Source: Methylocapsa sp. D3K7 (GTDB taxonomy: Bacteria > Pseudomonadota > Alphaproteobacteria > Rhizobiales > Beijerinckiaceae). Taken from it: a DNA stretch of 64,000 nt. Positions 1-64,000 of the stretch are shown one piece after another. Every line of letters starts with the position of its first letter. The stretch's first letter is position 1. The stretch lies in the NCBI RefSeq assembly GCF_029855125.1, contig NZ_CP123229.1, positions 3,330,501-3,394,500 of the forward strand, given 5' to 3'. A program made the translations under genes and the position numbers. Under the pieces are notes generated by a model. It was not told the DNA's origin. It was given only the letters and a program-made list of their open reading frames with translations, and did no database searches.

Positions 1-748
1 TCGCCACGATGGCGATGAAGGTGAGAAAACCAGAGCCCGCTGCGAAAGCCAGTGACCCCGCCCGTGTCGCCCAGACGGCGGCCGCGCAAATCACAAAGGC
101 GATCAAGCATGCGGCCATTGCAACTGGAAATTTCTTTCGAGTTTTGCTTGTTCCGGAGCGGCGAGTCTCGTGTCGCTCAAAAACAAGCATGGCGCAAGCG
201 GCCGTCAGGGTTACACCAAGACAGGCGCAGTCGCGCGCTTCATCGCGCATCGCGAGAACATTGAGCCCGAAAAGATCTCGCAAAAGGGAGGCGACGGAGA
301 TGAAGACGGTAACCGCCGTCGCGCCAATCAGCAGCGATTCGGCACGGTCGCGATTGATCGCGACCGCCGCCGCCAGCGCGACCATGCCGACCGCCGACAG
401 ATAGCTCACAAGGGCCACCGCAGTTGCTCCAATGTCGACGCTAATGCTGCCAAAGACGCCGCGGGTGAAACCGGGGTTCACGCTCGTCCATACGGGATTT
501 GCCAAAAAGGACAACGGCAAGATCTGCACGATCATCAAAACAGCGGGGAAAGCCGCAGCCAAAACAAAGGGCCGCGATATGACCGTGGACATGTGCTCGG
601 CCTCGCCGGGTGCCAATTTGAGGGAGACGAGAATCAGGCCGGCAGCGAGCAACAGCGGAATGAAATAAGGAATAACCGGTCCGCCCACCGTTACGATCGC
701 GGGGCAAAGTGCGAGGAGTCCAAGAAGGATGGCTAGGGCGAAGGGCAT
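1..748 (-). CDS. Polytopic membrane protein, O-antigen ligase/polymerase-like (partial)
   Basis: The minus strand is open from an ATG at 748 to the window edge, about 249 residues, so the C-terminus is missing. The visible part is a run of hydrophobic segments starting at the first residue (MPFALAILLGLLALCPAIV), with further probable membrane spans near residues 25-40, 55-75, 95-120, 130-150, 175-190 and 215-245, separated by short basic loops. This topology, and the two nucleotide-sugar genes beside it on the same strand, fit a Wzy/O-antigen-ligase or exopolysaccharide polymerase type protein of the inner membrane. No family-specific motif is visible because the large periplasmic loop typical of the ligases would lie beyond the edge. 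The gene is certain; the function is inferred from topology and neighbours. Confidence 0.7.
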   Translation of the reverse strand, partial: MPFALAILLGLLALCPAIVTVGGPVIPYFIPLLLAAGLILVSLKLAPGEAEHMSTVISRPFVLAAAFPAVLMIVQILPLSFLANPVWTSVNPGFTRGVFGSISVDIGATAVALVSYLSAVGMVALAAAVAINRDRAESLLIGATAVTVFISVASLLRDLFGLNVLAMRDEARDCACLGVTLTAACAMLVFERHETRRSGTSKTRKKFPVAMAACLIAFVICAAAVWATRAGSLAFAAGSGFLTFIAIVA

Positions 749-820
749 GGATTTATAATGTTCTGGGAGGAATTGAAACGGGCTTAATGATCGCGGTGAT
801 ACAGGAGATTTCCCCGCAAG

Positions 821-1798
821 TCACGTGGCTGCTGGGAGACTGGGGGCTTTGCGGGATTCCGTCTCCGCGTACCACCGGTAAACTTCCCGGATGCCCTCCT
901 CGAGGCCTGTTTTTGGTCGCCAGCCGAGCGCCGCCAATCGGCTTGAATCCATCATCTTGCGGGGCGCGCCATCCGGCTTGCTGCGATCGAATATAAGTTT
1001 TCCGCCGAACTCCGCCGCCCGTCCCACCATCTCCGCAAGTTCGCGGATGCTGACGTCGAAGCCGGCGCCACAATTGATCGGTTCGCTCACGACATAGTGA
1101 TCCATCAAAAATACCACGGCGTCCGCCAGGTCATTGGCATGAAGAAACTCCCGCAAAGGTGTACCGGTGCCCCAGATGACAACCTCGGCGTCGCCAGCCG
1201 CCTTGGCCGCATGGAATTTGCGGATGAGGGCGGGTAAGACATGGCTGGTTGAAAGATCGAAATTGTCGTTCTGGCCATAGAGATTGCAGGGAATGACGCT
1301 GATGTAGCTGCGGCCATACTGGCGCGCGAGCGCTTGGCACATTTTGATGCCGGCGATTTTCGCGATTGCGTACCATTCGTTGGTTGGCTCAAGCGGTCCG
1401 GTCAACAGGGCGTCTTCCTTGATCGGTTGCGCCGCGAATTTTGGGTAGATGCAGGAGGATGCAAGAAAGATTAACCGCTCGACACCGGCGAGATGGGCGG
1501 CTTGAATGACATTTGTTTCAATCGCGAGGTTATCGAAGAGGAAATCCGCGGGACAGGAGTCATTGGCGAGGATTCCGCCAACCTTGGCCGCGGCGAGGAT
1601 AATGACATCCGGTTTGGCCCATGCCACCCATTGCCGGACGGTGTCTTGCTCGCGCAGATCGACATCCCGGCGGTCCACTGTAAGAAGTTCGGCGTCAACC
1701 TCTGCGAGGCGGCGCAGGATCGCCGATCCAACCATTCCGCGATGGCCGGCGACCCAGATCTTCCGTTTGGCAGTTGCATGGACCGCGAAATTTCCCAT
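821..1798 (-). CDS. fcl: GDP-L-fucose synthase
   Basis: An extended short-chain dehydrogenase of 325 residues that converts GDP-4-keto-6-deoxymannose to GDP-L-fucose with NADPH in the cytoplasm. The N-terminal nucleotide-binding motif reads GHRGMVG (residues 18-24), typical of the Fcl/WcaG group. The SSCIYP stretch (114-119) supplies the catalytic serine, and Y143 with K147 form the YxxxK pair (EWYAIAK). Length matches the family (about 310-325). It lies 173 bases downstream of the GDP-mannose epimerase-like gene on the same strand and upstream of a membrane polysaccharide gene, so the three probably make a fucose- or galactose-containing surface glycan. The ATG at 1798 has only a weak purine-rich ribosome site; a start a few codons later is possible. 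Confidence 0.93.
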   Translation of the reverse strand: MGNFAVHATAKRKIWVAGHRGMVGSAILRRLAEVDAELLTVDRRDVDLREQDTVRQWVAWAKPDVIILAAAKVGGILANDSCPADFLFDNLAIETNVIQAAHLAGVERLIFLASSCIYPKFAAQPIKEDALLTGPLEPTNEWYAIAKIAGIKMCQALARQYGRSYISVIPCNLYGQNDNFDLSTSHVLPALIRKFHAAKAAGDAEVVIWGTGTPLREFLHANDLADAVVFLMDHYVVSEPINCGAGFDVSIRELAEMVGRAAEFGGKLIFDRSKPDGAPRKMMDSSRLAALGWRPKTGLEEGIREVYRWYAETESRKAPSLPAAT

Positions 1799-1971
1799 AA
1801 AATATTCTTCGGGTTCGGCCGCGTATTTTTGTCACGATTGCACCGGGATTTGCCGGTTATTTTCGTAGCTGCAAACGCGCCTCGCAAAGCTTCAACCCCG
1901 GGTCACCCTTTACTCGTAAGAGAAGGCTAACGCTGCGTCCGGCTTACGCGAGAAACGCTGCCGAATCAGCC

Positions 1972-2940
1972 TCAAGCTGCGTTGCGAAGGACCTGCCTTT
2001 CAATCCAGGCATAAGTGTATTCCAAACCCGTGCGCAGAGGCTGCGCCGGAGCCCAGCCCAGCCGGTCCTTGATCAAGCGGTTGTTTGAATTCCGCCCCCG
2101 GACGCCCGTTGGCCCAGGCTTATGTTCAACATCCAGCTGTTTGCCAGAAATGTCCATAACGACGCGGGCGAGCTCATTGATTGTCACCATCTCTTCAGAA
2201 CCGATGTTGACCGGGCCGGTGAAGCCCGAGCGCATCAGGCGGGTCGTGCCTTCGAGGCACTCGTCGATGTATAAAAACGAACGGGTCTGCAGACCGTCCC
2301 CCCACATCTCGATAGAGCCGCCATTGCGGGCAGAGGCAACCTTACGGCAGATGGCCGCCGGCGCTTTTTCCTTGCCGCCCGTCCAAGTCCCTTCCGGTCC
2401 GAAGATATTGTGATAGCGGGCGATGCGGACTTGAATGCCAAAATTCCGCTGATACGCAAGATACAGCCGCTCGCTAAATAGCTTCTCCCAGCCATATTCG
2501 CTGTCCGGCGCGGCAGGATAGGCGCTTTCCTCGGCGCAGTTCGGATTGTCGGGATCTTCCTGATTGTAAGCTGGATACATGCAGGCGGAGGACGAATAAA
2601 AAATGCGCTTGATATTTCGTTTATGGCACGCATCCAGCACATTGAGATTCACGGTGGACGAATTGTGCATGATGTCGGCGTCGTTCTCGCCCGTGAAGAT
2701 GTACCCGGCGCCGCCCATGTCCGCTGCGAGCTGATAAACTTCATCAAAACGCCGGTCGATAATTTGCCGGCAGAAGCCCGCATCCCGCAGATCGCCGATC
2801 ACAAAATCATCGGCCGCGGTTTCCGAGAATTCATTGAATTTAAGATCGACACCCCGGACCCAGAAGCCTTCGTTCTTCAGGCGGCGCACCAGATGACCCC
2901 CAATGAAGCCACCGGCTCCAAGCACAAGAGCAGCTTTCAA
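1972..2940 (-). CDS. GDP-mannose 3,5-epimerase-like NAD-dependent epimerase
   Basis: Extended SDR epimerase of 322 residues. I place the start at a TTG (2940), because GGAGG lies five bases upstream of it and the Rossmann motif GAGGFIGG begins at residue 8; an ATG at 3012 would add 24 residues that look non-coding. The stretch containing ADMGGAGY and SSSACMYP (about 116-123), with Y149 and K153 (YGWEK), and the later GTWTGGKEKAPAA segment closely follow the pattern of GDP-mannose 3,5-epimerases, which make GDP-L-galactose or GDP-L-gulose from GDP-mannose. The neighbouring GDP-L-fucose synthase uses the same GDP-mannose-derived pool. The exact product sugar cannot be read from sequence; other NAD-dependent sugar epimerases remain possible. 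Confidence 0.83.
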   Translation of the reverse strand: MKAALVLGAGGFIGGHLVRRLKNEGFWVRGVDLKFNEFSETAADDFVIGDLRDAGFCRQIIDRRFDEVYQLAADMGGAGYIFTGENDADIMHNSSTVNLNVLDACHKRNIKRIFYSSSACMYPAYNQEDPDNPNCAEESAYPAAPDSEYGWEKLFSERLYLAYQRNFGIQVRIARYHNIFGPEGTWTGGKEKAPAAICRKVASARNGGSIEMWGDGLQTRSFLYIDECLEGTTRLMRSGFTGPVNIGSEEMVTINELARVVMDISGKQLDVEHKPGPTGVRGRNSNNRLIKDRLGWAPAQPLRTGLEYTYAWIERQVLRNAA

Positions 2941-3383
2941 TTTTACCTCCGTCGTTATGTTGAAGCGATGCGCGGAACCACGCGAACGTCCATCTTCATG
3001 GCACGTTTCCAAATTCGAACATCAATATGAGTGAAGCAATTCAGATCTAGATAATTTGCGCAAGACCCAACATTGCGGCAATCGAAATCGCGCGGAACTC
3101 CGCAGGCCGGATCAAGGGAACATGGGTTGAACAGCGTCACGCTTCTCACTGCCGGAACAACTTCCCCGGAGGCCCAGTTCGTGCCCCCAGCAACCAAGAC
3201 CGCTTTGTTGAATCCATGCGCCACATCAACCTCAAACTTTGGCCTCCGCGCCGCCAAATATGGAATATTTACAATAACATTCCAACAATAGCACAAATGC
3301 AATGTTTGTGCCTCGCCGCAGGACTGCGTCAAGACCGCGCGGGCGCATGCTGGAGACCGGGATGGCGAAGCATACGGCCCGCG
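2941..3383. other. Intergenic region upstream of the epimerase gene
   Basis: About 440 bases with no convincing gene. A 125-codon minus-strand frame (2955-3332) has no family resemblance. The stretch at about 3240-3310 is AT-rich compared with its surroundings and, read on the minus strand, offers a weak promoter-like pair (TTGCAT, 17 bases, TGTTAT), which would drive the epimerase-fucose synthase genes. I see no terminator with a clear T-tract for the malic enzyme gene. Confidence 0.4.
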
Positions 3384-5672
3384 TTAAGCCTGCCCATCTC
3401 CTTGCGCTTGGGCGACCGAGACAGCCGTCATGTTGATGATGCCGCGCGCCGTCACCGATGGGGTCAGGATGTGAGCTGGCTTGGCGCTGCCAAGGAGAAT
3501 CGGGCCAACCAGCAAAGCGTCGGCCATGATCACCATCATCGTATAGGCAATATTGGCGGCATCGAGGCTTGGCATGATGAGAACATTTGCTTCGCCTTTC
3601 AGACGCGAGGATGGCAGCACGAGGTCGCGCATTGCCTGGGAGAGCGCGGTATTGGCCTGCATCTCGCCATCGGCCTCAAGATCGGGAGCTTGCTTCCGCA
3701 AAATTTCCAGCGCCTCGCGCATTTTAACCGCCGACGGCGCATTTTCGGAACCGAAATCGGAGTGCGAAAGAAGAGCGATCTTCGGCTCGATCCCGAAGCG
3801 GCGGACATGCGCTGCGCACAGCAACGTCATTTCGGCGATCTCGGCCGCGGAAGGATCGCGCCGGACATGCGTATCGGCGAGAAAGAATGCGCCTTTGCTG
3901 GTGATCATGAGGCTCATCGCGGATAGATCCGTCGCGCCAGGAACAAGCCCGATGATGTCCCGGATGTAGCGCAAGCGCGAACCGAAACGTCCGTCGATTC
4001 CGCAGATCAAGGCATCGGCATCGCCGCGCTTCACCGCGATCGCCGCGATCACGGTCGAATTTGTACGCACCAGCGCCCGCGCCGCCTTGGGTGTCACGCC
4101 GCGGCGTCCGGCGCTTTCGAGATAAGCCGTGACGTAATCGCGAAAACGCGGATCATCGTTTGGGTCGACGAGCGTGAAGTCCTTGCCGGGGCGCACGGAC
4201 AGGCCGAACCGGTCAAGGCGGCTCTCGATGACATCGGGACGTCCAACAAGAATCGGATAGGCAATCTCTTGTTCGACGACGGTCTGGGTCGCCCGCAACA
4301 CCCGTTCGTCTTCGCCTTCCGCATAGATCACCCGCTTTGGGCACGCTTTGGCGGCGTGCATGACCGGCTTCATGATAAAGCCGGACCGGAAGATGAAGCG
4401 CGACAAACTTTCATTGTAGGCTTCAAAATCGACGATCGGTTTTTTGGCAATGCCTGAGTCCATCGCGGCCTTCGCGACCGCCGGGGCGATTCGCAAAATC
4501 AAGCGCGGATCGAAGGGCGCCGGAATGAGACTGTCCTTGCCAAAATGCCGGGTTTCGCCGCCATAGGCCTTGGCGACCGCGTCGGAGGGAGGTTCATGCG
4601 CCAATTGGGCGATGGCGCGCGCCGCCGCGAGCTTCATGGCCTCATTGATTCCTGTCGCCGCGACATCGAGCGCCCCACGAAAAATATACGGGAAGCAGAG
4701 GACGTTGTTCACTTGATTGGGAAAATCTGACCGCCCGGTGCAAATCAACGCATCCGGGCGCGCAGCGATCGCCTCACTGGGTTCGATTTCCGGCGTGGGA
4801 TTGGCGAGCGCCATGATCAGCGGCTGGCCGGCCATCTCTTTTGTCATCTCCGGCGTCAAGATACCGCCAGCCGATAGCCCGAGGAAAATATCGGCGCCGC
4901 CGATGACATCCTTGAGAGTTCGCGCGTTGGTGTCCTTTGCATAAATTTCGACATGGCTGTTCATCAGAGCCTTGCGGCCGCGATAAACGACGCCTTCGAT
5001 GTCGGTGACGAATATATTTTCGGTCTTGGCGCCGAGAGTGACGAGAAAATTGAGGCAGGCGAGAGCCGCCGCGCCAGCCCCCGAGGTCACGATCTTGACA
5101 TCGCCGATGGTTTTGCCAGTGATCTCCATGGCATTGAGGATCGCCGCGCCGACGATGATCGCGGTGCCATGCTGATCATCGTGAAACACGGGAATCGACA
5201 TGCGTTCGCGCAGCTTGCGCTCGACCTCGAAACATTCGGGGGCTTTGATATCCTCGAGATTGATACCGCCAAAGGTTGGCTCCAGCGCGGCCACGATATC
5301 GACCAGGCGATCAACATCGTTTTCAGCGACTTCGATATCGAAAACATCGATCCCGGCGAATTTTTTGAAAAGAACCGCCTTGCCTTCCATCACCGGTTTG
5401 CCGGCCAGCGGGCCGATGTTGCCGAGCCCCAAGACCGCGGTCCCATTGGTCAACACCGCGACGAGGTTTTGCCGGATGGTGAGGTCGGCGGCCGCATGGG
5501 GATCGGCGGCGATCGCAAGGCATGCGGCGGCGACGCCTGGCGTATAGGCGAGCGACAGATCATGCTGCGTGGCCAGCGGCTTGGTCGCCACGATCTCAAA
5601 TTTGCCGGGGCGCGGCGAACGGTGGTAGAGCAGCGCGCTTGATGCCAAATCGGAGCTAAGGGCGTCGGTCAT
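3384..5672 (-). CDS. maeB: NADP-dependent malic enzyme with phosphotransacetylase-like C-terminal domain
   Basis: A 762-residue MaeB-type enzyme that decarboxylates malate to pyruvate with NADP. Residues 1 to about 420 hold the malic domain (YTPGVAAAC near residue 43, the metal-binding FHDDQHGTA stretch, then a Rossmann NAD(P) domain around [15 protein letters not shown]). From about 430 to the end is a phosphate acetyl/butaryltransferase-like domain ([12 protein letters not shown] onward), which in this family is regulatory and binds acetyl-CoA rather than acting as an enzyme. Full length agrees with the family (about 750-770). It is transcribed away from panC, from a shared 88-base intergenic region. 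It provides NADPH and pyruvate for gluconeogenic growth on organic acids. Confidence 0.95.
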
Positions 5673-5760
5673 GTACGGGCTTTCTTGCGGGGATCAAATC
5701 CGGGATAGACCGGCCCCGTGCCTATGTCCACCATCGTATGGGTTCCGCTTTCAACTTTAA

Positions 5761-6642
5761 ATGCAGACGGTTCGTCTTTACATGGCAGCAGGCACAAGCC
5801 CGTTTGAAATCGCACATGACGTGACAAGCCTCAGGGTGCGGCTTGCGGAGTGGCGGCGTGAGGGTGAGACGATCGGCCTCGTGCCGACGATGGGCGCGTT
5901 GCATGCCGGGCATATGTCGCTTGTCGATGAAGCAAAAAAACACGCGCGCAGAATCGTTTTGTCGATTTTTGTCAACCCCACTCAGTTCGCGCCATCGGAA
6001 GATTTTTCCGCCTATCCGCGAACTCTGGACGCCGATGTGGAGAAATTCGCGGCGGCTGGGGGTGACTTGGTTTTTGCGCCTGTACAAGCGCACATCTATC
6101 CGCCAGGCTTTGCCACGACGCTCTCTATGCGCGGCCCGGCAACGGCGGGGCTGGAAGACCGATGCCGTCCAACCCATTTTGCCGGCGTCGCAACCATCAT
6201 TGCGAAGCTCTTCAATCTTTGCCGCCCGGATGCCGCGATATTTGGTGAGAAGGACTATCAGCAGCTGAAAGTCGTGCAGCGGATGGCCCGCGATCTCGAT
6301 TTCGAAACGCGTGTTATCGGGGTGCCGACAATGCGCGAGCGAGATGGTCTCGCGCTGTCGTCGCGCAACGTCTATTTGTCCGCAAAAGAACGCGCTGCCG
6401 CACCCGCGCTTTACGCGGCGCTCGCCCGCTGCGCGCGCGAAATCAAAGAAGGAGTTGCGATCGAGACGGCTCTCGAAACTGCCCGGAAAGAGGTCACCGC
6501 GGCGGGGTTCGCCATCGATTACATCGAAGCCCGCCACGCGGACACATTGGCGCCCATCGCGTCGCGCGAGGCGGGGCCGGTCCGGCTGCTCGCAGCAGCT
6601 GCATTGGGGAAAACCCGGCTTATCGACAACATCGGTCTTTAA
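5761..6642 (+). CDS. panC: Pantoate--beta-alanine ligase
   Basis: Joins pantoate and beta-alanine with ATP to give pantothenate, the coenzyme A precursor. The 293-residue product carries the HIGH-like nucleotide-binding motif PTMGALHAGH (residues 42-51), the FVNPTQF stretch that follows, the GEKDYQQL segment, and a downstream MRERDGLALSSRN stretch equivalent to the KMSKS loop. Length is standard (about 280-290). An alternative ATG seven codons on (5782) would give a start closer to many homologues. No panB is adjacent; the MFS gene follows on the same strand after about 80 bases. Confidence 0.95.
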   Translation: MQTVRLYMAAGTSPFEIAHDVTSLRVRLAEWRREGETIGLVPTMGALHAGHMSLVDEAKKHARRIVLSIFVNPTQFAPSEDFSAYPRTLDADVEKFAAAGGDLVFAPVQAHIYPPGFATTLSMRGPATAGLEDRCRPTHFAGVATIIAKLFNLCRPDAAIFGEKDYQQLKVVQRMARDLDFETRVIGVPTMRERDGLALSSRNVYLSAKERAAAPALYAALARCAREIKEGVAIETALETARKEVTAAGFAIDYIEARHADTLAPIASREAGPVRLLAAAALGKTRLIDNIGL

Positions 6643-6725
6643 ATCGTTTCCCGAGTATATCCTTATTGGCAACGGCACGCTCGATCGTGCTCCATCTCGT
6701 TCCATGCCGTTGCAGAGGAGCAACC

Positions 6726-7961
6726 ATGCTTCAAACGTTGCGTGACCTTACGCCGAAGCAGCGCGGCACGGTTTTGGCGAGCTATCTCGGCTGGACGCTC
6801 GACGCGTTCGATTTCTTCATTCTTGTTTTCGTCATGGAAGATATCGCCAAGGAATTTGGTGCGAATATCACGGACGTTACCTTCGCGATCTTTCTGACGC
6901 TCGCGGCACGGCCGCTCGGCGCGCTCCTCTTCGGCCTCGCCGCCGACCGGTTTGGCCGGCGGCCCGTGCTGATGGTCAATATTCTTGCCTATTCCTTGCT
7001 CGGATTTGCCTCCGGCTTCGCCCCGAGCCTTGCCGCGCTTCTCGTCATTCGCGCGCTTTTTGGGGTGGCCATGGGGGGCGAATGGGGCGTCGGCGCTTCG
7101 CTGACCATGGAAAGCATTCCGCCCCGCACGCGCGGCGCGGTGTCGGGCCTCCTCCAGACGGGGTACCCCAGCGGCTACTTGATCGCCTCGATTGTCTATT
7201 TCGCTCTGTACGGCGTGATCGGCTGGCGCGGCATGTTCATGGTTGGCGCGCTGCCCGCGCTGCTCGTCGTCTATATTCGTGCCAAGGTCGATGAATCACC
7301 AGCATTCCTGGCGAGAACCTCCGTCAGGCACGAGCCCAGCCTCATGCGAACGCTGCGCGATAATGCCGGGCGCTTCCTCTATGTCGTCGTGCTGATGACT
7401 GCTTTCAATTTTTTCAGCCATGGCACGCAAGACCTCTACCCGACCTTCTTGCGGCAGCAACATCACTTTGATCCGCACACTGTCGGTCTTATCGCGATCG
7501 TCTACAACATCGGCGCGATCCTTGGCGGCATCACTTTTGGCACCTTATCGGAGAGGATTGGCCGGCGCCGGGGCATCGTGATCGCGGCGCTTGGCGCACT
7601 TCTGATTATTCCGCTATGGGCCTATGGCACGAGCCCCGTCACGCTTGCCACCGGGGCCTTCCTGATGCAATTCGCGGTGCAGGGGGCGTGGGGCATTGTG
7701 CCGGTGCATCTCAATGAATTGTCTCCGCATGAAATACGCGGAACTTTCCCAGGCTTTGCCTATCAGACCGGCAATCTGCTCGCTTCGGCGAACGCGACCA
7801 TTCAGGCATCTGTTGCCCATGCCAATGGCGGGAATTATGCTTTCGCGCTGGCTCTCGTCGCGGCGATTGTCGCGGTGGTCCTCGCAGCGTTGACCGCGCT
7901 CGGCATCGAAGCGCGGGGCGTCAAATTTCCGGGTGGCCCGGACAATCCCATGGACGCTTAG
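6726..7961 (+). CDS. MFS transporter, sialate/lactate (SHS) type
   Basis: A 411-residue 12-helix major facilitator carrier of the inner membrane. The start at 6726 is preceded by GAGGAG (6715-6720); the open frame reaches further back but lacks an earlier ribosome site. The helix 2-3 loop carries the MFS signature ([11 protein letters not shown]), repeated in the second half as [12 protein letters not shown]. The N-terminal segment [10 protein letters not shown] and the [11 protein letters not shown] segment are characteristic of the sialate:H+ symporter group that includes lactate and pyruvate carriers. A monocarboxylate would fit the nearby malic enzyme, but the substrate is an inference. 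The acylphosphatase gene begins two bases after the stop, so the two are probably co-transcribed. Confidence 0.85.
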
Positions 7962-7963
7962 GT

Positions 7964-8266
7964 ATGGTCAGGCCCAGCGAAAGGATCGTCCAGGTGACGA
8001 TCAGCGGCCGGGTCCAGGGTGTCGGCTATCGCTTCTGGGTAGAAAGGGAAGCCGCCGCGCGGGGCATTCGCGGCTGGGTACGAAACCGGTCGAACGGCGA
8101 TGTCGAAGCGCTTTTTGCTGGCGACCCGGATGCGGTGGAGGCGCTTTGCGCCGCATGCTGGCGGGGTCCCTCGCACGCCAGGGTCGCCCATGTGGAGGTC
8201 ACGCACGCCAGTGCGGCAGCGCTCGCCGAATTGGGCGCGGGATTCTGCCAAATAGCAACGCTTTAG
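7964..8266 (+). CDS. acyP: Acylphosphatase
   Basis: A 100-residue enzyme that hydrolyses acyl phosphates such as carbamoyl or acetyl phosphate. The catalytic arginine is in [11 protein letters not shown] (R23) and the catalytic asparagine in [10 protein letters not shown] (N41), the same numbering as in classical acylphosphatases. It starts two bases after the stop of the MFS gene, so its translation is likely coupled to it. The C-terminal part has extra alanine-rich residues but no second domain. Confidence 0.93.
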
Positions 8267-8287
8267 TACTCACGCTCCTAGAACAAG

Positions 8288-9313
8288 TCATGTACGATCG
8301 GAGGCCGTGAATTCAAGGGACGCTGACGGATCAGCTTCGCCAAGACCAGAAGCTGTGCCATTTGCGATGTGATCGGCGGATTCGCCGGGCAAAAATGCGT
8401 CAAAGGCCGCCCAGAAACACTCGCGGAAGGAATCTTTTTCCATCAGGATTTCGTGCCGGGCGTGCGGCAAGGTGATGCATTTGCCGGCCTTAAGGCGGCT
8501 GGCGAACTGTTCCACCGACGCCGTATCGACCAAACGGTCGCCGCCCCCCGCCAAGATCAAGACTGGGGTTAAAATGCGGCGCGGATATTCCACATCCTCG
8601 AAGCGCCGCATGAGCAGGAAAGCAGCATTGGTCCAGCCGATCGTTGGATCGGCGATGGCAAGATCGGGCGCCGCCTTGAGGATCGCCGCGCCGCGCGCAT
8701 GGCGCCCTGGATCGGAGGTCAAGACATTGCCTTCGAAGTTCAGCGACATGTAGGGGACTGGGCCGCCGCCCGGCACGAAGCGGCGGCCTTGGCCGAGCAT
8801 GACCATTGCCTTGACGAAAAACCGCTTGGCAGCCCCGAAGCGCAGCCCGTAGATATTGATCATGGGCGATGTCAGCACCATGCGCGCGAATGGCAGGCGG
8901 CCGCTATGCGCCATGGATAACGCGACCGCGCCGCCCATGGAATGGCCGAGTGCGAACCACGGTGGCCGGCAGTATGGTGCGACGACCTGTTGAATCAAGG
9001 CGTTGAGATCGCGCTCATAGGCCCGGAAACTGCCTATATGGCCTTTGCGGGGGTTGTTCGTGAGGCGGCCCGAGAGTCCTTGCCCACGCCAGTCCAAAAT
9101 CGCGACATCGAAGTGCCGGCTGAGCAATTCGCCAATAACCTCGAAGTATTTTTCAATGAATTCCGTCCGCCCCGGAATGATCACAATCGTTCCAGCGCAA
9201 GCCTCGCCGCAACTCCAGCGCGCCGTCCGTAAGGTCCAGTTGTCGCGAGTCGTGATGGGCGCGGCGACGGCGCCGGGCGGTGCCGGATTTTCCAAAATCG
9301 AACAAAGTTCCAT
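8288..9313 (-). CDS. Alpha/beta hydrolase, lysophospholipase (PldB/serine aminopeptidase S33) type
   Basis: A 341-residue alpha/beta-hydrolase. The nucleophile elbow GHSMGGA places the catalytic serine at residue 125; the acid is probably in GGGDRLVD (about 272) and the histidine in HARHEIL (about 302). The N-terminal segment WRGQGLSGR is typical of the monoglyceride lipase/lysophospholipase L2 group (Hydrolase_4). No signal peptide is seen, so it is likely cytoplasmic or membrane-associated, acting on lysophospholipids or acylglycerols. It converges with the acylphosphatase gene and is divergent from the heat-shock gene. Confidence 0.85.
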   Translation of the reverse strand: MELCSILENPAPPGAVAAPITTRDNWTLRTARWSCGEACAGTIVIIPGRTEFIEKYFEVIGELLSRHFDVAILDWRGQGLSGRLTNNPRKGHIGSFRAYERDLNALIQQVVAPYCRPPWFALGHSMGGAVALSMAHSGRLPFARMVLTSPMINIYGLRFGAAKRFFVKAMVMLGQGRRFVPGGGPVPYMSLNFEGNVLTSDPGRHARGAAILKAAPDLAIADPTIGWTNAAFLLMRRFEDVEYPRRILTPVLILAGGGDRLVDTASVEQFASRLKAGKCITLPHARHEILMEKDSFRECFWAAFDAFLPGESADHIANGTASGLGEADPSASLEFTASDRT

Positions 9314-9431
9314 CGCGAAATTTCGTAGCTCCTGGGCGGTCCCTGCTAGCGCTCCCAGGACGAAATGGAAACCTCCCCGAGCTGCCCGCGCCTCTTTATC
9401 TTAACGGCGATATTTTTGCTTGTCTTGTCCT

Positions 9432-9459
9432 CTTGCAACACCGGCCCCTCTCCCTAAAT
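9432..9459 (+). promoter_or_regulatory. Candidate heat-shock (RpoH) promoter for the Hsp20 gene
   Basis: CTTGCAA (9432-9438), a 13-base spacer, then CCCTAAAT (9452-9459). This resembles the sigma-32 consensus (CTTGAA, 13-17 bases, CCCCATNT). It would give a 5' leader of about 105 bases before the Hsp20 start codon, which fits the leader element listed separately. Confidence 0.55.
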
Positions 9460-9465
9460 CAAGAT

Positions 9466-9571
9466 TGCGCGGGCCTGTTTAGGACGCGCACTCTAGGCTG
9501 GTCGTCGGTGTGGCGGCCGGTGACTTAATTGGTGCAACCACTCTTGTCGCTTCATCAAGGAGGATAGCGAG
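9466..9571 (+). promoter_or_regulatory. Candidate ROSE-like RNA thermometer leader of the Hsp20 gene
   Basis: The leader between the predicted heat-shock promoter and the ATG ends in a short hairpin masking the ribosome site. UCGCU (9547-9551) fits the UYGCU core of rhizobial ROSE elements and can pair with AGGA (9561-9564) of the AAGGAGGA ribosome site, leaving one unpaired G and a nine-base loop. ROSE elements control small heat-shock genes in rhizobia by melting at high temperature. The upstream hairpins of a full ROSE element were not modelled. Confidence 0.5.
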
Positions 9572-10042
9572 ATGCGTCAGTTTGATCTTTCCCCCCTCTA
9601 CCGCTCGACCATCGGTTTCGACCGCCTGTTCAACATGATCGACCAGGCCGCTGGTCTTGAAGCCGTGCCAAGCTACCCGCCGTATAATATCGAGCGTACT
9701 GGCGAAAACGCCTACCGGATTTCGGTGGCGGTGGCGGGCTTCGCCGCGCAGGATCTTTCGATCGAGACCAAGGAAAATACCCTCACCATTCGCGGTTCGC
9801 GGGAACGTGAAACCGAGACCGCAACGGCGAAGGCGGAAGTGCTCTACCAAGGTATCGCCGCACGGGCGTTCGAGCGTCGGTTCCAGCTTGCCGATCACGT
9901 CCAAGTGACCGGAGCGAGCCTTGAAAATGGCCTGCTCCATGTTGATCTCCTTAGGGAGCTCCCCGAGGCGCAGAAACCGCGCCAGATCGAGATCGCAACG
10001 AGTGGCGCAAAGCCAGCCGTTGCCGCACAAAAAGCAGCCTAA
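9572..10042 (+). CDS. Small heat-shock protein, Hsp20/alpha-crystallin family
   Basis: A 156-residue ATP-independent holdase chaperone. The opening residues (MRQFDLSPLYRSTIGFDRLF) follow the IbpA-type pattern of proteobacterial class A small heat-shock proteins. The alpha-crystallin domain runs from about residue 36 (YPPYNIERTGEN) to about 140, with the conserved VAGF, ENTLTIRG and AFERRFQLADHV strands, and LENGLLHVDLLRELPE near the end. A strong ribosome site (AAGGAGGA) lies upstream. The gene has a heat-shock-type promoter, a ROSE-like leader and a clear terminator of its own, so it is a single-gene unit. Confidence 0.94.
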   Translation: MRQFDLSPLYRSTIGFDRLFNMIDQAAGLEAVPSYPPYNIERTGENAYRISVAVAGFAAQDLSIETKENTLTIRGSRERETETATAKAEVLYQGIAARAFERRFQLADHVQVTGASLENGLLHVDLLRELPEAQKPRQIEIATSGAKPAVAAQKAA

Positions 10043-10087
10043 GCCCGCAATCTGGGCATTCCCCTCCCATGCCTAGATCAGCGGCCG

Positions 10088-10122
10088 AAGGGCGTCTCTC
10101 GCGAGACGCCCTTTTTTATTTT
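10088..10122 (+). terminator. Rho-independent terminator of the Hsp20 gene
   Basis: An 11-base perfect stem, AAGGGCGTCTC paired with GAGACGCCCTT, with a very short loop, followed by TTTTTATTTT on the plus strand. It lies about 45 bases after the Hsp20 stop codon. Confidence 0.9.
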
Positions 10123-10172
10123 AGGAATTTGAAGTCTCGTTCAAATTGCCGCGGCAAGCGTTTCTGCTCGCG

Positions 10173-11249
10173 TTAAATAGGTTTGTGCCCGCCGCTCCGC
10201 ACGAGAGCGAGGAAACGATCCACATCGGACGGAAGCGTCGCAAAGGAGGTGACCAGCCGCACGAAAACTTCGTCTGCGGCGGGGGGCGGGCTGGCGGCGC
10301 TGGAAGCGTGGAATTTCCAAGGATAGTAGTGTGCGCCGGCCTCCTTGAGCGCCGTATCGATCGCGTGGGGCAAAATAGCGAAGATTTCATTCGCCTCGCA
10401 AGGCCAAGGCAGGCGAATGCTGGGGATTTGTCCCAAACCTTGGGCGAGACGTCTCGCGTGGCCGTTCGCTGCCGTCGCCAGACCGAGCCAATGGCCGTTC
10501 TCAAGATAGGCGGTCATTTGCGCCCCAAGATACCGTCCCTTGGAGAGGGTATGCCCGCTGCGTTTGCGCTGGAAGGGCAGGCTCGCGGCTCGCGCGGAAT
10601 CGAAAAATAGCACCGCCTCGCAGGCGAGCGCGCCATTCTTCGTGGCGCCGAATGACAGGACGTCGATGCCCGCCTTCCAGCTCATTTCGGCTGGTGAGCA
10701 CGGAAGGGACACGAGGGCGTTGGCGAAACGGGCGCCGTCCATGTGGACCATCAGCCCGGCCTCATGCGCGAGCGTGGTGAGTTCGGCCAGCTGATCGCAG
10801 GTGTAAATGGTTCCGCATTCGGTGACTTGCGAAAGGGACAGGGTGGCGGGCTGGACCTGCTTTTCGAGTCCACGCGGAAAATCGGCGAGCACCGGCTTAA
10901 GATCGGCTGGGGCGATCTTGCCCGCCCAGCCGGGAATACCGACGAGCTTGGCGCCTCCGGTGAACATTTCGGGTGCCCCGCATTCATCATCCATCACATG
11001 AGCTTGGGAATGACAGAAAATCGCGCCAAATGGCGGCGAGATGGCGCCAAGCGCGAGGGCGTTGGCGGCGGTTCCGGTGCTGACCAGGAAACCCGTGATC
11101 GGGTGCTCGAAAATGTCCTCAAGAAGCCGCAGGGCCTTCGCGGTCAATGGGTCGGTGCCATAGGCCGGAAGCAAGCCCTCATTCGCGGCAAGAATCGCCT
11201 CAAGAATGGCCTGACTTGCCCCGGCGGTATTATCGCTCGCGAAATCCAT
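10173..11249 (-). CDS. ltaE: Low-specificity L-threonine aldolase
   Basis: A PLP-dependent fold-type I enzyme that cleaves threonine or allo-threonine to glycine and acetaldehyde. The start at 11249 gives 358 residues beginning MDFASDNTAG, the usual opening of this family, with GGAAGAGA immediately upstream; a GTG 22 codons earlier is less convincing. The PLP lysine lies in SFGATKNG, and the MDGARFANAL segment holds the PLP-contacting aspartate and arginine. It is on the strand opposite its neighbours and stands alone. Role: glycine supply or threonine breakdown. Confidence 0.9.
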   Translation of the reverse strand: MDFASDNTAGASQAILEAILAANEGLLPAYGTDPLTAKALRLLEDIFEHPITGFLVSTGTAANALALGAISPPFGAIFCHSQAHVMDDECGAPEMFTGGAKLVGIPGWAGKIAPADLKPVLADFPRGLEKQVQPATLSLSQVTECGTIYTCDQLAELTTLAHEAGLMVHMDGARFANALVSLPCSPAEMSWKAGIDVLSFGATKNGALACEAVLFFDSARAASLPFQRKRSGHTLSKGRYLGAQMTAYLENGHWLGLATAANGHARRLAQGLGQIPSIRLPWPCEANEIFAILPHAIDTALKEAGAHYYPWKFHASSAASPPPAADEVFVRLVTSFATLPSDVDRFLALVRSGGHKPI

Positions 11250-11601
11250 TCTCTTCCAGGGCCGGCGGGGTTGGGGGAGTTCGGTGCCTCTCGCGACCAG
11301 TTGCGCGAGCGTCACTCTTTGCGCGGGGCCACCTTGATTCGCAATGATAATTTTCGGCGCTTGTTAAACTTGCGGAAATCTGCAATCTTACCCATGTTAG
11401 GACAGCGTTGCTGACCATTTATGGTCTTGATCGATGGCAGCGGCGCAAATTCTCAATCGGATCGATTGCCATTCCTGGCTGAAGCAGCGCCCTTGGCGCG
11501 GGTCCGGCATGGCTCGGTTCTTGCGAGAAGATGGGGCGCCTCGCTTGCGCTCTTTGGCCAGCACAATGTCCCCGCGGCGGCTGTTATATGGAAGGTGAGA
11601 G
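11250..11601. other. Intergenic region upstream of gltB
   Basis: About 350 bases between divergent ltaE and gltB. It should hold the promoters of both, but I could not pick a convincing -35/-10 pair or an NtrC/RpoN site. A GAAGGTGAGAG ribosome site lies directly before the gltB start. No gene is supported here. Confidence 0.4.
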
Positions 11602-16278
<4,677 letters not shown>

Positions 16279-16316
16279 GCGAAAAACCTATCAGGCTCTA
16301 GAGGGTTTGGGGACGC

Positions 16317-17735
16317 ATGGGCAAGGTAACGGGATTCCTCGAAATCGACCGGCGCGACCGGCGCTACGCGCCGGCGTCCGACCGGATTCGGCACTACAAG
16401 GAATTCATGATTCCGCTTTCCGAGGAAGCAACCAAGGATCAAGCGGCGCGCTGCATGGATTGCGGCATTCCGTTTTGTCATACCGGTTGCCCGGTCAACA
16501 ATCAGATTCCAGATTGGAACAACCTCGTCTATCAGTCCGATTGGGAAGAGGCTGCGCGCAATCTCCATTCGACGAATAATTTTCCGGAGGTCACCGGCCG
16601 GATTTGCCCGGCGCCTTGCGAAGCCGCGTGCACCCTGAACATCGACGATCATCCGGTGACCATCAAAACCATTGAATGTGCGATCGTTGACCGCGCCTGG
16701 ACGAACGGCTGGGTCAAGCCCGAACCCGCCGATGTGAAGACCGGCAAAAAAATCGCCGTGGTGGGCTCTGGGCCGGCCGGGCTCGCCTGCGCCCAACAGC
16801 TCGCGCGGGCGGGGCACGACGTTCACGTCTTCGAGAAGAACGCCAAGCCCGGCGGTTTGCTGCGCTATGGCATTCCCGATTTCAAAATGGAAAAACACAT
16901 CATCGATCGCCGCGTCGTCCAAATGCAAGCGGAAGGCGTGCATTTCCACAACGGCGTCAATGTGGGGGTCGATCTTGATCCCGTCGCCATGCTCGAAGAC
17001 TATGACGCGATCGTTCTCGCAGGCGGCGCCGAAAAGCCGCGTGATCTTCCGGTCCCTGGCCGCGACCTCTCCGGCGTGCATTTCGCGATGGAATATTTAC
17101 CGCAGCAGAACCGGCGCATCGGCAAGGAGCCGATCCATACCAACGAGCCGATCCTCGCCTCGGCCTTGCATGTCATCGTGATCGGCGGCGGAGATACCGG
17201 ATCGGACTGCATCGGTACGGCCATCCGCCAGGGTGCCCTGTCGGTGACTCAACTCGAAATCATGCCGCAGCCGCCGGAGAAGGAAAACAAGGCTCTGACC
17301 TGGCCGAATTGGCCCCTGAAGATGCGCACGTCTTCGTCTCAGGAAGAAGGCGCGGAACGGGACTTTTCGGTTCTGACAAAGGAATTGCGCGGCGAGAATG
17401 GCGCCGTCAAAAAGTTGGTGTGCGTGCGGCTCGACTCGAATTTGAAGGAGATTCCGGCCAGCACTTTCGAGCTTCGGGCCGATCTCGTCCTCCTCGCCAT
17501 GGGCTTTGTTTCGCCGGTGCATGAAGGGCTGCTCGAACAGCTCGGCGTTGCCTTCGATCTGCGCGGCAATGTCGAGGCCGATCAAGTAAGCTACAAAACA
17601 TCCTGCGATAAAGTCTTTGCCTGCGGCGACATGCGGCGCGGTCAATCGCTGGTCGTCTGGGCGATCCGCGAAGGCCGCCAAACGGCACAAGCCGTCGATA
17701 CCTTCTTGATGGGATCGAGCCAATTGCCTCGATAG
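16317..17735 (+). CDS. gltD: Glutamate synthase (NADPH) small subunit
   Basis: The 472-residue beta subunit of GOGAT, passing electrons from NADPH through FAD and two 4Fe-4S clusters to GltB. The N-terminal cluster-binding cysteines are visible in [14 protein letters not shown] and again in [11 protein letters not shown]. The FAD motif is [18 protein letters not shown] and the NADPH motif [10 protein letters not shown]. The start [11 protein letters not shown] is standard for the family. It belongs with gltB in one operon; the converging L,D-transpeptidase gene ends six bases after it. Confidence 0.97.
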
Positions 17736-17741
17736 GGCGCG

Positions 17742-18539
17742 CTACATGACGACGACCTTCGTGCCAACGGCCACCCGCTGGTAAAGGTCGATCACGTCGG
17801 CGTTCATCATCCGGATGCAGCCCGACGAGACGGCCTTGCCGATCGAGTCGGGTTCGTTGGTGCCGTGGATGCGGAACATCGTGTCCTTGTCGCCTTTGAA
17901 AAGATAGAGCGCGCGGGCACCCAGCGGATTCTCAAGGCCGCCCTCCATCTCTTCCGGCAAATCGGGACGGCGCTGCAGCATTTCCTTCGGCGGAATCCAG
18001 CGCGGCCATTCGGATTTGCGGCCGACTCGCGCGATGCCCTTCCACTCAAACCCCTGACGTCCGACGCCGATGCCATATTGGATGGCGCCGCCGCCAGGCT
18101 GAACCAGGTACAAATGCCGCGAGCGCGTGTCGATCACAATCGTCCCAGGCGCCTCACTGGTTGGGTTTTGCACGGCAGCCGCGGTCTTCTGGCTCTGATT
18201 GATGCTGAGTTCGGGATCCTGGCCCCCATAGGGTTGGCCGCGCGATGCCGACTCATAGGGGTCCCCGTACGAAGGCGCCCCATAGGTCTGGCGCCCCCGG
18301 TAATGTTGAGCCGGCGGCGGATCGCCCGGATACACCTCGTAAGGTTCGGAATAGGCAGGATACGCCGGATAGGCGGGATAGGACGGGTAGCCCGGATAAC
18401 CATTGGACGGATAGGCAGGATATGCTTGGTACCCCGAATAATCATGCCATTGCGCAAAAGCCGGCACGGCCGGCAGCAGCAGCGCCAATGCCAGGGCGGC
18501 ACCCAAACTTACTTTCAGGACAAATAATCTTGCACTCAT
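17742..18539 (-). CDS. L,D-transpeptidase (YkuD family) with Tyr/Pro-rich linker
   Basis: A 265-residue exported enzyme that forms 3-3 peptidoglycan cross-links or anchors proteins to peptidoglycan. Residues 1 to about 29 are a signal peptide ending in PAFA. Residues about 35-100 are a low-complexity Tyr/Pro/Gly tract (repeats of YPAYP) likely to span or bind the cell wall. The catalytic YkuD domain ends the protein, with H225 and C241 in HGTNEP...SSGCIRMMN. A paralogue lies directly upstream on the same strand. The Tyr-rich tract differs from the neighbour and makes the N-terminal half unlikely to be catalytic. Confidence 0.93.
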   Translation of the reverse strand: MSARLFVLKVSLGAALALALLLPAVPAFAQWHDYSGYQAYPAYPSNGYPGYPSYPAYPAYPAYSEPYEVYPGDPPPAQHYRGRQTYGAPSYGDPYESASRGQPYGGQDPELSINQSQKTAAAVQNPTSEAPGTIVIDTRSRHLYLVQPGGGAIQYGIGVGRQGFEWKGIARVGRKSEWPRWIPPKEMLQRRPDLPEEMEGGLENPLGARALYLFKGDKDTMFRIHGTNEPDSIGKAVSSGCIRMMNADVIDLYQRVAVGTKVVVM

Positions 18540-18653
18540 GATCAGACTCGAGTTCAGCTACCACCGCATTAAAAATGCTCAGAATAATCTAAATTTACGG
18601 CAAAAATGGACGGCCGCATTCGAGATTTTGTGCCCAACACGCGGATTTGAATG

Positions 18654-18690
18654 CAAAAAAAGACCGGTTTGGCAAGCCACCAAACCGGTC
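18654..18690 (-). terminator. Rho-independent terminator between the two L,D-transpeptidase genes
   Basis: On the minus strand GACCGGTTTGG pairs perfectly with CCAAACCGGTC (11 base pairs, seven-base loop), followed by a run of seven T. It ends transcription of the upstream L,D-transpeptidase gene (18720-19331), so the two paralogues are separate units. Confidence 0.92.
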
Positions 18691-18719
18691 CCTGTCTGTC
18701 TCGATCACTGAATGGCGGT

Positions 18720-19331
18720 TTAGAGCACGTCGACGGGGGCCCCGACTTTGACCCGGTCATAGAGATCAACGATATCGTCGTTCAAGAGGCGGATGCAGCC
18801 GGAAGACACTGCCCGGCCAATCGTGTTGGGCTCATTGGTCCCATGGATGCGGAACATCGTATCGCCGTGACCATTGTAAAGATACATGGCGCGGGCACCG
18901 AGCGGATTGGCGAGGCCGCCCTCCATCACTTTTGGCAGTTCCGGCCGGCGCAGCCGCATGGCGGGGGGCGGGGTCCATGCCGGCCATTCGGCGCGCCGCC
19001 CGATGTGGGCACGGCCATTCCAGCCAAAGCCGTCGCGTCCGACTCCGACCGAATAGCGCATCGCCTTGCCGCCATCCATCGACAGATAGAGATAACGTTC
19101 CTTGGTATCGATGGTAATCGTGCCCGCACGCGCATGTGTCGGATCATCGACCAATACGCGGGTTGGCTGGACTTGCCGCTGCACATCTGTTGGCAGGCTT
19201 GCCGGCTGAATTTGGCTGTTCATCAGTCCGGCGGGCGAACCTCCGTCGAAAGCTTGCGCCCCCGTGGCGAGCAGCGTGGCCAGTCCGGCAACGGCAAACA
19301 TATTTTTATTCGTAACAAGTATCTTCAACAT
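18720..19331 (-). CDS. L,D-transpeptidase (YkuD family)
   Basis: A 203-residue exported transpeptidase. I start it at the ATG at 19331, which opens a signal peptide (basic start, hydrophobic core, cleavage after GAQA); the open frame extends 11 codons further. The catalytic domain occupies about residues 80-203, with H163 and C179 in HGTNEP...SSGCIRLLN. It is closely related to its downstream neighbour across the catalytic domain but lacks the Tyr/Pro tract, indicating a tandem duplication followed by divergence of the N-terminal region. Its own terminator follows the stop. Confidence 0.92.
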   Translation of the reverse strand: MLKILVTNKNMFAVAGLATLLATGAQAFDGGSPAGLMNSQIQPASLPTDVQRQVQPTRVLVDDPTHARAGTITIDTKERYLYLSMDGGKAMRYSVGVGRDGFGWNGRAHIGRRAEWPAWTPPPAMRLRRPELPKVMEGGLANPLGARAMYLYNGHGDTMFRIHGTNEPNTIGRAVSSGCIRLLNDDIVDLYDRVKVGAPVDVL

Positions 19332-19545
19332 TCGCTGGGTATCCCCGTCCAAAAAAAACTGCAATCAAGGTTGCTGCTTTATTAACGCGGAAGCTGTGCG
19401 GTTTGTTCCATGACGGCGATCAGCGAATCGCAATTTTTTGGGCGGGTCTGATTCGGGATGCCTGACCCATCGCGGCCGGATCAAAAATCCCCGTAAGCGG
19501 CGATCTTCATCAGCTAGGGACTTCGTTATCTAAGGCCGTCGTTGC

Positions 19546-20853
19546 CTAAGGTCTTGGCCACGAGAAATCATCCGCGCGGCCCGGCTTGGAAGCCACCGGA
19601 TTTCCCTGCTGCAGAGTCTGGTCAATCAATTTCCGCGCCTCGGTATTCGCGGCCCCCGTGGGGGCCACCCGTGTCGCAAGTTGACCCCCGGGGGCAAGGA
19701 CAGGAGCGGTCAGCGGCAGCACTGGGCCGGCAATGGGTTTGGGCGGCGGCGCGGCCTCGGTGTTCGGCAGCGCCGATACGGTCGATGGCGTGGTGGCGCC
19801 GTCCCCCGGACCAGCCTCTGGACTGGACGCGGCAGGAGGCGTCATGTCGGGCTCGATTTTCGGCTGCATCTCGTCGAGCTTTCTACGAATTTCCGGTTCA
19901 ACGAAATGCGCCAGCTTGCGGGCGCCGGCCTTCGTAAAGTGCACCCCGTCGGCGGCGCGCAAATGCACCGTCTGGCCATTGATGTCGGGACCCGAAACGC
20001 TGTAGTGACCCGCCTCGTCGGCGAAGGCTTCCCATACATCAACATAAGTGGCCCCCGCCTTTTCGGCGTAGGCGCGATAGAATTGGTTGAAGTTCAGGGC
20101 GTTGGCGGAGAGATGCTCGCTTTTGAGGATGGGAAGCCCGACCCAAATCAACGGAATTTTCTTCTCGCGGAACAGCGAAGCGATCGCCTCGATCCTTTGC
20201 GTGTAGGCGGTCTGCCATTCCGGTGATCCAGGCTCATAACTGCCATTGGCATCGCGCAAGGTTTGCTGGTCGTTGCTGCCGATCATCATGACCGCGTAAT
20301 CGATTTTTTCGCCGCTCGCGAGCAAATCCTGGGTTGCCTTGATCCAATCGTAGAAATCGTCGCGGACGAGACCCGAGCTTTCCTTTGCCTTGTGGAGGAT
20401 AGCGACCTCTGGCCGGTTTTCGAACGCTTCGTCCAAGCCTTGCGCCAGCATCTGGCCAAGGCTGTCGCCCAGCACCGCGACAAAAAAGGTAGGTGGAACA
20501 GCGGACTTGGCAGGCGACTTTGCAATTTTACTTCCCCCCGGCCGATCGGGGGAGCGGCGGGAGGCGCGCTCGCCCGATGGATACCGTGGCCGCCGTGCCT
20601 CTGGACCTGCGCGGCGAAATTCTGACCTCGGCCGCGCGACACGGCTTGACGGGGGTGGGCGGAACAGTTGCTCGAACCAGGCGAATGGATCGGCCTGCGC
20701 GAATGCGGGGTCGCTGTCCGCTATACAAAATGCCAAAGTCACTGCCACCAATAGCGCAGCCGACGACTTTCGCAAAAGCTGCCACGCGGATTGCCTGGGC
20801 TTAAGATTTTTCATCATCATCAGCATTCTACCGTACCCTTTCGCCGGATGCAC
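19546..20853 (-). CDS. SGNH-hydrolase-type esterase, DUF459 family
   Basis: A 435-residue exported protein. An N-terminal hydrophobic segment ending in DPAFA (about residues 30-52) is a signal peptide or anchor. An Arg/Pro-rich linker follows, then the SGNH domain: block I AVLGDSLGQ (about 137), block III MIGSND (about 190), and the DGVHFTKAG block with the catalytic Asp and His (about 300). The last 90 residues are a Pro/Ala-rich tail. Several ATG codons cluster near the start (MLMMMK at residues 10-15), so the exact start is uncertain. Such proteins act in the periplasm, likely as polysaccharide or peptidoglycan esterases; the substrate is unknown. Confidence 0.8.
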   Translation of the reverse strand: MHPAKGYGRMLMMMKNLKPRQSAWQLLRKSSAALLVAVTLAFCIADSDPAFAQADPFAWFEQLFRPPPSSRVARPRSEFRRAGPEARRPRYPSGERASRRSPDRPGGSKIAKSPAKSAVPPTFFVAVLGDSLGQMLAQGLDEAFENRPEVAILHKAKESSGLVRDDFYDWIKATQDLLASGEKIDYAVMMIGSNDQQTLRDANGSYEPGSPEWQTAYTQRIEAIASLFREKKIPLIWVGLPILKSEHLSANALNFNQFYRAYAEKAGATYVDVWEAFADEAGHYSVSGPDINGQTVHLRAADGVHFTKAGARKLAHFVEPEIRRKLDEMQPKIEPDMTPPAASSPEAGPGDGATTPSTVSALPNTEAAPPPKPIAGPVLPLTAPVLAPGGQLATRVAPTGAANTEARKLIDQTLQQGNPVASKPGRADDFSWPRP

Positions 20854-20984
20854 GCGGGCCGTTGAAATCCGCGTGCAGCTGAGTCTATGCCGGGGACGTC
20901 AGAATTGAAAAACCACTGGCTGGACATTGGTCTAGCTGCTAAGGAGCGAGGGCTTTACGCTGCTTATCTCGATGGAATGGCCTT

Positions 20985-21542
20985 ATGGCACGCGGTCATC
21001 TGGTCTTTGCTGAATCGAATGAGGTTTTATGCAGCCTGCTTGAAGCCGTCGCCGGGGGCGACCACAAGGCTTTCCGGACCCTTTACGATAAATCCGTGCC
21101 AGTCCTGTTCGGCATTTGCGTGCGCCTCATGCGGAATCGCGACCTAGCCCAGGACGTACTCCAGGAAGCGATGACCCGAATTTGGCACAAGGCGCATCTT
21201 TTCGACGCTTCCAAGGGTAATGCTATGGCGTGGATGGCCGTGGTGACCCGGAATTGCGCCTTAAGCCGGATCGCCGCCGCGCCGCCGCCGTCCGCCTCGC
21301 TCGATGAGGCGGGTGTGCTGGCGGCGGTGGAAGCGCGGTCCTCCGACGATCCGGTTGTGGCTGCCGACGTACGGCAATGTCTAAAGAAGCTAAGTGAAAA
21401 ATATAGAAAGTGCGTTACTCTAATTTATCTGCAGGGACTGACTTACGAGGAGCTTGCTGCGCAAATGGGAGCCCCGCTTGGAAGCGTAAAGTCGTGGGTT
21501 CACCGCGCGATTGGGGAACTCGCGCAATGTATGGGTAAGTAA
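20985..21542 (+). CDS. ECF RNA polymerase sigma factor
   Basis: A 185-residue extracytoplasmic-function sigma factor. Region 2 is at about residues 25-95 (the FRTLYDKSVPVLFGIC helix and the RNRDLAQDVLQEAMTRIWHKA stretch that binds the -10 element) and region 4 at about 125-180 (CVTLIYLQGLTYEELAAQMG, then GSVKSWVHRAI for -35 recognition). The next gene, 14 bases away, encodes its probable anti-sigma factor. The start at 20985 is the best of several; the frame has no strong ribosome site. Confidence 0.9.
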   Translation: MARGHLVFAESNEVLCSLLEAVAGGDHKAFRTLYDKSVPVLFGICVRLMRNRDLAQDVLQEAMTRIWHKAHLFDASKGNAMAWMAVVTRNCALSRIAAAPPPSASLDEAGVLAAVEARSSDDPVVAADVRQCLKKLSEKYRKCVTLIYLQGLTYEELAAQMGAPLGSVKSWVHRAIGELAQCMGK

Positions 21543-21556
21543 ATGTATGGTAGGTA

Positions 21557-22114
21557 ATGGTATGGAAAATGATGTCCGAGGATCTTGACCTGACCGCCGC
21601 CAGCTATGTGCTTGGCCTCTCGCGCGGCGCAACACGTGCAGAAAGCGACGCGCGGCTCGCGAGCGATCCGGCTTTGCGGAGCAAGATTAAGCTTTGGCAG
21701 GACAATTGCGCCGTCCTCGATCTTCTCGCGGCCCCGGAGCTTCCGCCGGCGGATCTTTTCGACAAGATCGCCGCCGGGATCGATGCTGATCTTCGGGAAG
21801 TTCCCGTCCCTTTGACGAAGCGGGCGGGCACTGGCGATTGGGAGGAGATGTCACCGGGCGTGACGTTCACGGTGCTGTTCGAGGATCTGGTCGCCAGGCG
21901 CCGCTCGATTCTCGTGCGCGCGTTGCCCGGATCTATTTATGAATCCCATCTTCACGATCAGGGCCACGAGGAATGCCTCGTCCTCGAAGGCGATCTCGTC
22001 ATGGGCGATCTGACATTGTTGCCCGGCGATTTCCATCTCGCGCCGCAAGGCAGCGCACACCCCGCGGCGACGACGGTGTCGGGTTGCCTGCTGTATCTTT
22101 CGACGCCGTTTTAA
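21557..22114 (+). CDS. Anti-sigma factor with ChrR-like cupin domain
   Basis: A 185-residue protein with two parts. Residues about 5-75 (LDLTAASYVLGLSRG, then an alpha-helical segment) look like the cytoplasmic sigma-binding domain of RskA-type anti-sigma factors. Residues about 90-185 form a cupin like that of ChrR, with candidate metal ligands in SHLHDQGHEECLVLEGD and GDFHLAPQGSAHP. There is no membrane segment, so it would be a soluble sensor, by analogy with the zinc cupin anti-sigma ChrR that responds to singlet oxygen and peroxides. Starts at 21569 or 21572 (ATGATG) are also possible. It is cotranscribed with the sigma gene. Confidence 0.82.
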   Translation: MVWKMMSEDLDLTAASYVLGLSRGATRAESDARLASDPALRSKIKLWQDNCAVLDLLAAPELPPADLFDKIAAGIDADLREVPVPLTKRAGTGDWEEMSPGVTFTVLFEDLVARRRSILVRALPGSIYESHLHDQGHEECLVLEGDLVMGDLTLLPGDFHLAPQGSAHPAATTVSGCLLYLSTPF

Positions 22115-22163
22115 CGTGTCCCGCCGTTAGCGTCCCCCATCGCTGGATTCAGAGGGTCTCTCA

Positions 22164-22574
22164 ATGCTCTCCCATGTCTTTGTCGGGGTAAACGATTTCG
22201 ACGGCGCCTTTAAATTTTATATGGCGATCATGGATGCCCTCGATTTAAGGCTGACGTTCTATGAATCCGACAAACCTTGGGCTGGTTGGAGGGCGAAGGA
22301 TCATCCGCGGCCCCTCTTTGTGGTCGGATCGCCCTTTAACGGCAACGCGGCGGCTCCCGGAAATGGCCCAATGGTCGCATTGCTCGCCCCGGATCGCGAA
22401 ACGGTCCATTCCGCTTATGTGAGGGCTATGGAAAACGGAGGGTCTTGCGAAGGACCGCCCGGTTTGAGGCCGCACTACCACCCAAACTATTATGGAGCGT
22501 ACTTCCGTGACCCAGACGGAAACAAAATCTGCGTCAGCTGCCACGATGCTTTTCCGATCGCTGAAACACGGTAA
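22164..22574 (+). CDS. VOC (glyoxalase/bleomycin-resistance) superfamily protein
   Basis: A 136-residue single vicinal-oxygen-chelate domain. It opens with SHVFVGVNDFDGAFKFY, the usual first strand and helix, and ends with GAYFRDPDGNKICVSCH, the usual last strands carrying the metal-side glutamate position (here lysine-isoleucine, so the classical glyoxalase metal site is not obvious). The function cannot be named from sequence. It sits between the anti-sigma gene and the ClC fusion gene on the same strand, with gaps of about 45 bases, so one transcript is possible. Confidence 0.85.
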   Translation: MLSHVFVGVNDFDGAFKFYMAIMDALDLRLTFYESDKPWAGWRAKDHPRPLFVVGSPFNGNAAAPGNGPMVALLAPDRETVHSAYVRAMENGGSCEGPPGLRPHYHPNYYGAYFRDPDGNKICVSCHDAFPIAETR

Positions 22575-22616
22575 ATTGTCGAGGTGCCTGCCGCGTTTTG
22601 CAAGTGAGCCGCTCCG

Positions 22617-24347
22617 ATGCAGGCCTTAAGCGATGCGTTTTTCCAAGGCGAAACGCTGACCTATGTCATTGCGGCACTCGTCTTCTTTGCCGGGGCGCAC
22701 ATCCTGCAATCGACGTTTGGCCCGCTGTTCGGACGCAAAATCCCCCAGCCAAAGGGTCTTGCCACGGGCCGCCTTGGCATCGTTAAGAGCGCCGCGCTGG
22801 ATGGACAACGGCAGCTTGTCGCCATCTGGTGCGACGAGAGTGTCCATCTCGTCGAAATCGGCGGTCCCAACGATCTTGTGGTCGAAACATATTTTTCTGG
22901 CGCCGGGGGCGGCTTCGAGGACATTGAGGAAACCGCGCCGGGCGAGGATGCGCTGGAGGCGGTGCGGTTTCGGCGCCTGCGTTCCTATATCCAACCGGCG
23001 TCGCGGATTTTCGTGGGGCCGGGATTGGTCCCGCTGGCTGTAGTATCGGGCATCGCGGGGGCTGGCGCCGGACTGATATGCGGCCTTTTCCGGATGTCCC
23101 TGGAGGCGGCTGATCGTTTCCGCCTTTCCCTGCCCGGTGTGTGGCAAGGCGAGCCGCTTCTCGGCGCCAGCCTCTTGATCATGGGCGCTGCTGCGGCGGG
23201 GGCGCTCAGCGCTTGGCTGGTGCGGCGTTTCAGCGAAAATGCCGCCGGCAGCGGAATTCCGCATGTCGAGGCTGTTCTCAACGGCGAGTTGCCGCCTGCA
23301 CCCTTGATTCTGCTGCCAGTCAAATTCTTCGGCGGACTGCTGGCGATTGGCTCCGGCTTCGCGCTTGGCCGCGAGGGGCCTTGCGTCCAAATGGGCGCGA
23401 CTCTTGCGAATTTGCTTGGGAAATTTCTTGGCCGGGATCCAGCCGACTGCCTATCCCTGCTCGCAGCGGGCGCGGGTGCTGGGCTTGCCGCCGCGTTCAA
23501 TGCGCCATTCGCCGGGGCGGTCTTCGTCCTGGAAGAACTCACGCGGAAATTCGACACGCGCAACGCCATCGCCGCGCTCGGAGCTTCAGGGAGCGCCATC
23601 GTCGTGGCAAGGCTCTTCACTGGCCCGGCGCCGGATTTCGCCGTGACGAATGTGGCGTATCCTGTCCTCGGCGATAATCTTTGGTGCCTTGCATTGGGCG
23701 CCGCCGCTGGACTGCTGGGCATTGTTTACAATCACGTGCTGCTTGGCGCGCTCGCGCTCGCCGACCGTCTCGCCCGCTGGCCGGTGGAAATTCGCGCCGC
23801 GTTGGTCGGCGCGGCTGTCGGCGCGCTGGCGTGGTTCGCGCCGGATCTCGCCGGGGGCGGCGACGCCCTCACTCAAAGCGCTCTCGACGGCAAAGCGGTG
23901 CTCGTTCTTCTTCCTTTCATTTATGTGCTCCGTCTCTTCCTGGGCGCCGCCTCATATGCAGTTGGAACGCCGGGCGGGGTGTTCGCGCCGCTTCTCGTTC
24001 TGGGAGCGCAGATGGGTTTCATCTTTGGCGGGCTTGTTGACCTAAGCCTGGCTGGTTCCGGCACCCACGCGACTGCCTTCGCGCTGGTTGGCATGGCGGC
24101 TTTGTTTGCCGCCGTGGTGCGGGCGCCGCTCACGGGCATGATCCTCGTCACCGAGATGACCGACAATTCCAGATTGCTTTTGCCGATGCTGGCGGCCTGC
24201 TTTTCGGCAATGGCTGTGGCGACGATCCTGCGCGAGCCGCCGCTTTATGATTCCTTGAAAGAGCGGACCTTGGAGCAGGCCCGCAAGAAAGCTGAATTGC
24301 TCTCGCGCAAGTCCGCATCGGAACCGGTCCGGATCAAAGTCCGCTGA
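22617..24347 (+). CDS. ClC-type chloride channel/antiporter with N-terminal FliO-like module
   Basis: A 576-residue membrane protein of two parts in one unbroken frame. Residues 1-110 hold one membrane segment (about 14-32) and a beta-rich stretch from GRLGIVKSAAL to IGGPNDLVVE, which follows the pattern of the FliO flagellar export protein of alphaproteobacteria. From about residue 127 a standard ClC protein follows with its three anion-pathway signatures: GSGIPHVE (about 219), GREGPCVQMG (about 255) and GGVFAPLLVLGAQMG (about 455). The gating glutamate is present in GREGP, which favours a Cl-/H+ antiporter. No CBS domains follow. No flagellar genes are nearby. The stop overlaps the converging oxidoreductase gene by 14 bases. 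Confidence 0.88.
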   Translation: MQALSDAFFQGETLTYVIAALVFFAGAHILQSTFGPLFGRKIPQPKGLATGRLGIVKSAALDGQRQLVAIWCDESVHLVEIGGPNDLVVETYFSGAGGGFEDIEETAPGEDALEAVRFRRLRSYIQPASRIFVGPGLVPLAVVSGIAGAGAGLICGLFRMSLEAADRFRLSLPGVWQGEPLLGASLLIMGAAAAGALSAWLVRRFSENAAGSGIPHVEAVLNGELPPAPLILLPVKFFGGLLAIGSGFALGREGPCVQMGATLANLLGKFLGRDPADCLSLLAAGAGAGLAAAFNAPFAGAVFVLEELTRKFDTRNAIAALGASGSAIVVARLFTGPAPDFAVTNVAYPVLGDNLWCLALGAAAGLLGIVYNHVLLGALALADRLARWPVEIRAALVGAAVGALAWFAPDLAGGGDALTQSALDGKAVLVLLPFIYVLRLFLGAASYAVGTPGGVFAPLLVLGAQMGFIFGGLVDLSLAGSGTHATAFALVGMAALFAAVVRAPLTGMILVTEMTDNSRLLLPMLAACFSAMAVATILREPPLYDSLKERTLEQARKKAELLSRKSASEPVRIKVR

Positions 24348-25107
24348 ACCAATTGTAGCCGTAGGTTTCCCAATAGCCGCCGTTAAACTCATTGCCGATT
24401 TCGATCTCGCCAATATGCTTTGGATTTTTGAAGCCGAGTTTTGTCGGGATACGAAGTTTCATCGGGAAGCCGTATTTGCGCGGCAGCACTTGGTCATCGA
24501 ACCAGAACGCAAGTTGCGTCTGCGGATGCAGCGCGGTCGGCATGTCGATACTCGTGATATAATTGTCGTCGCAGCGGAAGGTTACATATTTGGCGCTGGT
24601 GTCGGCCCCGATCCGCGTCAAGAAATCCGAGAAGCGGACGCCAGTCCATTTGCCGATGGCGCTCCATCCCTCGATGCAGATATGCCTTGTGATCTGGGTG
24701 AACCTCGGCAGCGCATAAAGCTCTTCGAGCGTCCACGGCTTCTTGCTCCCGGCAAGGCCGGTGATGTCCAGATGGAAATCGCTTGGGTCGATCACTGGCG
24801 CCTTATCTTCCGGATAAAAGGCGTTGAATGGGAAAGGCCGCGTGATCGCACTTTCGGGATATTCGGGCGCGAGCTTGTTGGAATCGAACAATAGAGCCTG
24901 CACGCGGTCGTTGAAATCAGAAACGCTTTGTAGCACCCGCTCAGCGGAAAACCCATCGACCACATCGCAGCCGGTCAGAAGCGTCAGCGATCCAAGGCCG
25001 ACCGCATTGCGCAGGAACACTCGGCGCGCCGGCATATCGAGGCTGCGGGCTGCTTCCTTGAGAATGACGCCAGTATCTTTGTTGGGCGCGCGGAGTTTTC
25101 CGAACAT
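24334..25107 (-). CDS. Molybdopterin-dependent oxidoreductase, sulfite oxidase/MsrP-like, Tat-exported
   Basis: A 257-residue catalytic subunit of the sulfite-oxidase fold. The N-terminus carries a twin-arginine motif (ARRVFLRN, residues 27-34), then a hydrophobic core and a lipobox-like LLTGC with C47, so it is probably a Tat-exported lipoprotein. The molybdenum-ligating cysteine is C144 in HICIEGWSAIGKW. The segment FRCDDNYITSIDM and the C-terminal GFKNPKHIGEIEI also match the family. The next gene downstream of its own start on the same strand encodes a cytochrome b561-type membrane partner, so it probably feeds or draws electrons from quinones. The substrate (a sulfoxide, sulfite or another S/N-oxide) is unknown. 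Confidence 0.88.
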   Translation of the reverse strand: MFGKLRAPNKDTGVILKEAARSLDMPARRVFLRNAVGLGSLTLLTGCDVVDGFSAERVLQSVSDFNDRVQALLFDSNKLAPEYPESAITRPFPFNAFYPEDKAPVIDPSDFHLDITGLAGSKKPWTLEELYALPRFTQITRHICIEGWSAIGKWTGVRFSDFLTRIGADTSAKYVTFRCDDNYITSIDMPTALHPQTQLAFWFDDQVLPRKYGFPMKLRIPTKLGFKNPKHIGEIEIGNEFNGGYWETYGYNWFSGL

Positions 25108-25123
25108 GATGGCTCCAAAAATG

Positions 25124-25756
25124 TCAGCGGCCGCGAATCATCGCGCGGAGACTCTTTGGCACGGCCAAGGCCATCGCGACGTGAAGAATGAGAAACAGAA
25201 AAATCGCGCACATCGCCAAAAAATGGATGATCCGCGCCTGGCCGAAATCCCCAAAGAATAAGGTGAGAGTTTGCAGTTGCACCGGCTTCCAAATCGCAAG
25301 TCCGGTCAGGACCGCGACAATGCCAGCAAAAATCACCCCGCTATAAAGAAGCCTCTGCACGGCATTATAGATCGACAAATCATCGTGCGAGAGCCTGCCC
25401 GAAAGCGCCGCCTTGATGTCGGCTGCGGCCTCGCGCGGCGAGATCGGCAACAACTTGCGTTTGAACCGGCCCGAGACAAAGCCATAGGTTACATAGATGA
25501 ACCCGCTTATCATCAGCACCCACATGGCGGCGAAATGCCATTGGGTCGCACCGCCGAGCCAGCCGCCGAGCGTCAACATGAGCGGTGCTTTGAAGGGCAG
25601 GGTTGGATAGGCGTTGTGAATCTCCAAGCCGCTCATGATCATCACGATGATCGCGCCGGCATTGATCCAATGGGTCAGGCGGACGATCAGCGGGTGGATG
25701 AGCGGCCGGCGGGCGCTTGCGTGCGGCGGCAGAAGAGCGGCGGACGGCACGGACAT
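25124..25756 (-). CDS. Cytochrome b561-type di-haem membrane subunit
   Basis: A 210-residue integral membrane protein with four to five helices and histidines placed for haem b (HWINAGAIIVM near residue 28, QWHFAAMWVLMISG, IIHFLAMCAIFLFLILHVAMAL). This is the Ni/Fe-hydrogenase-type/thiosulfate-reductase-type cytochrome b group. I start it at the ATG at 25756, with GGTGAGG upstream; the open frame extends 38 codons further back but that part is not membrane-protein-like. It precedes the molybdopterin oxidoreductase gene by 16 bases and so is its likely electron-transfer partner. Confidence 0.86.
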   Translation of the reverse strand: MSVPSAALLPPHASARRPLIHPLIVRLTHWINAGAIIVMIMSGLEIHNAYPTLPFKAPLMLTLGGWLGGATQWHFAAMWVLMISGFIYVTYGFVSGRFKRKLLPISPREAAADIKAALSGRLSHDDLSIYNAVQRLLYSGVIFAGIVAVLTGLAIWKPVQLQTLTLFFGDFGQARIIHFLAMCAIFLFLILHVAMALAVPKSLRAMIRGR

Positions 25757-25823
25757 GACAAGAACCTCACCGAGGCGGCCGGACCACACCAGTTTTTGGA
25801 ATGGTCCAGCCCGGTCAGAGTGA

Positions 25824-26405
25824 TCAGCTTTTCGGCAGAAGCACCGTATCGACAACGTGAATGACGCCATTCTTTTGGTTGACGTCGGCGATCGTTACGA
25901 AGGACTTATCGCCCTTGGCATCGATGATCTCGAGTCTGCGGCCATTTTGTTTGATCGTCAGCTCTTCGCCCTCGACGGTTTTGTACATGGCCTCGCCGCC
26001 ACCTTTCTTGACCGCCGCGATGAAATCGGCGGCAGAAATTTTCCCGGGGAGAACATGATAGGTAAGGACAGCAGCCAAAGTTGGCTTGTTTTCGGGTTTC
26101 AGAAGGGTTTCGACGGTGCCCTTGGGCAATTTCTCGAAAGCCTTGTTGACCGGCGCGAAGACCGTGAACGGCCCATCGCCCTGCAAGGTTTCGACGAGAT
26201 CCGCCGCCTTGACCGCCGCGACAAGTGTCGTGTGATCCTTCGAATTGACCGCGTTTTCGATGATATTCTTTGAAGGATACATCGGCGCGCCACCGACTTC
26301 CACGGTCATTTCCGCGAAGGCGGGGGTCAAAGAGGTGAGCGCAGTGCCGCCGAGCGCGGCAACGCCCACGGCAGCGGCAAACGCCGCGTTGCGAAAGAAC
26401 GACAT
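25824..26405 (-). CDS. Fasciclin (FAS1) domain secreted protein
   Basis: A 193-residue exported protein. Residues 1 to about 31 are a signal peptide ending in PAFA. One FAS1 domain fills the rest, with the H1 motif FTVFAPVNKAFEKLP and the closing H2 motif NGVIHVVDTVLLPK, plus the conserved YHVLPGKI. FAS1 proteins are extracellular or periplasmic adhesion-type proteins of poorly known role in bacteria. A good ribosome site (GGGAG) precedes the start. It lies just upstream of, and on the same strand as, the cytochrome b561/molybdopterin pair, 67 bases away, so the three may form one transcript. Confidence 0.92.
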   Translation of the reverse strand: MSFFRNAAFAAAVGVAALGGTALTSLTPAFAEMTVEVGGAPMYPSKNIIENAVNSKDHTTLVAAVKAADLVETLQGDGPFTVFAPVNKAFEKLPKGTVETLLKPENKPTLAAVLTYHVLPGKISAADFIAAVKKGGGEAMYKTVEGEELTIKQNGRRLEIIDAKGDKSFVTIADVNQKNGVIHVVDTVLLPKS

Positions 26406-26642
26406 GAAATTTCTCCCATTTTTACAATTGCCGCCGGGCGGCTGTGAACAACGAAACTGCGCTTTCGCATTTCAGTCTCGTTAGAGGCAATTACCGGCGT
26501 GGGAGCGAAAAAGTTGCGAAGGCTCACCAGGAAAGCCGTTTTGGCTTGCTTGACCAAATTTAAAAGCAAGAGCCGGAGTGCGGAGCGACATGCAACGGGT
26601 TAAATAAACCTCAAGATCAAACCCACGACGGAGCAGGGCCGT

Positions 26643-27728
26643 ATGTTCGACAAACCGGAAATCGCCGGAGTTTCCGCCACTCAGGACTCAAGATGGCAGG
26701 CCCTCATCGACCGCGATCACAACTTCGATGGTCAATTCTATTACGCGGTGAGGACGACCGGCGTGTACTGCCGGCCGTCCTGCGCTGCACGCTTGGCCAA
26801 GCCGGAAAACGTCAGCTTTTACAAAACTCCAAAGGAGGCCGAACGCGCGGGCTTCCGTCCTTGCAAGAGATGCAGGCCGCGTGAGCCTACTTTGTCCGGG
26901 CAGCACGCCGCGAAAGTCGCGGAAATCTGCCGTTACATCGAGGCCGCGCCGGAAATCGCAAGCCTCGAAGAAATGGCGGGCAGGGCAGGGTTGAGCCCCT
27001 CTCATTTTCACCGGCTCTTCAAGGTCGTCACTGGGCTGACACCGCGCGCCTACGCGAACGCTGATCGCGCCAAGCGTGTCCGGGACGCGCTTGTGAGGTC
27101 AGGCGCGACGGTAACGGATGCGATCTATGGCGCCGGGTTTAATTCCAGCGGCAGGTTCTACGAAACCTCAAATGAGATGCTGGGCATGACTCCCACGGCC
27201 TACCGGGATGGCGGCGAAAATATCGAAATCTGTTTTGCCATCGGAGAAAGCTCGCTGGGCCCCATCCTGGTGGCGAGAAGCGAGAAGGGCGTTTGCGCCA
27301 TCCTTATGGGCGATGACCCGGGCGTCCTCGTGCGCGACCTTCAAGACCGTTTTCCGCGCGCGAGGCTGCTCGGCGGCGACAAAGGTTTTGAGAAGCTGGT
27401 CGCCAAGGTGATCGGCTTTGTTGAAGCCCCGCAGCTCGGCCTCGATCTGCCGCTCGACATCCGCGGTACCGCGTTCCAGCAAAGAGTCTGGCAAGCGTTG
27501 CGGGAGATCCCCGTCGGTTCCACCGCGAGCTACACGGAAATCGCCAAGCGGATCGGAGCGCCGAAGTCGGTGCGCGCGGTGGCAGGCGCCTGCGCGGCGA
27601 ACCCCATCGCGGTGGCCATCCCCTGTCACCGTGTCGTGCGCACCGATGGGGCGCTTTCCGGTTACCGCTGGGGCGTCGCACGCAAGCGTGCCCTGCTGGA
27701 CAGAGAGACGCCGAAGAAAAACCCATGA
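26643..27728 (+). CDS. ada: Bifunctional Ada: methylphosphotriester repair regulator and O6-methylguanine-DNA methyltransferase
   Basis: A 361-residue adaptive-response protein. The N-terminal domain carries the four zinc cysteines C43, C47, C74 and C77 (VYCRPSC, PCKRCRP), one of which accepts methyl groups from DNA phosphotriesters and switches Ada into an activator. An AraC-type helix-turn-helix region follows at about residues 90-185. The C-terminal methyltransferase domain has the active-site IPCHRV with C328 accepting methyl from O6-methylguanine. Length is standard (about 350-360). It is divergent from the fasciclin gene. rimO begins 46 bases downstream. Confidence 0.95.
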
Positions 27729-27774
27729 CCGTCCCGCCGCTTGCCAGATGCTCTCACGCGTGCCAATCAGGCGC

Positions 27775-29127
27775 ATGAATTCAGAGTCAATCCCCGCATC
27801 CTCTGCTTCGGCGCAGCTCGCGCCCAAAATTTCCTTCGTGTCGCTCGGCTGTCCAAAGGCGCTCGTCGATAGCGAGCGGATCATCGGCCGTTTGCGGGCG
27901 GAGGGCTACGAACTGTCCAAGACGCATCAAGACGCTGCGGCAGTCATCGTCAACACTTGCGGCTTTCTCGATAGTGCCAAAGCGGAATCACTGGCGGCCA
28001 TAGGCGCGGCCGCGGCCGAAAATGGCAAGGTCATCGTCACCGGCTGCATGGGCGCCGAGCCCGGTGCGATTTTGGAACAATTCCCAGACCTTCGCTGGAT
28101 CAGCGGGCCGCAGGATTTTGCCTCCGTCATGCAAGCCGTGCATGAAGCGGCGCCGCCGCCGCATGATCCTTTTCTCGATCTCGTGCCGCCACAAGGCATC
28201 AAACTGACGCCGCGCCACTATGCTTATTTGAAAATTTCGGAAGGCTGCAACAACCGCTGCACCTTCTGCATCATCCCAAAACTGCGCGGCGATCTCGTGT
28301 CCCGCCCGGCAGCTGATGTTTTGCGCGAAGCGGAAAAGCTCGTCGCTGCGGGCGTCAAGGAATTGCTCGTCATCTCGCAAGATACGAGCGCCTATGGCGT
28401 TGATCTAAAATATGCCGAAAGCGCATTTCAGGAGCGTCCGGTCCGGGCGAAATTTTTCGACCTCGCGCGGGAGCTTGGCCAACTCGGCGTGTGGATCAGA
28501 CTCCACTATGTCTATCCCTATCCGCATGTCGATGAGGTCATCGAATTGATGGCAGAGGGAAAAATCCTCCCCTATCTCGACATTCCATTTCAGCACGCAA
28601 GCCCAAAAATTCTTCGCGCGATGAAGCGGCCAGGCGACACCGATAAGACGCTCGAACGGATTGCGAAATGGCGCGAAATCTGCCCTGATCTGAGCTTGCG
28701 CTCGACCTTTATCGTCGGTTTTCCCGGCGAGAGCGAGGAAGATTTCGAGCTGCTGCTCGATTGGCTTCAAGAGGCAAAGATCGACCGCGCAGGCGCCTTC
28801 AAATATGAGCCGGTCGCGGGCGCGGCGGCGAACGATCTTGGCCTGCCGCATGTGCCGCCGGAGGTGCAAGAAAACCGCTACAAGCGGTTCATGGAAACAT
28901 GCCAGAAAATCAGCGCTAAAAAACTCAAGGATAAGATTGGCAAACGTCTTCCGGTCATTCTCGATCACGGTGGCCAGAGCTCGGGCATTGGCCGCACTAA
29001 GGGTGACGCCCCCGAGATCGACGGCAAGGTTCATGTCGCTGCGCGCCGCCCCTTGCGGCAGGGCGATATCGTCACCGTGAAAATCGAGAGGGCGGACGCC
29101 TATGATTTGCACGGGACAGCGGTATAA
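27775..29127 (+). CDS. rimO: Ribosomal protein uS12 (S12) methylthiotransferase
   Basis: A 450-residue radical-SAM enzyme that methylthiolates the conserved aspartate of ribosomal protein S12. The N-terminal methylthiotransferase domain has its cluster cysteines at C26 ([12 protein letters not shown]), C62 (NTCGF) and C91 (TGCMG). The radical-SAM CxxxCxxC is C158, C162, C165 in [16 protein letters not shown] domain closes the protein (about 380-450). The [12 protein letters not shown] signature distinguishes RimO from MiaB. The start at 27775 gives the expected family length; the frame is open further upstream inside ada. Confidence 0.95.
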
Positions 29128-29169
29128 ACCCCAGCAGCTATTTGCTGCGCCTCTTCATGGTAGCGACCT

Positions 29170-29589
29170 TTGCACAGCCCTCTTCTCGCGCCGTTGATCG
29201 CGCTTGTCCTTTGGTCTTTTGTAATGTGGGCTTGGCTCTACGCAACGCGTATTCCAGCCGTCATAAAATCAAAAATAATTTTCGATCCGCAGCGTCCAGC
29301 TGAAGAGTTTCATGCACAACTTCCGGCTGAGGTGCGTTGGAAGGCCGACAACTATAACAATCTGATGGAGCAACCGACGCTTTTTTATGCGGTGGTTCTC
29401 ACCTTGGCTTTTTCCGGTGCGGACGGTGGTTTAAACACCGGTTTGGCGTGGCTTTATGTTGGACTGCGGATTGTTCACAGTCTCGTGCAGGCGGCCATCA
29501 ACGTCATCATAATTCGATTCTCCATATTCATGGCTGCTTCATTCGTTCTTCTGGTGATGACGGTCCGCGCTGCCTATATTGTCTTTTAG
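29170..29589 (+). CDS. MAPEG family membrane protein
   Basis: A 139-residue inner-membrane protein with four predicted helices and the MAPEG pattern (membrane-associated proteins in eicosanoid and glutathione metabolism): an early WxxxY segment, RWKADNYNNLMEQPTLFYAVV near the middle and a GLRIVHSLVQA segment. Bacterial members are often glutathione-linked but mostly uncharacterised. The start is a TTG at 29170 with only a weak ribosome site; the next in-frame ATG would remove most of the first helix, so the TTG is preferred. Confidence 0.85.
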   Translation: MHSPLLAPLIALVLWSFVMWAWLYATRIPAVIKSKIIFDPQRPAEEFHAQLPAEVRWKADNYNNLMEQPTLFYAVVLTLAFSGADGGLNTGLAWLYVGLRIVHSLVQAAINVIIIRFSIFMAASFVLLVMTVRAAYIVF

Positions 29590-29659
29590 GATACGATTTT
29601 AACGTTCGCCCAAAAGGGTTTTCGTGGATGGGCAGGGCCGCGATTGTTGAGTAAAAATC

Positions 29660-29953
29660 ATGACAACGGCCAAGCCCTTCGCTCTCACAGACCGGCAGTT
29701 CGAGCGGATTTCCCGCGCCTTGGCGGAGCCGCGCCGCTATCTGATTCTTAAGGAGATCGGCGCACGTGACGCGCCAACCCCCTGTACCTTGCTGCACGAA
29801 ATCCACGATGTGAGTGCCGCGACGCTGTCGCACCATATCAAGGAGCTGGAGACGGCGGGCCTGATCCAGATCGCTCGCGAAGGCAAATTCATGAATCTCT
29901 CCCTCCAGCGCGATGTGCTGGGCGCCTATCTCGACCGGCTCTCAAAAATTTAG
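29660..29953 (+). CDS. ArsR-family winged-helix transcriptional regulator
   Basis: A 97-residue DNA-binding protein. The winged-helix fold covers almost all of it: [20 protein letters not shown] as the first helices, then [21 protein letters not shown] as the recognition helix, then the wing. The metal-binding CVC motif of ArsR metal sensors is absent; the only cysteine is in APTPCTLLH. It is 81 bases upstream of an SDR gene on the same strand, with a perfect palindrome between them (29994-30009), so it probably represses or controls that gene. Confidence 0.9.
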
Positions 29954-29993
29954 CGGCGCCGGCTTGCGCTCTTGCACTCCCGGCTTTCGATAC

Positions 29994-30009
29994 TTAGATA
30001 CTTATCTAA
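29994..30009. promoter_or_regulatory. Palindromic operator upstream of the SDR gene
   Basis: TTAGATA-CT-TATCTAA, a perfect seven-base inverted repeat with a two-base spacer, located 26 bases before the SDR start codon and just downstream of the ArsR-family gene. Size and position fit an ArsR-family operator. Confidence 0.6.
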
Positions 30010-30034
30010 ATGTCGAATTGACAGGAGAAAACAC

Positions 30035-30784
30035 ATGAGTGAACTGGCTGGCAAGGTTGCTATCGTGACTGGCGCGTCGAAGGGAATTGGCGCGGCCATC
30101 GCGAAGGCTTTGGGCGCCGCGGGGGCGAAGGTTGTCGTGAATTACGCTTCCAGCAAGGAGGGGGCGGAGCTTGTTGTCGCCGCGATTACCAGCAAGGGCG
30201 GCAAGGCGATCGCGGTGCATGGTAACGTGTCGGAGGCAAAGGACGTGCAACGGCTTTTCGCGGAGACAAAAAAGGCATTCGGAGCGCTGGACGTGCTCGT
30301 GAACAATGCCGGGGTCTTTGAGTTCGCGCCGCTCGAGGCCGTCACTGAGAGCGAGTTTCACCGCGAATTCAACATCAACGTCCTCGGCACGATCCTGGCG
30401 ACGAAAGAGGCCCTCAATTATTTCGGCCCTGGCGGCGGCAGCGTCATCAACCTCAGCTCCGTTGCCAGCGAGAAAGCAATTCCCAATTCGGTGGTCTATT
30501 CGGCGACCAAGAGCGCCCTCGATTCGGTCACCCGCGTGCTGGCTAAGGAACTCGGAGCAAAGAACATCCGGGTCAATGCCATCGCTCCGGGCGGTGTCGA
30601 CACGGAAGGCGTTCAGCGGGTTGGGGTCAAAGGCAGCGATTTTGAAAAGCAGATGGTGGCGGAGACGCCGCTCGGACGCTTTGGGCAGCCTGAGGATATC
30701 GCGCGGGTTGCGGTGTTTCTTGCGTCCGATGATTCTGGATGGGTGACGGGCGAGCGTATTACCGTGTCCGGTGGCTATCGGTAA
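30035..30784 (+). CDS. SDR-family NAD(P)-dependent oxidoreductase
   Basis: A 249-residue classical short-chain dehydrogenase. Start at 30035 with AGGAGA upstream. The cofactor motif is TGASKGIGAAIA (near residue 13), followed by the NNAG motif, the catalytic serine in NLSSVAS, and YSATK with the catalytic tyrosine and lysine. The closing VTGERITVSGGYR is typical of FabG/glucose-dehydrogenase-like enzymes. The absence of fab genes nearby and control by an ArsR-family repressor suggest an inducible xenobiotic or aldehyde/ketone reductase rather than housekeeping FabG. Confidence 0.92.
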   Translation: MSELAGKVAIVTGASKGIGAAIAKALGAAGAKVVVNYASSKEGAELVVAAITSKGGKAIAVHGNVSEAKDVQRLFAETKKAFGALDVLVNNAGVFEFAPLEAVTESEFHREFNINVLGTILATKEALNYFGPGGGSVINLSSVASEKAIPNSVVYSATKSALDSVTRVLAKELGAKNIRVNAIAPGGVDTEGVQRVGVKGSDFEKQMVAETPLGRFGQPEDIARVAVFLASDDSGWVTGERITVSGGYR

Positions 30785-30811
30785 GGTTTCGGCGGCGCAG
30801 TGGTAGCGTTT

Positions 30812-31471
30812 TTAATAGAGCCCTGGAATCAGCCGCCACGTGCGGGCGCGATAAGCCTCATACTCGGGGCCGAAATGCGCGCGGAGCAGTCTCTCTTCCG
30901 CGCCCATGCGCGCGACGAGCGGCGGGATCGTCAGCACCGTGAGCAGCACGCCGACGCCCGAACGAAACGCAAGCGCCCACCCCAACGAATTCACAAGCAG
31001 TCCCAGATAGCTGGGGTTGCGGATAACACGATAGATCCCTGTCGTGACCAGCGTATGCCCGGGTTGGATGGCGACCAATCCGCTGAACCGGCGCCCAAGC
31101 ACAAAGACAGGCCACAGCCGCAGCGCGCCACCGGCGGCGAAGAGAAGAACGCCAAGCCAGCGAAGGCTCTCCCCGCCAAAAGTCCAAAATCCGATCCGGT
31201 CCGTGTAGGCTGGCAGAAAAGCGGCCAGCAGCCCGAGCAGCCCGAAGGCGGGGAGGACCCAGCGGTTGCCGCGATCCTCGCGCTCCCCGGAGCTCAGGTT
31301 TCCCTCGGTAAAAAGCCCGGCGCCAGAGAGCGCGAAAAGGACAATCGTCAGGGCAATCAGGGCCGGATGGGAAAAGAAAGTGGCAAATCCGCCCCCACCG
31401 AGCACGGCTAGCCCGAGATAGGCAAGCGTCGCCGCAATGTTGAAGAACGCCAATCTGGGTGAGAGCGTCAT
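30812..31471 (-). CDS. Isoprenylcysteine carboxyl methyltransferase-like membrane protein
   Basis: A 219-residue membrane protein with about five to six helices. The C-terminal part has the ICMT/PEMT signature (GIYRVIRNPSYLGLLVNSLGWALAF, then ERLLRAHFGPEYEAYRARTWRLIPGLY), which binds S-adenosylmethionine in this superfamily. Bacterial members methylate unknown targets, likely lipids. The start at 31471 drops 11 unsupported codons. It lies on the same strand as, and directly downstream of, the broken ECF42 sigma gene. Confidence 0.8.
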   Translation of the reverse strand: MTLSPRLAFFNIAATLAYLGLAVLGGGGFATFFSHPALIALTIVLFALSGAGLFTEGNLSSGEREDRGNRWVLPAFGLLGLLAAFLPAYTDRIGFWTFGGESLRWLGVLLFAAGGALRLWPVFVLGRRFSGLVAIQPGHTLVTTGIYRVIRNPSYLGLLVNSLGWALAFRSGVGVLLTVLTIPPLVARMGAEERLLRAHFGPEYEAYRARTWRLIPGLY

Positions 31472-31536
31472 GGCTGCCTCGCTTATACGATTACCTTTAT
31501 ACAATCGTTTCTGGGTTGGCGGCAGCGGCGCCCGGA

Positions 31537-32810
31537 TTATGATGACAGCGCTGCATCGCCCGCCTCGGCGGCGCGCCGTTTCAGTAGGTCATGCTCGCGC
31601 GTGTTGCCGGCCATCGATGCGGCCGCTTCGAATGCGACGCGCGCCTCTGCGTAACGGCCGAGCTTTTGGAGTAGGTCGCCGCGAACGCTCGGCAGCAGAT
31701 GATAGCTTTTGAGCGCCGGCTCGCGCGTAAGGCGGTCCACAATCGCCAACCCTGCTTCTGGGCCCTCCGCCATACCGACGGCCACCGCGCGGTTGAGTTC
31801 GATGACTGGCGAGTGCATGACTGCGGCCAACTCCGCATAGAATTCGGCGATGCGCGGCCAGTCAGTATCGCCCGCCGTCCTCGCTTGGGCGTGGCAGGCG
31901 ATAATGGCCGCCTGGAGGGCGTAAAAGCCGCCCGTTCCGCCAAGCTCGCGCGCTCGCCTGAGCGCCTGCATTCCTCGTCGGATTTGGAGCTGGTCCCAGA
32001 GTGCGCGGTTCTGGTCCAGCATGAGGATTGGCTCGCCTGCTGCGCCCGTACGCGCCGCCGTGCGCGAGGCGTTCAGCTCCATCAAGGCAAGCAGTCCATG
32101 AGCTTCGGGTTCGTGCGGCGCAACAGAGGTGAGCACACGGCCCATCCGAAGCGCCTCTTCGCAGAGTTGAGGACGCAGCCAGTCCTTGCCGCGCGTCGCT
32201 GCGTAGCCTTCGTTAAAAATGAGGTACACGACCTCCAGTACCGAAGAGAGCCGCTCGGAGAGCTTCTCGCCGCGTGGGGTTTCATAGGCCAGCCCTGATT
32301 CCGAAAGAGTCCGTTTTGCGCGCACGATCCGTTGGGCGATCGTCGCGTCTGGCAGCAGGAACGCCCTGGCGATCTCCTCGGTCGTCAGGCCGCAGATCAT
32401 CCGCAGCGCCAGAGCCGCGCGGGCCTCACGCGACAGAAGCGGATGACAGGCGGTGAAAATGAGGCGAAGCAGCTCATCACCTATGTCGTCGTCCAGGTCG
32501 GAGTCCAGATCGGGCATAGCCTGCTGCTTCTCTCCATGTCCCGGGCAATCATCTCGTGATTGCGCTCGAGCATCCGGCTACGGCGCAGATGGTCCAGAGC
32601 CCGATGCTTGGCGGTCGCCATCAGCCAAGCGCCGGGTCTTTCCGGAACGCCTGTCGCGGGCCATCGCTCAAGGGCAGTCAAAAGGGCTTCCTGCGTCAAT
32701 TCCTCGGCCAGCGGCACGTCGCGCAGCGTCCTTGCCAAGCTGGTGATCAGCCGGGGTTGCTCAATCCGCCAGACGGCCAGGATTGCGCGATGGGCGTCGG
32801 CGGCCGTCAT
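31537..32810 (-). pseudogene. ECF42-type sigma factor gene interrupted by a frameshift
   Basis: Two overlapping minus-strand frames together make one SigJ/ECF42-type sigma factor of about 425 residues. The first (down to about 32530) carries sigma region 2 and ends HEMIARDMERSSRL. The second (from about 32517) begins MPDLDSDLDDDIGDELLRLIF, then region 4 (TTEEIARAFLLPDATIAQRIVRAKR) and the long helical TPR-like C-terminal extension typical of this group. The natural join would read RDMEKQQAMPDLDSD; it is broken by an extra GA in GAGAGAAG (32527-32535 on the plus strand). This is a real mutation, a phase-variable slippage site or a sequencing error. A YCII gene sits directly upstream, the usual ECF42 arrangement. 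Confidence 0.82.
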
Positions 32811-32841
32811 AGCCGCCGACTGCATCTGGTGGGCTCGCGCC

Positions 32842-33192
32842 TCACGGGACGGCAAATGCGCGAAGCTCGCATGTCCCTTCCCAGCCCGGCATCAAATCCT
32901 TGTGGAGCTGCATGAACTCTTTCGCCGACGCCAGGGCCTCCTCCTTGTCCCGGAGCTCGAAGATCGCGTACCCGCCGATCACCTCCCTGGCCTCCACGAA
33001 GGGGCCGTCGACGACGCTGAGTTTCCCGTCCTTGATGCGCACCTCTGCGCCGGTGGCTGCGGGCATCAGTCCACCACTGTCGAGCATTCTCCCGGCCGTG
33101 ATCTCGCGGTTGGCCAGCTTGTGCATCGCCTCCAGGAGCTCCGGCGTCGGAGGCCCAGCGTGAGCGGATTTGACTATGAACATGAAGCGCAT
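32842..33192 (-). CDS. YCII/DGPF-domain protein
   Basis: A 116-residue single-domain protein of the YCII-related (YciI/DGPF) family. The DGPF motif is present (VVDGPFVEAREVIGGYAIF). The start at 33192 follows GGAGAATTTCTCAA and opens MRFMFIVKSA, the usual beginning. Proteins of this type are regularly encoded beside ECF42 sigma factors, as here, where the sigma gene begins within tens of bases. The biochemical role is unknown. Confidence 0.92.
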   Translation of the reverse strand: MRFMFIVKSAHAGPPTPELLEAMHKLANREITAGRMLDSGGLMPAATGAEVRIKDGKLSVVDGPFVEAREVIGGYAIFELRDKEEALASAKEFMQLHKDLMPGWEGTCELRAFAVP

Positions 33193-33513
33193 TTGAGAAA
33201 TTCTCCTATGGCGAGACCCCGGCGCCATCGCCCCACTGAACCGTCTCGCTAATTAAGTCGACGAACCAGCCCCCGGTGGATCGACATCCGTTTCATATAA
33301 AATCACGCGCGGCTCTAAAGACAATGTGCCACCGGCAGTTCGTTCAGCGTCGCGGTTCCGCTGCGCGTCAATCTTGGGAGCTAGGAGGCAGTTCGCCCAT
33401 TTTTGAGCGGCAGTGGTTCTTAATTCCAGGGGAATTGATGGTCGAATTTCAACCCACCCCCTAAAAAAATTCCAAAGCTTGCGAAAATCCCCCGCCTGGT
33501 CCAAATAGAGGAT
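33193..33513. other. Intergenic region upstream of the SRP RNA
   Basis: About 320 bases between the divergent YCII gene and the SRP RNA. It should contain promoters for both. No open frame with family resemblance is present; a 226-codon minus-strand frame (33253-33933) is a shadow of dnaX and the SRP RNA. Confidence 0.4.
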
Positions 33514-33607
33514 GGGAGGTTGGCGGTGGACGCACCACTCGCCAACCGGGTCAGGTCCGGAAGGAAGCAGCCCTAACGAGACCGGGCGGGTCTCTGTCCA
33601 GCCTCCT
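33514..33607 (+). ncRNA. ffs: Signal recognition particle RNA, small bacterial type
   Basis: The universally conserved SRP domain IV is intact: GGGTCAGGTCCGGAAGGAA followed by GCAGCCCTAACGAGACCGG. The ends GGAGGTTGG and CCAGCCTCC pair to close the molecule at about 94 nt. It binds Ffh and directs membrane protein targeting. The position immediately upstream of dnaX on the same strand is the common arrangement in Hyphomicrobiales. Confidence 0.96.
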
Positions 33608-33715
33608 ACTTTCGCCTCGCAACTTGAGCGTTGCCATTGCCTGGCCAGAGCTTGGTTTATCCGGCAGGCCAGCCAGGCCACGGGGCGTTGGCGCGGCCCA
33701 GAAGCCTCTCGGGCG

Positions 33716-35572
33716 ATGCCGGACAGTCGCATGCAACACCCTCCAAATATCAATGACGACGCCGGTCCGGGTCTGGGATTGGGCGGAAGTGCGGGCTCGC
33801 AGCCGGAGGCCGCATCAGCCCAAACGGCGTATCGCGTCCTTGCCCGAAAATACCGCCCTGCACGCTTCGAGGATTTGATCGGCCAGGAGGCGATGGTCAA
33901 AACCTTGTCGAATGCCTTTGATCTCGAACGCATTCACCAAGCCTATATTCTGACCGGCGTACGCGGTGTCGGCAAGACCACCACCGCGCGCATTCTCGCC
34001 CGCGCCTTCAATTATGAAGTTCCCGCGAAGGGCGCCCTCCCGGCAGTGACGCGCCCGACGATCCACATGCCGGAGCTTGGGGTGCATTGCCAGGCGATCA
34101 TCGAATCTCGGCATGTCGATGTCATCGAGATGGACGCTGCCTCGCATACCGGCATCGATGATGTGCGCGAGATCATTGAGAGCGCCCGTTACAAGCCGGT
34201 CATGGCGCGCACGAAAGTCTATATCATCGACGAAGTGCACATGCTCTCCAAACAGGCCTTTAATGGCCTTTTGAAAACCTTGGAAGAGCCGCCCGATCAT
34301 GTGAAATTTCTGTTTGCCACCACCGAGATCGAAAAGGTACCGGTGACCGTGCGCTCGCGCTGCCAAAGGTTCGATCTGCGCCGCGTCGAGGCGAGCGTTC
34401 TGACCCACTATCTGGCGTCGATCTGCGGCAAGGAAGCCGTTGCGATCGAGGATGAAGCGTTGAGCCTCATTGCGCGCGCGGCGGAAGGCTCGGTGCGCGA
34501 CGCACTGTCGCTACTCGATCAGGCGATCGCGCATGGCGGCAGCCATGCCGGCGCAAAAGTCACGGCGGAAGCCTTGCGCGCGATGCTGGGGCTTGCCGAT
34601 CATGGCCGCATCATTGATTTGTTCGAAGTATTGATGCGCGGCCAGATGGCCGAGGCGCTTGGCATCCTCAAGGACCTGCATGATTTTGGCGCCGATCCTT
34701 CGGAAGTTTTGGCGAGCCTCGCGGAATTCACCCATCTCGTGACACGCCTGAAACTCGTGAAAGAGGCGGCGCAAGATACCTCGCTGACGCCCGACGAGAA
34801 GACCCGAGGCCTGCAATTTTCGCAAGCATTGTCGATGCCGGTCTTGACCCGGACCTGGCAATTATTGCTGAAGGGCCTGCGGGAAGTGAAGGACTCTCCG
34901 CGCCCGCTCGCGGCCGCAGATATGGTACTGGTGCGAATCGGTTTCGCCGCCGATTTGCCGACCCCCGACGAAGCGCTGCGAAAGCTTAGTTTGGCAACAA
35001 GCAGCCAGCCGCAAGCCGCACCGCGCGGCGTTGAGTCTGGCGCGCGTCCGCCGGTGGCGATCTCGACGTCCAGCGGGACGGCCGTGCTGCGCGCACCCCC
35101 GCACGACGCGACAGAGCCATCGGTCACGTTGGCCCGCTTCGAGGACGTCGTGACGCTCGCGGGACAGCATCGCGATATTCAAATGAAGCTCGCGCTTGAG
35201 CGCGACGTGCGGCTTGTCCGGTTCGAGCAGGGCCAGATTGAATTCTCGCTCTCGTCCGGGGCTTCGCCGCAGCTTGCCCAAATGCTCGCGCGACGTTTGC
35301 AGGAATGGACTGGCACCCGCTGGATGGTCGCGGTCTCGAACGCGCCCGGCGCGCCGAGCCTCAAAGAGCAGCATGACGCCAAGACTCGCGAAGCCCTGTC
35401 CGGCGTTCGAGCCGAGCCTTTGGTGCAAAGCGTGCTCGCCGCATTCCCGGGTGCCGAAATCGTCGCGGTCCGCCCCGCTGGGCCCGTGCTGGAAGAAAAT
35501 GCAGCGGCTGCGGCGAGTGCCGGGACAAATGATGAAATAGTCTTTAATGATGGGTTGGAAGACGATCTTTGA
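33716..35572 (+). CDS. dnaX: DNA polymerase III subunit gamma/tau
   Basis: A 618-residue clamp-loader ATPase. A variable N-terminal stretch of about 37 residues precedes YRVLARKYRPARFEDLIGQ. Walker A is GVRGVGKTTT (81-90), and the DEVH box and the sensor SRC motif (TVRSRCQRF) follow. Domain III is at about 280-400 and a variable tail with a tau C-terminal region at about 450-590. Where many DnaX proteins have four zinc cysteines, only HCQAI remains, so the zinc module looks lost. Start could also be 33731. It is followed by ybaB and recR, the standard recombination/replication cluster. Confidence 0.95.
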   Translation: MPDSRMQHPPNINDDAGPGLGLGGSAGSQPEAASAQTAYRVLARKYRPARFEDLIGQEAMVKTLSNAFDLERIHQAYILTGVRGVGKTTTARILARAFNYEVPAKGALPAVTRPTIHMPELGVHCQAIIESRHVDVIEMDAASHTGIDDVREIIESARYKPVMARTKVYIIDEVHMLSKQAFNGLLKTLEEPPDHVKFLFATTEIEKVPVTVRSRCQRFDLRRVEASVLTHYLASICGKEAVAIEDEALSLIARAAEGSVRDALSLLDQAIAHGGSHAGAKVTAEALRAMLGLADHGRIIDLFEVLMRGQMAEALGILKDLHDFGADPSEVLASLAEFTHLVTRLKLVKEAAQDTSLTPDEKTRGLQFSQALSMPVLTRTWQLLLKGLREVKDSPRPLAAADMVLVRIGFAADLPTPDEALRKLSLATSSQPQAAPRGVESGARPPVAISTSSGTAVLRAPPHDATEPSVTLARFEDVVTLAGQHRDIQMKLALERDVRLVRFEQGQIEFSLSSGASPQLAQMLARRLQEWTGTRWMVAVSNAPGAPSLKEQHDAKTREALSGVRAEPLVQSVLAAFPGAEIVAVRPAGPVLEENAAAAASAGTNDEIVFNDGLEDDL

Positions 35573-35623
35573 GCAGGCTTCATGTGCGTGTTCGCGAGTC
35601 GTCGCAATTTGGGAAAAACAGCA

Positions 35624-35947
35624 ATGCGCGACATGTTTGGTTTGATGAAGCAAGCGCAGGAAATGCAGGCCAAAATGCAGGAAATGCAGGCCGAGTTGGA
35701 ACATATCGAAGTCGAGGGGCAGGCGGGCGGCGGCATGGTGCGCGTAACTCTCACCGCCAAGGGTCAAATGAAGGGACTGGCGATTGACGACCAGCTTCTC
35801 AAAGCCGACGAGAAAGTGATTCTTGAGGATTTGATCGTCGTCGCGCATGAGGACGCCCGCAAAAAATCTGAACGTCTGCTCGAAGAAAAAATGAAGAGTT
35901 TGACCGGCGGACTTGCGCTGCCGCCCGGTATGAAGCTGCCTTTCTGA
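35624..35947 (+). CDS. YbaB/EbfC-family nucleoid-associated protein
   Basis: A 107-residue DNA-binding dimer. The first half is a Met/Gln-rich helix (MKQAQEMQAKMQEMQAELEHIE), then the beta-rich VEGQAGGGMVRVTLTAKGQMKGLAID, then a C-terminal helix. This is the standard fold and length. The start at 35624 (or 35633) is chosen over longer forms. It lies between dnaX and recR as in most bacteria. Confidence 0.94.
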   Translation: MRDMFGLMKQAQEMQAKMQEMQAELEHIEVEGQAGGGMVRVTLTAKGQMKGLAIDDQLLKADEKVILEDLIVVAHEDARKKSERLLEEKMKSLTGGLALPPGMKLPF

Positions 35948-35973
35948 TGGCCTTGGATTAAGGTTCCACCGCG

Positions 35974-36579
35974 ATGGCAGAGAGAGTCGCGGGTCCCGAG
36001 ATCGAGCGGCTCATTCAATTGCTGGCGCGTCTGCCGGGGCTTGGACCGCGCTCGGCGCGACGCGCCGCCTTGCATCTGATCCGCAAGCGCGAAGAGCTGC
36101 TGGCGCCTTTGGCAAGCGCGCTCAATGCAGCCCACGAAAAAATCGTGACCTGCGGCGTCTGCGGCAATATCGACAGCTGCGATCCCTGCACGCTCTGCCG
36201 GGACGAACGCCGTGACCCGGCGACGCTCATCGTCGTCGAGTCGGTATCCGATCTTTGGGCGCTCGAACGCGCCGGCGTTTTGAGCGCGCGCTATCATGTG
36301 CTTGGCGGAATCTTGTCGCCGCTCGATGGAATCGGACCCAAGGATCTGAATTTCGGCAGCCTCGCGGGCCGGGTCGCGCAAGATCACGTCAAGGAAGTCA
36401 TCATCGCCCTAAATGCAACGGTCGATGGACAAACGACCGCGCATTACATCACCAGTCTGCTGGTGGATTTCGACGTCAAGATCACCCGGCTCGCGCATGG
36501 AGTACCGGTCGGCGGCGAGCTCGACTATCTCGACGAAGGAACACTCACGGCCGCGATCCGCAGCCGGACGCCGTTGTGA
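35974..36579 (+). CDS. recR: Recombination mediator RecR
   Basis: A 201-residue DNA-repair protein acting with RecF/RecO to load RecA. A helix-hairpin-helix ([17 protein letters not shown]) is at about 20-36, the four zinc cysteines are C60, C63, C72 and C75, and a TOPRIM domain follows ([17 protein letters not shown], then [18 protein letters not shown]). The C-terminal Walker-B-like segment is [22 protein letters not shown]. Length matches RecR. It is third in the dnaX-ybaB-recR cluster. Confidence 0.97.
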
Positions 36580-36688
36580 CACTCACGTTTCGCGACAAAC
36601 ACATCACGATATCGTCACGATCGAGGCTTTACCTCGCGCCGCGCCGCCCAAACTCTCAAATGCGCGGCGGCTCAACCAAGGAGCGATC

Positions 36689-37054
36689 ATGGCAAATCCT
36701 TTCGTGCATGTCGAACTCACCACTTCCGATCCAGATAAGGCAAAGACGTTTTACGGCTCGCTGTTCGATTGGAAGCTGGAGGACGTCGAGATGGGTCCTG
36801 GCTTCACCTACACGATGATTAATGTTGGCGAAGGAACCGGTGGCGGTTTGATGCAGACTCCGGCGCCCGGCGTCCCGACCGCTTGGCTGCCTTACGTGCT
36901 GGTCGGCGACGTGACGGCCTCGACCGCCAAGGCGAAATCGCTCGGCGCGACGGTTATGAAGGATGTCACCGAGGTTCCGAACGCGGGTTCATTCTCCATC
37001 ATCCTCGATCCAACCGGCGCGGCGATCGGGCTCTGGCAGCCGAAGGCCAAATAG
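36689..37054 (+). CDS. VOC-family protein
   Basis: A 121-residue single vicinal-oxygen-chelate domain, preceded by AAGGAGCGATC at the start codon. It opens FVHVELTTSDPDKAKTFYGSLFDWKLED and closes FSIILDPTGAAIGLWQPK, the usual frame of PhnB/glyoxalase-like proteins that act as small enzymes or binding proteins. No substrate can be assigned. It follows recR and converges on rmuC. Confidence 0.88.
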   Translation: MANPFVHVELTTSDPDKAKTFYGSLFDWKLEDVEMGPGFTYTMINVGEGTGGGLMQTPAPGVPTAWLPYVLVGDVTASTAKAKSLGATVMKDVTEVPNAGSFSIILDPTGAAIGLWQPKAK

Positions 37055-37076
37055 CGAGTGTGGCCTGGCGGTGAAG

Positions 37077-38246
37077 TCATTCCGCCGCTTTGTCGAAAGA
37101 CCCTTCGGAAATCTCAGGGAGCGGCGTTTCAAAATCCATCCGGTCGATGCGAGTGCCACGCCGCGCGATCTTGCCGGCGGAGGTGATAATTTGGTCCACG
37201 TCCTCCTGCGCGATTTTAAAATGCGAGTCGAGTTTCGTGACGCGCGTTTGCAAGCGTTCAACTTCCTCGATCAGGCGGCGCACCTCGGCTTGAATGACGT
37301 GCGCCTCCTCGCGCACCCGCGCGTCGCGGACGATCGCCTGCATGACCTGAACCGCCATCATCAGAAGGGATGGCGAAACAATAATGATGCGGCTCTTATG
37401 CGCCTTCTGGATAATATCTTCGAAAAATTCGTGCAAATCCGCGTAGAGCGATTCGGACGGGACAAACAGAATCGCGATATCCTGCGTTTCTCCGGCGAGG
37501 AAATAGCGCTCGGCGATGTCGCGGACGTGCTTTGAGACATCGGCACGGACTCGTGCCGACGCCTGTTTGCGTGCCTCTTCGCTCATCGCTCCGCGCAGGG
37601 CGGTGAAGGCCTCGAGCGGGAACTTCGCGTCGATCACCATAACCCTCGGGTCGCCCGGCAAGCGGACCACGCAATCGGGCCGGGTGTTGTTGGAGAGCGT
37701 ATATTGAAACTCAAACGCCGAGGCGGGCAGGCCATCCCTTATGATGGCTTCAAGGCGTCCCTGACCGAAGGCGCCGCGCGCTTGTTTGTTGGCAAGAATG
37801 TCCTTGAGGCCGACGACTTCCTGGGTCAGCGCGGCGACCCTTGCCTGCGCCGCATCGATCACCGCGAGCCTCTCGTTCAGCTTGGCCAGATGGTCGCCGG
37901 CGGTTTTTCCGGAGGCTTCAAGACCGGCGCCGACCCGCGTCCCGACCGCGTCGAGGCGGTCGGCGACGAGCCGCGCGAGATCGGCCTGGCGCGACCCCAA
38001 AACCTCGGCGACGCTGCGTACCGATCCATTGAGTCCGGCGTTCTGACGCGAGATCTCTTCCATCGCGCGGAACATTTCGCGTTGACGCTCGACGCTCGCA
38101 AGTGCCTCCTGACGGCCCATTCGGGCGCGGGAGGCGAGGTTCCAAGCGATGCTCACAAGCAGCAATAAGGCGAGACCGGCCGCGCCAAGGAGAAGATCGG
38201 CAGCCGCGATTGATGTACCATTGAGAGTAAATACAACACGCTCCAT
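37077..38246 (-). CDS. rmuC: DNA recombination protein RmuC
   Basis: A 389-residue membrane-anchored protein. One N-terminal membrane helix (about residues 14-34) is followed by a coiled-coil stretch (about 45-170) and then the RmuC nuclease-like domain (LEAIIRDGLPASAFEFQYTLS, later RVMVIDAKFPLEAF). The family limits rearrangements between short inverted repeats. The start at 38246 (MERVVFTLNG) drops 22 upstream residues with no ribosome site. It is divergent from the yihY gene. Confidence 0.94.
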   Translation of the reverse strand: MERVVFTLNGTSIAAADLLLGAAGLALLLLVSIAWNLASRARMGRQEALASVERQREMFRAMEEISRQNAGLNGSVRSVAEVLGSRQADLARLVADRLDAVGTRVGAGLEASGKTAGDHLAKLNERLAVIDAAQARVAALTQEVVGLKDILANKQARGAFGQGRLEAIIRDGLPASAFEFQYTLSNNTRPDCVVRLPGDPRVMVIDAKFPLEAFTALRGAMSEEARKQASARVRADVSKHVRDIAERYFLAGETQDIAILFVPSESLYADLHEFFEDIIQKAHKSRIIIVSPSLLMMAVQVMQAIVRDARVREEAHVIQAEVRRLIEEVERLQTRVTKLDSHFKIAQEDVDQIITSAGKIARRGTRIDRMDFETPLPEISEGSFDKAAE

Positions 38247-38275
38247 TCCGCCATCTCTAACTGATTCGCGAGACG

Positions 38276-39274
38276 ATGGGAACGAATAACGAACAACACG
38301 ACCCCTCTTCAAACCGGGAAAAGCTAGCGAGCTTTTCTCCCCGCCCTAAAACCCGTTTCTTGCGATGGCGGAATGTTCTGCGCCCCTTTCGCGGCCGTCG
38401 CGGCGGAGGTATCCGGGCCATAGGGTTCGTTTACCGGGTCTTCTATGACGCCGTGATGCGCTTTTTGCAGGACGATGGCTGGGCGATTGCCAGTTACATC
38501 GCCTTGGCGATTCTCACGTCGCTGTTCCCTTTTTTGATCTTCGTCACGGCGCTTGCCGGATTTTTCGGCACAAAGAGGCTGGCCGATGAAGCAGTGAATC
38601 TCATATTGCAGACTTGGCCGCAGCAGGTCGCGGCCCCAATCGCAAGCGAGATCCACAGCGTCTTGACGCAAACACGCAGCGGAGTTCTCACGATCGGTGT
38701 GATTTTGGCGATTTATTTTTCGTCGAGCGGTGTCGAAGCGATAAGAATTGGCCTCAACCGGGCCTATGGCGTCATCGAGATGCGGGCATGGTGGCTGCTT
38801 CGGCTCGAATCCATCGCCTATGTTTTCGTCGGAGCTTTCTCGCTTTTGACGCTTGCTCTCTTGGTCGTTTTCGCCCCCTTGATCTGGTCCGTACTGCTGC
38901 ATTTCGCGCCGAATTTCGAGCCGCTAGACCGCCTCGTCACCTTCAGCCGTTTCTCCATCGCGAGCATGGTGCTTTTGCTGGCGCTCATTCTCGCGCACAA
39001 GTTTCTGCCCGCCGGACGAAGAACGTTCGCCGAGATGGCTCCCGGAATCTTGCTGACCGTTGGAATGTGGATCGCCGCCAGCATTGCCTTTGGCTCCTAC
39101 CTCGCCGAATTCGCCCGCAACTATGTGACGACCTACGCGGGCCTGGCGTCGGTCATGATCGCCCTCGTGTTTCTCTACATGATCGCCGCCATTTTCATGT
39201 TTGGCGGTGAATTGAATGCCGCGATCCTGCGCGCGAAACATGCGAGGGCGCGGCCAAAACCTCCTGCGTTATGA
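38276..39274 (+). CDS. YihY/BrkB-family inner-membrane protein
   Basis: A 332-residue protein with six membrane helices of the YihY/virulence factor BrkB family. A basic N-terminal tail of about 60 residues precedes DGWAIASYIALAILTSLFPFLIF, and the GLNRAYG motif (about residue 160) and the closing FLYMIAAIFMFGGELNAAI segment are diagnostic. The role in bacteria is unclear; transport is suspected. Only 29 bases separate it from the divergent rmuC. Confidence 0.9.
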   Translation: MGTNNEQHDPSSNREKLASFSPRPKTRFLRWRNVLRPFRGRRGGGIRAIGFVYRVFYDAVMRFLQDDGWAIASYIALAILTSLFPFLIFVTALAGFFGTKRLADEAVNLILQTWPQQVAAPIASEIHSVLTQTRSGVLTIGVILAIYFSSSGVEAIRIGLNRAYGVIEMRAWWLLRLESIAYVFVGAFSLLTLALLVVFAPLIWSVLLHFAPNFEPLDRLVTFSRFSIASMVLLLALILAHKFLPAGRRTFAEMAPGILLTVGMWIAASIAFGSYLAEFARNYVTTYAGLASVMIALVFLYMIAAIFMFGGELNAAILRAKHARARPKPPAL

Positions 39275-39305
39275 CGGAAAAAAATCGACCATTCGCGCGC
39301 CCGCG

Positions 39306-39830
39306 TTATTGCAAGGTGTAGCTATGCGGAGGGTGCGCCGGGCATGCGACAATGGGGAGACGCTCGATCGGCGCGAAAGTAAGGCTGTTGTCTTTGAGGG
39401 CTCCGGCAAGCGATCTGCTGGCATAAATCAAAGCCTCGATATCGCCGCTTCCCAAAAGCGCCGGGGCGGTGAGAGTCTCCGCTCGCGCGTCCTTGCGCTG
39501 CGAAGCTGCCATGAGCCGCAAGACCAGAAATTCATCCCCGCAAAGACAGCGGCAGCCCGAGAAACGCCATAGGATCTCCCGCCTTGACTGTTCGGTCAGG
39601 GTTTGGGTGAACAGACGAAATTTTGCATGCAGAATCTTGGCCGGCGCGGGGGCCGCGAAACGCCGCAAGATCGCAAGGGCGCAATCCCAATAATCCTTGT
39701 CGCGTGCGCAATATCCGGCCATCCACAAACGGTATTGGGCAAAAAATACGCGTTCGGCGGGGGCGTCCGCATGCACGGCGGCGATCTGTGCGGGCGGTGT
39801 TTCGCTGTGCATCACGATGGGCTCCATCAT
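39306..39830 (-). CDS. Hypothetical protein, translationally coupled
   Basis: A 174-residue protein I do not recognise. The start ATG at 39830 overlaps the stop of the preceding gene (TAATG), so its translation is coupled to it. The sequence is mostly helical and compact, with cysteine clusters near GCRCLCGDEF and an N-terminal region RVFFAQYRLWMAGYCARDKDYW. No signal peptide or membrane segment is visible. The C-terminal residues (IVACPAHPPHSY) carry two prolines and a cysteine. Codon use looks like that of the surrounding genes. Confidence 0.6.
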   Translation of the reverse strand: MMEPIVMHSETPPAQIAAVHADAPAERVFFAQYRLWMAGYCARDKDYWDCALAILRRFAAPAPAKILHAKFRLFTQTLTEQSRREILWRFSGCRCLCGDEFLVLRLMAASQRKDARAETLTAPALLGSGDIEALIYASRSLAGALKDNSLTFAPIERLPIVACPAHPPHSYTLQ

Positions 39831-40105
39831 TATTGGCACGGGAATGAGATCAGGGTTGAAGCCGTGGCGGGGCCAGTCGGGAGCGCAACGCCAAGACTGG
39901 CTCTGGCAAGGTGCCAGACTGCGAAGTCGCGCGCCTTGGCCTCGAGACATTCTTGAGGGCAGCCTCCATCATAATAGAGTTCCAACGCAACGACGCAGAG
40001 TTGCGTCAGCTCATCTAGGTTAGCAGGTGTGTAAGCCAGCCGAGCGCAGACAGAATGTTCCAATATTTTATTTATTCTAATTCTTTCCTCAATAATGTTG
40101 CACAT
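39830..40105 (-). CDS. Hypothetical protein, upstream member of a two-gene unit
   Basis: A 91-residue protein of unknown family. The start at 40105 is chosen because GGAGC lies six bases upstream; an earlier ATG (40117) has no ribosome site. It is helical with several cysteines (ELYYDGGCPQECLEAKARDFAVWHLA) but no clear motif pairs. Its stop overlaps the next start. A strongly AT-rich region lies upstream (about 40075-40240). Confidence 0.55.
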   Translation of the reverse strand: MCNIIEERIRINKILEHSVCARLAYTPANLDELTQLCVVALELYYDGGCPQECLEAKARDFAVWHLARASLGVALPTGPATASTLISFPCQ

Positions 40106-40344
40106 GTTCTGCTCCATTTTTTGGATAAATAGTATTTAAGTAAGTAAATACATGAGATCAACAATTATGTTTTTTATCTATTCTAATTCGATTATGTACG
40201 GGAGTTGTTTTAGCTCCGCGTGAACGAGCGAAGGAACAGGACATGCGGCGGTTCGGCCGCGCGAGCCTCTGTTTCACGCAAGCGGGATTTGCCAGATGCC
40301 CGCAATCTTGTATTGGAACGCCAACCAGAAATTTGGATAAAAAA

Positions 40345-41157
40345 ATGTGCTGGAATGGGGAAGCGTCGGCGGTATTGGCGGCAACGGGCGTGGCAAGTGC
40401 GGCCTACTCAGCCCTGAAGCGCAATCCTGAGCCGCCAGCCCTCTGGGGCTGCCTGTTGTATTTTTCCAGCATGGAAGTGCTGCAAGCCGTGAGCTATACG
40501 GTCGTCAACCAATGCGGCAGTCCGCTCAATCAGATTTTGACGCTGTTCGGCTATCTGCACATCACGTTCCAACCGTTTTTTATCAACGCGGTCGCGCTGT
40601 ATTTCATGCCGAAGGATTTGGCGGCGCGCATCGCGCCTTTTGCCTATACCGCGTGTTTTGCCGGCGCGATCATGATGCTGGTTCAGCTTTATCCTTTTAC
40701 CTGGGCGGGAGTCTGCGAGCCCGGCCGGCCGCTCTGCGGAAAATTGCTTTGCACTGTTCGCGGCGAATGGCATTTGGCCTGGCTCGTTCCCACCAATGGC
40801 ATCGGCAACAGTCTCACGCATGTGAATTGGCTCGGCAATGGCTATCCCGCTTACCTCCTCACGGCCTTCGCGATGCCGGCACTTTATGGGAGCTGGCGTT
40901 TCATCCTGTTCTCCTATCTCGCCGGGCCATTCGCCTCGCAGCTCACAACGTCCAACATCAATGAATGGCCGGCTGTCTGGTGCCTGTTCAGCATCGGGCT
41001 TTGCCTGACCATCATAAAAACGCCGCTGCGGGATCATCTCTACATTGTAACGCCCTATTGGCGGATCGTCTCTTGGCTGCGCCGCAAGGCGGCGGCACCA
41101 AAATTGAAGACCGCACTCGAGGAGAGTGGAGAGCCCGCGGTCGAAGAACCGACGTAA
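40345..41157 (+). CDS. DUF5765-like multi-pass membrane protein
   Basis: A 270-residue protein with about seven membrane segments. It opens MCWNGEASAVLA, the diagnostic first residues of this uncharacterised family. No signal peptide is needed. A conserved PLNQILTLFGYLHITFQPFFINAVALYF stretch fills the middle, with a Cys/Trp-rich loop (GVCEPGRPLCGKLLCTVRGEWHLAW). The function is unknown. A longer frame upstream (from 40243) has no ribosome site and weak coding character. Confidence 0.75.
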   Translation: MCWNGEASAVLAATGVASAAYSALKRNPEPPALWGCLLYFSSMEVLQAVSYTVVNQCGSPLNQILTLFGYLHITFQPFFINAVALYFMPKDLAARIAPFAYTACFAGAIMMLVQLYPFTWAGVCEPGRPLCGKLLCTVRGEWHLAWLVPTNGIGNSLTHVNWLGNGYPAYLLTAFAMPALYGSWRFILFSYLAGPFASQLTTSNINEWPAVWCLFSIGLCLTIIKTPLRDHLYIVTPYWRIVSWLRRKAAAPKLKTALEESGEPAVEEPT

Positions 41158-41245
41158 CATACATCATGCCAAGAGAGCGCGCGTCTCGTGCCTTTGCGAA
41201 ATGCGCCGGAACGGATTAGTTTTGCCGAAGCTGGAGGTTTGACCC

Positions 41246-41893
41246 ATGGATTTATCTTTAAAATCTTCTCTCGATCACTTTCAGTTCCCGCACGCGCCCC
41301 GGATATTTCAGCGGCTTCGGGCTGTTTTTGCCGTCGCCCTGATTGGAGCCAGCGTTTCGGGCTGCGGCTACAACACAATCCCGACGCTCGAGGAGCAGGC
41401 CAAGGCCAAATGGGCCGATGTGCAGAATCAATATCAAAGGCGGTCCGACCTCATCCCCAATCTCGTCGCGACGGTGCAAGGCTATGCCAAGCAGGAAAAG
41501 GACGTATTGACCTCCGTCGTAGAGGCGCGCGCCAAGGCGACGTCCGTCAGAATCGATGCTTCGCAATTGACGGATCCAGACAAGCTCAAGCAATTCCAGG
41601 AGGCCCAGTCGCAATTGTCAGGTGCGCTTGGCCGCCTCCTCGCGGTCAGCGAGAATTACCCGGACCTTAAATCCAATCAGAATTTTCTTGCCTTGCAGTC
41701 GCAGCTTGAAGGCACCGAAAATCGCATCTCCGTCGCCCGGCGCGATTATATCGAAGCAGTTCGTGCCTATAATCTCAGCCTCAAGACATTCCCAAGCTTG
41801 CTTTGGGCCGCGACCTTTTTTCGCGGCAACAAACCAATGGCTGAATTTGCCGCCAATGAAGCGGCGCAGACCCCCCCGCAAGTCAAATTTTGA
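41246..41893 (+). CDS. LemA family lipoprotein
   Basis: A 215-residue exported protein with a lipobox-like SVSGCGYN after the N-terminal hydrophobic stretch, then LemA helices (LEEQAKAKWADVQNQYQRRSDLIPNLVATVQGYAKQE). A GGAGG ribosome site precedes the start. LemA proteins are membrane-linked with unknown biochemistry. It heads an operon with two TPM-domain genes, the arrangement usual for LemA. Confidence 0.92.
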   Translation: MDLSLKSSLDHFQFPHAPRIFQRLRAVFAVALIGASVSGCGYNTIPTLEEQAKAKWADVQNQYQRRSDLIPNLVATVQGYAKQEKDVLTSVVEARAKATSVRIDASQLTDPDKLKQFQEAQSQLSGALGRLLAVSENYPDLKSNQNFLALQSQLEGTENRISVARRDYIEAVRAYNLSLKTFPSLLWAATFFRGNKPMAEFAANEAAQTPPQVKF

Positions 41894-41922
41894 CGGCGGG
41901 GTTGCCGCGGTCCCGCGCGGGA

Positions 41923-42768
41923 ATGATACCATTGGATAGTGTTTGGCATCGCCACGGGCATGCGCCACGCCGCGCGGAAAAATCCGCGATGGCCGGGCTG
42001 TGCCTCGCGGCGGTTCTACTAGCGGCGCTTGCGTTCGCCAGCCTCGCCTTGGCCTATGCGTTTCCGCCGCTCACCGGGCGCGTTGTCGATGCCGCCAACA
42101 TCATTCCGCAACCCGTCGCCGATCAGATCACCGCAAAGCTCGCCGCGCTGGAATCAAAGTCCGGCATCCAGCTCGTCGTGGCGACGATAAAATCGCTCGA
42201 TGGCGACGAGATCGAGCCTTACGCCAACGCCCTGTTTCGCACCTGGGGCCTTGGCGAGAAGCAAAAGAACAATGGCGTGCTGCTGCTCGTCGCGCCGAAC
42301 GAACGCAAAGTCCGGATCGAAGTCGGCTACGGTCTCGAAGGCACGCTGACCGATGCTTTGTCGAAGATCATCATCATCAATGCGATGGCGCCGCGTTTCA
42401 AGACCGGCGACTATGGCGGTGGAATCGCGCGCGGCGTCGATGACATCATCACCGTTTTGACAACCGATTCCTCGGAATGGGAAAAGCGCCCGGATCTGCG
42501 CATCGTTCACAAGGATACGACCTTGGACGACCTCGGCCCTTGGATCGCTCTCGCGCTTTTCGTGTTCATTTTCTTTATGCTGACGCCGCGCCGCGAACGC
42601 GGCAATCTTCTGTCCTTCCTTCTCGGTATGCTGATGAACTCCGGCGGCCGGGGAGGGGGTGGCGGCGGCGGTTGGGGAAGCGGCTCCGGCGGCGGCTGGT
42701 CGGATGGCGGCGGTTTTTCCGGCGGCGGCGGATCGTCCGGCGGCGGCGGCGCATCGGGGAGTTGGTGA
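41923..42768 (+). CDS. TPM-domain (YgcG-like) protein with Gly-rich tail
   Basis: A 281-residue membrane protein. A hydrophobic segment (about 25-45) is followed by the TPM domain (LTGRVVDAANIIPQPVADQITAKLAALESKSGIQLVVATIKSL, then GYGLEGTLTDALSKIII). A second membrane helix (about 205-220) and a 40-residue Gly/Ser tail (GGGGGGWGSGSGGGW) end it. Start could be 41989. The family (psb32-like, YgcG) is linked to membrane or photosystem repair in other organisms; here the role is unknown. Its stop overlaps the next start. Confidence 0.9.
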   Translation: MIPLDSVWHRHGHAPRRAEKSAMAGLCLAAVLLAALAFASLALAYAFPPLTGRVVDAANIIPQPVADQITAKLAALESKSGIQLVVATIKSLDGDEIEPYANALFRTWGLGEKQKNNGVLLLVAPNERKVRIEVGYGLEGTLTDALSKIIIINAMAPRFKTGDYGGGIARGVDDIITVLTTDSSEWEKRPDLRIVHKDTTLDDLGPWIALALFVFIFFMLTPRRERGNLLSFLLGMLMNSGGRGGGGGGGWGSGSGGGWSDGGGFSGGGGSSGGGGASGSW

Positions 42769-43400
42769 TGGCGTATCTCTCGCGGACTGCTCCCCTTTCC
42801 GAAGACGGCCAGCGCCGCATCAGTGCCGCGATCAAGAGAGCCGAGGCGGCCACGTCCGGGGAAATTGTCTGCGTGCTCGCACGCGCGTCTTCCGACTATA
42901 TGAGCACCACGACCGCCTGGTCGGCACTCATCGCCCTGATCGCGCCGTGGTTCCTGATCGCCCTCACAAATCTCTCCGTGCGCGAGATCTTTCTGGCGCA
43001 AATTATCCTTTTCGTTGTGCTCTTTCTGATCCTCTCGGAATCCGCGCTGCAACCATATCTCATCCCCCGGCGCGCCCGTCGCGCGCAAGCTCATCGTGCC
43101 GCGATGGAGCAATTCATGATTCGTGGCATGGCGCGCAAGAAAAACCGCGCCAGCATCCTGATTTTCGTTTCGCTGGCCGAACATTATGCGCGCATCGTCG
43201 CTGACGACGGCATCGCCGCCAAGGTCGATCAAACTGTCTGGCAGGACGCGATCGATGCACTTCTGGAGTGCATGCCCTATGGCGAAATCGCGGAAGGGTT
43301 TGTGATTGCGGTCGACAAATGCGGCAAGGTTTTAGCCGATCATTTTCCTCCCGAGCCGGGCGGCGAGGACCAGCTTCCGGACCGGATCTATCTGATTTGA
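42768..43400 (+). CDS. TPM-domain membrane protein
   Basis: A 210-residue protein whose start ATG overlaps the upstream stop (TGATG), so it is translationally coupled to the previous TPM gene. It opens LSEDGQRRISAAIKRAEAATSGEIVCVLARASSDY (TPM domain), has two membrane helices at about 45-95, and continues the TPM domain through HYARIVADDGIAAKVDQTVWQDAID. It is the third gene of the lemA operon and probably forms a complex with the other two. Confidence 0.9.
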   Translation: MAYLSRTAPLSEDGQRRISAAIKRAEAATSGEIVCVLARASSDYMSTTTAWSALIALIAPWFLIALTNLSVREIFLAQIILFVVLFLILSESALQPYLIPRRARRAQAHRAAMEQFMIRGMARKKNRASILIFVSLAEHYARIVADDGIAAKVDQTVWQDAIDALLECMPYGEIAEGFVIAVDKCGKVLADHFPPEPGGEDQLPDRIYLI

Positions 43401-43480
43401 GAAGCGTGAGCGGGCCGGATTGACATCGCGCCGCAGCGCCCTAATTGCCTTGTGTTCGTAAAGGCAGGGAGGTGCCGCCC

Positions 43481-43705
43481 ATGTTTCATATCGAATTTGT
43501 TGGGAAGCTTCGCGAAGGCGCTCCGCCCGAGGTCCTCGACCGGATGGAAACCGACATCGCCGATCTGCCGCATGTCGTGACGCATGCCAAATCGCTGTAC
43601 GCGAATGTCATCGCTCAACGGACCCATAAGCCGCTCCCTCGCGGATTCCGGATATTGGACCTTCAAGGAACCGAGGTCGCGCACTGGAGTGTCGACGATT
43701 CCTGA
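43481..43705 (+). CDS. Small hypothetical protein
   Basis: A 74-residue protein opening MFHIEFVGKLREGAPPEVLDRME. A strong ribosome site (GGGAGG) supports the start at 43481. It looks like a compact alpha/beta protein ending IDLQ-like RILDLQGTEVAHWSV. No motif or signal peptide. Function unknown. Confidence 0.65.
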   Translation: MFHIEFVGKLREGAPPEVLDRMETDIADLPHVVTHAKSLYANVIAQRTHKPLPRGFRILDLQGTEVAHWSVDDS

Positions 43706-43756
43706 ACGTCCTCGCGACGCGACGAATTGATCTTCCGCATGAACGGATCGAACGTG

Positions 43757-44497
43757 ATGCGTCGCCTTTGCCTGGTCTTACTCGCGGCCTTCGTGGGCCA
43801 AGCCTACGCCGGTAATGACTCGGGCGCGATCCGGTTAAGCAAACCCAAATCGGTGATGCGCCATGTTGCCGCCTTCCCCCGGCTTGCCTCTGGTGCGGAA
43901 CCGGCCAGTATCGCGCGGATCAACAAAGCACTGACGCAGGCTGATGGGAGGGTGCGAAAAGCCGCAAGGGACTGCCTGCAGGCGGACCGCAAACATGCAA
44001 ATTGGACGCGCAAGGTTTCCGTGCCCATGCAAGGGCCGCGCTATGTGAGCCTCATTGCCGCCGATGACTATTTTTGCGGCGGCGCCCATCCCGACAATAG
44101 CACGGTGGCGCTGGTGTTTGATGTGGACACCGGCACGCTGGCCGATTGGGCAGAACTGCTGCCGGAGTTGGCGCAACATACGGGAACCGATACGGTGGGC
44201 GATGGCTCGACCCTGGGCACCATCGCATCGCAGAAACTTGCGGATCTTTACAAGGACGCGGCCAAGCACAGCGGCAGCGACCCGGCATGCGCCGACGCTC
44301 TTAAGGATACGGAGCTGAACTTCATCCTTTGGCCGGACGCTAAGCAAGACGGTTTGACTGTGCAGCCAGCTGGATTGCCGCACGCCATCGCTTCCTGCGG
44401 GCCGGCGATGGCCCTTCCGGTCAAGACGCTGAAAACGCTTGATGTCAACGCAGGGCTCCTGGATGCGATCGAGGCCGCGCATCGGCAGGGTCATTGA
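43757..44497 (+). CDS. Exported protein, DUF3298/RsiV-like
   Basis: A 246-residue protein with a signal peptide (RRLCLVLLAAFVGQAYA). The segment ADDYFCGGAHPDNSTVALVFDVDTGTLADW resembles the core of DUF3298/RsiV-type domains (often GGAHGN). The rest has no strong motif. Alternative start at 43739. It is periplasmic; role unknown. Its last bases overlap the converging flavoprotein gene by seven. Confidence 0.7.
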   Translation: MRRLCLVLLAAFVGQAYAGNDSGAIRLSKPKSVMRHVAAFPRLASGAEPASIARINKALTQADGRVRKAARDCLQADRKHANWTRKVSVPMQGPRYVSLIAADDYFCGGAHPDNSTVALVFDVDTGTLADWAELLPELAQHTGTDTVGDGSTLGTIASQKLADLYKDAAKHSGSDPACADALKDTELNFILWPDAKQDGLTVQPAGLPHAIASCGPAMALPVKTLKTLDVNAGLLDAIEAAHRQGH

Positions 44498-46185
44498 CTG
44501 GCTGAAGCCGCCGGTCCCGATTGCCGGGCCGCGAGATAGCTATGCAGCTGCGCGACGACAGCCGCTCCTTCGCCGATGGCGCCGCCGACCCGCTTGACCG
44601 AGCCCGACCTCGCGTCGCCCACGGCGAACACGCCAGGCACATTCGATTCGAGCAGGAGCGGTCCGCGCAAATTGCCGTTTTCCGCGGCGCAGGCTGCCGC
44701 CGATTGCGGTCCGGTGCGGACAAAGCCCTTTTCGTCGAGAGCGACACCGCACTCCCGCAACCATTCGGTCGCGGGATCGGCGCCGGTGAACAGAAACACA
44801 TTGCGGATCGCGCGTTCCGTTTCCGCACTGGTTGGGGTGTGCCGCCAGCGTATCCGCTCCAACCGGCCTTCAGGCGTGGCCGTGAGCTGGGTGATCTCGG
44901 TACGGCAAAGAACCTCGATATTCGGCTGCGCTTCGATGCGCTCGATCAGATAGCGCGACATCGTCGCGGCAAGACTTTCCCCGCGCACGAGCATGCAGAC
45001 TTTGGCCGCGAAGCCTGCAAGAAACACCGCCGCTTGGCCGGCCGAATTGCCCGCCCCGACCAGCGCGATTTCCTCTTTGCGGCACATTCGCGCCTCGATG
45101 GGGGAGGCCCAATACCAAATGCCGCGCCCCTCAAAATCATTTAGGCGTGGAATCGCGGGGCGCCGGTAGCGGGCTCCCGCCGCGACGACGATCGCCTGCG
45201 CCTTGACGCTGCGGCCATTGGCCAAACTCAGGGAAAACGGCGAGCCCGCGCAACTGAGCCCCGTGACTTCCACGGGAATGGCCACTTCGGCGCCGAATTT
45301 TTGCGCCTGCACATAGGCACGGCCGGTCAGCGCCTGGCCAGAAATGCCGGTCGGAAACCCCAGATAGTTCTCGATTCGGGCGCTGGCGCCTGCCTGTCCG
45401 CCAAAGGCGTTGGCATCGAACACGATGACCGACAGGCCCTCCGAGGCGGCATAGACAGCGGTCGCCAGTCCTGCGGGCCCCGCGCCGACGATCGCGACGT
45501 CATAGGTCCGGTCCGCCGCATCGCAGGACACCATGCCGAGGCATCGCGCCAGCTCCGTTGTACTTGGCCGCTTGAGCACGGTTCCGTCGGCGCAAACGGC
45601 GAGCGGTAAGCCGGACGGATCGGGCGCATAACGCTCGACCAGAGCCTTGGCATCGGCGTCGTCGTCCGGGTCAAGGGTCTGGTGCGGGTAGCCGTTGCGC
45701 GAGAGAAAACCCTGCAAGTGCACCATCTCCGGGCTCAACGCAGGGCCGATCAGGACAGGGCCGCCGGTGCCGTTCTCGATCAGCGCGACCCGCCGCAGAA
45801 TTAGCGCCCGCATAATCTTCTCGCCAAGCTCGGCTTCGGCAATGATGACGCCGCGCAGCCGCTCGGGCGGAATGAGGAGCGCCTCGACATCCCCTGTTGC
45901 GCGGGCATCTACCAGCGCCGCACGGCCCGACAATTGACCGACTTCGGCCAGAAATTCTCCCGGCCCTTCCTCGACGATGGGAACCACATGGCCCATGCCG
46001 TCGTGGGTGCTGACCGCGACCGTGCCCTTCAGAAGCAAAAACATACCGGCGCTCGGTTCGCCGGTCTCAATCAAGAGATCGCCTGTTTTATAGTGCCGGA
46101 CCTCGCCGAACCGGCGCAGCCGCTCGATCTCCTCCGGCCGGAGTTTTGGAAACATCTGATCGCGGCGTTGGTCTATCGTGGACAT
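44491..46185 (-). CDS. cNMP-binding-domain flavoprotein, thioredoxin-reductase-like
   Basis: A 564-residue protein. Residues about 20-130 are a cyclic-nucleotide-binding fold (RRFGEVRHYKTGDLLIETGEPSAGMFLLLKGTVAVS). Residues about 150-220 form a thioredoxin-like spacer, and the C-terminal 330 residues are a thioredoxin-reductase-type FAD/NAD(P)H reductase (VAIVGAGPAGLATAVYAASEG, later ALVGAGNSAGQAAVFLAG). The CxxC redox site is replaced by WYWASPIEARMC, so no disulfide chemistry is expected and the acceptor is unknown. This domain combination is common in alphaproteobacteria. Start 46185 chosen over longer forms. Confidence 0.88.
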   Translation of the reverse strand: MSTIDQRRDQMFPKLRPEEIERLRRFGEVRHYKTGDLLIETGEPSAGMFLLLKGTVAVSTHDGMGHVVPIVEEGPGEFLAEVGQLSGRAALVDARATGDVEALLIPPERLRGVIIAEAELGEKIMRALILRRVALIENGTGGPVLIGPALSPEMVHLQGFLSRNGYPHQTLDPDDDADAKALVERYAPDPSGLPLAVCADGTVLKRPSTTELARCLGMVSCDAADRTYDVAIVGAGPAGLATAVYAASEGLSVIVFDANAFGGQAGASARIENYLGFPTGISGQALTGRAYVQAQKFGAEVAIPVEVTGLSCAGSPFSLSLANGRSVKAQAIVVAAGARYRRPAIPRLNDFEGRGIWYWASPIEARMCRKEEIALVGAGNSAGQAAVFLAGFAAKVCMLVRGESLAATMSRYLIERIEAQPNIEVLCRTEITQLTATPEGRLERIRWRHTPTSAETERAIRNVFLFTGADPATEWLRECGVALDEKGFVRTGPQSAAACAAENGNLRGPLLLESNVPGVFAVGDARSGSVKRVGGAIGEGAAVVAQLHSYLAARQSGPAASASQ

Positions 46186-46558
46186 GGCATTAACGCGCGG
46201 GGCTCGCGGATTATGGTTGAAGTGTACCACGTTTTGCGGTTTTGGCGCCGAAGGAACCTCTCATGCTGAGGAGCGTCCAAGGGACCCATCAGAAGGACGA
46301 GGCGAGAGGCTTAGATTCTAGGGGGCATTCAGTTTTCGCCATTCATCTCATGGCTGCCACTGTCGGCGAGGCGGAGTCGCTCCTTTCAAGGATGTGCAGC
46401 ACCGGCTTCGCCGGCGCGAGCGAAGCTCGCGTCCTTGACAGGCTCGATCCGCTCGCCAAACTTGCCGCCGTGCAATGAACGGCGCGGTATAATTTCCCAC
46501 GTCCGCTGCTTCGCAAAACCGTTTTATAGATTGATCGCGCTGAACGCCGAACGTCGCG
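46186..46558. other. Intergenic region
   Basis: About 370 bases without a supported gene. It includes the probable promoter of the flavoprotein gene and the 3' side of the pentapeptide gene. A near-palindromic stretch (CTCTCATGCTGAGGAG at about 46258-46273) may be part of a dispersed intergenic repeat common in these bacteria; nothing else stands out. Confidence 0.3.
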
Positions 46559-48925
46559 TCACGGTTTTGGCACTTGCGGTACGGTCGGTGCGGCAATCTT
46601 TTTGAGCTTCGCCTTGTCGGCCTCGGAAAGCCCAGGGGCACTAGCGCAATGCGCTTCGTCTAGGAAAGCAGCCGCGAGAGACTTTGGCACATCTCTTCGG
46701 ACGGCAAGGTCGAGAATTTTCTCCAATTGACTGACCAGCGCAGAAAGCACAGAGGGCGTTCCAGCGCAGCCAACCTCGCGCCACTGCCCGGCGAGGTTCC
46801 TCTCAAAGACCTCTCGAGTGGGAGTCTCGCGTTCGCGAGCAGTCCACATCTTTGCTATCTCGTTTTCGCCTTCCAGGGCCTTTGTTGGATCAAGGCGTTG
46901 CTCGATCCTTCCCATGGCGGCGTCCTTGTTTTCGCCTTCGGGAACCTCTTCGGTGATGAGCTGCTTGAGTTTCGCGAAGGAATCCACCGTCCAGTCGCAT
47001 TGATCTGAATTCGTAAGAAATTCTACTTTAACTTTATCTCCTTTCGGGCCAGTCTGCCCTGTCTGCGTGGAAGCGACAAATGTATCCTTCCAAGCCGCCG
47101 TTCGAGCGTCGGCTCTCCAGACACAGACAATTCCAAACACCCCCCCTATAAACGCGTCATCGAGTTTCGTGGTTTCGAGCGAGGCGCCCTGGAGCTGCGC
47201 ATTGAACAGCAAAGCGCCCTGGAGCTGCGCGTCGTCGAGCGAGGCGCCCTGGAGTTGCGCATTGAACAGCAAAGCGCCCTGGAGCTGCGCTTCGTTGAGC
47301 GAGGCGCCCTGAAGGTGTGCGCCATTGAGCGATGCGCCTTGGAGTTCCGCGCCGTGGAGTGAGGCCCCTCGGAGTTCCGCTTCATCGAGTGTAGCACCCT
47401 GGAGGTGCGCTTTATCGAGCGAGGCGCCCTGGAGCTGCGCCTTTTTGAGAGACGCGCCCTGGAGCTGTGCTTTTGGGAGATCAAGGGCATCTCGAAGGTA
47501 CGCGCCGTTCAATGAAGCGCCTTGGAGCTGCGCATTTTCGAGCGAGGTGCCCTCGAGGCGTGCATGGTCGAGCGAGGCGCCCTGAAGCTCGGCGTCTTTG
47601 AGTGAAGCGCCCTGTAGCTGCGCTTCGCGGAGCGAGGCGCCTTGAAGCTGCGCCTTTTCGAGCGAAGCGCCCTGAAGCTCTGCGCCGTCGAGCGAAGCGC
47701 CCCGGAGGTTTGCTTCGGGGAGGTTTAGGGCACCCCGGAGGTGTGCACCGTTGAGCTGGGCGCCCTGGAGTTGGGCTTCCTTGAGCGAAGTGCCTTGGAG
47801 CTGCACTTCGTGTAGCGAGGCGCCTTCGAGCTGCGCTTTGCGGAGCGAGGCGTCGCGAAGCTGCGCACGGTCGAGCCGCGTCTGCTCCGCCCATACATCG
47901 TTGAGGTTGGCGCGATTGAGGATTGCGTCTGAAAAATCAACATGTCGAACATCCGCTTCGCGCAAGTTCGCGCCCGTCAGATCGCGACCCGCAACGAACA
48001 AAGCGGCGACCCATCTCTGTGCTCCGGCCGAGCCTTCGTTCTTTTTGATAATATCTGAGAGTTTTGTGTCCTCGATCAAATCTTCCCCGTGGAGGTCCAA
48101 TGTGTTGGTCGGCGTCCGCAGATAGGTTGATCCATGCAGCCATTGGGTCGCGAGATAGATGCGCTCATCCGGAAACGTCGCCACCATCACCGCATAAGCC
48201 AGCGCGGCTGCGCTTCCTATTCCTGGCACGACGAGCCCCCAAGTCGCCTTTGGCCGTAGCCGAGCCCCCCAACCGCTTCGATAGCCCGGCCATAGGGTCC
48301 ACACGAGTGCGAGGTCGAGCGCTAGCAAGCCGCGATGCAGCCAAGTGATAGGCTCGCTGTGATAGGGCAGGAACTTGATTTGGATCATCAGCAGCAAAGC
48401 GACCGGCGCGAGCGCGAGAGTTATGAGCGCCATGAGGCTCAACAGCTTGGCGTTGATCCCTTTGCGCTCCAGTCTGCCACCGACCAAGAGCTGCACGAAA
48501 AGCGTGTTTTCGATGCGCATGCGAAAATTTTCGCGCGCCTTCTCATTCTCATCGTTCTCATTTTTTGGAAAGGCACTTTGCAGCGCATCCTCAAAAGAGT
48601 TCGCCGTGCGGGCAAGCAGCACGAGGTTCAACAGCATATAAAAATGGAAGGTGACGAAAATAATCGGCGTGAGGATATAGAAAGCCAAAAGCGGCAATGG
48701 GATATTGAGCACCGGCAGATTGAGCGGGCTTTCCAAAAAAAGCATGCGATGCGTGGTCGTACCCGTCGCGATCGCAAGATAGAGCATGAAAATGAGAAAA
48801 CTGAACCACAGGGTCTGGACGCGCTCGGCGGAGTGGTTGAGCGAGGCGGCCAGCGCCTCGGCCTCTTTTGTGTCAGGCGCGCTTGGTTTTGCGTCCTCCG
48901 CCAATTCGTAGAACATCGCCCTCAC
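46559..48925 (-). CDS. Membrane-anchored pentapeptide-repeat protein
   Basis: A 788-residue protein. The first 260 residues contain four to five membrane helices (for example WFSFLIFMLYLAIATGTT and LLAFYILTPIIFVTFHFYMLLNLVLLA). Residues about 315-570 are an uninterrupted series of pentapeptide units on the A(D/N)LxX theme (many LQGASL, LQGAQL units), predicted to fold into a right-handed quadrilateral beta-helix, and the last 200 residues are a helical, charged domain. The repeat region is also a DNA tandem repeat (for example 47190-47290). Start could be the fourth codon (MFYELAED). Exported or cytoplasmic orientation of the helix is not known. Confidence 0.85.
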   Translation of the reverse strand: MRAMFYELAEDAKPSAPDTKEAEALAASLNHSAERVQTLWFSFLIFMLYLAIATGTTTHRMLFLESPLNLPVLNIPLPLLAFYILTPIIFVTFHFYMLLNLVLLARTANSFEDALQSAFPKNENDENEKARENFRMRIENTLFVQLLVGGRLERKGINAKLLSLMALITLALAPVALLLMIQIKFLPYHSEPITWLHRGLLALDLALVWTLWPGYRSGWGARLRPKATWGLVVPGIGSAAALAYAVMVATFPDERIYLATQWLHGSTYLRTPTNTLDLHGEDLIEDTKLSDIIKKNEGSAGAQRWVAALFVAGRDLTGANLREADVRHVDFSDAILNRANLNDVWAEQTRLDRAQLRDASLRKAQLEGASLHEVQLQGTSLKEAQLQGAQLNGAHLRGALNLPEANLRGASLDGAELQGASLEKAQLQGASLREAQLQGASLKDAELQGASLDHARLEGTSLENAQLQGASLNGAYLRDALDLPKAQLQGASLKKAQLQGASLDKAHLQGATLDEAELRGASLHGAELQGASLNGAHLQGASLNEAQLQGALLFNAQLQGASLDDAQLQGALLFNAQLQGASLETTKLDDAFIGGVFGIVCVWRADARTAAWKDTFVASTQTGQTGPKGDKVKVEFLTNSDQCDWTVDSFAKLKQLITEEVPEGENKDAAMGRIEQRLDPTKALEGENEIAKMWTARERETPTREVFERNLAGQWREVGCAGTPSVLSALVSQLEKILDLAVRRDVPKSLAAAFLDEAHCASAPGLSEADKAKLKKIAAPTVPQVPKP

Positions 48926-49209
48926 CCCCGGCCAAAAGCCTAGCGGGTTCCCGCAAACAGGGCAATATTTTCTACGGCGCGGCGGATATGGCGAAACTGT
49001 TCGGTATGTAAAAATTCATAACGTTCGCCACACCCGTCGCAGTTCTGTTTTTACCATTATTGACCCCCTCAAAAATGGCAGAACAAAAATTCGCCACAAC
49101 TGTGGCAACGGCGCCACAATGTTTCAAACTTCGCGACCGGTCATGTTCGCCGCGCGATCGCACGCGCCGCAATCGGGAAAGTGTATGAGCGATTTTCTGA
49201 TTTTTTGCC
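48926..49209. other. AT-richer intergenic region left of the IS element
   Basis: About 280 bases with lower GC than the surroundings. The motif GCCACA occurs three times (49027, 49093, 49113), once as an inverted repeat GCCACA-AC-TGTGGC (49093-49106). A minus-strand frame (48972-49241) has no family resemblance. It probably holds the promoter of the pentapeptide gene. Confidence 0.3.
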
Positions 49210-49267
49210 TCAATCGTACCAAAACGTTTCACGTGAAACATTTGGGGATTATAACCTTGACAAAAGT
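49210..49267 (+). repeat. Left inverted repeat of the IS element
   Basis: Reads TCAATCGTACCAAAACGTTT, then a 14-base segment absent from the right copy, then GGGGATTATAACCTTGACAAAAGT. The extra segment completes the parS-like palindrome. The inner TTGACA (49257-49262) points into the element. Confidence 0.7.
49225..49240. promoter_or_regulatory. parS-like centromere palindrome
   Basis: CGTTTCACGTGAAACA, identical to the ParB-binding consensus TGTTTCACGTGAAACA except for the first base; the 14-base core GTTTCACGTGAAAC is a perfect palindrome. Chromosomal parS sites normally cluster near the replication origin and parAB. No parAB, gidAB or dnaA gene is within this window. Confidence 0.65.
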
Positions 49268-49325
49268 TGACCCAAATGTTGAAAGCGCAGTGCGTGACAG
49301 GCCGGACTCTGATTCGGCGCGTTCG

Positions 49326-50039
49326 TCAGGGCGCGTCGATCGCGGCTGTATCCCGATTGGCGAGGGCGCGAAACGCTTCAACGATGCCGTCAACAAGTTG
49401 CACAAGCTCATGCAGCGTTGGGATGATTTCCCGCCCCGCAAGCCCAACTTCGTTTGGGAAGATGAGTTTGATTTCCGTTGGGGCGTTAGGGTCGCCGATG
49501 ACTCTGGGGTTTATCCTTCCGTCGTCTTCCCACATTTGGATGACAGGGGAGGCGGTGGTAATTGCGTTGGGAATCAGCGCCCGGTGCTTGTCTTGAATAT
49601 CAAGATCGTGAATCGCGCGGAGTGCGGCGTTCCCGTTGTGGTGAGGCTTCATGCTCACCAAAAGAGCCACTGCGTCGGTCCCGGCGCGGTTAAATTTACG
49701 TTTCTTAATCATGTGTTCTAGTTCGTCAGCGCTCTTGCTGAACGGAAAATATACGTCCTCATCATTTTCATCGGCTGCCCGCACTATTTCACATGCGGTT
49801 AGGTCTAGGGCGGTCCTGAGATTGTGGATAACGTCGCCGATGATCGCTCCCAGCCATTCCGGGGCGGCTTCGACATTGAGGGTGAAGTTAAATTCTATGC
49901 CGCCCCTCGCCTCCGCGAGTTCGACAGTGAATCGAGCTGGGTTGCTCGCGATGAAGGCCGCAGCTTCTGTTTCAAGTTCAGCTAGGTGTTTTTGGGCGCG
50001 CCTGATTTTTGTGGTGGCATCTGAAAAGGGATATTTCAT
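49326..50039 (-). CDS. IS passenger gene, hypothetical protein with HEPN-like helical pattern
   Basis: A 237-residue soluble protein. The helical segment IIGDVIHNLRTALDLTACEIVRA and the later LRAIHDLDIQDKHRALI are a pattern I associate with uncharacterised HEPN-like or helical proteins found near mobile elements; the fold is not proven. A GAGAGAA ribosome site precedes the start. It is the second gene of a two-gene unit with 50071-50535 (31-base gap) inside the IS element. No catalytic motif is identified. Confidence 0.6.
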   Translation of the reverse strand: MKYPFSDATTKIRRAQKHLAELETEAAAFIASNPARFTVELAEARGGIEFNFTLNVEAAPEWLGAIIGDVIHNLRTALDLTACEIVRAADENDEDVYFPFSKSADELEHMIKKRKFNRAGTDAVALLVSMKPHHNGNAALRAIHDLDIQDKHRALIPNAITTASPVIQMWEDDGRINPRVIGDPNAPTEIKLIFPNEVGLAGREIIPTLHELVQLVDGIVEAFRALANRDTAAIDAP

Positions 50040-50070
50040 GAATAAATTCTCTCATTCCAGAGAGGCACAG

Positions 50071-50535
50071 TTACTCAATCCATCGGGCATTGCCCGCCAC
50101 TAAGGCATCATGAGACGGTCGGAGTTCGTTATGACACCTCGGGCAGAAAAATCCGCCACCTCCACCACTCTTAATGCGTGTGCGTTGGATAATTTCGACT
50201 CTGCGCTCGCCGTAGCAATGTGCACATATCCAATGCGGTGGTTTGGTGCCGCGAGCATCTGGTTTCAACATGTAAGCGAAAGCACTCCATCCCAAGTCTT
50301 TCAATTCATATTGCTGCTTCTCAGCGTCCCATGTTTCAAAATTAGCCACTTCTTTTTCAAGCGCGCGTATGCGCTCAACCAACGAAAATTGCGCCGATTG
50401 TGCGGAAAGGATTTCTTTTTGAAGGTCTATGACCGCCCGGTCTCGAGCGGTAGTATCGTGGATATCTTGCAAAGCCTTCGCCATATCAAACATGGTCTTG
50501 AAAGCGCTGAGACCAGCAAATATCTCGGCGGTCAT
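50071..50535 (-). CDS. IS passenger gene, coiled-coil protein with zinc-ribbon
   Basis: A 154-residue protein. Residues about 25-75 form a long helix or coiled coil, and the C-terminal part has two CxxC pairs (ICAHCYGER and FFCPRCHNE) about 25 residues apart, a zinc ribbon. The start at 50535 is preferred over an upstream frame that reads a leader into the divergent small gene. It may act in DNA binding or be carried as cargo. Function unknown. Confidence 0.65.
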   Translation of the reverse strand: MTAEIFAGLSAFKTMFDMAKALQDIHDTTARDRAVIDLQKEILSAQSAQFSLVERIRALEKEVANFETWDAEKQQYELKDLGWSAFAYMLKPDARGTKPPHWICAHCYGERRVEIIQRTRIKSGGGGGFFCPRCHNELRPSHDALVAGNARWIE

Positions 50536-50574
50536 GATTTTCGCCCTAATGATGATTCGTGCTAAAGTATAGGC

Positions 50575-50754
50575 ATGACAGAGAAAATTCCAAAGAAACC
50601 GCCAGACATTGCGACCCGGATTATGGAGAGCATGGCCCGCATGCCGCCCAAGCCACATGAAGATATGAAACTTGGAACGCATAAGCGGCCGAAGCCGGTT
50701 AAGGAACGGCCAGCTTCAAAGGGCCGGATCCATAAAGGGAAATCTCACGCTTAA
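50575..50754 (+). CDS. Small basic passenger protein, 59 residues
   Basis: An ATG at 50575 opens 59 codons ending at TAA 50754. The product is basic and proline-rich (MTEKIPKKPPDIATRIM, KLGTHKRPKPVKERP, SKGRIHKGKSHA) with no membrane segment or motif. A purine-rich AAGTATAGG precedes the start. It is divergent from the zinc-ribbon gene by 39 bases and convergent with the transposase. Too short for automatic calling in many pipelines. Confidence 0.5.
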   Translation: MTEKIPKKPPDIATRIMESMARMPPKPHEDMKLGTHKRPKPVKERPASKGRIHKGKSHA

Positions 50755-50760
50755 GCTATT

Positions 50761-50790
50761 TCTTTCTTCGCCAACGAAGAAAGCGTTTAG
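50761..50790. terminator. Hairpin between passenger gene and transposase gene
   Basis: CTTTCTTCG pairs perfectly with CGAAGAAAG around a four-base loop (50762-50783), followed on the plus strand by CGTTTAGCTTTTTG. It lies between the convergent small gene (stop at 50754) and the transposase stop (50799), so it could serve both strands. Confidence 0.55.
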
Positions 50791-50798
50791 CTTTTTGT

Positions 50799-51728
50799 CT
50801 AAAGGGGCGTGCCTTCACCAGTCCGCCGATATGTTAAACGCTTTCCGGTGATCCCGGCCGCAATCTTTGTGACGCGCTCTTTGTCGTTGACGCCAAGGCG
50901 TGAGCGATTGTTGTATCGAAAATCGAACTCGGCAAGGTAGCGATGTAGATGCTTTTCATCGCAATGCTGATAAACGCCCTTCATGCCACGCTTGAAGATG
51001 CTGAAATAGCCTTCAATCGTGTTGGTGTGAACATCGCCACGAACGTATTCATCGGCCTTGTGGCTCACGGTCTCATGGCTCGCAAAGTCAGAACTTAGAC
51101 GGCTATAGTGGCCACCTTCGTCAGTCATCATCGCGGTTTCTTTCGCGACGTTTTTGCGGATGATCGGCATAACATCGGCAGCGCTGGTGCCGTCGATATG
51201 GAACGAACGAACACTCCCGCCGCGCACGACAAGCGATAGCACTGCGTTCTTGTGGCCGTGGCCGCGACGTTTAACGGAATCTTCCTTGCGGCCTATGAAA
51301 GTTTCGTCGGCCTCCACTACGCTGCCCTCGCCGCCCATCGGCGCAAGGCCACCAACGCGCATTGCTTCACGGATGCGGTGCATCATGAACCATGTGCTTT
51401 TGTAGCTAATGCCGAGCATGCGATGCAGTTGATGTGAACTAATGCCTTTCTTAGACGAGCCAATAAGGTGCATCGCCAGCCACCATTTGGTGAGCGGGAT
51501 CTTACTTCTCTCAAAAACCGTTCCCACAGTTGCCGTGAATTGCTTTCCACATTCATTGCAGTAGTGCAGGCCGGGGCGGACGCTTTTCGTTTCTAGTTTT
51601 GCAATCTTGCTGGCGGCGGCATTGCCGCAATGCGGGCATGTCGGACCATTGGGCCAAACAACAGCTTCGAGCGCTTCGCGGGCTAAGGTTTCGTCGGTAA
51701 AGCGTGGGTCTTGAAGTTCGGCAGACAT
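50799..51728 (-). CDS. IS1595-family transposase, ISXO2-like
   Basis: A 309-residue DDE-type transposase of the IS1595 family. An N-terminal zinc-ribbon (CPHCGN, CNECGK, residues about 32-62) is followed by a helical DNA-binding part and the catalytic domain: first acidic residue in VEADETFIGRK, second in MTDEGGHYS, third/asparagine position in NTIEGYFSIFKRG. The frame is full length and intact. It reads from a promoter formed by the right inverted repeat (TTGACA at 51775-51770, 16 bases, TAGTAT). It is the mobility gene of the surrounding element. Confidence 0.93.
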   Translation of the reverse strand: MSAELQDPRFTDETLAREALEAVVWPNGPTCPHCGNAAASKIAKLETKSVRPGLHYCNECGKQFTATVGTVFERSKIPLTKWWLAMHLIGSSKKGISSHQLHRMLGISYKSTWFMMHRIREAMRVGGLAPMGGEGSVVEADETFIGRKEDSVKRRGHGHKNAVLSLVVRGGSVRSFHIDGTSAADVMPIIRKNVAKETAMMTDEGGHYSRLSSDFASHETVSHKADEYVRGDVHTNTIEGYFSIFKRGMKGVYQHCDEKHLHRYLAEFDFRYNNRSRLGVNDKERVTKIAAGITGKRLTYRRTGEGTPL

Positions 51729-51747
51729 GGGAAGCTCCTATGCCCAC

Positions 51748-51775
51748 ATACTACCTATTGCTGCACTTTTGTCAA
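51748..51775 (-). promoter_or_regulatory. Candidate transposase promoter at the right IS end
   Basis: On the minus strand TTGACA (51775-51770), a 16-base spacer and TAGTAT (51753-51748) lie 20 bases before the transposase start at 51728. The -35 hexamer belongs to the inverted repeat itself. Confidence 0.5.
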
Positions 51776-51808
51776 GGTTACAATTGCCAAACATTTTGGT
51801 ACGATTGA
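51765..51808 (-). repeat. Right inverted repeat of the IS element
   Basis: Read on the minus strand it is TCAATCGTACCAAAATGTTT, then GGCAATTGTAACCTTGACAAAAGT, matching the left repeat except for a 14-base gap in the middle and scattered substitutions. Its outer end is four bases from the neighbouring stop codon. Confidence 0.7.
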
Positions 51809-51812
51809 CAGG

Positions 51813-53009
51813 TCAGCGGCCGCGCAGAGCGGTCAGGACCGAGACGCAGGCGCGGCCATCCGGATGCAAGCCGGACTTTGCTTGAAAGTCTGTGATCGCC
51901 TGTTTTGTTTTGGTCCCGATGACGCCGTCCGCCTTGCCGTCGAGATTATAGCCGCGCCGCATCAGCAGCGTTTGCATCTCGCGGCGGTCGGCGCGCGACA
52001 GGCCAGGATCGTTGGTGGGCCATGCCGTCGCGAGGCCGTGCCGCCCGCGCAGCCGGTCGGAGAGCAGCGCGATCGCCAGCGCATAGGACTCCGCCGCATT
52101 GTAGGAATAGATCGCATCGAAATTGCGGGTTACGAGAAAAGCGGGACCGGCGGGACCGGCGGGCAGCAGCAGCCCCGCGCTTCCGCCGCCCGGCAGATGC
52201 GATCCGTCGATCCGGGTCACGCCCCGCCCGGCCCAGGCGCCCATCGGCTCCTTATGGGTGCGCCCGGAGGGACCCGCATAATGCTCCGGCAGGCGGACCT
52301 CATAGCCCCATTCGAGGCCGGGAACCCAGCCGCCCTTGCGCAAATAATTCGCCGTCGAGCCCACCGCGTCAGGAGCGGAATTGATGAGATCCTTGCGGCC
52401 GTCGCCGTCGAGATCGACCGCCGTCGCGAGGAAGGTTGAGGGCATGAACTGCGTATGGCCGAAGGCGCCCGCCCAGGAGCCATTGAATTGGGCGGGATCG
52501 ATGTCGCCATGCTGAATGATTTTCAGCGCGGCGAAGAGTTCGCCCCTGAAATAGCTTGCGCGCCGATGGCTGCTGCAGGCAAGGGTCGCGAGCGACTGCA
52601 CCACCGGGCGGGTGCCAAAGCTGCGGCCAAAATCGGATTCAACGCCCCAGACGGCCGTGATCGTCGCCGGGTCGACGCCGAAACGGCTTTGCGCGAGCGC
52701 CAGCGCCTGGCCATAGCGGGCCATCATGGCCTGCCCGTCGCGCACTCGCTCGTCATCGACGAGCCCGGCGAGATAGTCCCAAATCGGCGTCTTGAATTCC
52801 GGCTGGACCTGCGACATGGCGAGCACGTCGGGATTGGGCGTCAGCCCGCGTGTGATCTTGTCGAAGGTCGCGGCTTCGACGCCGCTCGCTTGCGCGGCCC
52901 CCCTGAGACCAGCGAGGCAATCGGAAAAGCTTCCTGCGCTGGCTTGCGTGGCGGCGAGAGCGAGGCCGAGAGCCAAGCCAAGCGCAAGGCCGCCTGAGAG
53001 ACGCCGCAT
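51813..53009 (-). CDS. Lytic murein transglycosylase with peptidoglycan-binding domain
   Basis: A 398-residue exported enzyme that cleaves peptidoglycan glycan strands. The signal peptide (LALGLALGLALAATQASA) is near the start at 53009. The MltB/SLT_2-type catalytic domain covers about residues 30-310, with the catalytic glutamate in TAVWGVESDFG and the conserved SWAGAFGHTQFMPSTF. A peptidoglycan-binding repeat ends it (about 320-398; MQTLLMRRGYNLDGKADGVIG). The IS element abuts the stop codon, so the transcript end may have been altered by the insertion. Confidence 0.93.
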   Translation of the reverse strand: MRRLSGGLALGLALGLALAATQASAGSFSDCLAGLRGAAQASGVEAATFDKITRGLTPNPDVLAMSQVQPEFKTPIWDYLAGLVDDERVRDGQAMMARYGQALALAQSRFGVDPATITAVWGVESDFGRSFGTRPVVQSLATLACSSHRRASYFRGELFAALKIIQHGDIDPAQFNGSWAGAFGHTQFMPSTFLATAVDLDGDGRKDLINSAPDAVGSTANYLRKGGWVPGLEWGYEVRLPEHYAGPSGRTHKEPMGAWAGRGVTRIDGSHLPGGGSAGLLLPAGPAGPAFLVTRNFDAIYSYNAAESYALAIALLSDRLRGRHGLATAWPTNDPGLSRADRREMQTLLMRRGYNLDGKADGVIGTKTKQAITDFQAKSGLHPDGRACVSVLTALRGR

Positions 53010-53116
53010 GGCACGAGCATCGATGCTGATCAAACTGTCCGTTCCTATAAGCCGGCGGTGTTTCGCTCGCGGATATCCGGTAGCGAGACATGTCCGGCTT
53101 GGCAAGCGTGTGCTTT

Positions 53117-53500
53117 TCAGGCGGCCAGCATGCGATGGACTTCGTTAACCAAATCCTTCAAATGAAAGGGCTTTGACAAGACTTTGGCTTGCGGCGGCGC
53201 GTTGTTGTCGGGGTTGAGCGCGACGGCCGCGAAACCGGTGATGAACATCACCTTGATGTCGGGATCAAGTTCGGTCGCTCGGCGGGCCAATTCGATGCCG
53301 TCCATCTCCGGCATGACGATATCGGTCAGGAGCAATTCGAACGGTTCTTCTCGCAATCTGTGATACGCGGACATGCCATTGTCGAAAGAAGCGACGTCAT
53401 AGCCAGCGTTCTGCAACGCCTTGCCGAGAAAGCGGCGCATGTCATTGTCGTCCTCGGCGAGCAGAATTTTGCAATTGATGGGAAGCTGCATCTCGTTCAT
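53117..53500 (-). CDS. cpdR: Response regulator receiver CpdR
   Basis: A 127-residue stand-alone CheY-like receiver that in alphaproteobacteria controls ClpXP-mediated degradation of cell-cycle regulators when unphosphorylated. The phosphoaspartate is D60 in LLTDIVMPEMDGIELARRA, the conserved Thr/Lys signalling residues are in MFITGF and LSKPF, and the protein ends in LAA. The sequence pattern and length match CpdR rather than an ordinary CheY. It is adjacent to the N-formylglutamate amidohydrolase gene, a common arrangement. Confidence 0.88.
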   Translation of the reverse strand: MNEMQLPINCKILLAEDDNDMRRFLGKALQNAGYDVASFDNGMSAYHRLREEPFELLLTDIVMPEMDGIELARRATELDPDIKVMFITGFAAVALNPDNNAPPQAKVLSKPFHLKDLVNEVHRMLAA

Positions 53501-53701
53501 GGGGGTTCCTCGCGGGTCTTCACCATCAAGCGGCGCTCCAGGTAAAAATCGAGTGAAAAATTCAGGCGTTCAAATTATTGGGCCATTTTTTCATCCGCTG
53601 TTGCCAAAAAGCGATAGTACTGGACAGACTGTCATGTCCTTGCCAAATTGGATCGTTGGTGAACAAGCCGCTATCCGGGCGGCTTCCCGCGGGACGCTCA
53701 A

Positions 53702-54619
53702 TTGACTCTCAACCCGCCACATGAGCCTGAACTCGATCCGCCCTTCGAAGTGGTGGAGCCTGTTCGTCTGACCTGCCCCTTGGTTTTCTCTTCGCCGCAT
53801 TCCGGGAATGTCTATCCCCGCCGGTTTCTCGAAGCGGCGCGGCTTGACGAGAGCGTCCTGCGCCGTTCGGAAGATGCGTTCGTCGATGCTTTGTTTGGCG
53901 GCGCCACGGCGCTTGGCGCGCCTCTCATCAGGGCGAGGTTTCCCCGCGCTTATCTCGATCTCAACCGGGAGCCTTACGAGCTTGACCCGCGCATGTTCGA
54001 TGGGGAGTTGCCCGCATTCGCCAACACCCGCTCGCTCCGCGTGGCTGGCGGGCTTGGGACGATCGCCCGCGTCGTTGGCCAGGCGCAAGAAATCTATGGG
54101 CGCCGAATTCCGGTGGGAGAAGCCCTGGAACGTATTGAAAAACTCTACAAACCCTATCATGCATGCCTGCGCGGATTGATCGACCGGGCGCTGCAAGTTT
54201 TTGGGATCGCGGTCTTGATCGATTGTCATTCCATGCCATCGGGAGTGTTGCGGCAGACGCCGCTGTTCAAACTGAGCGAACCGGCGCGCAGGCCGGACTT
54301 CGTGGTGGGAGACCGCTACGGAACGAGCTGTGCCGCAGATTTCGTCGATCTCGTCGAATATGAACTGCGCCAGCGCGGTTATGACGTCCGGCGCAACAAA
54401 CCCTACGCAGGGGGGTTCATTACCGAACACTACGGCAACCCGGCGGGCGAGTGCCATGCCATGCAGATCGAAGTGAGCCGGTCTCTCTATATGGACGAAC
54501 GGGCCGTCATCAGGGGGGACAGATTCGTGGAAGTCGCCGCTGATCTGACGATGATCGCGGGGGCCCTTGCGGACGCCGCGACCGCCCGCCGCGACCGGCC
54601 TCGCGCCGCCGCTGAATAA
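53702..54619 (+). CDS. N-formylglutamate amidohydrolase
   Basis: A 305-residue hydrolase of the HutG/N-formylglutamate deformylase family. Conserved segments FSSPHSGNVYP, the RAYLDLNREPYELD block, VLIDCHSMPSG and the closing MQIEVSRSLYMDE are all present, with the metal-binding histidine in CHSMP. The start is a TTG at 53702. It is divergent from cpdR. It releases formate from N-formylglutamate in histidine breakdown or trims formyl groups in the cell. Confidence 0.9.
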   Translation: MTLNPPHEPELDPPFEVVEPVRLTCPLVFSSPHSGNVYPRRFLEAARLDESVLRRSEDAFVDALFGGATALGAPLIRARFPRAYLDLNREPYELDPRMFDGELPAFANTRSLRVAGGLGTIARVVGQAQEIYGRRIPVGEALERIEKLYKPYHACLRGLIDRALQVFGIAVLIDCHSMPSGVLRQTPLFKLSEPARRPDFVVGDRYGTSCAADFVDLVEYELRQRGYDVRRNKPYAGGFITEHYGNPAGECHAMQIEVSRSLYMDERAVIRGDRFVEVAADLTMIAGALADAATARRDRPRAAAE

Positions 54620-55007
54620 ACCGGGGGAACCGGAAATTGAGTTTGGGAATTAAGCCACGAACGAAAGAGGCCGCCTGCGTTACCACAGGCGGCCCAAGTC
54701 TAGGGAGGAAACGCCCAAGGAGGGCATCGGCGGCAAAAAACATTGCCGCGTTGCAACAATATGCCCTTGCGACGCACAAAAAGCAAGTGATGCTGACTGA
54801 TTTTTCCTGGAAATCCTACATCTAGATAACCGTTTGTTTTTATTTCTAATTCTCCACAGCGCAAGCGGTGGGAGAAGGGTCTGCGCCAATTTGTCCTGGG
54901 CAATCTGGCCGATCTTGAACCCGCTCGGCAATTCCAACTCGAAGCGGTTCCGGCGGCACCTTCCGGCCACATATGGCAGGAAGCTTCCCTCTGCCCCTCA
55001 AGGCCAG
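54620..55007. other. Intergenic region holding a candidate small RNA
   Basis: About 390 bases between two protein genes. The left half contains the hairpin cluster annotated separately as a candidate small RNA on the minus strand. Open frames here (for example 54637-54825 plus, 54680-54970 minus) have no family resemblance and contain the hairpins. Confidence 0.4.
54660..54755 (-). ncRNA. Candidate CU-rich small RNA with terminator
   Basis: Read on the minus strand: a GCGGCAA/TTGCCGC hairpin (54749-54730), then GCCC-TCCTT-GGGC, then the single-stranded CU tract GTTTCCTCCCTAGACTT (54712-54696), then a perfect nine-base GGCCGCCTG/CAGGCGGCC terminator hairpin (54694-54669) and CTCTTTCG. This order, with CU-rich loops able to bind ribosome sites, resembles known rhizobial trans-acting small RNAs. 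No protein frame fits the structure. Confidence 0.5.
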
Positions 55008-55844
55008 TCACCCCCGCTCTTCTCCGTCCGCGCCGTCTTTATGGGCGATCACGTGGAGATTGGCTGTCAGGATGTGACCTCGCACCTGGCCGGTTTCCGA
55101 GGCAATCCGAAGCACCGTCAGAGCCCGGAACATGTGCCAAACCGCGGCTTGCAGACCACTTTTTAATCCGTGCACCCCCACGGGTGGAATCTCCACAGCT
55201 TCTATGAGGCCGAAGCCGAGCGGTTGGAGCAGCTGGTTGAAAGCCTCCCTCGTAAAGAGCCTTTCATGGGTCAGGTCGGACCAATAGATTTGGCCGCTAT
55301 AGGCAGAGCCGCCATTGGGAACCCTGATGATCAGACGGCCGCCGGGCTTCAGGGTACGGGCGATCTCGTGGCTGGCCGCAAGAAGCTCAGGCCGCGTCAG
55401 ATGCTCCAATATATCAAAGGCGATGATAGCTTCGAAAGCACCGTTTGGGCTCGTTTTCAGCAGTTCCAAGCCGTCAGCATGGCGCAGTTTGGCGGATGTG
55501 TGCCGGGCAGCCGTCTGTAGTAGGGCACCCGAAATATCGACTCCGGTCAGATCGCTGTAGCCGAGCGACTGCGCGGCGGCCAGCAGCAGTCCGTCGCCAC
55601 AACCGAAGTCCAAGATCGCCCCCGTTTTGTTGGGAGGGAGCAAGCGGCGCATGACAGGGACGTGGCCTTGCAAACGCCTTTGCCAATCCGTCTCGGTGTC
55701 ATTGCCAAAGATGACATGCGTCTCATGATAGTTGCCGTAAATATAGTGCTTGAATTGATCAAGCTCGCTGACCTCCGCGAGTCCGTTGGCCTTCGTATGA
55801 GTCTCGGTCTCTTGAGTCTCAGTCTCTGGCGCGGCTAATGACAT
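55008..55844 (-). CDS. Class I SAM-dependent methyltransferase
   Basis: A 278-residue methyltransferase. After a 50-residue N-terminal region the SAM motif I is LDFGCGDGLLLAAA (about 98), followed by DLTGVDISGALL (motif II), the AFDILEHL motif (IV) and the LKPGGRLIIRVPNG motif (VI). The fold is typical of bacterial small-molecule or lipid methyltransferases (UbiE/Coq5-like and relatives). The Thr/Glu-rich start (ETETQETETHT) is unusual. Substrate unknown. It is divergent from the def gene. Confidence 0.88.
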   Translation of the reverse strand: MSLAAPETETQETETHTKANGLAEVSELDQFKHYIYGNYHETHVIFGNDTETDWQRRLQGHVPVMRRLLPPNKTGAILDFGCGDGLLLAAAQSLGYSDLTGVDISGALLQTAARHTSAKLRHADGLELLKTSPNGAFEAIIAFDILEHLTRPELLAASHEIARTLKPGGRLIIRVPNGGSAYSGQIYWSDLTHERLFTREAFNQLLQPLGFGLIEAVEIPPVGVHGLKSGLQAAVWHMFRALTVLRIASETGQVRGHILTANLHVIAHKDGADGEERG

Positions 55845-56020
55845 GGGCTGTTTCCAGGCTGCGGGGCTATGAGATTACACCTTGGAACACCAAGGCACGC
55901 ACCGCAAGGGGCGATGGGATGCGGCAAAGGGCGGGTTGCAATCGGGACCGCGCGCTTTGTCGCGCGAAAACAGAGCCCGGATAAATTGACCTCCGGCGGC
56001 ACCGGTATTATCTCATTGTC

Positions 56021-56590
56021 ATGGCTTTACGGACGATTCTGACCCTTCCCGATCCGCGGTTGCGCCAAAAATGCGCGCCGGTTGCTGAGATCGATGCGAG
56101 CATTCACGCGCTGCTGGATGATATGCTCGAAACCATGTATGCGGCGCCAGGCATCGGTCTCGCCGCGATCCAGATCGCGGTACCGAAGCGGATTCTCGTG
56201 CTGGATGTGGCAAAACGCGAGGACGAAAATGCCGCGCCGGAGCCGCTGTGCATCATCAATCCGGAAATTCTCTGGGTGTCGGAGGAGCTTTCCATCTATC
56301 AAGAAGGCTGCCTGTCGATCCCGGATTTTTACGAGGACGTCGAGCGTCCGGCCCGAGTGCGCACCCGCTTTACCGGCCGCGACGGCCGCGCTCAGGAAAT
56401 CGAGGCGAACGGACTTTTGGCGACCTGCTTGCAGCATGAAATCGACCATTTGAACGGTGTTCTGTTCATCGATCATCTGTCGCGGTTGAAGCGGGACCGC
56501 ATTACGAGAAAATTCGCCAAAACCGCCAAGCATGGGAGTCCTTCGCCCAAGAAGGGCGCGAGCAAGGAGCAAGCGGCTGCTGACGGTTAA
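56021..56590 (+). CDS. def: Peptide deformylase
   Basis: A 189-residue metalloenzyme removing formyl groups from new proteins. The three motifs are present: GIGLAAIQ (44-51), EGCLSIPD with C97, and QHEIDHLNG with H139 and H143. The C-terminal extension (about 160-189) is basic and disordered-looking. It is first in the def-fmt-truA cluster. Confidence 0.97.
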   Translation: MALRTILTLPDPRLRQKCAPVAEIDASIHALLDDMLETMYAAPGIGLAAIQIAVPKRILVLDVAKREDENAAPEPLCIINPEILWVSEELSIYQEGCLSIPDFYEDVERPARVRTRFTGRDGRAQEIEANGLLATCLQHEIDHLNGVLFIDHLSRLKRDRITRKFAKTAKHGSPSPKKGASKEQAAADG

Positions 56591-56643
56591 GTAGAAGCCT
56601 CCGCGATCTCTTTAAGCAAACTCTCCCGAACCAGGCCTCACCA

Positions 56644-57594
56644 TTGCGCATCGTCTTCATGGGGACCCCGGACTTCGCGGTGCCCGCGCTTGCCAGACTG
56701 ATCAGCCAGGGTCATCATGTCGCGGCCGTCTATACGCGGGCGCCGCAGCCTGGCGGCCGGCGTGGTCTCGAATTAAAACCCTCTCCGGTCCATGCGGCGG
56801 CGCTGCTTTTTGGCCTGGACGTCGTCACGCCGCTAACGCTTCGCGTGGACGATGCTGTCGCGACCCTGCGCGGTTTCAGACCCGATGTGGTGGTCGTCGC
56901 GGCCTATGGCTTGATCCTGCCGAAAGCCATTCTCGATGTTCCACCAAAAGGCTGCCTCAACCTGCACGCATCGCTGCTGCCGCGCTGGCGCGGCGCCGCG
57001 CCCATCCAGCGGGCGATCATGGCGGGCGACCTTGAGACCGGGGTGATGGTGATGCGCATGGAAGAAGGGCTCGATACGGGCCCGGTCGCGCTCACCGAAC
57101 GCTTCGCGATTGACCCTGATGCGAATGCTGGGGACCTCACCGAAATACTCGCCCAAGCTGGCGCCGGATTGATCACGAAGGCCCTGGCCATGCTGGAGAA
57201 GGACAGCCTTATCTTCGTCCCGCAGGCCGAGGAAGGCGTGACCTACGCCCACAAAATCGACAAGGCGGAAGCGCGGATCGATTGGCAAAGGTCTGCCATA
57301 GATCTGCATAATCTCGTGCGTGGGCTGGCGCCGATGCCGGGCGCCTATTTCGAAGCGGATCTTGGCAAAGGCTTGGAGCGCGTGAAAATATTGCGCGCGA
57401 GAATCGCGGAAGGAACGGGGGTGGCCGGCTGCGTGCTCGATGAACATCTCACAATTGCCTGCGGGGAGGGGGCGCTGCGCCTCATCGAGGTGCAGCGCTC
57501 GGGCAGGGCGCCGATGGCCGCCGCTGATTTTTTGCGCGGTGTCCGGCTTCCGGCCGGAACTTTGCTCACCCAAAAGTCCGATGCCGCGCTATAA
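56644..57594 (+). CDS. fmt: Methionyl-tRNA formyltransferase
   Basis: A 316-residue enzyme formylating initiator methionyl-tRNA. It opens with [18 protein letters not shown], contains the catalytic [22 protein letters not shown] with the aspartate of the family, and ends with the C-terminal OB-fold (about 210-316). The start is a TTG at 56644. truA begins 14 bases before its stop. Confidence 0.96.
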
Positions 57595-58336
57595 GCTCAC
57601 GCTCGAATATGACGGGACTCCCTTCGTCGGCTGGCAGCGGCAGGATAATGGGCTTTCCGTGCAAGAAGCGATCGAGACGGCGCTCGAAGTGTTGGGCGGC
57701 GAGAAGATCAGGATCCGCGGTGCCGGGCGCACGGATACTGGGGTGCATGCCTTGGGGCAAGTTGCGCACGCGAGCCTTGCCAAGGAGTGGCGCACCGATG
57801 TGCTGCGCGATGGCTTGAACGCGCATCTGCGGCCGCTGCCGGTCGCGATTCTTGCAGCCGAACGTGTGCCTGATCATTTTGACGCGCGGTTCTCGGCCGT
57901 GCGGCGGCATTATCTCTATCGGATCGTCAACCGCCGCGCGCCTTTGACGGTGACGCGAGGCCGCGCCTGGCTTGTGAAACGAAAGCTCGATAGCGGCGCC
58001 ATGCAGGACGCGGCGCGCGTGCTTCTCGGCAGCCACGATTTTACTACGTTTCGCGCGTCGCAGTGCCAGGCGGAGAACCCGGTGCGCACTTTGGAACGGC
58101 TCGATGTTGTGCGCGAGGGGGAGGACGTTCATATCCTGGCGAGCGCGCGGTCGTTTCTGCACAGTCAGGTGCGCTCGATCGTCGGCTCGCTCGAGCATGT
58201 GGGGTCCGGCAAATGGAGCGTCGCGGATATGAGGGACGCGCTCGAGGCGCGTGACCGGTGCCGCTGCGGGGTGGTGGCGCCGCCGGAGGGGCTTTATCTT
58301 TCAGCTGTGGATTACGACGCGCCGCCAGCCAAATAA
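57581..58336 (+). CDS. truA: tRNA pseudouridine(38-40) synthase
   Basis: A 251-residue enzyme making pseudouridine in the anticodon arm. The catalytic aspartate is D52 in [15 protein letters not shown]. The opening [21 protein letters not shown] is standard. It overlaps the end of fmt by 14 bases and so is translationally coupled. Length is normal (about 245-260). Confidence 0.96.
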
Positions 58337-58489
58337 GCAGGTGGTTTAAGTCGTTTTGCGGCGCGCTGTTACAAATAGTTAATAATAAAAAACGGTTGCG
58401 ATTTATTATCATTAATTGCAAATATGTGCTGATTTATTGAGCCTCATGGCCGTCTTTTGCCGTTTGGCGAAGCTGGAGGATTTCCGACC

Positions 58490-59818
58490 ATGAACGATTT
58501 ATTCGTGCAGCGTTACGGCTGCCGTAAAATTCTTTCCGGAATAGCCGCGGGCTTGTTCATCGCTTCCATCACGGCCGCCATTGCCGGAGCCACATCGGTC
58601 AGCGCCCAAACGGCCTTGCATAGGCTAAGTCAGGATGCCGTGTCATCTCAGATTGGAATAGACTACACTCCCGAGGCGCGGTGCAGCGACAACAATTGGT
58701 CCACCGCGACCCCGGTTGCCTGCAACCCTTAACTCTCTTTCTCATGCTCCGGCAGCCAGTCGCTCAGCACATGCCCCAAAACTTGCCAGGCGTGCTACGT
58801 TAGTGATCTTGGGAGTCTTAAAACTCAACTCAAAGTCCCAACCATTACGGCGTACCAGCCCAACTACTACATCCTCACCGCGGCTCATCAGCTCAACATC
58901 AAGGTGATGCAAGGGCTCTTCAACGACGCCATTCCAAGCCTCGCCGCGCCCGACAGCGCGACCAATTGCACCTTTGCCGGCGCTCCTATCGCCCTCTGCG
59001 GATCCAAATATGCAGGCGCCATGCTCGATGGCGCATGCGGGACCTAGACGCCATGGAATCCCGCAACTTTTTGCGACGGCGGGGCTTATGTGGAAGCCCT
59101 CAACTTTCCAAGCGGCCAGCAGTCATCGCCCGGACAGTTTATCAAAAATGGCACGATCATCGCCATCCAGCTTGGCAACGAGCCCTTGGGCACTATGGTC
59201 AACGGACAGACGATCACCGTCGCGATGATCAGCCAGGCCGCGATCACGCTGCGCAAGGCACTGACCAAACGGGGGGTCAAAATCCCGATCGTCGTTTCGC
59301 TGGTGCTGGGCCAGGAACAGACCGTTTGCGCCAACGCGGCGCCGCCCGCTGGCGTCGATTTCATTGCTGCCCATCCCTATTGCAACTTCGTCGCGAGCGT
59401 GCCGCCAACATGGCCCTTCAACGGGGATCAGTGCTGGCAGCAGGCTCAAATGCTTTTCAGCACGATTTCGCAAAACTTCTGTGGGGCGACACACGCCTTT
59501 ATTGGGGAAACGGGCTATAATAGCGGTTGCCCCAGCAGTCCCGGCAACTCAACGAGATTGAACGACGAACAGTCGTTTATCAAGGATTTGAAGTCGGCGA
59601 CTTGCGGCAAGATTTCCCAATCAGGTTTTCCGACGTTCCTCTTTGCATACTCAGATGTATGTCCTGCAAGCGGCTGCGCCCCTGGCTGCAGCGGCGGCCC
59701 GCTCGAAGGGAATGGCTATTTCGGCATTTTCCATACCCTGAACTACCAGACGATGGGTGCATTGGTGCCGAAGTTTTCCCCGGTTCCAACGCTGGCCTGT
59801 TTGGTGCCATTAAATTAG
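58490..59818 (+). pseudogene. Secreted glycosidase, GH17-like, with two in-frame stop codons
   Basis: One reading frame of 443 codons, from ATG 58490 (GGAGG upstream) to TAG 59818, is interrupted by TAA at codon 81 (58730-58732) and TAG at codon 186 (59045-59047), yet the same frame is coding-like on both sides of each stop. Codons 1 to about 38 are a signal peptide. The rest resembles GH17/GH53-type beta-glucanases of the TIM-barrel clan, with acid/base E231 in QLGNEPLG and nucleophile E340 in FIGETGYN. The segments flanking the stops (CNP before, LSFSCSGSQ after; GACGT before, TPWNPATFCDGG after) read on without frame change. It is a broken gene, a recoded gene or a sequencing problem. Confidence 0.85.
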
Positions 59819-59872
59819 CTTTGTATCTCCGAAGACTCAGCGCCGTGACACGCGCGATTCGCGGCATGTAAT

Positions 59873-61717
59873 TCACGGCTTCGCGCGCCACCACGTATCC
59901 AGCGTGGCGCCGCCCGAGGCTGGGCCGTGGCTTGGCAAGACCGCCGGCCGCGCCAGCTTGGAAGAGGCCGCGATCCATTGGTCGGGGGAATGAAACAGCG
60001 GCACGATATAAAAACCCGAGAGAAGCACGCGATCATAAGCGCGCACGGCGGCGACAAAGTCCTCATGCGTCTTGGCCGCCAGCATCGCATTGATCAGCGC
60101 ATCGACGGCGGGGGATTTGACGCCCGCCAAGTTGAACGAGGCTTCCTGTGCGGCGCTCGCCGATCCCCAGCGCGAGCGCTGCTCGTTGCCAGGCGAGGAC
60201 GAGGCGAGCCAGGTGCCGATCATCATGTCGAAATCGAATTTTTGCCTGCGCCTCTGATACTGGACTTCGTCAACCTGCCGGACCGTGGCAGTGACACCGA
60301 TGCGCGCCAGCGCATCCGCGTAATTCAAAGCGAGCCGTTCTTGGTTCCGGTCCTTGACCATGATCTCGAAAGACAAAGGCTGGCCCGCTTTGGTCAGGCG
60401 GCCGTTTTCGATGTCGTAACCGGCGTCTTTCAACAGAGCGAGGGCGCGCTTGGGCTCGATCCGGTCGGTACCGGACCCGTCGGTGGCGGCTGGCCGCCAC
60501 GTGCCTTGCAAAACATCTTCGCGCACCGCCCCCGGAAATGGCTCCAGCAAAGCAAGCTCAGCGGCATCCGCGGGCCGTCCCGTCGAGGCAAGCTCCGAAT
60601 CGTCGAAAAAGCTTTTCGTGCGCTTATAGAGCCCATTGTAAAGATTGGTGTTGATCCATTCGAAATCGAACACCAGTCCCAGCGCCTCGCGCACCCTGAT
60701 GTCGTCAAAGAGCGGCCGCCGCAGATTGAAGACAAAGCCTTCCATTCCCTTCGGGCCGCCCGAGGGCAGGGCTTGCCGGATCATGCGATGATCGCGAATG
60801 GCGGGGAAATCATAGGAATTCGTCCAGCGCGCCGGATTGGTCTCCTCGCGGAAATCGAGAAGTCCAGCTGCGAAAGCTTCGAACAGACTGTTGGCGTCGC
60901 GGAAATATTCGATGTCGATCTCGTCGAAATTGTAAAGTCCGCGGCGGACCGGCAAATCCTTCGCCCAGTAATGGGGGTCGCGGCGCAAGATGACTCGCTG
61001 GCCGGGTTTGACATCGGCGACGAGGTAGGGACCGGATCCGGTTGGAATCGCCAGGCTGGCGTCATCAAATTTCGAAAGATCAATCTTATGGCGCGGCAAC
61101 ACCGGCATGAGTGCCAGCGTCAATGGCATTTCACGGTCGCCGATGCCCGTCAAATCGTAGCGGATCGTCAGCGCATCGGGCGTGTCGATCGATTTCACGA
61201 GGGAATAGGCGGCGCGCTGCTGCGGGCGCCCCTTCGTTTTCAAAAGCTCGAAGGTGAACCGGACGTCGGCCGAAGTGATGGGCTCGCCATCCGAGAAATG
61301 GGCGCGCGGATCGAGCCGGAAGGTCACGGAGCTGCGATCGTCGGGCGTCTCGATAGATTGCGCAATGAGTCCGTAGAGCGTGAAGGGCTCATCGAGAGAG
61401 CGCGTCATCAAGGTCTCGAAAACGTTGCCATTCATCCCTTGAGCGGTGGAGCCGGCCTTGAGATTGAACGGATTGAGACTGTCGAACGTGCCGAGAAATC
61501 CGATGGTGAGACGCCCCCCCTTCAAGGCGTTGGGATCGGCATAGGGCAAGTGATCGAAGGGGTCCTTCAGGGCCGGGTCACCGTGCATGGCGATGCCTGG
61601 CGCACCAGCGGGGATCTCCGGGGAGGCCTGCGCCGCGCGGGCGGCGCCGGAAGCAAGGAATATAGCCGCGAAAATGGCGAGGGTTGGCGCCAGAAAGCGC
61701 CGCGGAATCTGTCTCAT
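59873..61717 (-). CDS. Extracellular solute-binding protein, family 5 (peptide ABC transporter, YejA-like)
   Basis: A 614-residue periplasmic substrate-binding protein. A signal peptide (about 1-28, ending ARAA) is followed by the family 5 domain (FDHLPYADPNALKGGRLTIG, DGEPITSADVRFTFELLK, GSGPYLVADVKPGQRVILRRDPHYW). The opening resembles YejA, which binds microcin C-like and peptide substrates, rather than DppA. No transporter permease gene lies in the window; the rest of the operon would be elsewhere. It is convergent with the glycosidase gene. Confidence 0.92.
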   Translation of the reverse strand: MRQIPRRFLAPTLAIFAAIFLASGAARAAQASPEIPAGAPGIAMHGDPALKDPFDHLPYADPNALKGGRLTIGFLGTFDSLNPFNLKAGSTAQGMNGNVFETLMTRSLDEPFTLYGLIAQSIETPDDRSSVTFRLDPRAHFSDGEPITSADVRFTFELLKTKGRPQQRAAYSLVKSIDTPDALTIRYDLTGIGDREMPLTLALMPVLPRHKIDLSKFDDASLAIPTGSGPYLVADVKPGQRVILRRDPHYWAKDLPVRRGLYNFDEIDIEYFRDANSLFEAFAAGLLDFREETNPARWTNSYDFPAIRDHRMIRQALPSGGPKGMEGFVFNLRRPLFDDIRVREALGLVFDFEWINTNLYNGLYKRTKSFFDDSELASTGRPADAAELALLEPFPGAVREDVLQGTWRPAATDGSGTDRIEPKRALALLKDAGYDIENGRLTKAGQPLSFEIMVKDRNQERLALNYADALARIGVTATVRQVDEVQYQRRRQKFDFDMMIGTWLASSSPGNEQRSRWGSASAAQEASFNLAGVKSPAVDALINAMLAAKTHEDFVAAVRAYDRVLLSGFYIVPLFHSPDQWIAASSKLARPAVLPSHGPASGGATLDTWWRAKP

Positions 61718-62048
61718 CGGCGCAATTTAGACCATGATCTCTTCACATTGAACCATTCCTTAAACCACGATTCGCAGCTCAGCCATTCTCGAAAAAAGTC
61801 CGTTCCGGGAATAAGCCTTCCTTTCCTTTTCAAAATGATTTATGGGTGTCCCCACGTCGATGCTTAAATCCTTAGTTGGGGAGGCGCCGCTGTGGCCATA
61901 TCGGCCGGAGCAGTGGCGGTGGCGTTCCGGTAGGGCTTACGCCATTTTCACGGGACCTGTCTTGACTTTTCCGGCAAAAAGCTAGACGTAACAAGGGCGA
62001 CTGCGTCAGCGCGGCGCCAAGACTGAGAACATAGACCGGGAGAGGACC
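61718..62048. other. Intergenic region upstream of the microprotein
   Basis: About 330 bases. A promoter-like TTGACT (61962-61967) lies about 85 bases before the microprotein start, with no convincing -10 match. Nothing else coding is supported. Confidence 0.35.
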
Positions 62049-62135
62049 ATGAACGATCACACCATTTCCATCGTCAGCGCCATTCTGATTTTGACCGTCG
62101 TTGTGCAGGTCATTTTGGTGAAGAGCTGGACCTAA
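62049..62135 (+). CDS. 28-residue membrane microprotein
   Basis: An ATG at 62049 with the ribosome site GGGAGAGG (about 5 bases upstream) opens 28 codons ending TAA 62135. The product is MNDHTISIVSAILILTVVVQ followed by VILVKSWT: a short polar start, a 17-19 residue hydrophobic helix and a basic end, the shape of single-pass inner-membrane microproteins that modulate larger complexes. It stands alone in a 1-kb gap, with a strong terminator about 120 bases downstream. Not detectable by size-limited gene callers. Confidence 0.65.
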   Translation: MNDHTISIVSAILILTVVVQVILVKSWT

Positions 62136-62745
62136 AGGTTCCGTTGCGTGCGCGGCTGCGGAAGCGGCCGCGCCACTCCAGCACGGGAAGATCGACAAAA
62201 AATTCGACGTCGGCTGGAAAATGCAGGCTAAGTGCCAGTTATAAAATCCAGTTCGCCCGGGAGAGCGGAGAAAGCTCCCTCCCGGGTTTTTGTTGTCCAG
62301 GAACAGAATCCCACAATTAAACAATAACATGCCGTTTGGCTGCGGCTGCCTGTCCCGCCGCCGTAACTGTTCCGGCGCCCGGTCTCACACCGGGCTCGTG
62401 CGGCGGAGAATCGTGCTTTTTAAAGCGCGGTGCAGAGAGCAGAAAGACACCCTATTCCAGATCTGGGCGGATGCATCCCGTGGCTTTCTTCATTCACGCC
62501 TCGTCCCGCGAGGCCGTAGCGTGTGAGTTTCGACGTGCGGAACGAGGCTTGGGGGGTTGCAAGCGGGCCGTATTATGCTTACCGAGACGGTGAGACCAGG
62601 GGGCGGGTGCGGCCATGACATTTGTCTGGTTTGGTTGGCAGTCCCGCGCGGGCGGGTTCGTAGGGATTCTAGCCACATGGATTGCTGTTGCTTTGCGGCC
62701 GCGCGGCGGCGGTCTTGAATGGCCGATCATTGGAAAGGAAATTTG
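62136..62745. other. Intergenic region downstream of the microprotein
   Basis: About 600 bases. The only clear element is the terminator at 62256-62294. The rest shows no supported gene or repeat; it presumably holds the promoter of the IalB-like gene. Confidence 0.35.
62256..62294 (+). terminator. Rho-independent terminator
   Basis: CCCGGGAG pairs with CTCCCGGG around a 15-base loop, followed by TTTTTG. It ends the transcript carrying the microprotein. Confidence 0.85.
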
Positions 62746-63504
62746 ATGTCCTTCACGTTGAAACATTTGGCTGCGGCGGGGTTGGCGAGCGTCTGCTTGG
62801 CCGGTGGCCTCACTGCTAGTAGCGGGGTTTTCGCGCAAGCCACGAAACCGGCACAACAAGCGCCCGCCCAACCAGCTCCGGCACAGCCCGCACCAACCCA
62901 ACCCGCCCAGGCGCAGCAGCAGCCGCAAGGACCGGTAAAGCTAAGTTTGGTTCCCACTCAAAATGACTGGACCAAGGTTTGCGGCAAGGATCCGGCGGCG
63001 GGCAAGGAGATTTGCTACACGACGCGGGATTTCAGCGCCCAGACCGGGCAGCCGCCGGTGCTGGCCCTCGCCGTCTATGACATCAAAGGCGACGAAACCC
63101 GCGTGATTCGTTTACTCGTGCCTGTGGGCCTGATGTTGCGCCCCGGTTTTCGTTTTGCCATCGACAAAGGCGCGACGCTCGACGGGAGTTTCGAGATTTG
63201 CTTCCCGAACGGCTGTTTCGCCGAGGCCAAGGTCAAGGGCCCGACGATTGACCAGCTGAAGAAGGGCAACCTTTTGACTGTCGCGGTCAAGAACCAGGCG
63301 AACAATGAAGTCACCTTCGAAATACCGGTTGCCGGTTTCGGACGGGCGTTCGATGGGCCGCCAATCGATCCGAAGGTTCTCGAAGAGCAGCAGAAGAAAC
63401 TGCAAGAGGAATTGCAAAAGCGCGCCGAAGATGAACGCAAGCGCCTCGAAACCGCTAAGCCCGGCCAAGCGGCGCCCGCCGCGCCAGCGCCAGCGCCAAA
63501 ATAA
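62746..63504 (+). CDS. IalB family invasion-associated protein
   Basis: A 252-residue exported protein. I use the ATG at 62746, preceded by GGAAAGGAAATTTG. The signal peptide (about 1-31) is followed by a Pro/Ala/Gln linker, then the IalB domain (KLSLVPTQNDWTKVCGKDP to IPVAGFGRAF), and a Lys/Gln/Ala-rich helical tail. Four cysteines in the domain (KVCGKD, EICYTTRD, EICFPNGCF) likely form two disulfides. IalB proteins are periplasmic and linked to host interaction in Bartonella but widespread in free-living alphaproteobacteria with unknown role. argD follows on the same strand. Confidence 0.87.
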   Translation: MSFTLKHLAAAGLASVCLAGGLTASSGVFAQATKPAQQAPAQPAPAQPAPTQPAQAQQQPQGPVKLSLVPTQNDWTKVCGKDPAAGKEICYTTRDFSAQTGQPPVLALAVYDIKGDETRVIRLLVPVGLMLRPGFRFAIDKGATLDGSFEICFPNGCFAEAKVKGPTIDQLKKGNLLTVAVKNQANNEVTFEIPVAGFGRAFDGPPIDPKVLEEQQKKLQEELQKRAEDERKRLETAKPGQAAPAAPAPAPK

Positions 63505-63605
63505 GCCAAAGCCCGCGTTGGTTCTCGGCCGCCGCTGGTCCTGTAAAGAGCAGGGTGCGGTGGCCGGGCGCCCAGTGGAGATCCGGCCGGTTCCGGAGTG
63601 AATAA

Positions 63606-64000
63606 GTGACATCGGCGCTGCTTCCCACCTATGCTCGTATAGACCTCGCTTTCGAGAGCGGGGAGGGAGCCTGGCTGACCGCGACTGACGATCGCCGGTA
63701 TCTCGACTTCGGCGGCGGCATTGCTGTGGCATCGCTCGGCTATGGGCATCCCCATCTCATCGAGGCGCTCAACGCGCAAGGCGCGAAACTCTGGCATACT
63801 TCCAACCTGTTCGAAATTCCGCAAGCCGAGCGATTGGCGCGGCGGCTCGTTGAGGTCAGCTTTGCCGATTTCGTGTTTTTTACCAATTCCGGAGCGGAGG
63901 CGGTAGAAGGCGCCATCAAGACCGCGCGCAAATTTCAATCGGCCCGCGGCCATCCAGAAAAATTCCGGATGATCACCTTTCAAGGGGCCTTTCATGGGCG
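63606..64000 (+). CDS. argD: Acetylornithine aminotransferase, partial
   Basis: The first 131 codons of a PLP-dependent aminotransferase, cut by the right edge. The start is GTG at 63606 with GGAG seven bases upstream. The opening ([20 protein letters not shown]), [29 protein letters not shown] and [20 protein letters not shown] match ArgD, which makes N-acetylornithine in arginine synthesis and can act in lysine synthesis. The PLP lysine would lie beyond the edge. Confidence 0.93.

Follow-up and report, generated by a model that had tools for sequence, protein, structure and literature searches.

Why should an IS1595-type transposon appear to end in two long imperfect inverted repeats of unequal length, 58 and 44 bp, as a preliminary description of this locus had it, and what is the sequence that these repeats contain? 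The locus lies in a 64,000-nucleotide stretch of the Methylocapsa sp. D3K7 chromosome, the whole of which is called the window below, and its features are as follows.

49210 to 49243, no strand: left piece of a 46-bp palindrome broken by the insertion, comprising the left arm with the spacer, the core and some of the right arm
49226 to 49239, no strand: parS core GTTTCACGTGAAAC (pattern search)
49236 to 49243, no strand: target-site duplication, left copy AAACATTT (sequence comparison)
49244 to 51788, minus strand: IS1595-family element, 2545 bp (profile matches and end alignment)
49244 to 49267, plus strand: left inverted repeat of the element GGGGATTATAACCTTGACAAAAGT (21/24 against the right repeat)
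49326 to 50039, minus strand: passenger 1, 237 aa (ORF list; outside known families)
50071 to 50550, minus strand: passenger 2, 159 aa (start possibly further upstream, at 50682)
50575 to 50754, plus strand: passenger 3, a 59-aa basic protein (ORF list)
50799 to 51728, minus strand: IS1595 transposase, 309 aa (NF033547 and Pfam DDE_Tnp_IS1595)
51765 to 51788, minus strand: right inverted repeat of the element (alignment with the left repeat)
51789 to 51796, no strand: target-site duplication, right copy AAACATTT (sequence comparison)
51789 to 51808, no strand: right piece of the same palindrome, made up of the duplicated octamer and the right arm

The transposon and the palindrome that it interrupts

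Elements of the IS1595 family have ends that start with GG and duplicate 8 bp of their target. The element at 49244-51788 encodes an intact transposase with an N-terminal zinc ribbon and a DDE domain (NF033547, E 5.4e-57, 193.1 bits against a cut-off of 75; PF12762, 122.4 bits, cut-off 27; PF12760, 45.4 bits, cut-off 25.4), and it is bounded by short terminal inverted repeats of 24 bp, of which 21 are identical, with the 8-bp duplication AAACATTT on both sides. The preliminary assignment to an IS1595-type element with passenger genes is thus confirmed by this transposase and three further ORFs; the duplication had been reported as absent, which was an error.

The inverted pair at 49210-49267 and 51765-51808 does exist (84% identity over 32 nt, 95% over 20 nt), but the ends of the element are its inner 24 bp only, while the remainder belongs to a palindrome of 46 bp that the insertion has cut in two, the pieces being of unequal length because the left one retains the palindrome's centre. 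The right edge of the repeat pair, at 51808, is four bases short of 51813, where an ORF described as a lytic transglycosylase ends, but the border of the element is at 51788. Although the long repeats are inverted and stand on both sides of the element, the original proposal that they are the transposon's own ends can practically be dismissed, since the clean 8-bp duplication is located within their outer part, dozens of intact copies of this outer part are found elsewhere without a transposon, and related elements have GG...TTGAC-type ends that lack the palindrome arms. Joining the flanks of the element gives a site with 44 of 46 positions self-complementary, and a continuous copy of its first 44 bp is present at genome position 3484767 (L018). 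At its centre the joined site contains GTTTCACGTGAAAC, a full parS core of the kind to which ParB binds; within the window, the core at 49226-49239 is the sole match when two mismatches at most are allowed, and 15 of 100 shuffles gave one.

As to the cargo, passenger 1 had been described as HEPN-like, a label that finds no support in Pfam, NCBIfam or PADLOC, where the protein has no family match; its best Pfam and NCBIfam models are ribosomal-factor ones far under the cut-off, a comparison with PDB sequences returned nothing, and the structure predicted from a two-sequence alignment is unusable (mean pLDDT 42.6). It shares 27% identity with the passenger of a second IS copy (L061:2115-2888), and tblastn against plasmids gave three weak matches. 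The zinc-ribbon character ascribed to passenger 2 holds for its cysteines, judged by eye, but every Pfam match is under the cut-off; the protein matches phage family phrog_1244 of unknown function (E 3.2e-31), the sole match of the passengers in PADLOC and PHROGs. Each of the other three IS1595 copies in this genome also carries a small basic ORF of 54-62 aa, and the two that were aligned are weakly similar to passenger 3 (31 and 34%).

Dispersed palindromes and the native parS locus

The genome holds 61 exact copies of the 12-bp core TTTCACGTGAAA, against none of the reversed control pattern. Two of them stand beside parAB and are taken as native parS; the other 59 are dispersed over the chromosome instead of lying near the replication origin (placed near 2.1 Mb by coarse GC skew from sampled stretches), the closest being about 144 kb away from the two native sites. 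The dispersed palindromes, 44-46 bp in length, have two TTTKGTMMGRTT-like arms, a parS core of 14 bp and a variable spacer of 2 bp. The 14-bp core is exact in 57 of 57 uninterrupted dispersed copies, its central 12 bp being the search key, and a search by the arms with the core left free found the exact core at 52 of 53 places in the same genome (the 53rd was not seen). Beyond the positions that define the arm types, the arms show a degree of conservation similar to that of the core, and therefore the core is not singled out. Additional shared motifs flank the palindrome.

Nearly all copies are intergenic, on both chromosome arms and often just beyond gene 3' ends: 43 of 61 sites are at most 100 bp from a called 3' end, and the contexts are convergent (21), tandem (26), divergent (5), at the edge of a stretch (7) or within a called ORF (2). 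From origin to terminus, successive deciles hold 2, 5, 7, 6, 9, 7, 7, 4, 7 and 5 sites, so that no terminus depletion is seen in the last two (7 and 5 of 59). Regular spacing is not supported, as the coefficient of variation is 0.90 and 25% of random sets are equally or more even, which makes the spacing random-like. The gap of 407 kb around native parS is reached in 1.6% of random sets, and as the largest gap anywhere in 14%; we do not rely on it.

The native locus reads trmE-[parS]-mnmG-rsmG-parA-parB, with names other than those of ParB and ParA assigned by eye; ParB is above a family cut-off, and ParA has matches below cut-offs only. A search with PF02195 (ParB_N) at E 1e-3 returned four places, one canonical ParB and three apparent ParB-methylase fusions (by eye), and a second, Noc-like ParB was rejected on this ground; the ParB of this genome itself falls under the Noc cut-off (204.6 against 315). 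Positions in ParB are numbered here on the Caulobacter sequence. Two residue positions in ParB have been tied to parS (PMC7383237), and the present ParB has R and G there, as placed by eye.

Among the four IS1595 copies of this genome, two sit at the identical step of the palindrome and one beside a palindrome remnant, and in G006, G003 and G005 one copy each abuts a core, in a comparison that covered loci for 30 of the 48 genus matches. These elements may favour the octamer next to the core as a landing place, and the element in the window inserted, with its 8-bp duplication, into one of the 59 dispersed palindromes.

Inheritance of the sites and the competing explanations

Of the 15 genomes of the genus, six carry between 14 and 61 cores and the remaining nine have exactly two. 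In the ParB tree, the five carriers in which a ParB was found make up one side of a branch with 100/100 support (the ParB of G003 and G005 is partial). Of 105 sites tested in four relatives, 36 share their gene junction with a site of D3K7, while of 179 control gaps from the neighbourhood 4 do (Fisher 7.9e-14): 19 of 42 in G006 (control gaps 1/72), 11 of 33 in G005, 5 of 20 in G003 and 1 of 10 in G010. The test took in 42 sites of G006, 33 of 37 cores of G005, 20 of 32 of G003 and 10 of 14 of G010, where two further sites are native and were excluded; five same-side matches below 50% identity were dropped (two to G006, two to G010 and one to G005). Gene calls in the fetched stretches came from a simple codon-usage script, and orthology counts are therefore approximate. 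Counted from D3K7, 26 of 59 sites have an orthologue somewhere and 33 have no detected partner, while none of the 21 fetched sites (of 49) of G012 matched. Across 34 orthologous pairs, a number that follows slightly different counting rules from the 36 matched relative sites, the non-key arm positions ±10, 11, 12 and 14 are 91-100% identical and ±15 is 88-91% identical. Core and arms are alike at these sites while most surrounding DNA has diverged, and the arms change between variants. Within 257 bp beyond one aminotransferase gene, a core is present in G000, G006 and G010 and missing in nine of nine two-core genomes. A recent burst as the whole story is rejected on these orthologous sites.

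Cores decay in some relatives. Arm-found matches in five carriers have the exact core in 97 of 110 cases (by eye, apart from the D3K7 count), namely 52/53 in D3K7, 16/23 in G003, 14/16 in G005, 10/10 in G010 and 5/8 in G006; in G003 the core is altered in 6 of 22 copies, one further match being unrelated.

With a probability of about 0.6, we read the palindromes as old, maintained, chromosome-wide ParB nucleation sites that would also be landing places for IS1595 elements. The dispersed copies are predicted to nucleate the cell's single canonical chromosomal ParB, which would load on the core around the whole chromosome, beyond the origin, with a second protein possibly on the arms. Their likeliest use would be nucleoid-wide marking by ParB with putative partners such as MipZ or SMC, which might structure the nucleoid or, in the manner of Noc in Bacillus, prevent cell division across it. 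Against ParB sites stand the decayed cores in relatives, the 33 sites of D3K7 without an orthologue, the lack of matches in G012, a core not singled out from the arms, the random-like spacing, the terminus that is not depleted, and the strong RNA folding and closeness to gene 3' ends, which would suit a terminator as well. In Caulobacter, a mid-arm ectopic parS or a second parS cluster is harmful to the cell (PMC5815017), and harm would therefore be expected from 59 functional ones. More tentatively, and here we are rather doubtful, parS may have been turned in one branch of Methylocapsa-like methanotrophs into an inherited chromosome-wide array in which some 60 composite sites each combine a parS core with two framing arms for a second protein; ParB would mark the entire nucleoid, beyond the origin alone, as a nucleoid-occlusion or genome-wide SMC-loading system. 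If true, this would break the rule that parS stays near the origin.

REP/BIME sequences are short palindromes in intergenic DNA close to the 3' ends of genes, and some insertion sequences target them. The palindromes could be a non-autonomous element of this kind that captured native parS long ago and spread, persisting mainly through inheritance and gene conversion with no role for ParB; we consider this unlikely. Consistent with it, most copies lie between genes, preferentially near 3' ends, with more shared motifs beside the palindrome; the arm variants change at orthologous sites as under gene conversion; the left arms of G012 sites and the native parS of the clade have a TTTAGAA-type flank in common; orthology is partial and drops with distance, from 19/42 in G006 to 1/10 in G010; and there are the altered cores of G003. 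However, core and arms are kept at the same junctions though nearby DNA has mostly diverged, and the 44-bp consensus has no match in 50,697 phage and 72,556 plasmid records, nor the arm-plus-core pattern in viral contigs, collections from which records of close relatives are possibly absent.

That the palindromes act as terminators of transcription in both directions, or as hairpins at mRNA 3' ends, and match parS incidentally appears quite improbable to us. The sites lie at a median of 53.5 bp where a gene 3' end faces them in this genome, and three of three tested copies fold far better than shuffles (z -4.45 to -6.06). Nevertheless, a paired stem as the conserved feature was rejected, as compensatory changes were not found: the arms lack covariation (paired cells 89.4% against 89.5% shuffled; score 0.077 against 0.082), 29 of 57 uninterrupted copies have unlike arm types, the stem has no trailing T-run (by eye), and a hairpin needs no 14-bp core identical to parS.

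Comparison with known systems

Among titles and abstract openings of the open-access literature, no description of dispersed parS-cored palindromes was found. In chromosomal ParABS systems, parS usually lies near the origin, with 20-23 sites in Streptomyces and Listeria (PMC7333895); PMC5815017 gives 22. The dispersed sites share the 14-bp palindromic core of the native ones, but 59 extra sites are spread here chromosome-wide, each within a larger palindrome. Why parS sites cluster is called an open question in the review PMC7333895, and a natural clade whose members have as many as about 60 complete parS cores across the chromosome, next to sister species with two, offers a ready comparison for asking how ParB and SMC behave when they are loaded all over it.

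Scattered palindromes are also known as the Noc sites of Bacillus and the SlmA sites of E. coli; B. subtilis has about 70 Noc sites, read by a ParB paralogue (PMC4331003), against 59 sites here. In contrast to Noc, the core here is parS, a Noc paralogue was not found in the PF02195 search, and the sites are not depleted at the terminus, near which Noc sites are missing. ParB of Pseudomonas aeruginosa is reported to bind many half-parS sites off the origin (PMC10419367), which resembles the many putative ParB sites found here away from the origin; those are heptanucleotide half sites, however, whereas the present ones are complete palindromic cores in a conserved composite element.

Like REP/BIME sequences, the palindromes are short, intergenic, near gene 3' ends and targeted by insertion sequences, but many of their copies are at orthologous places and have a parS core. 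The transposon in turn resembles its family in the zinc ribbon, ISXO2-like DDE transposase, GG ends and 8-bp duplication, and differs in its three passenger ORFs and in the placement of three of four copies in this genome in a parS-cored palindrome or beside its remnant, which suggests that host centromere-like sites can act as landing pads for insertion sequences.

The IS1595-family element and its passenger ORFs

The preliminary description had proposed an IS1595-type transposon, and this was borne out, as the transposase exceeds the cut-offs of NF033547 and of both Pfam domains.

49244-51788: IS1595-family element, 2545 bp, delimited by its ends and target duplication
50799-51728, minus strand: IS1595 transposase (NF033547, 193 bits; both IS1595 Pfam domains above cut-off)

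The terminal inverted repeats are 24 bp long with 21 positions identical, and the octamer AAACATTT is duplicated with one copy on each side of the element, contrary to the earlier reading, in which no target duplication was seen. The long inverted repeats formerly taken as the element ends had to be abandoned, since the outer repeat is flanking sequence outside 49244-51788. The transposon is an ordinary IS1595-family member. Passenger 1, the first of its three non-transposase ORFs, shares 27% identity with the passenger of another copy in the same genome (L061) and had no family match in the libraries searched; passenger 2 matches phrog_1244 and, weakly, DpdD in PADLOC (E 0.006). Small basic ORFs, weakly alike, accompany all four IS1595 transposase copies of this genome, and no defence or toxin signature was detected for the passengers in the libraries searched.

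Elsewhere in the window, 18351-18440 holds short direct repeats spaced at 9 bp and 33 bp, and the minus strand encodes at 46559-48925 a protein of 788 aa whose repeats are pentapeptide-like (30-bp repeats in the DNA); a similar-looking 746-aa protein is found near the parAB cluster (L046:13068-15308), both being named by eye.

The parS-cored palindrome as insertion site

The surprise is the host site: it is one of a set of palindromes with a parS core that are spread over the whole chromosome, are largely inherited, and are putative ParB-binding sites. Joining the flanks with a single octamer yields a 46-bp sequence that is self-complementary at 44 of 46 positions, and its first 44 bp occur unbroken at genome position 3484767 (L018). 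A pattern search of the whole genome revealed 61 exact copies of the core TTTCACGTGAAA and none of its reversed control; all 61, located with two search patterns, were inspected. The interval from mnmG to trmE, next to rsmG, parA, and parB, contains two cores (2224458 and 2224741), which are taken as the native parS; ParB is over a family cut-off, ParA is below cut-offs, and the other genes were named by eye. GTGAAAC-R-N-TTTKGTMMGRTTG is the half-site common to the remaining 59, and GTTTCACGTGAAAC is the parS core according to the consensus.

Gene 3' ends are favoured, with 43 of the 61 sites at most 100 bp away. Site spacing around the chromosome is random-like, and no depletion near the terminus was seen among the dispersed sites, the origin side being backed by coarse GC skew. 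RNA folding was good in the three palindrome copies tested. A paired stem as the conserved feature was rejected, because the two arms do not covary and are unlike in 29 of the 57 uninterrupted copies. Beside many palindromes, outer inverted motifs AAAACCTTACAA / AATCGGACAA were observed 29-40 bp from the core centre; their exact forms are nearly missing elsewhere within the window.

Two of the four transposase copies occupy the same palindrome step with 8-bp duplications (AAACATTT at L011, AAACGTTT at L061), a third (L070) lies between palindrome halves whose centre and duplication are missing, and the fourth (L071) lies elsewhere. Relatives rich in cores include three cases of an element directly beside a core at the equivalent step, one each in G006 (L133), G003 (L135), and G005 (L231, C235); their second ends were not found in these stretches, with a specific search in G006 only. 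Copies in G010 (L131), G003 (L146), and G012 (L138) lie outside the palindrome, and an IS1595-like end stands just outside one in G003 (C238). Loci were available for 30 of the 48 transposase matches in the genus, and IS ends were recognised by eye or regular expression, so that some ends may be missed. Related transposases occur in most of the nine genomes with exactly two cores, despite no palindrome being found there. Besides, two further G006 palindromes (L118, L126) break off directly after CGTTTTGGG into unrelated-looking sequence, perhaps because something else inserted almost at this position.

Distribution and conservation of the sites

Among 60 genomes surveyed, 15 of them from the genus (our own included), six genus genomes hold 14, 32, 37, 43, 49, and 61 cores and nine hold exactly two, while the other 45 hold at most five each. 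In a family set of 199 genomes, where the genus was only partly sampled, more than seven cores occur in four, namely two genus members and two genomes (G108, G177) from a single different genus. The latter have 16 and 17 TTTCACGTGAAA cores, and the flanks differ at the eight sites read; at several (e.g., L117, L120, L125) a ATGTTCACGTTTTGT-like sequence precedes the core.

A search for the arms with the core left free gave hits in five carriers (53, 23, 16, 10, and 8); G012 and the nine two-core genomes had no hits. The exact core was present in 97 of these 110 hits (own genome 52/53, G003 16/23 including one unrelated hit, G005 14/16, G010 10/10, G006 5/8; relatives counted by eye). At the four G012 cores read, the left arm differs. 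There it is a TTTAGAA-type box, similar to the TTTAGAA...TTCTAAA-like boxes flanking native parS of carriers (L046:10400-10790, L211:2890-2990, L275:6040-6180), which resemble Irr/ICE boxes; the native parS sites read in nine two-core species are without such boxes.

A site counted as orthologous when its partner lay next to the same gene, at 50% identity or more, with the same facing and a similar distance. By this measure 26 of the 59 dispersed sites have a partner in relatives; a comparison starting from the relatives, with slightly altered criteria, paired 36 of 105 sites with one of ours versus 4 of 179 other intergenic gaps from the same stretches (Fisher, 7.9e-14), with matches at 19/42 sites in G006, 11/33 in G005, 5/20 in G003, and 1/10 in G010. 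Across 34 orthologous pairs in ungapped alignment, identity outside the search keys is 91-100% at arm positions ±10, 11, 12, and 14 from the core centre and 88-91% at ±15, and drops to 38-59% at ±13 and ±16, where the arm type switches. Beyond the palindrome it is mostly 30-55%, except for the outer motif (-30 to -40, shared-gene side; 56-74%).

In our genome, G006, and G010, a core follows one aminotransferase gene by no more than 257 bp (the gene's best NCBIfam match is aspartate transaminase, slightly below cut-off), and it is missing from that interval in all nine two-core genomes; the contig of G003 stops at this point, and no hit was obtained in G005 or G012. Other neighbours of sites are pheS and a D-Ala-D-Ala ligase gene, which both exceed their cut-offs, and a B12-dependent ribonucleotide reductase gene, represented by its end.

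ParB as the candidate reader

A ParB tree covering 14 genomes places the five carriers that have a ParB, two of them with partial sequences, as one side of a 100/100 branch. A PF02195 search of our genome identified one canonical ParB, and the three remaining matches resemble fusions of ParB to a methylase. ParB would be the likeliest protein on the core, because this single canonical ParB carries the parS-type R and G (placed by eye) at the two positions described as specificity residues for parS in PMC7383237.
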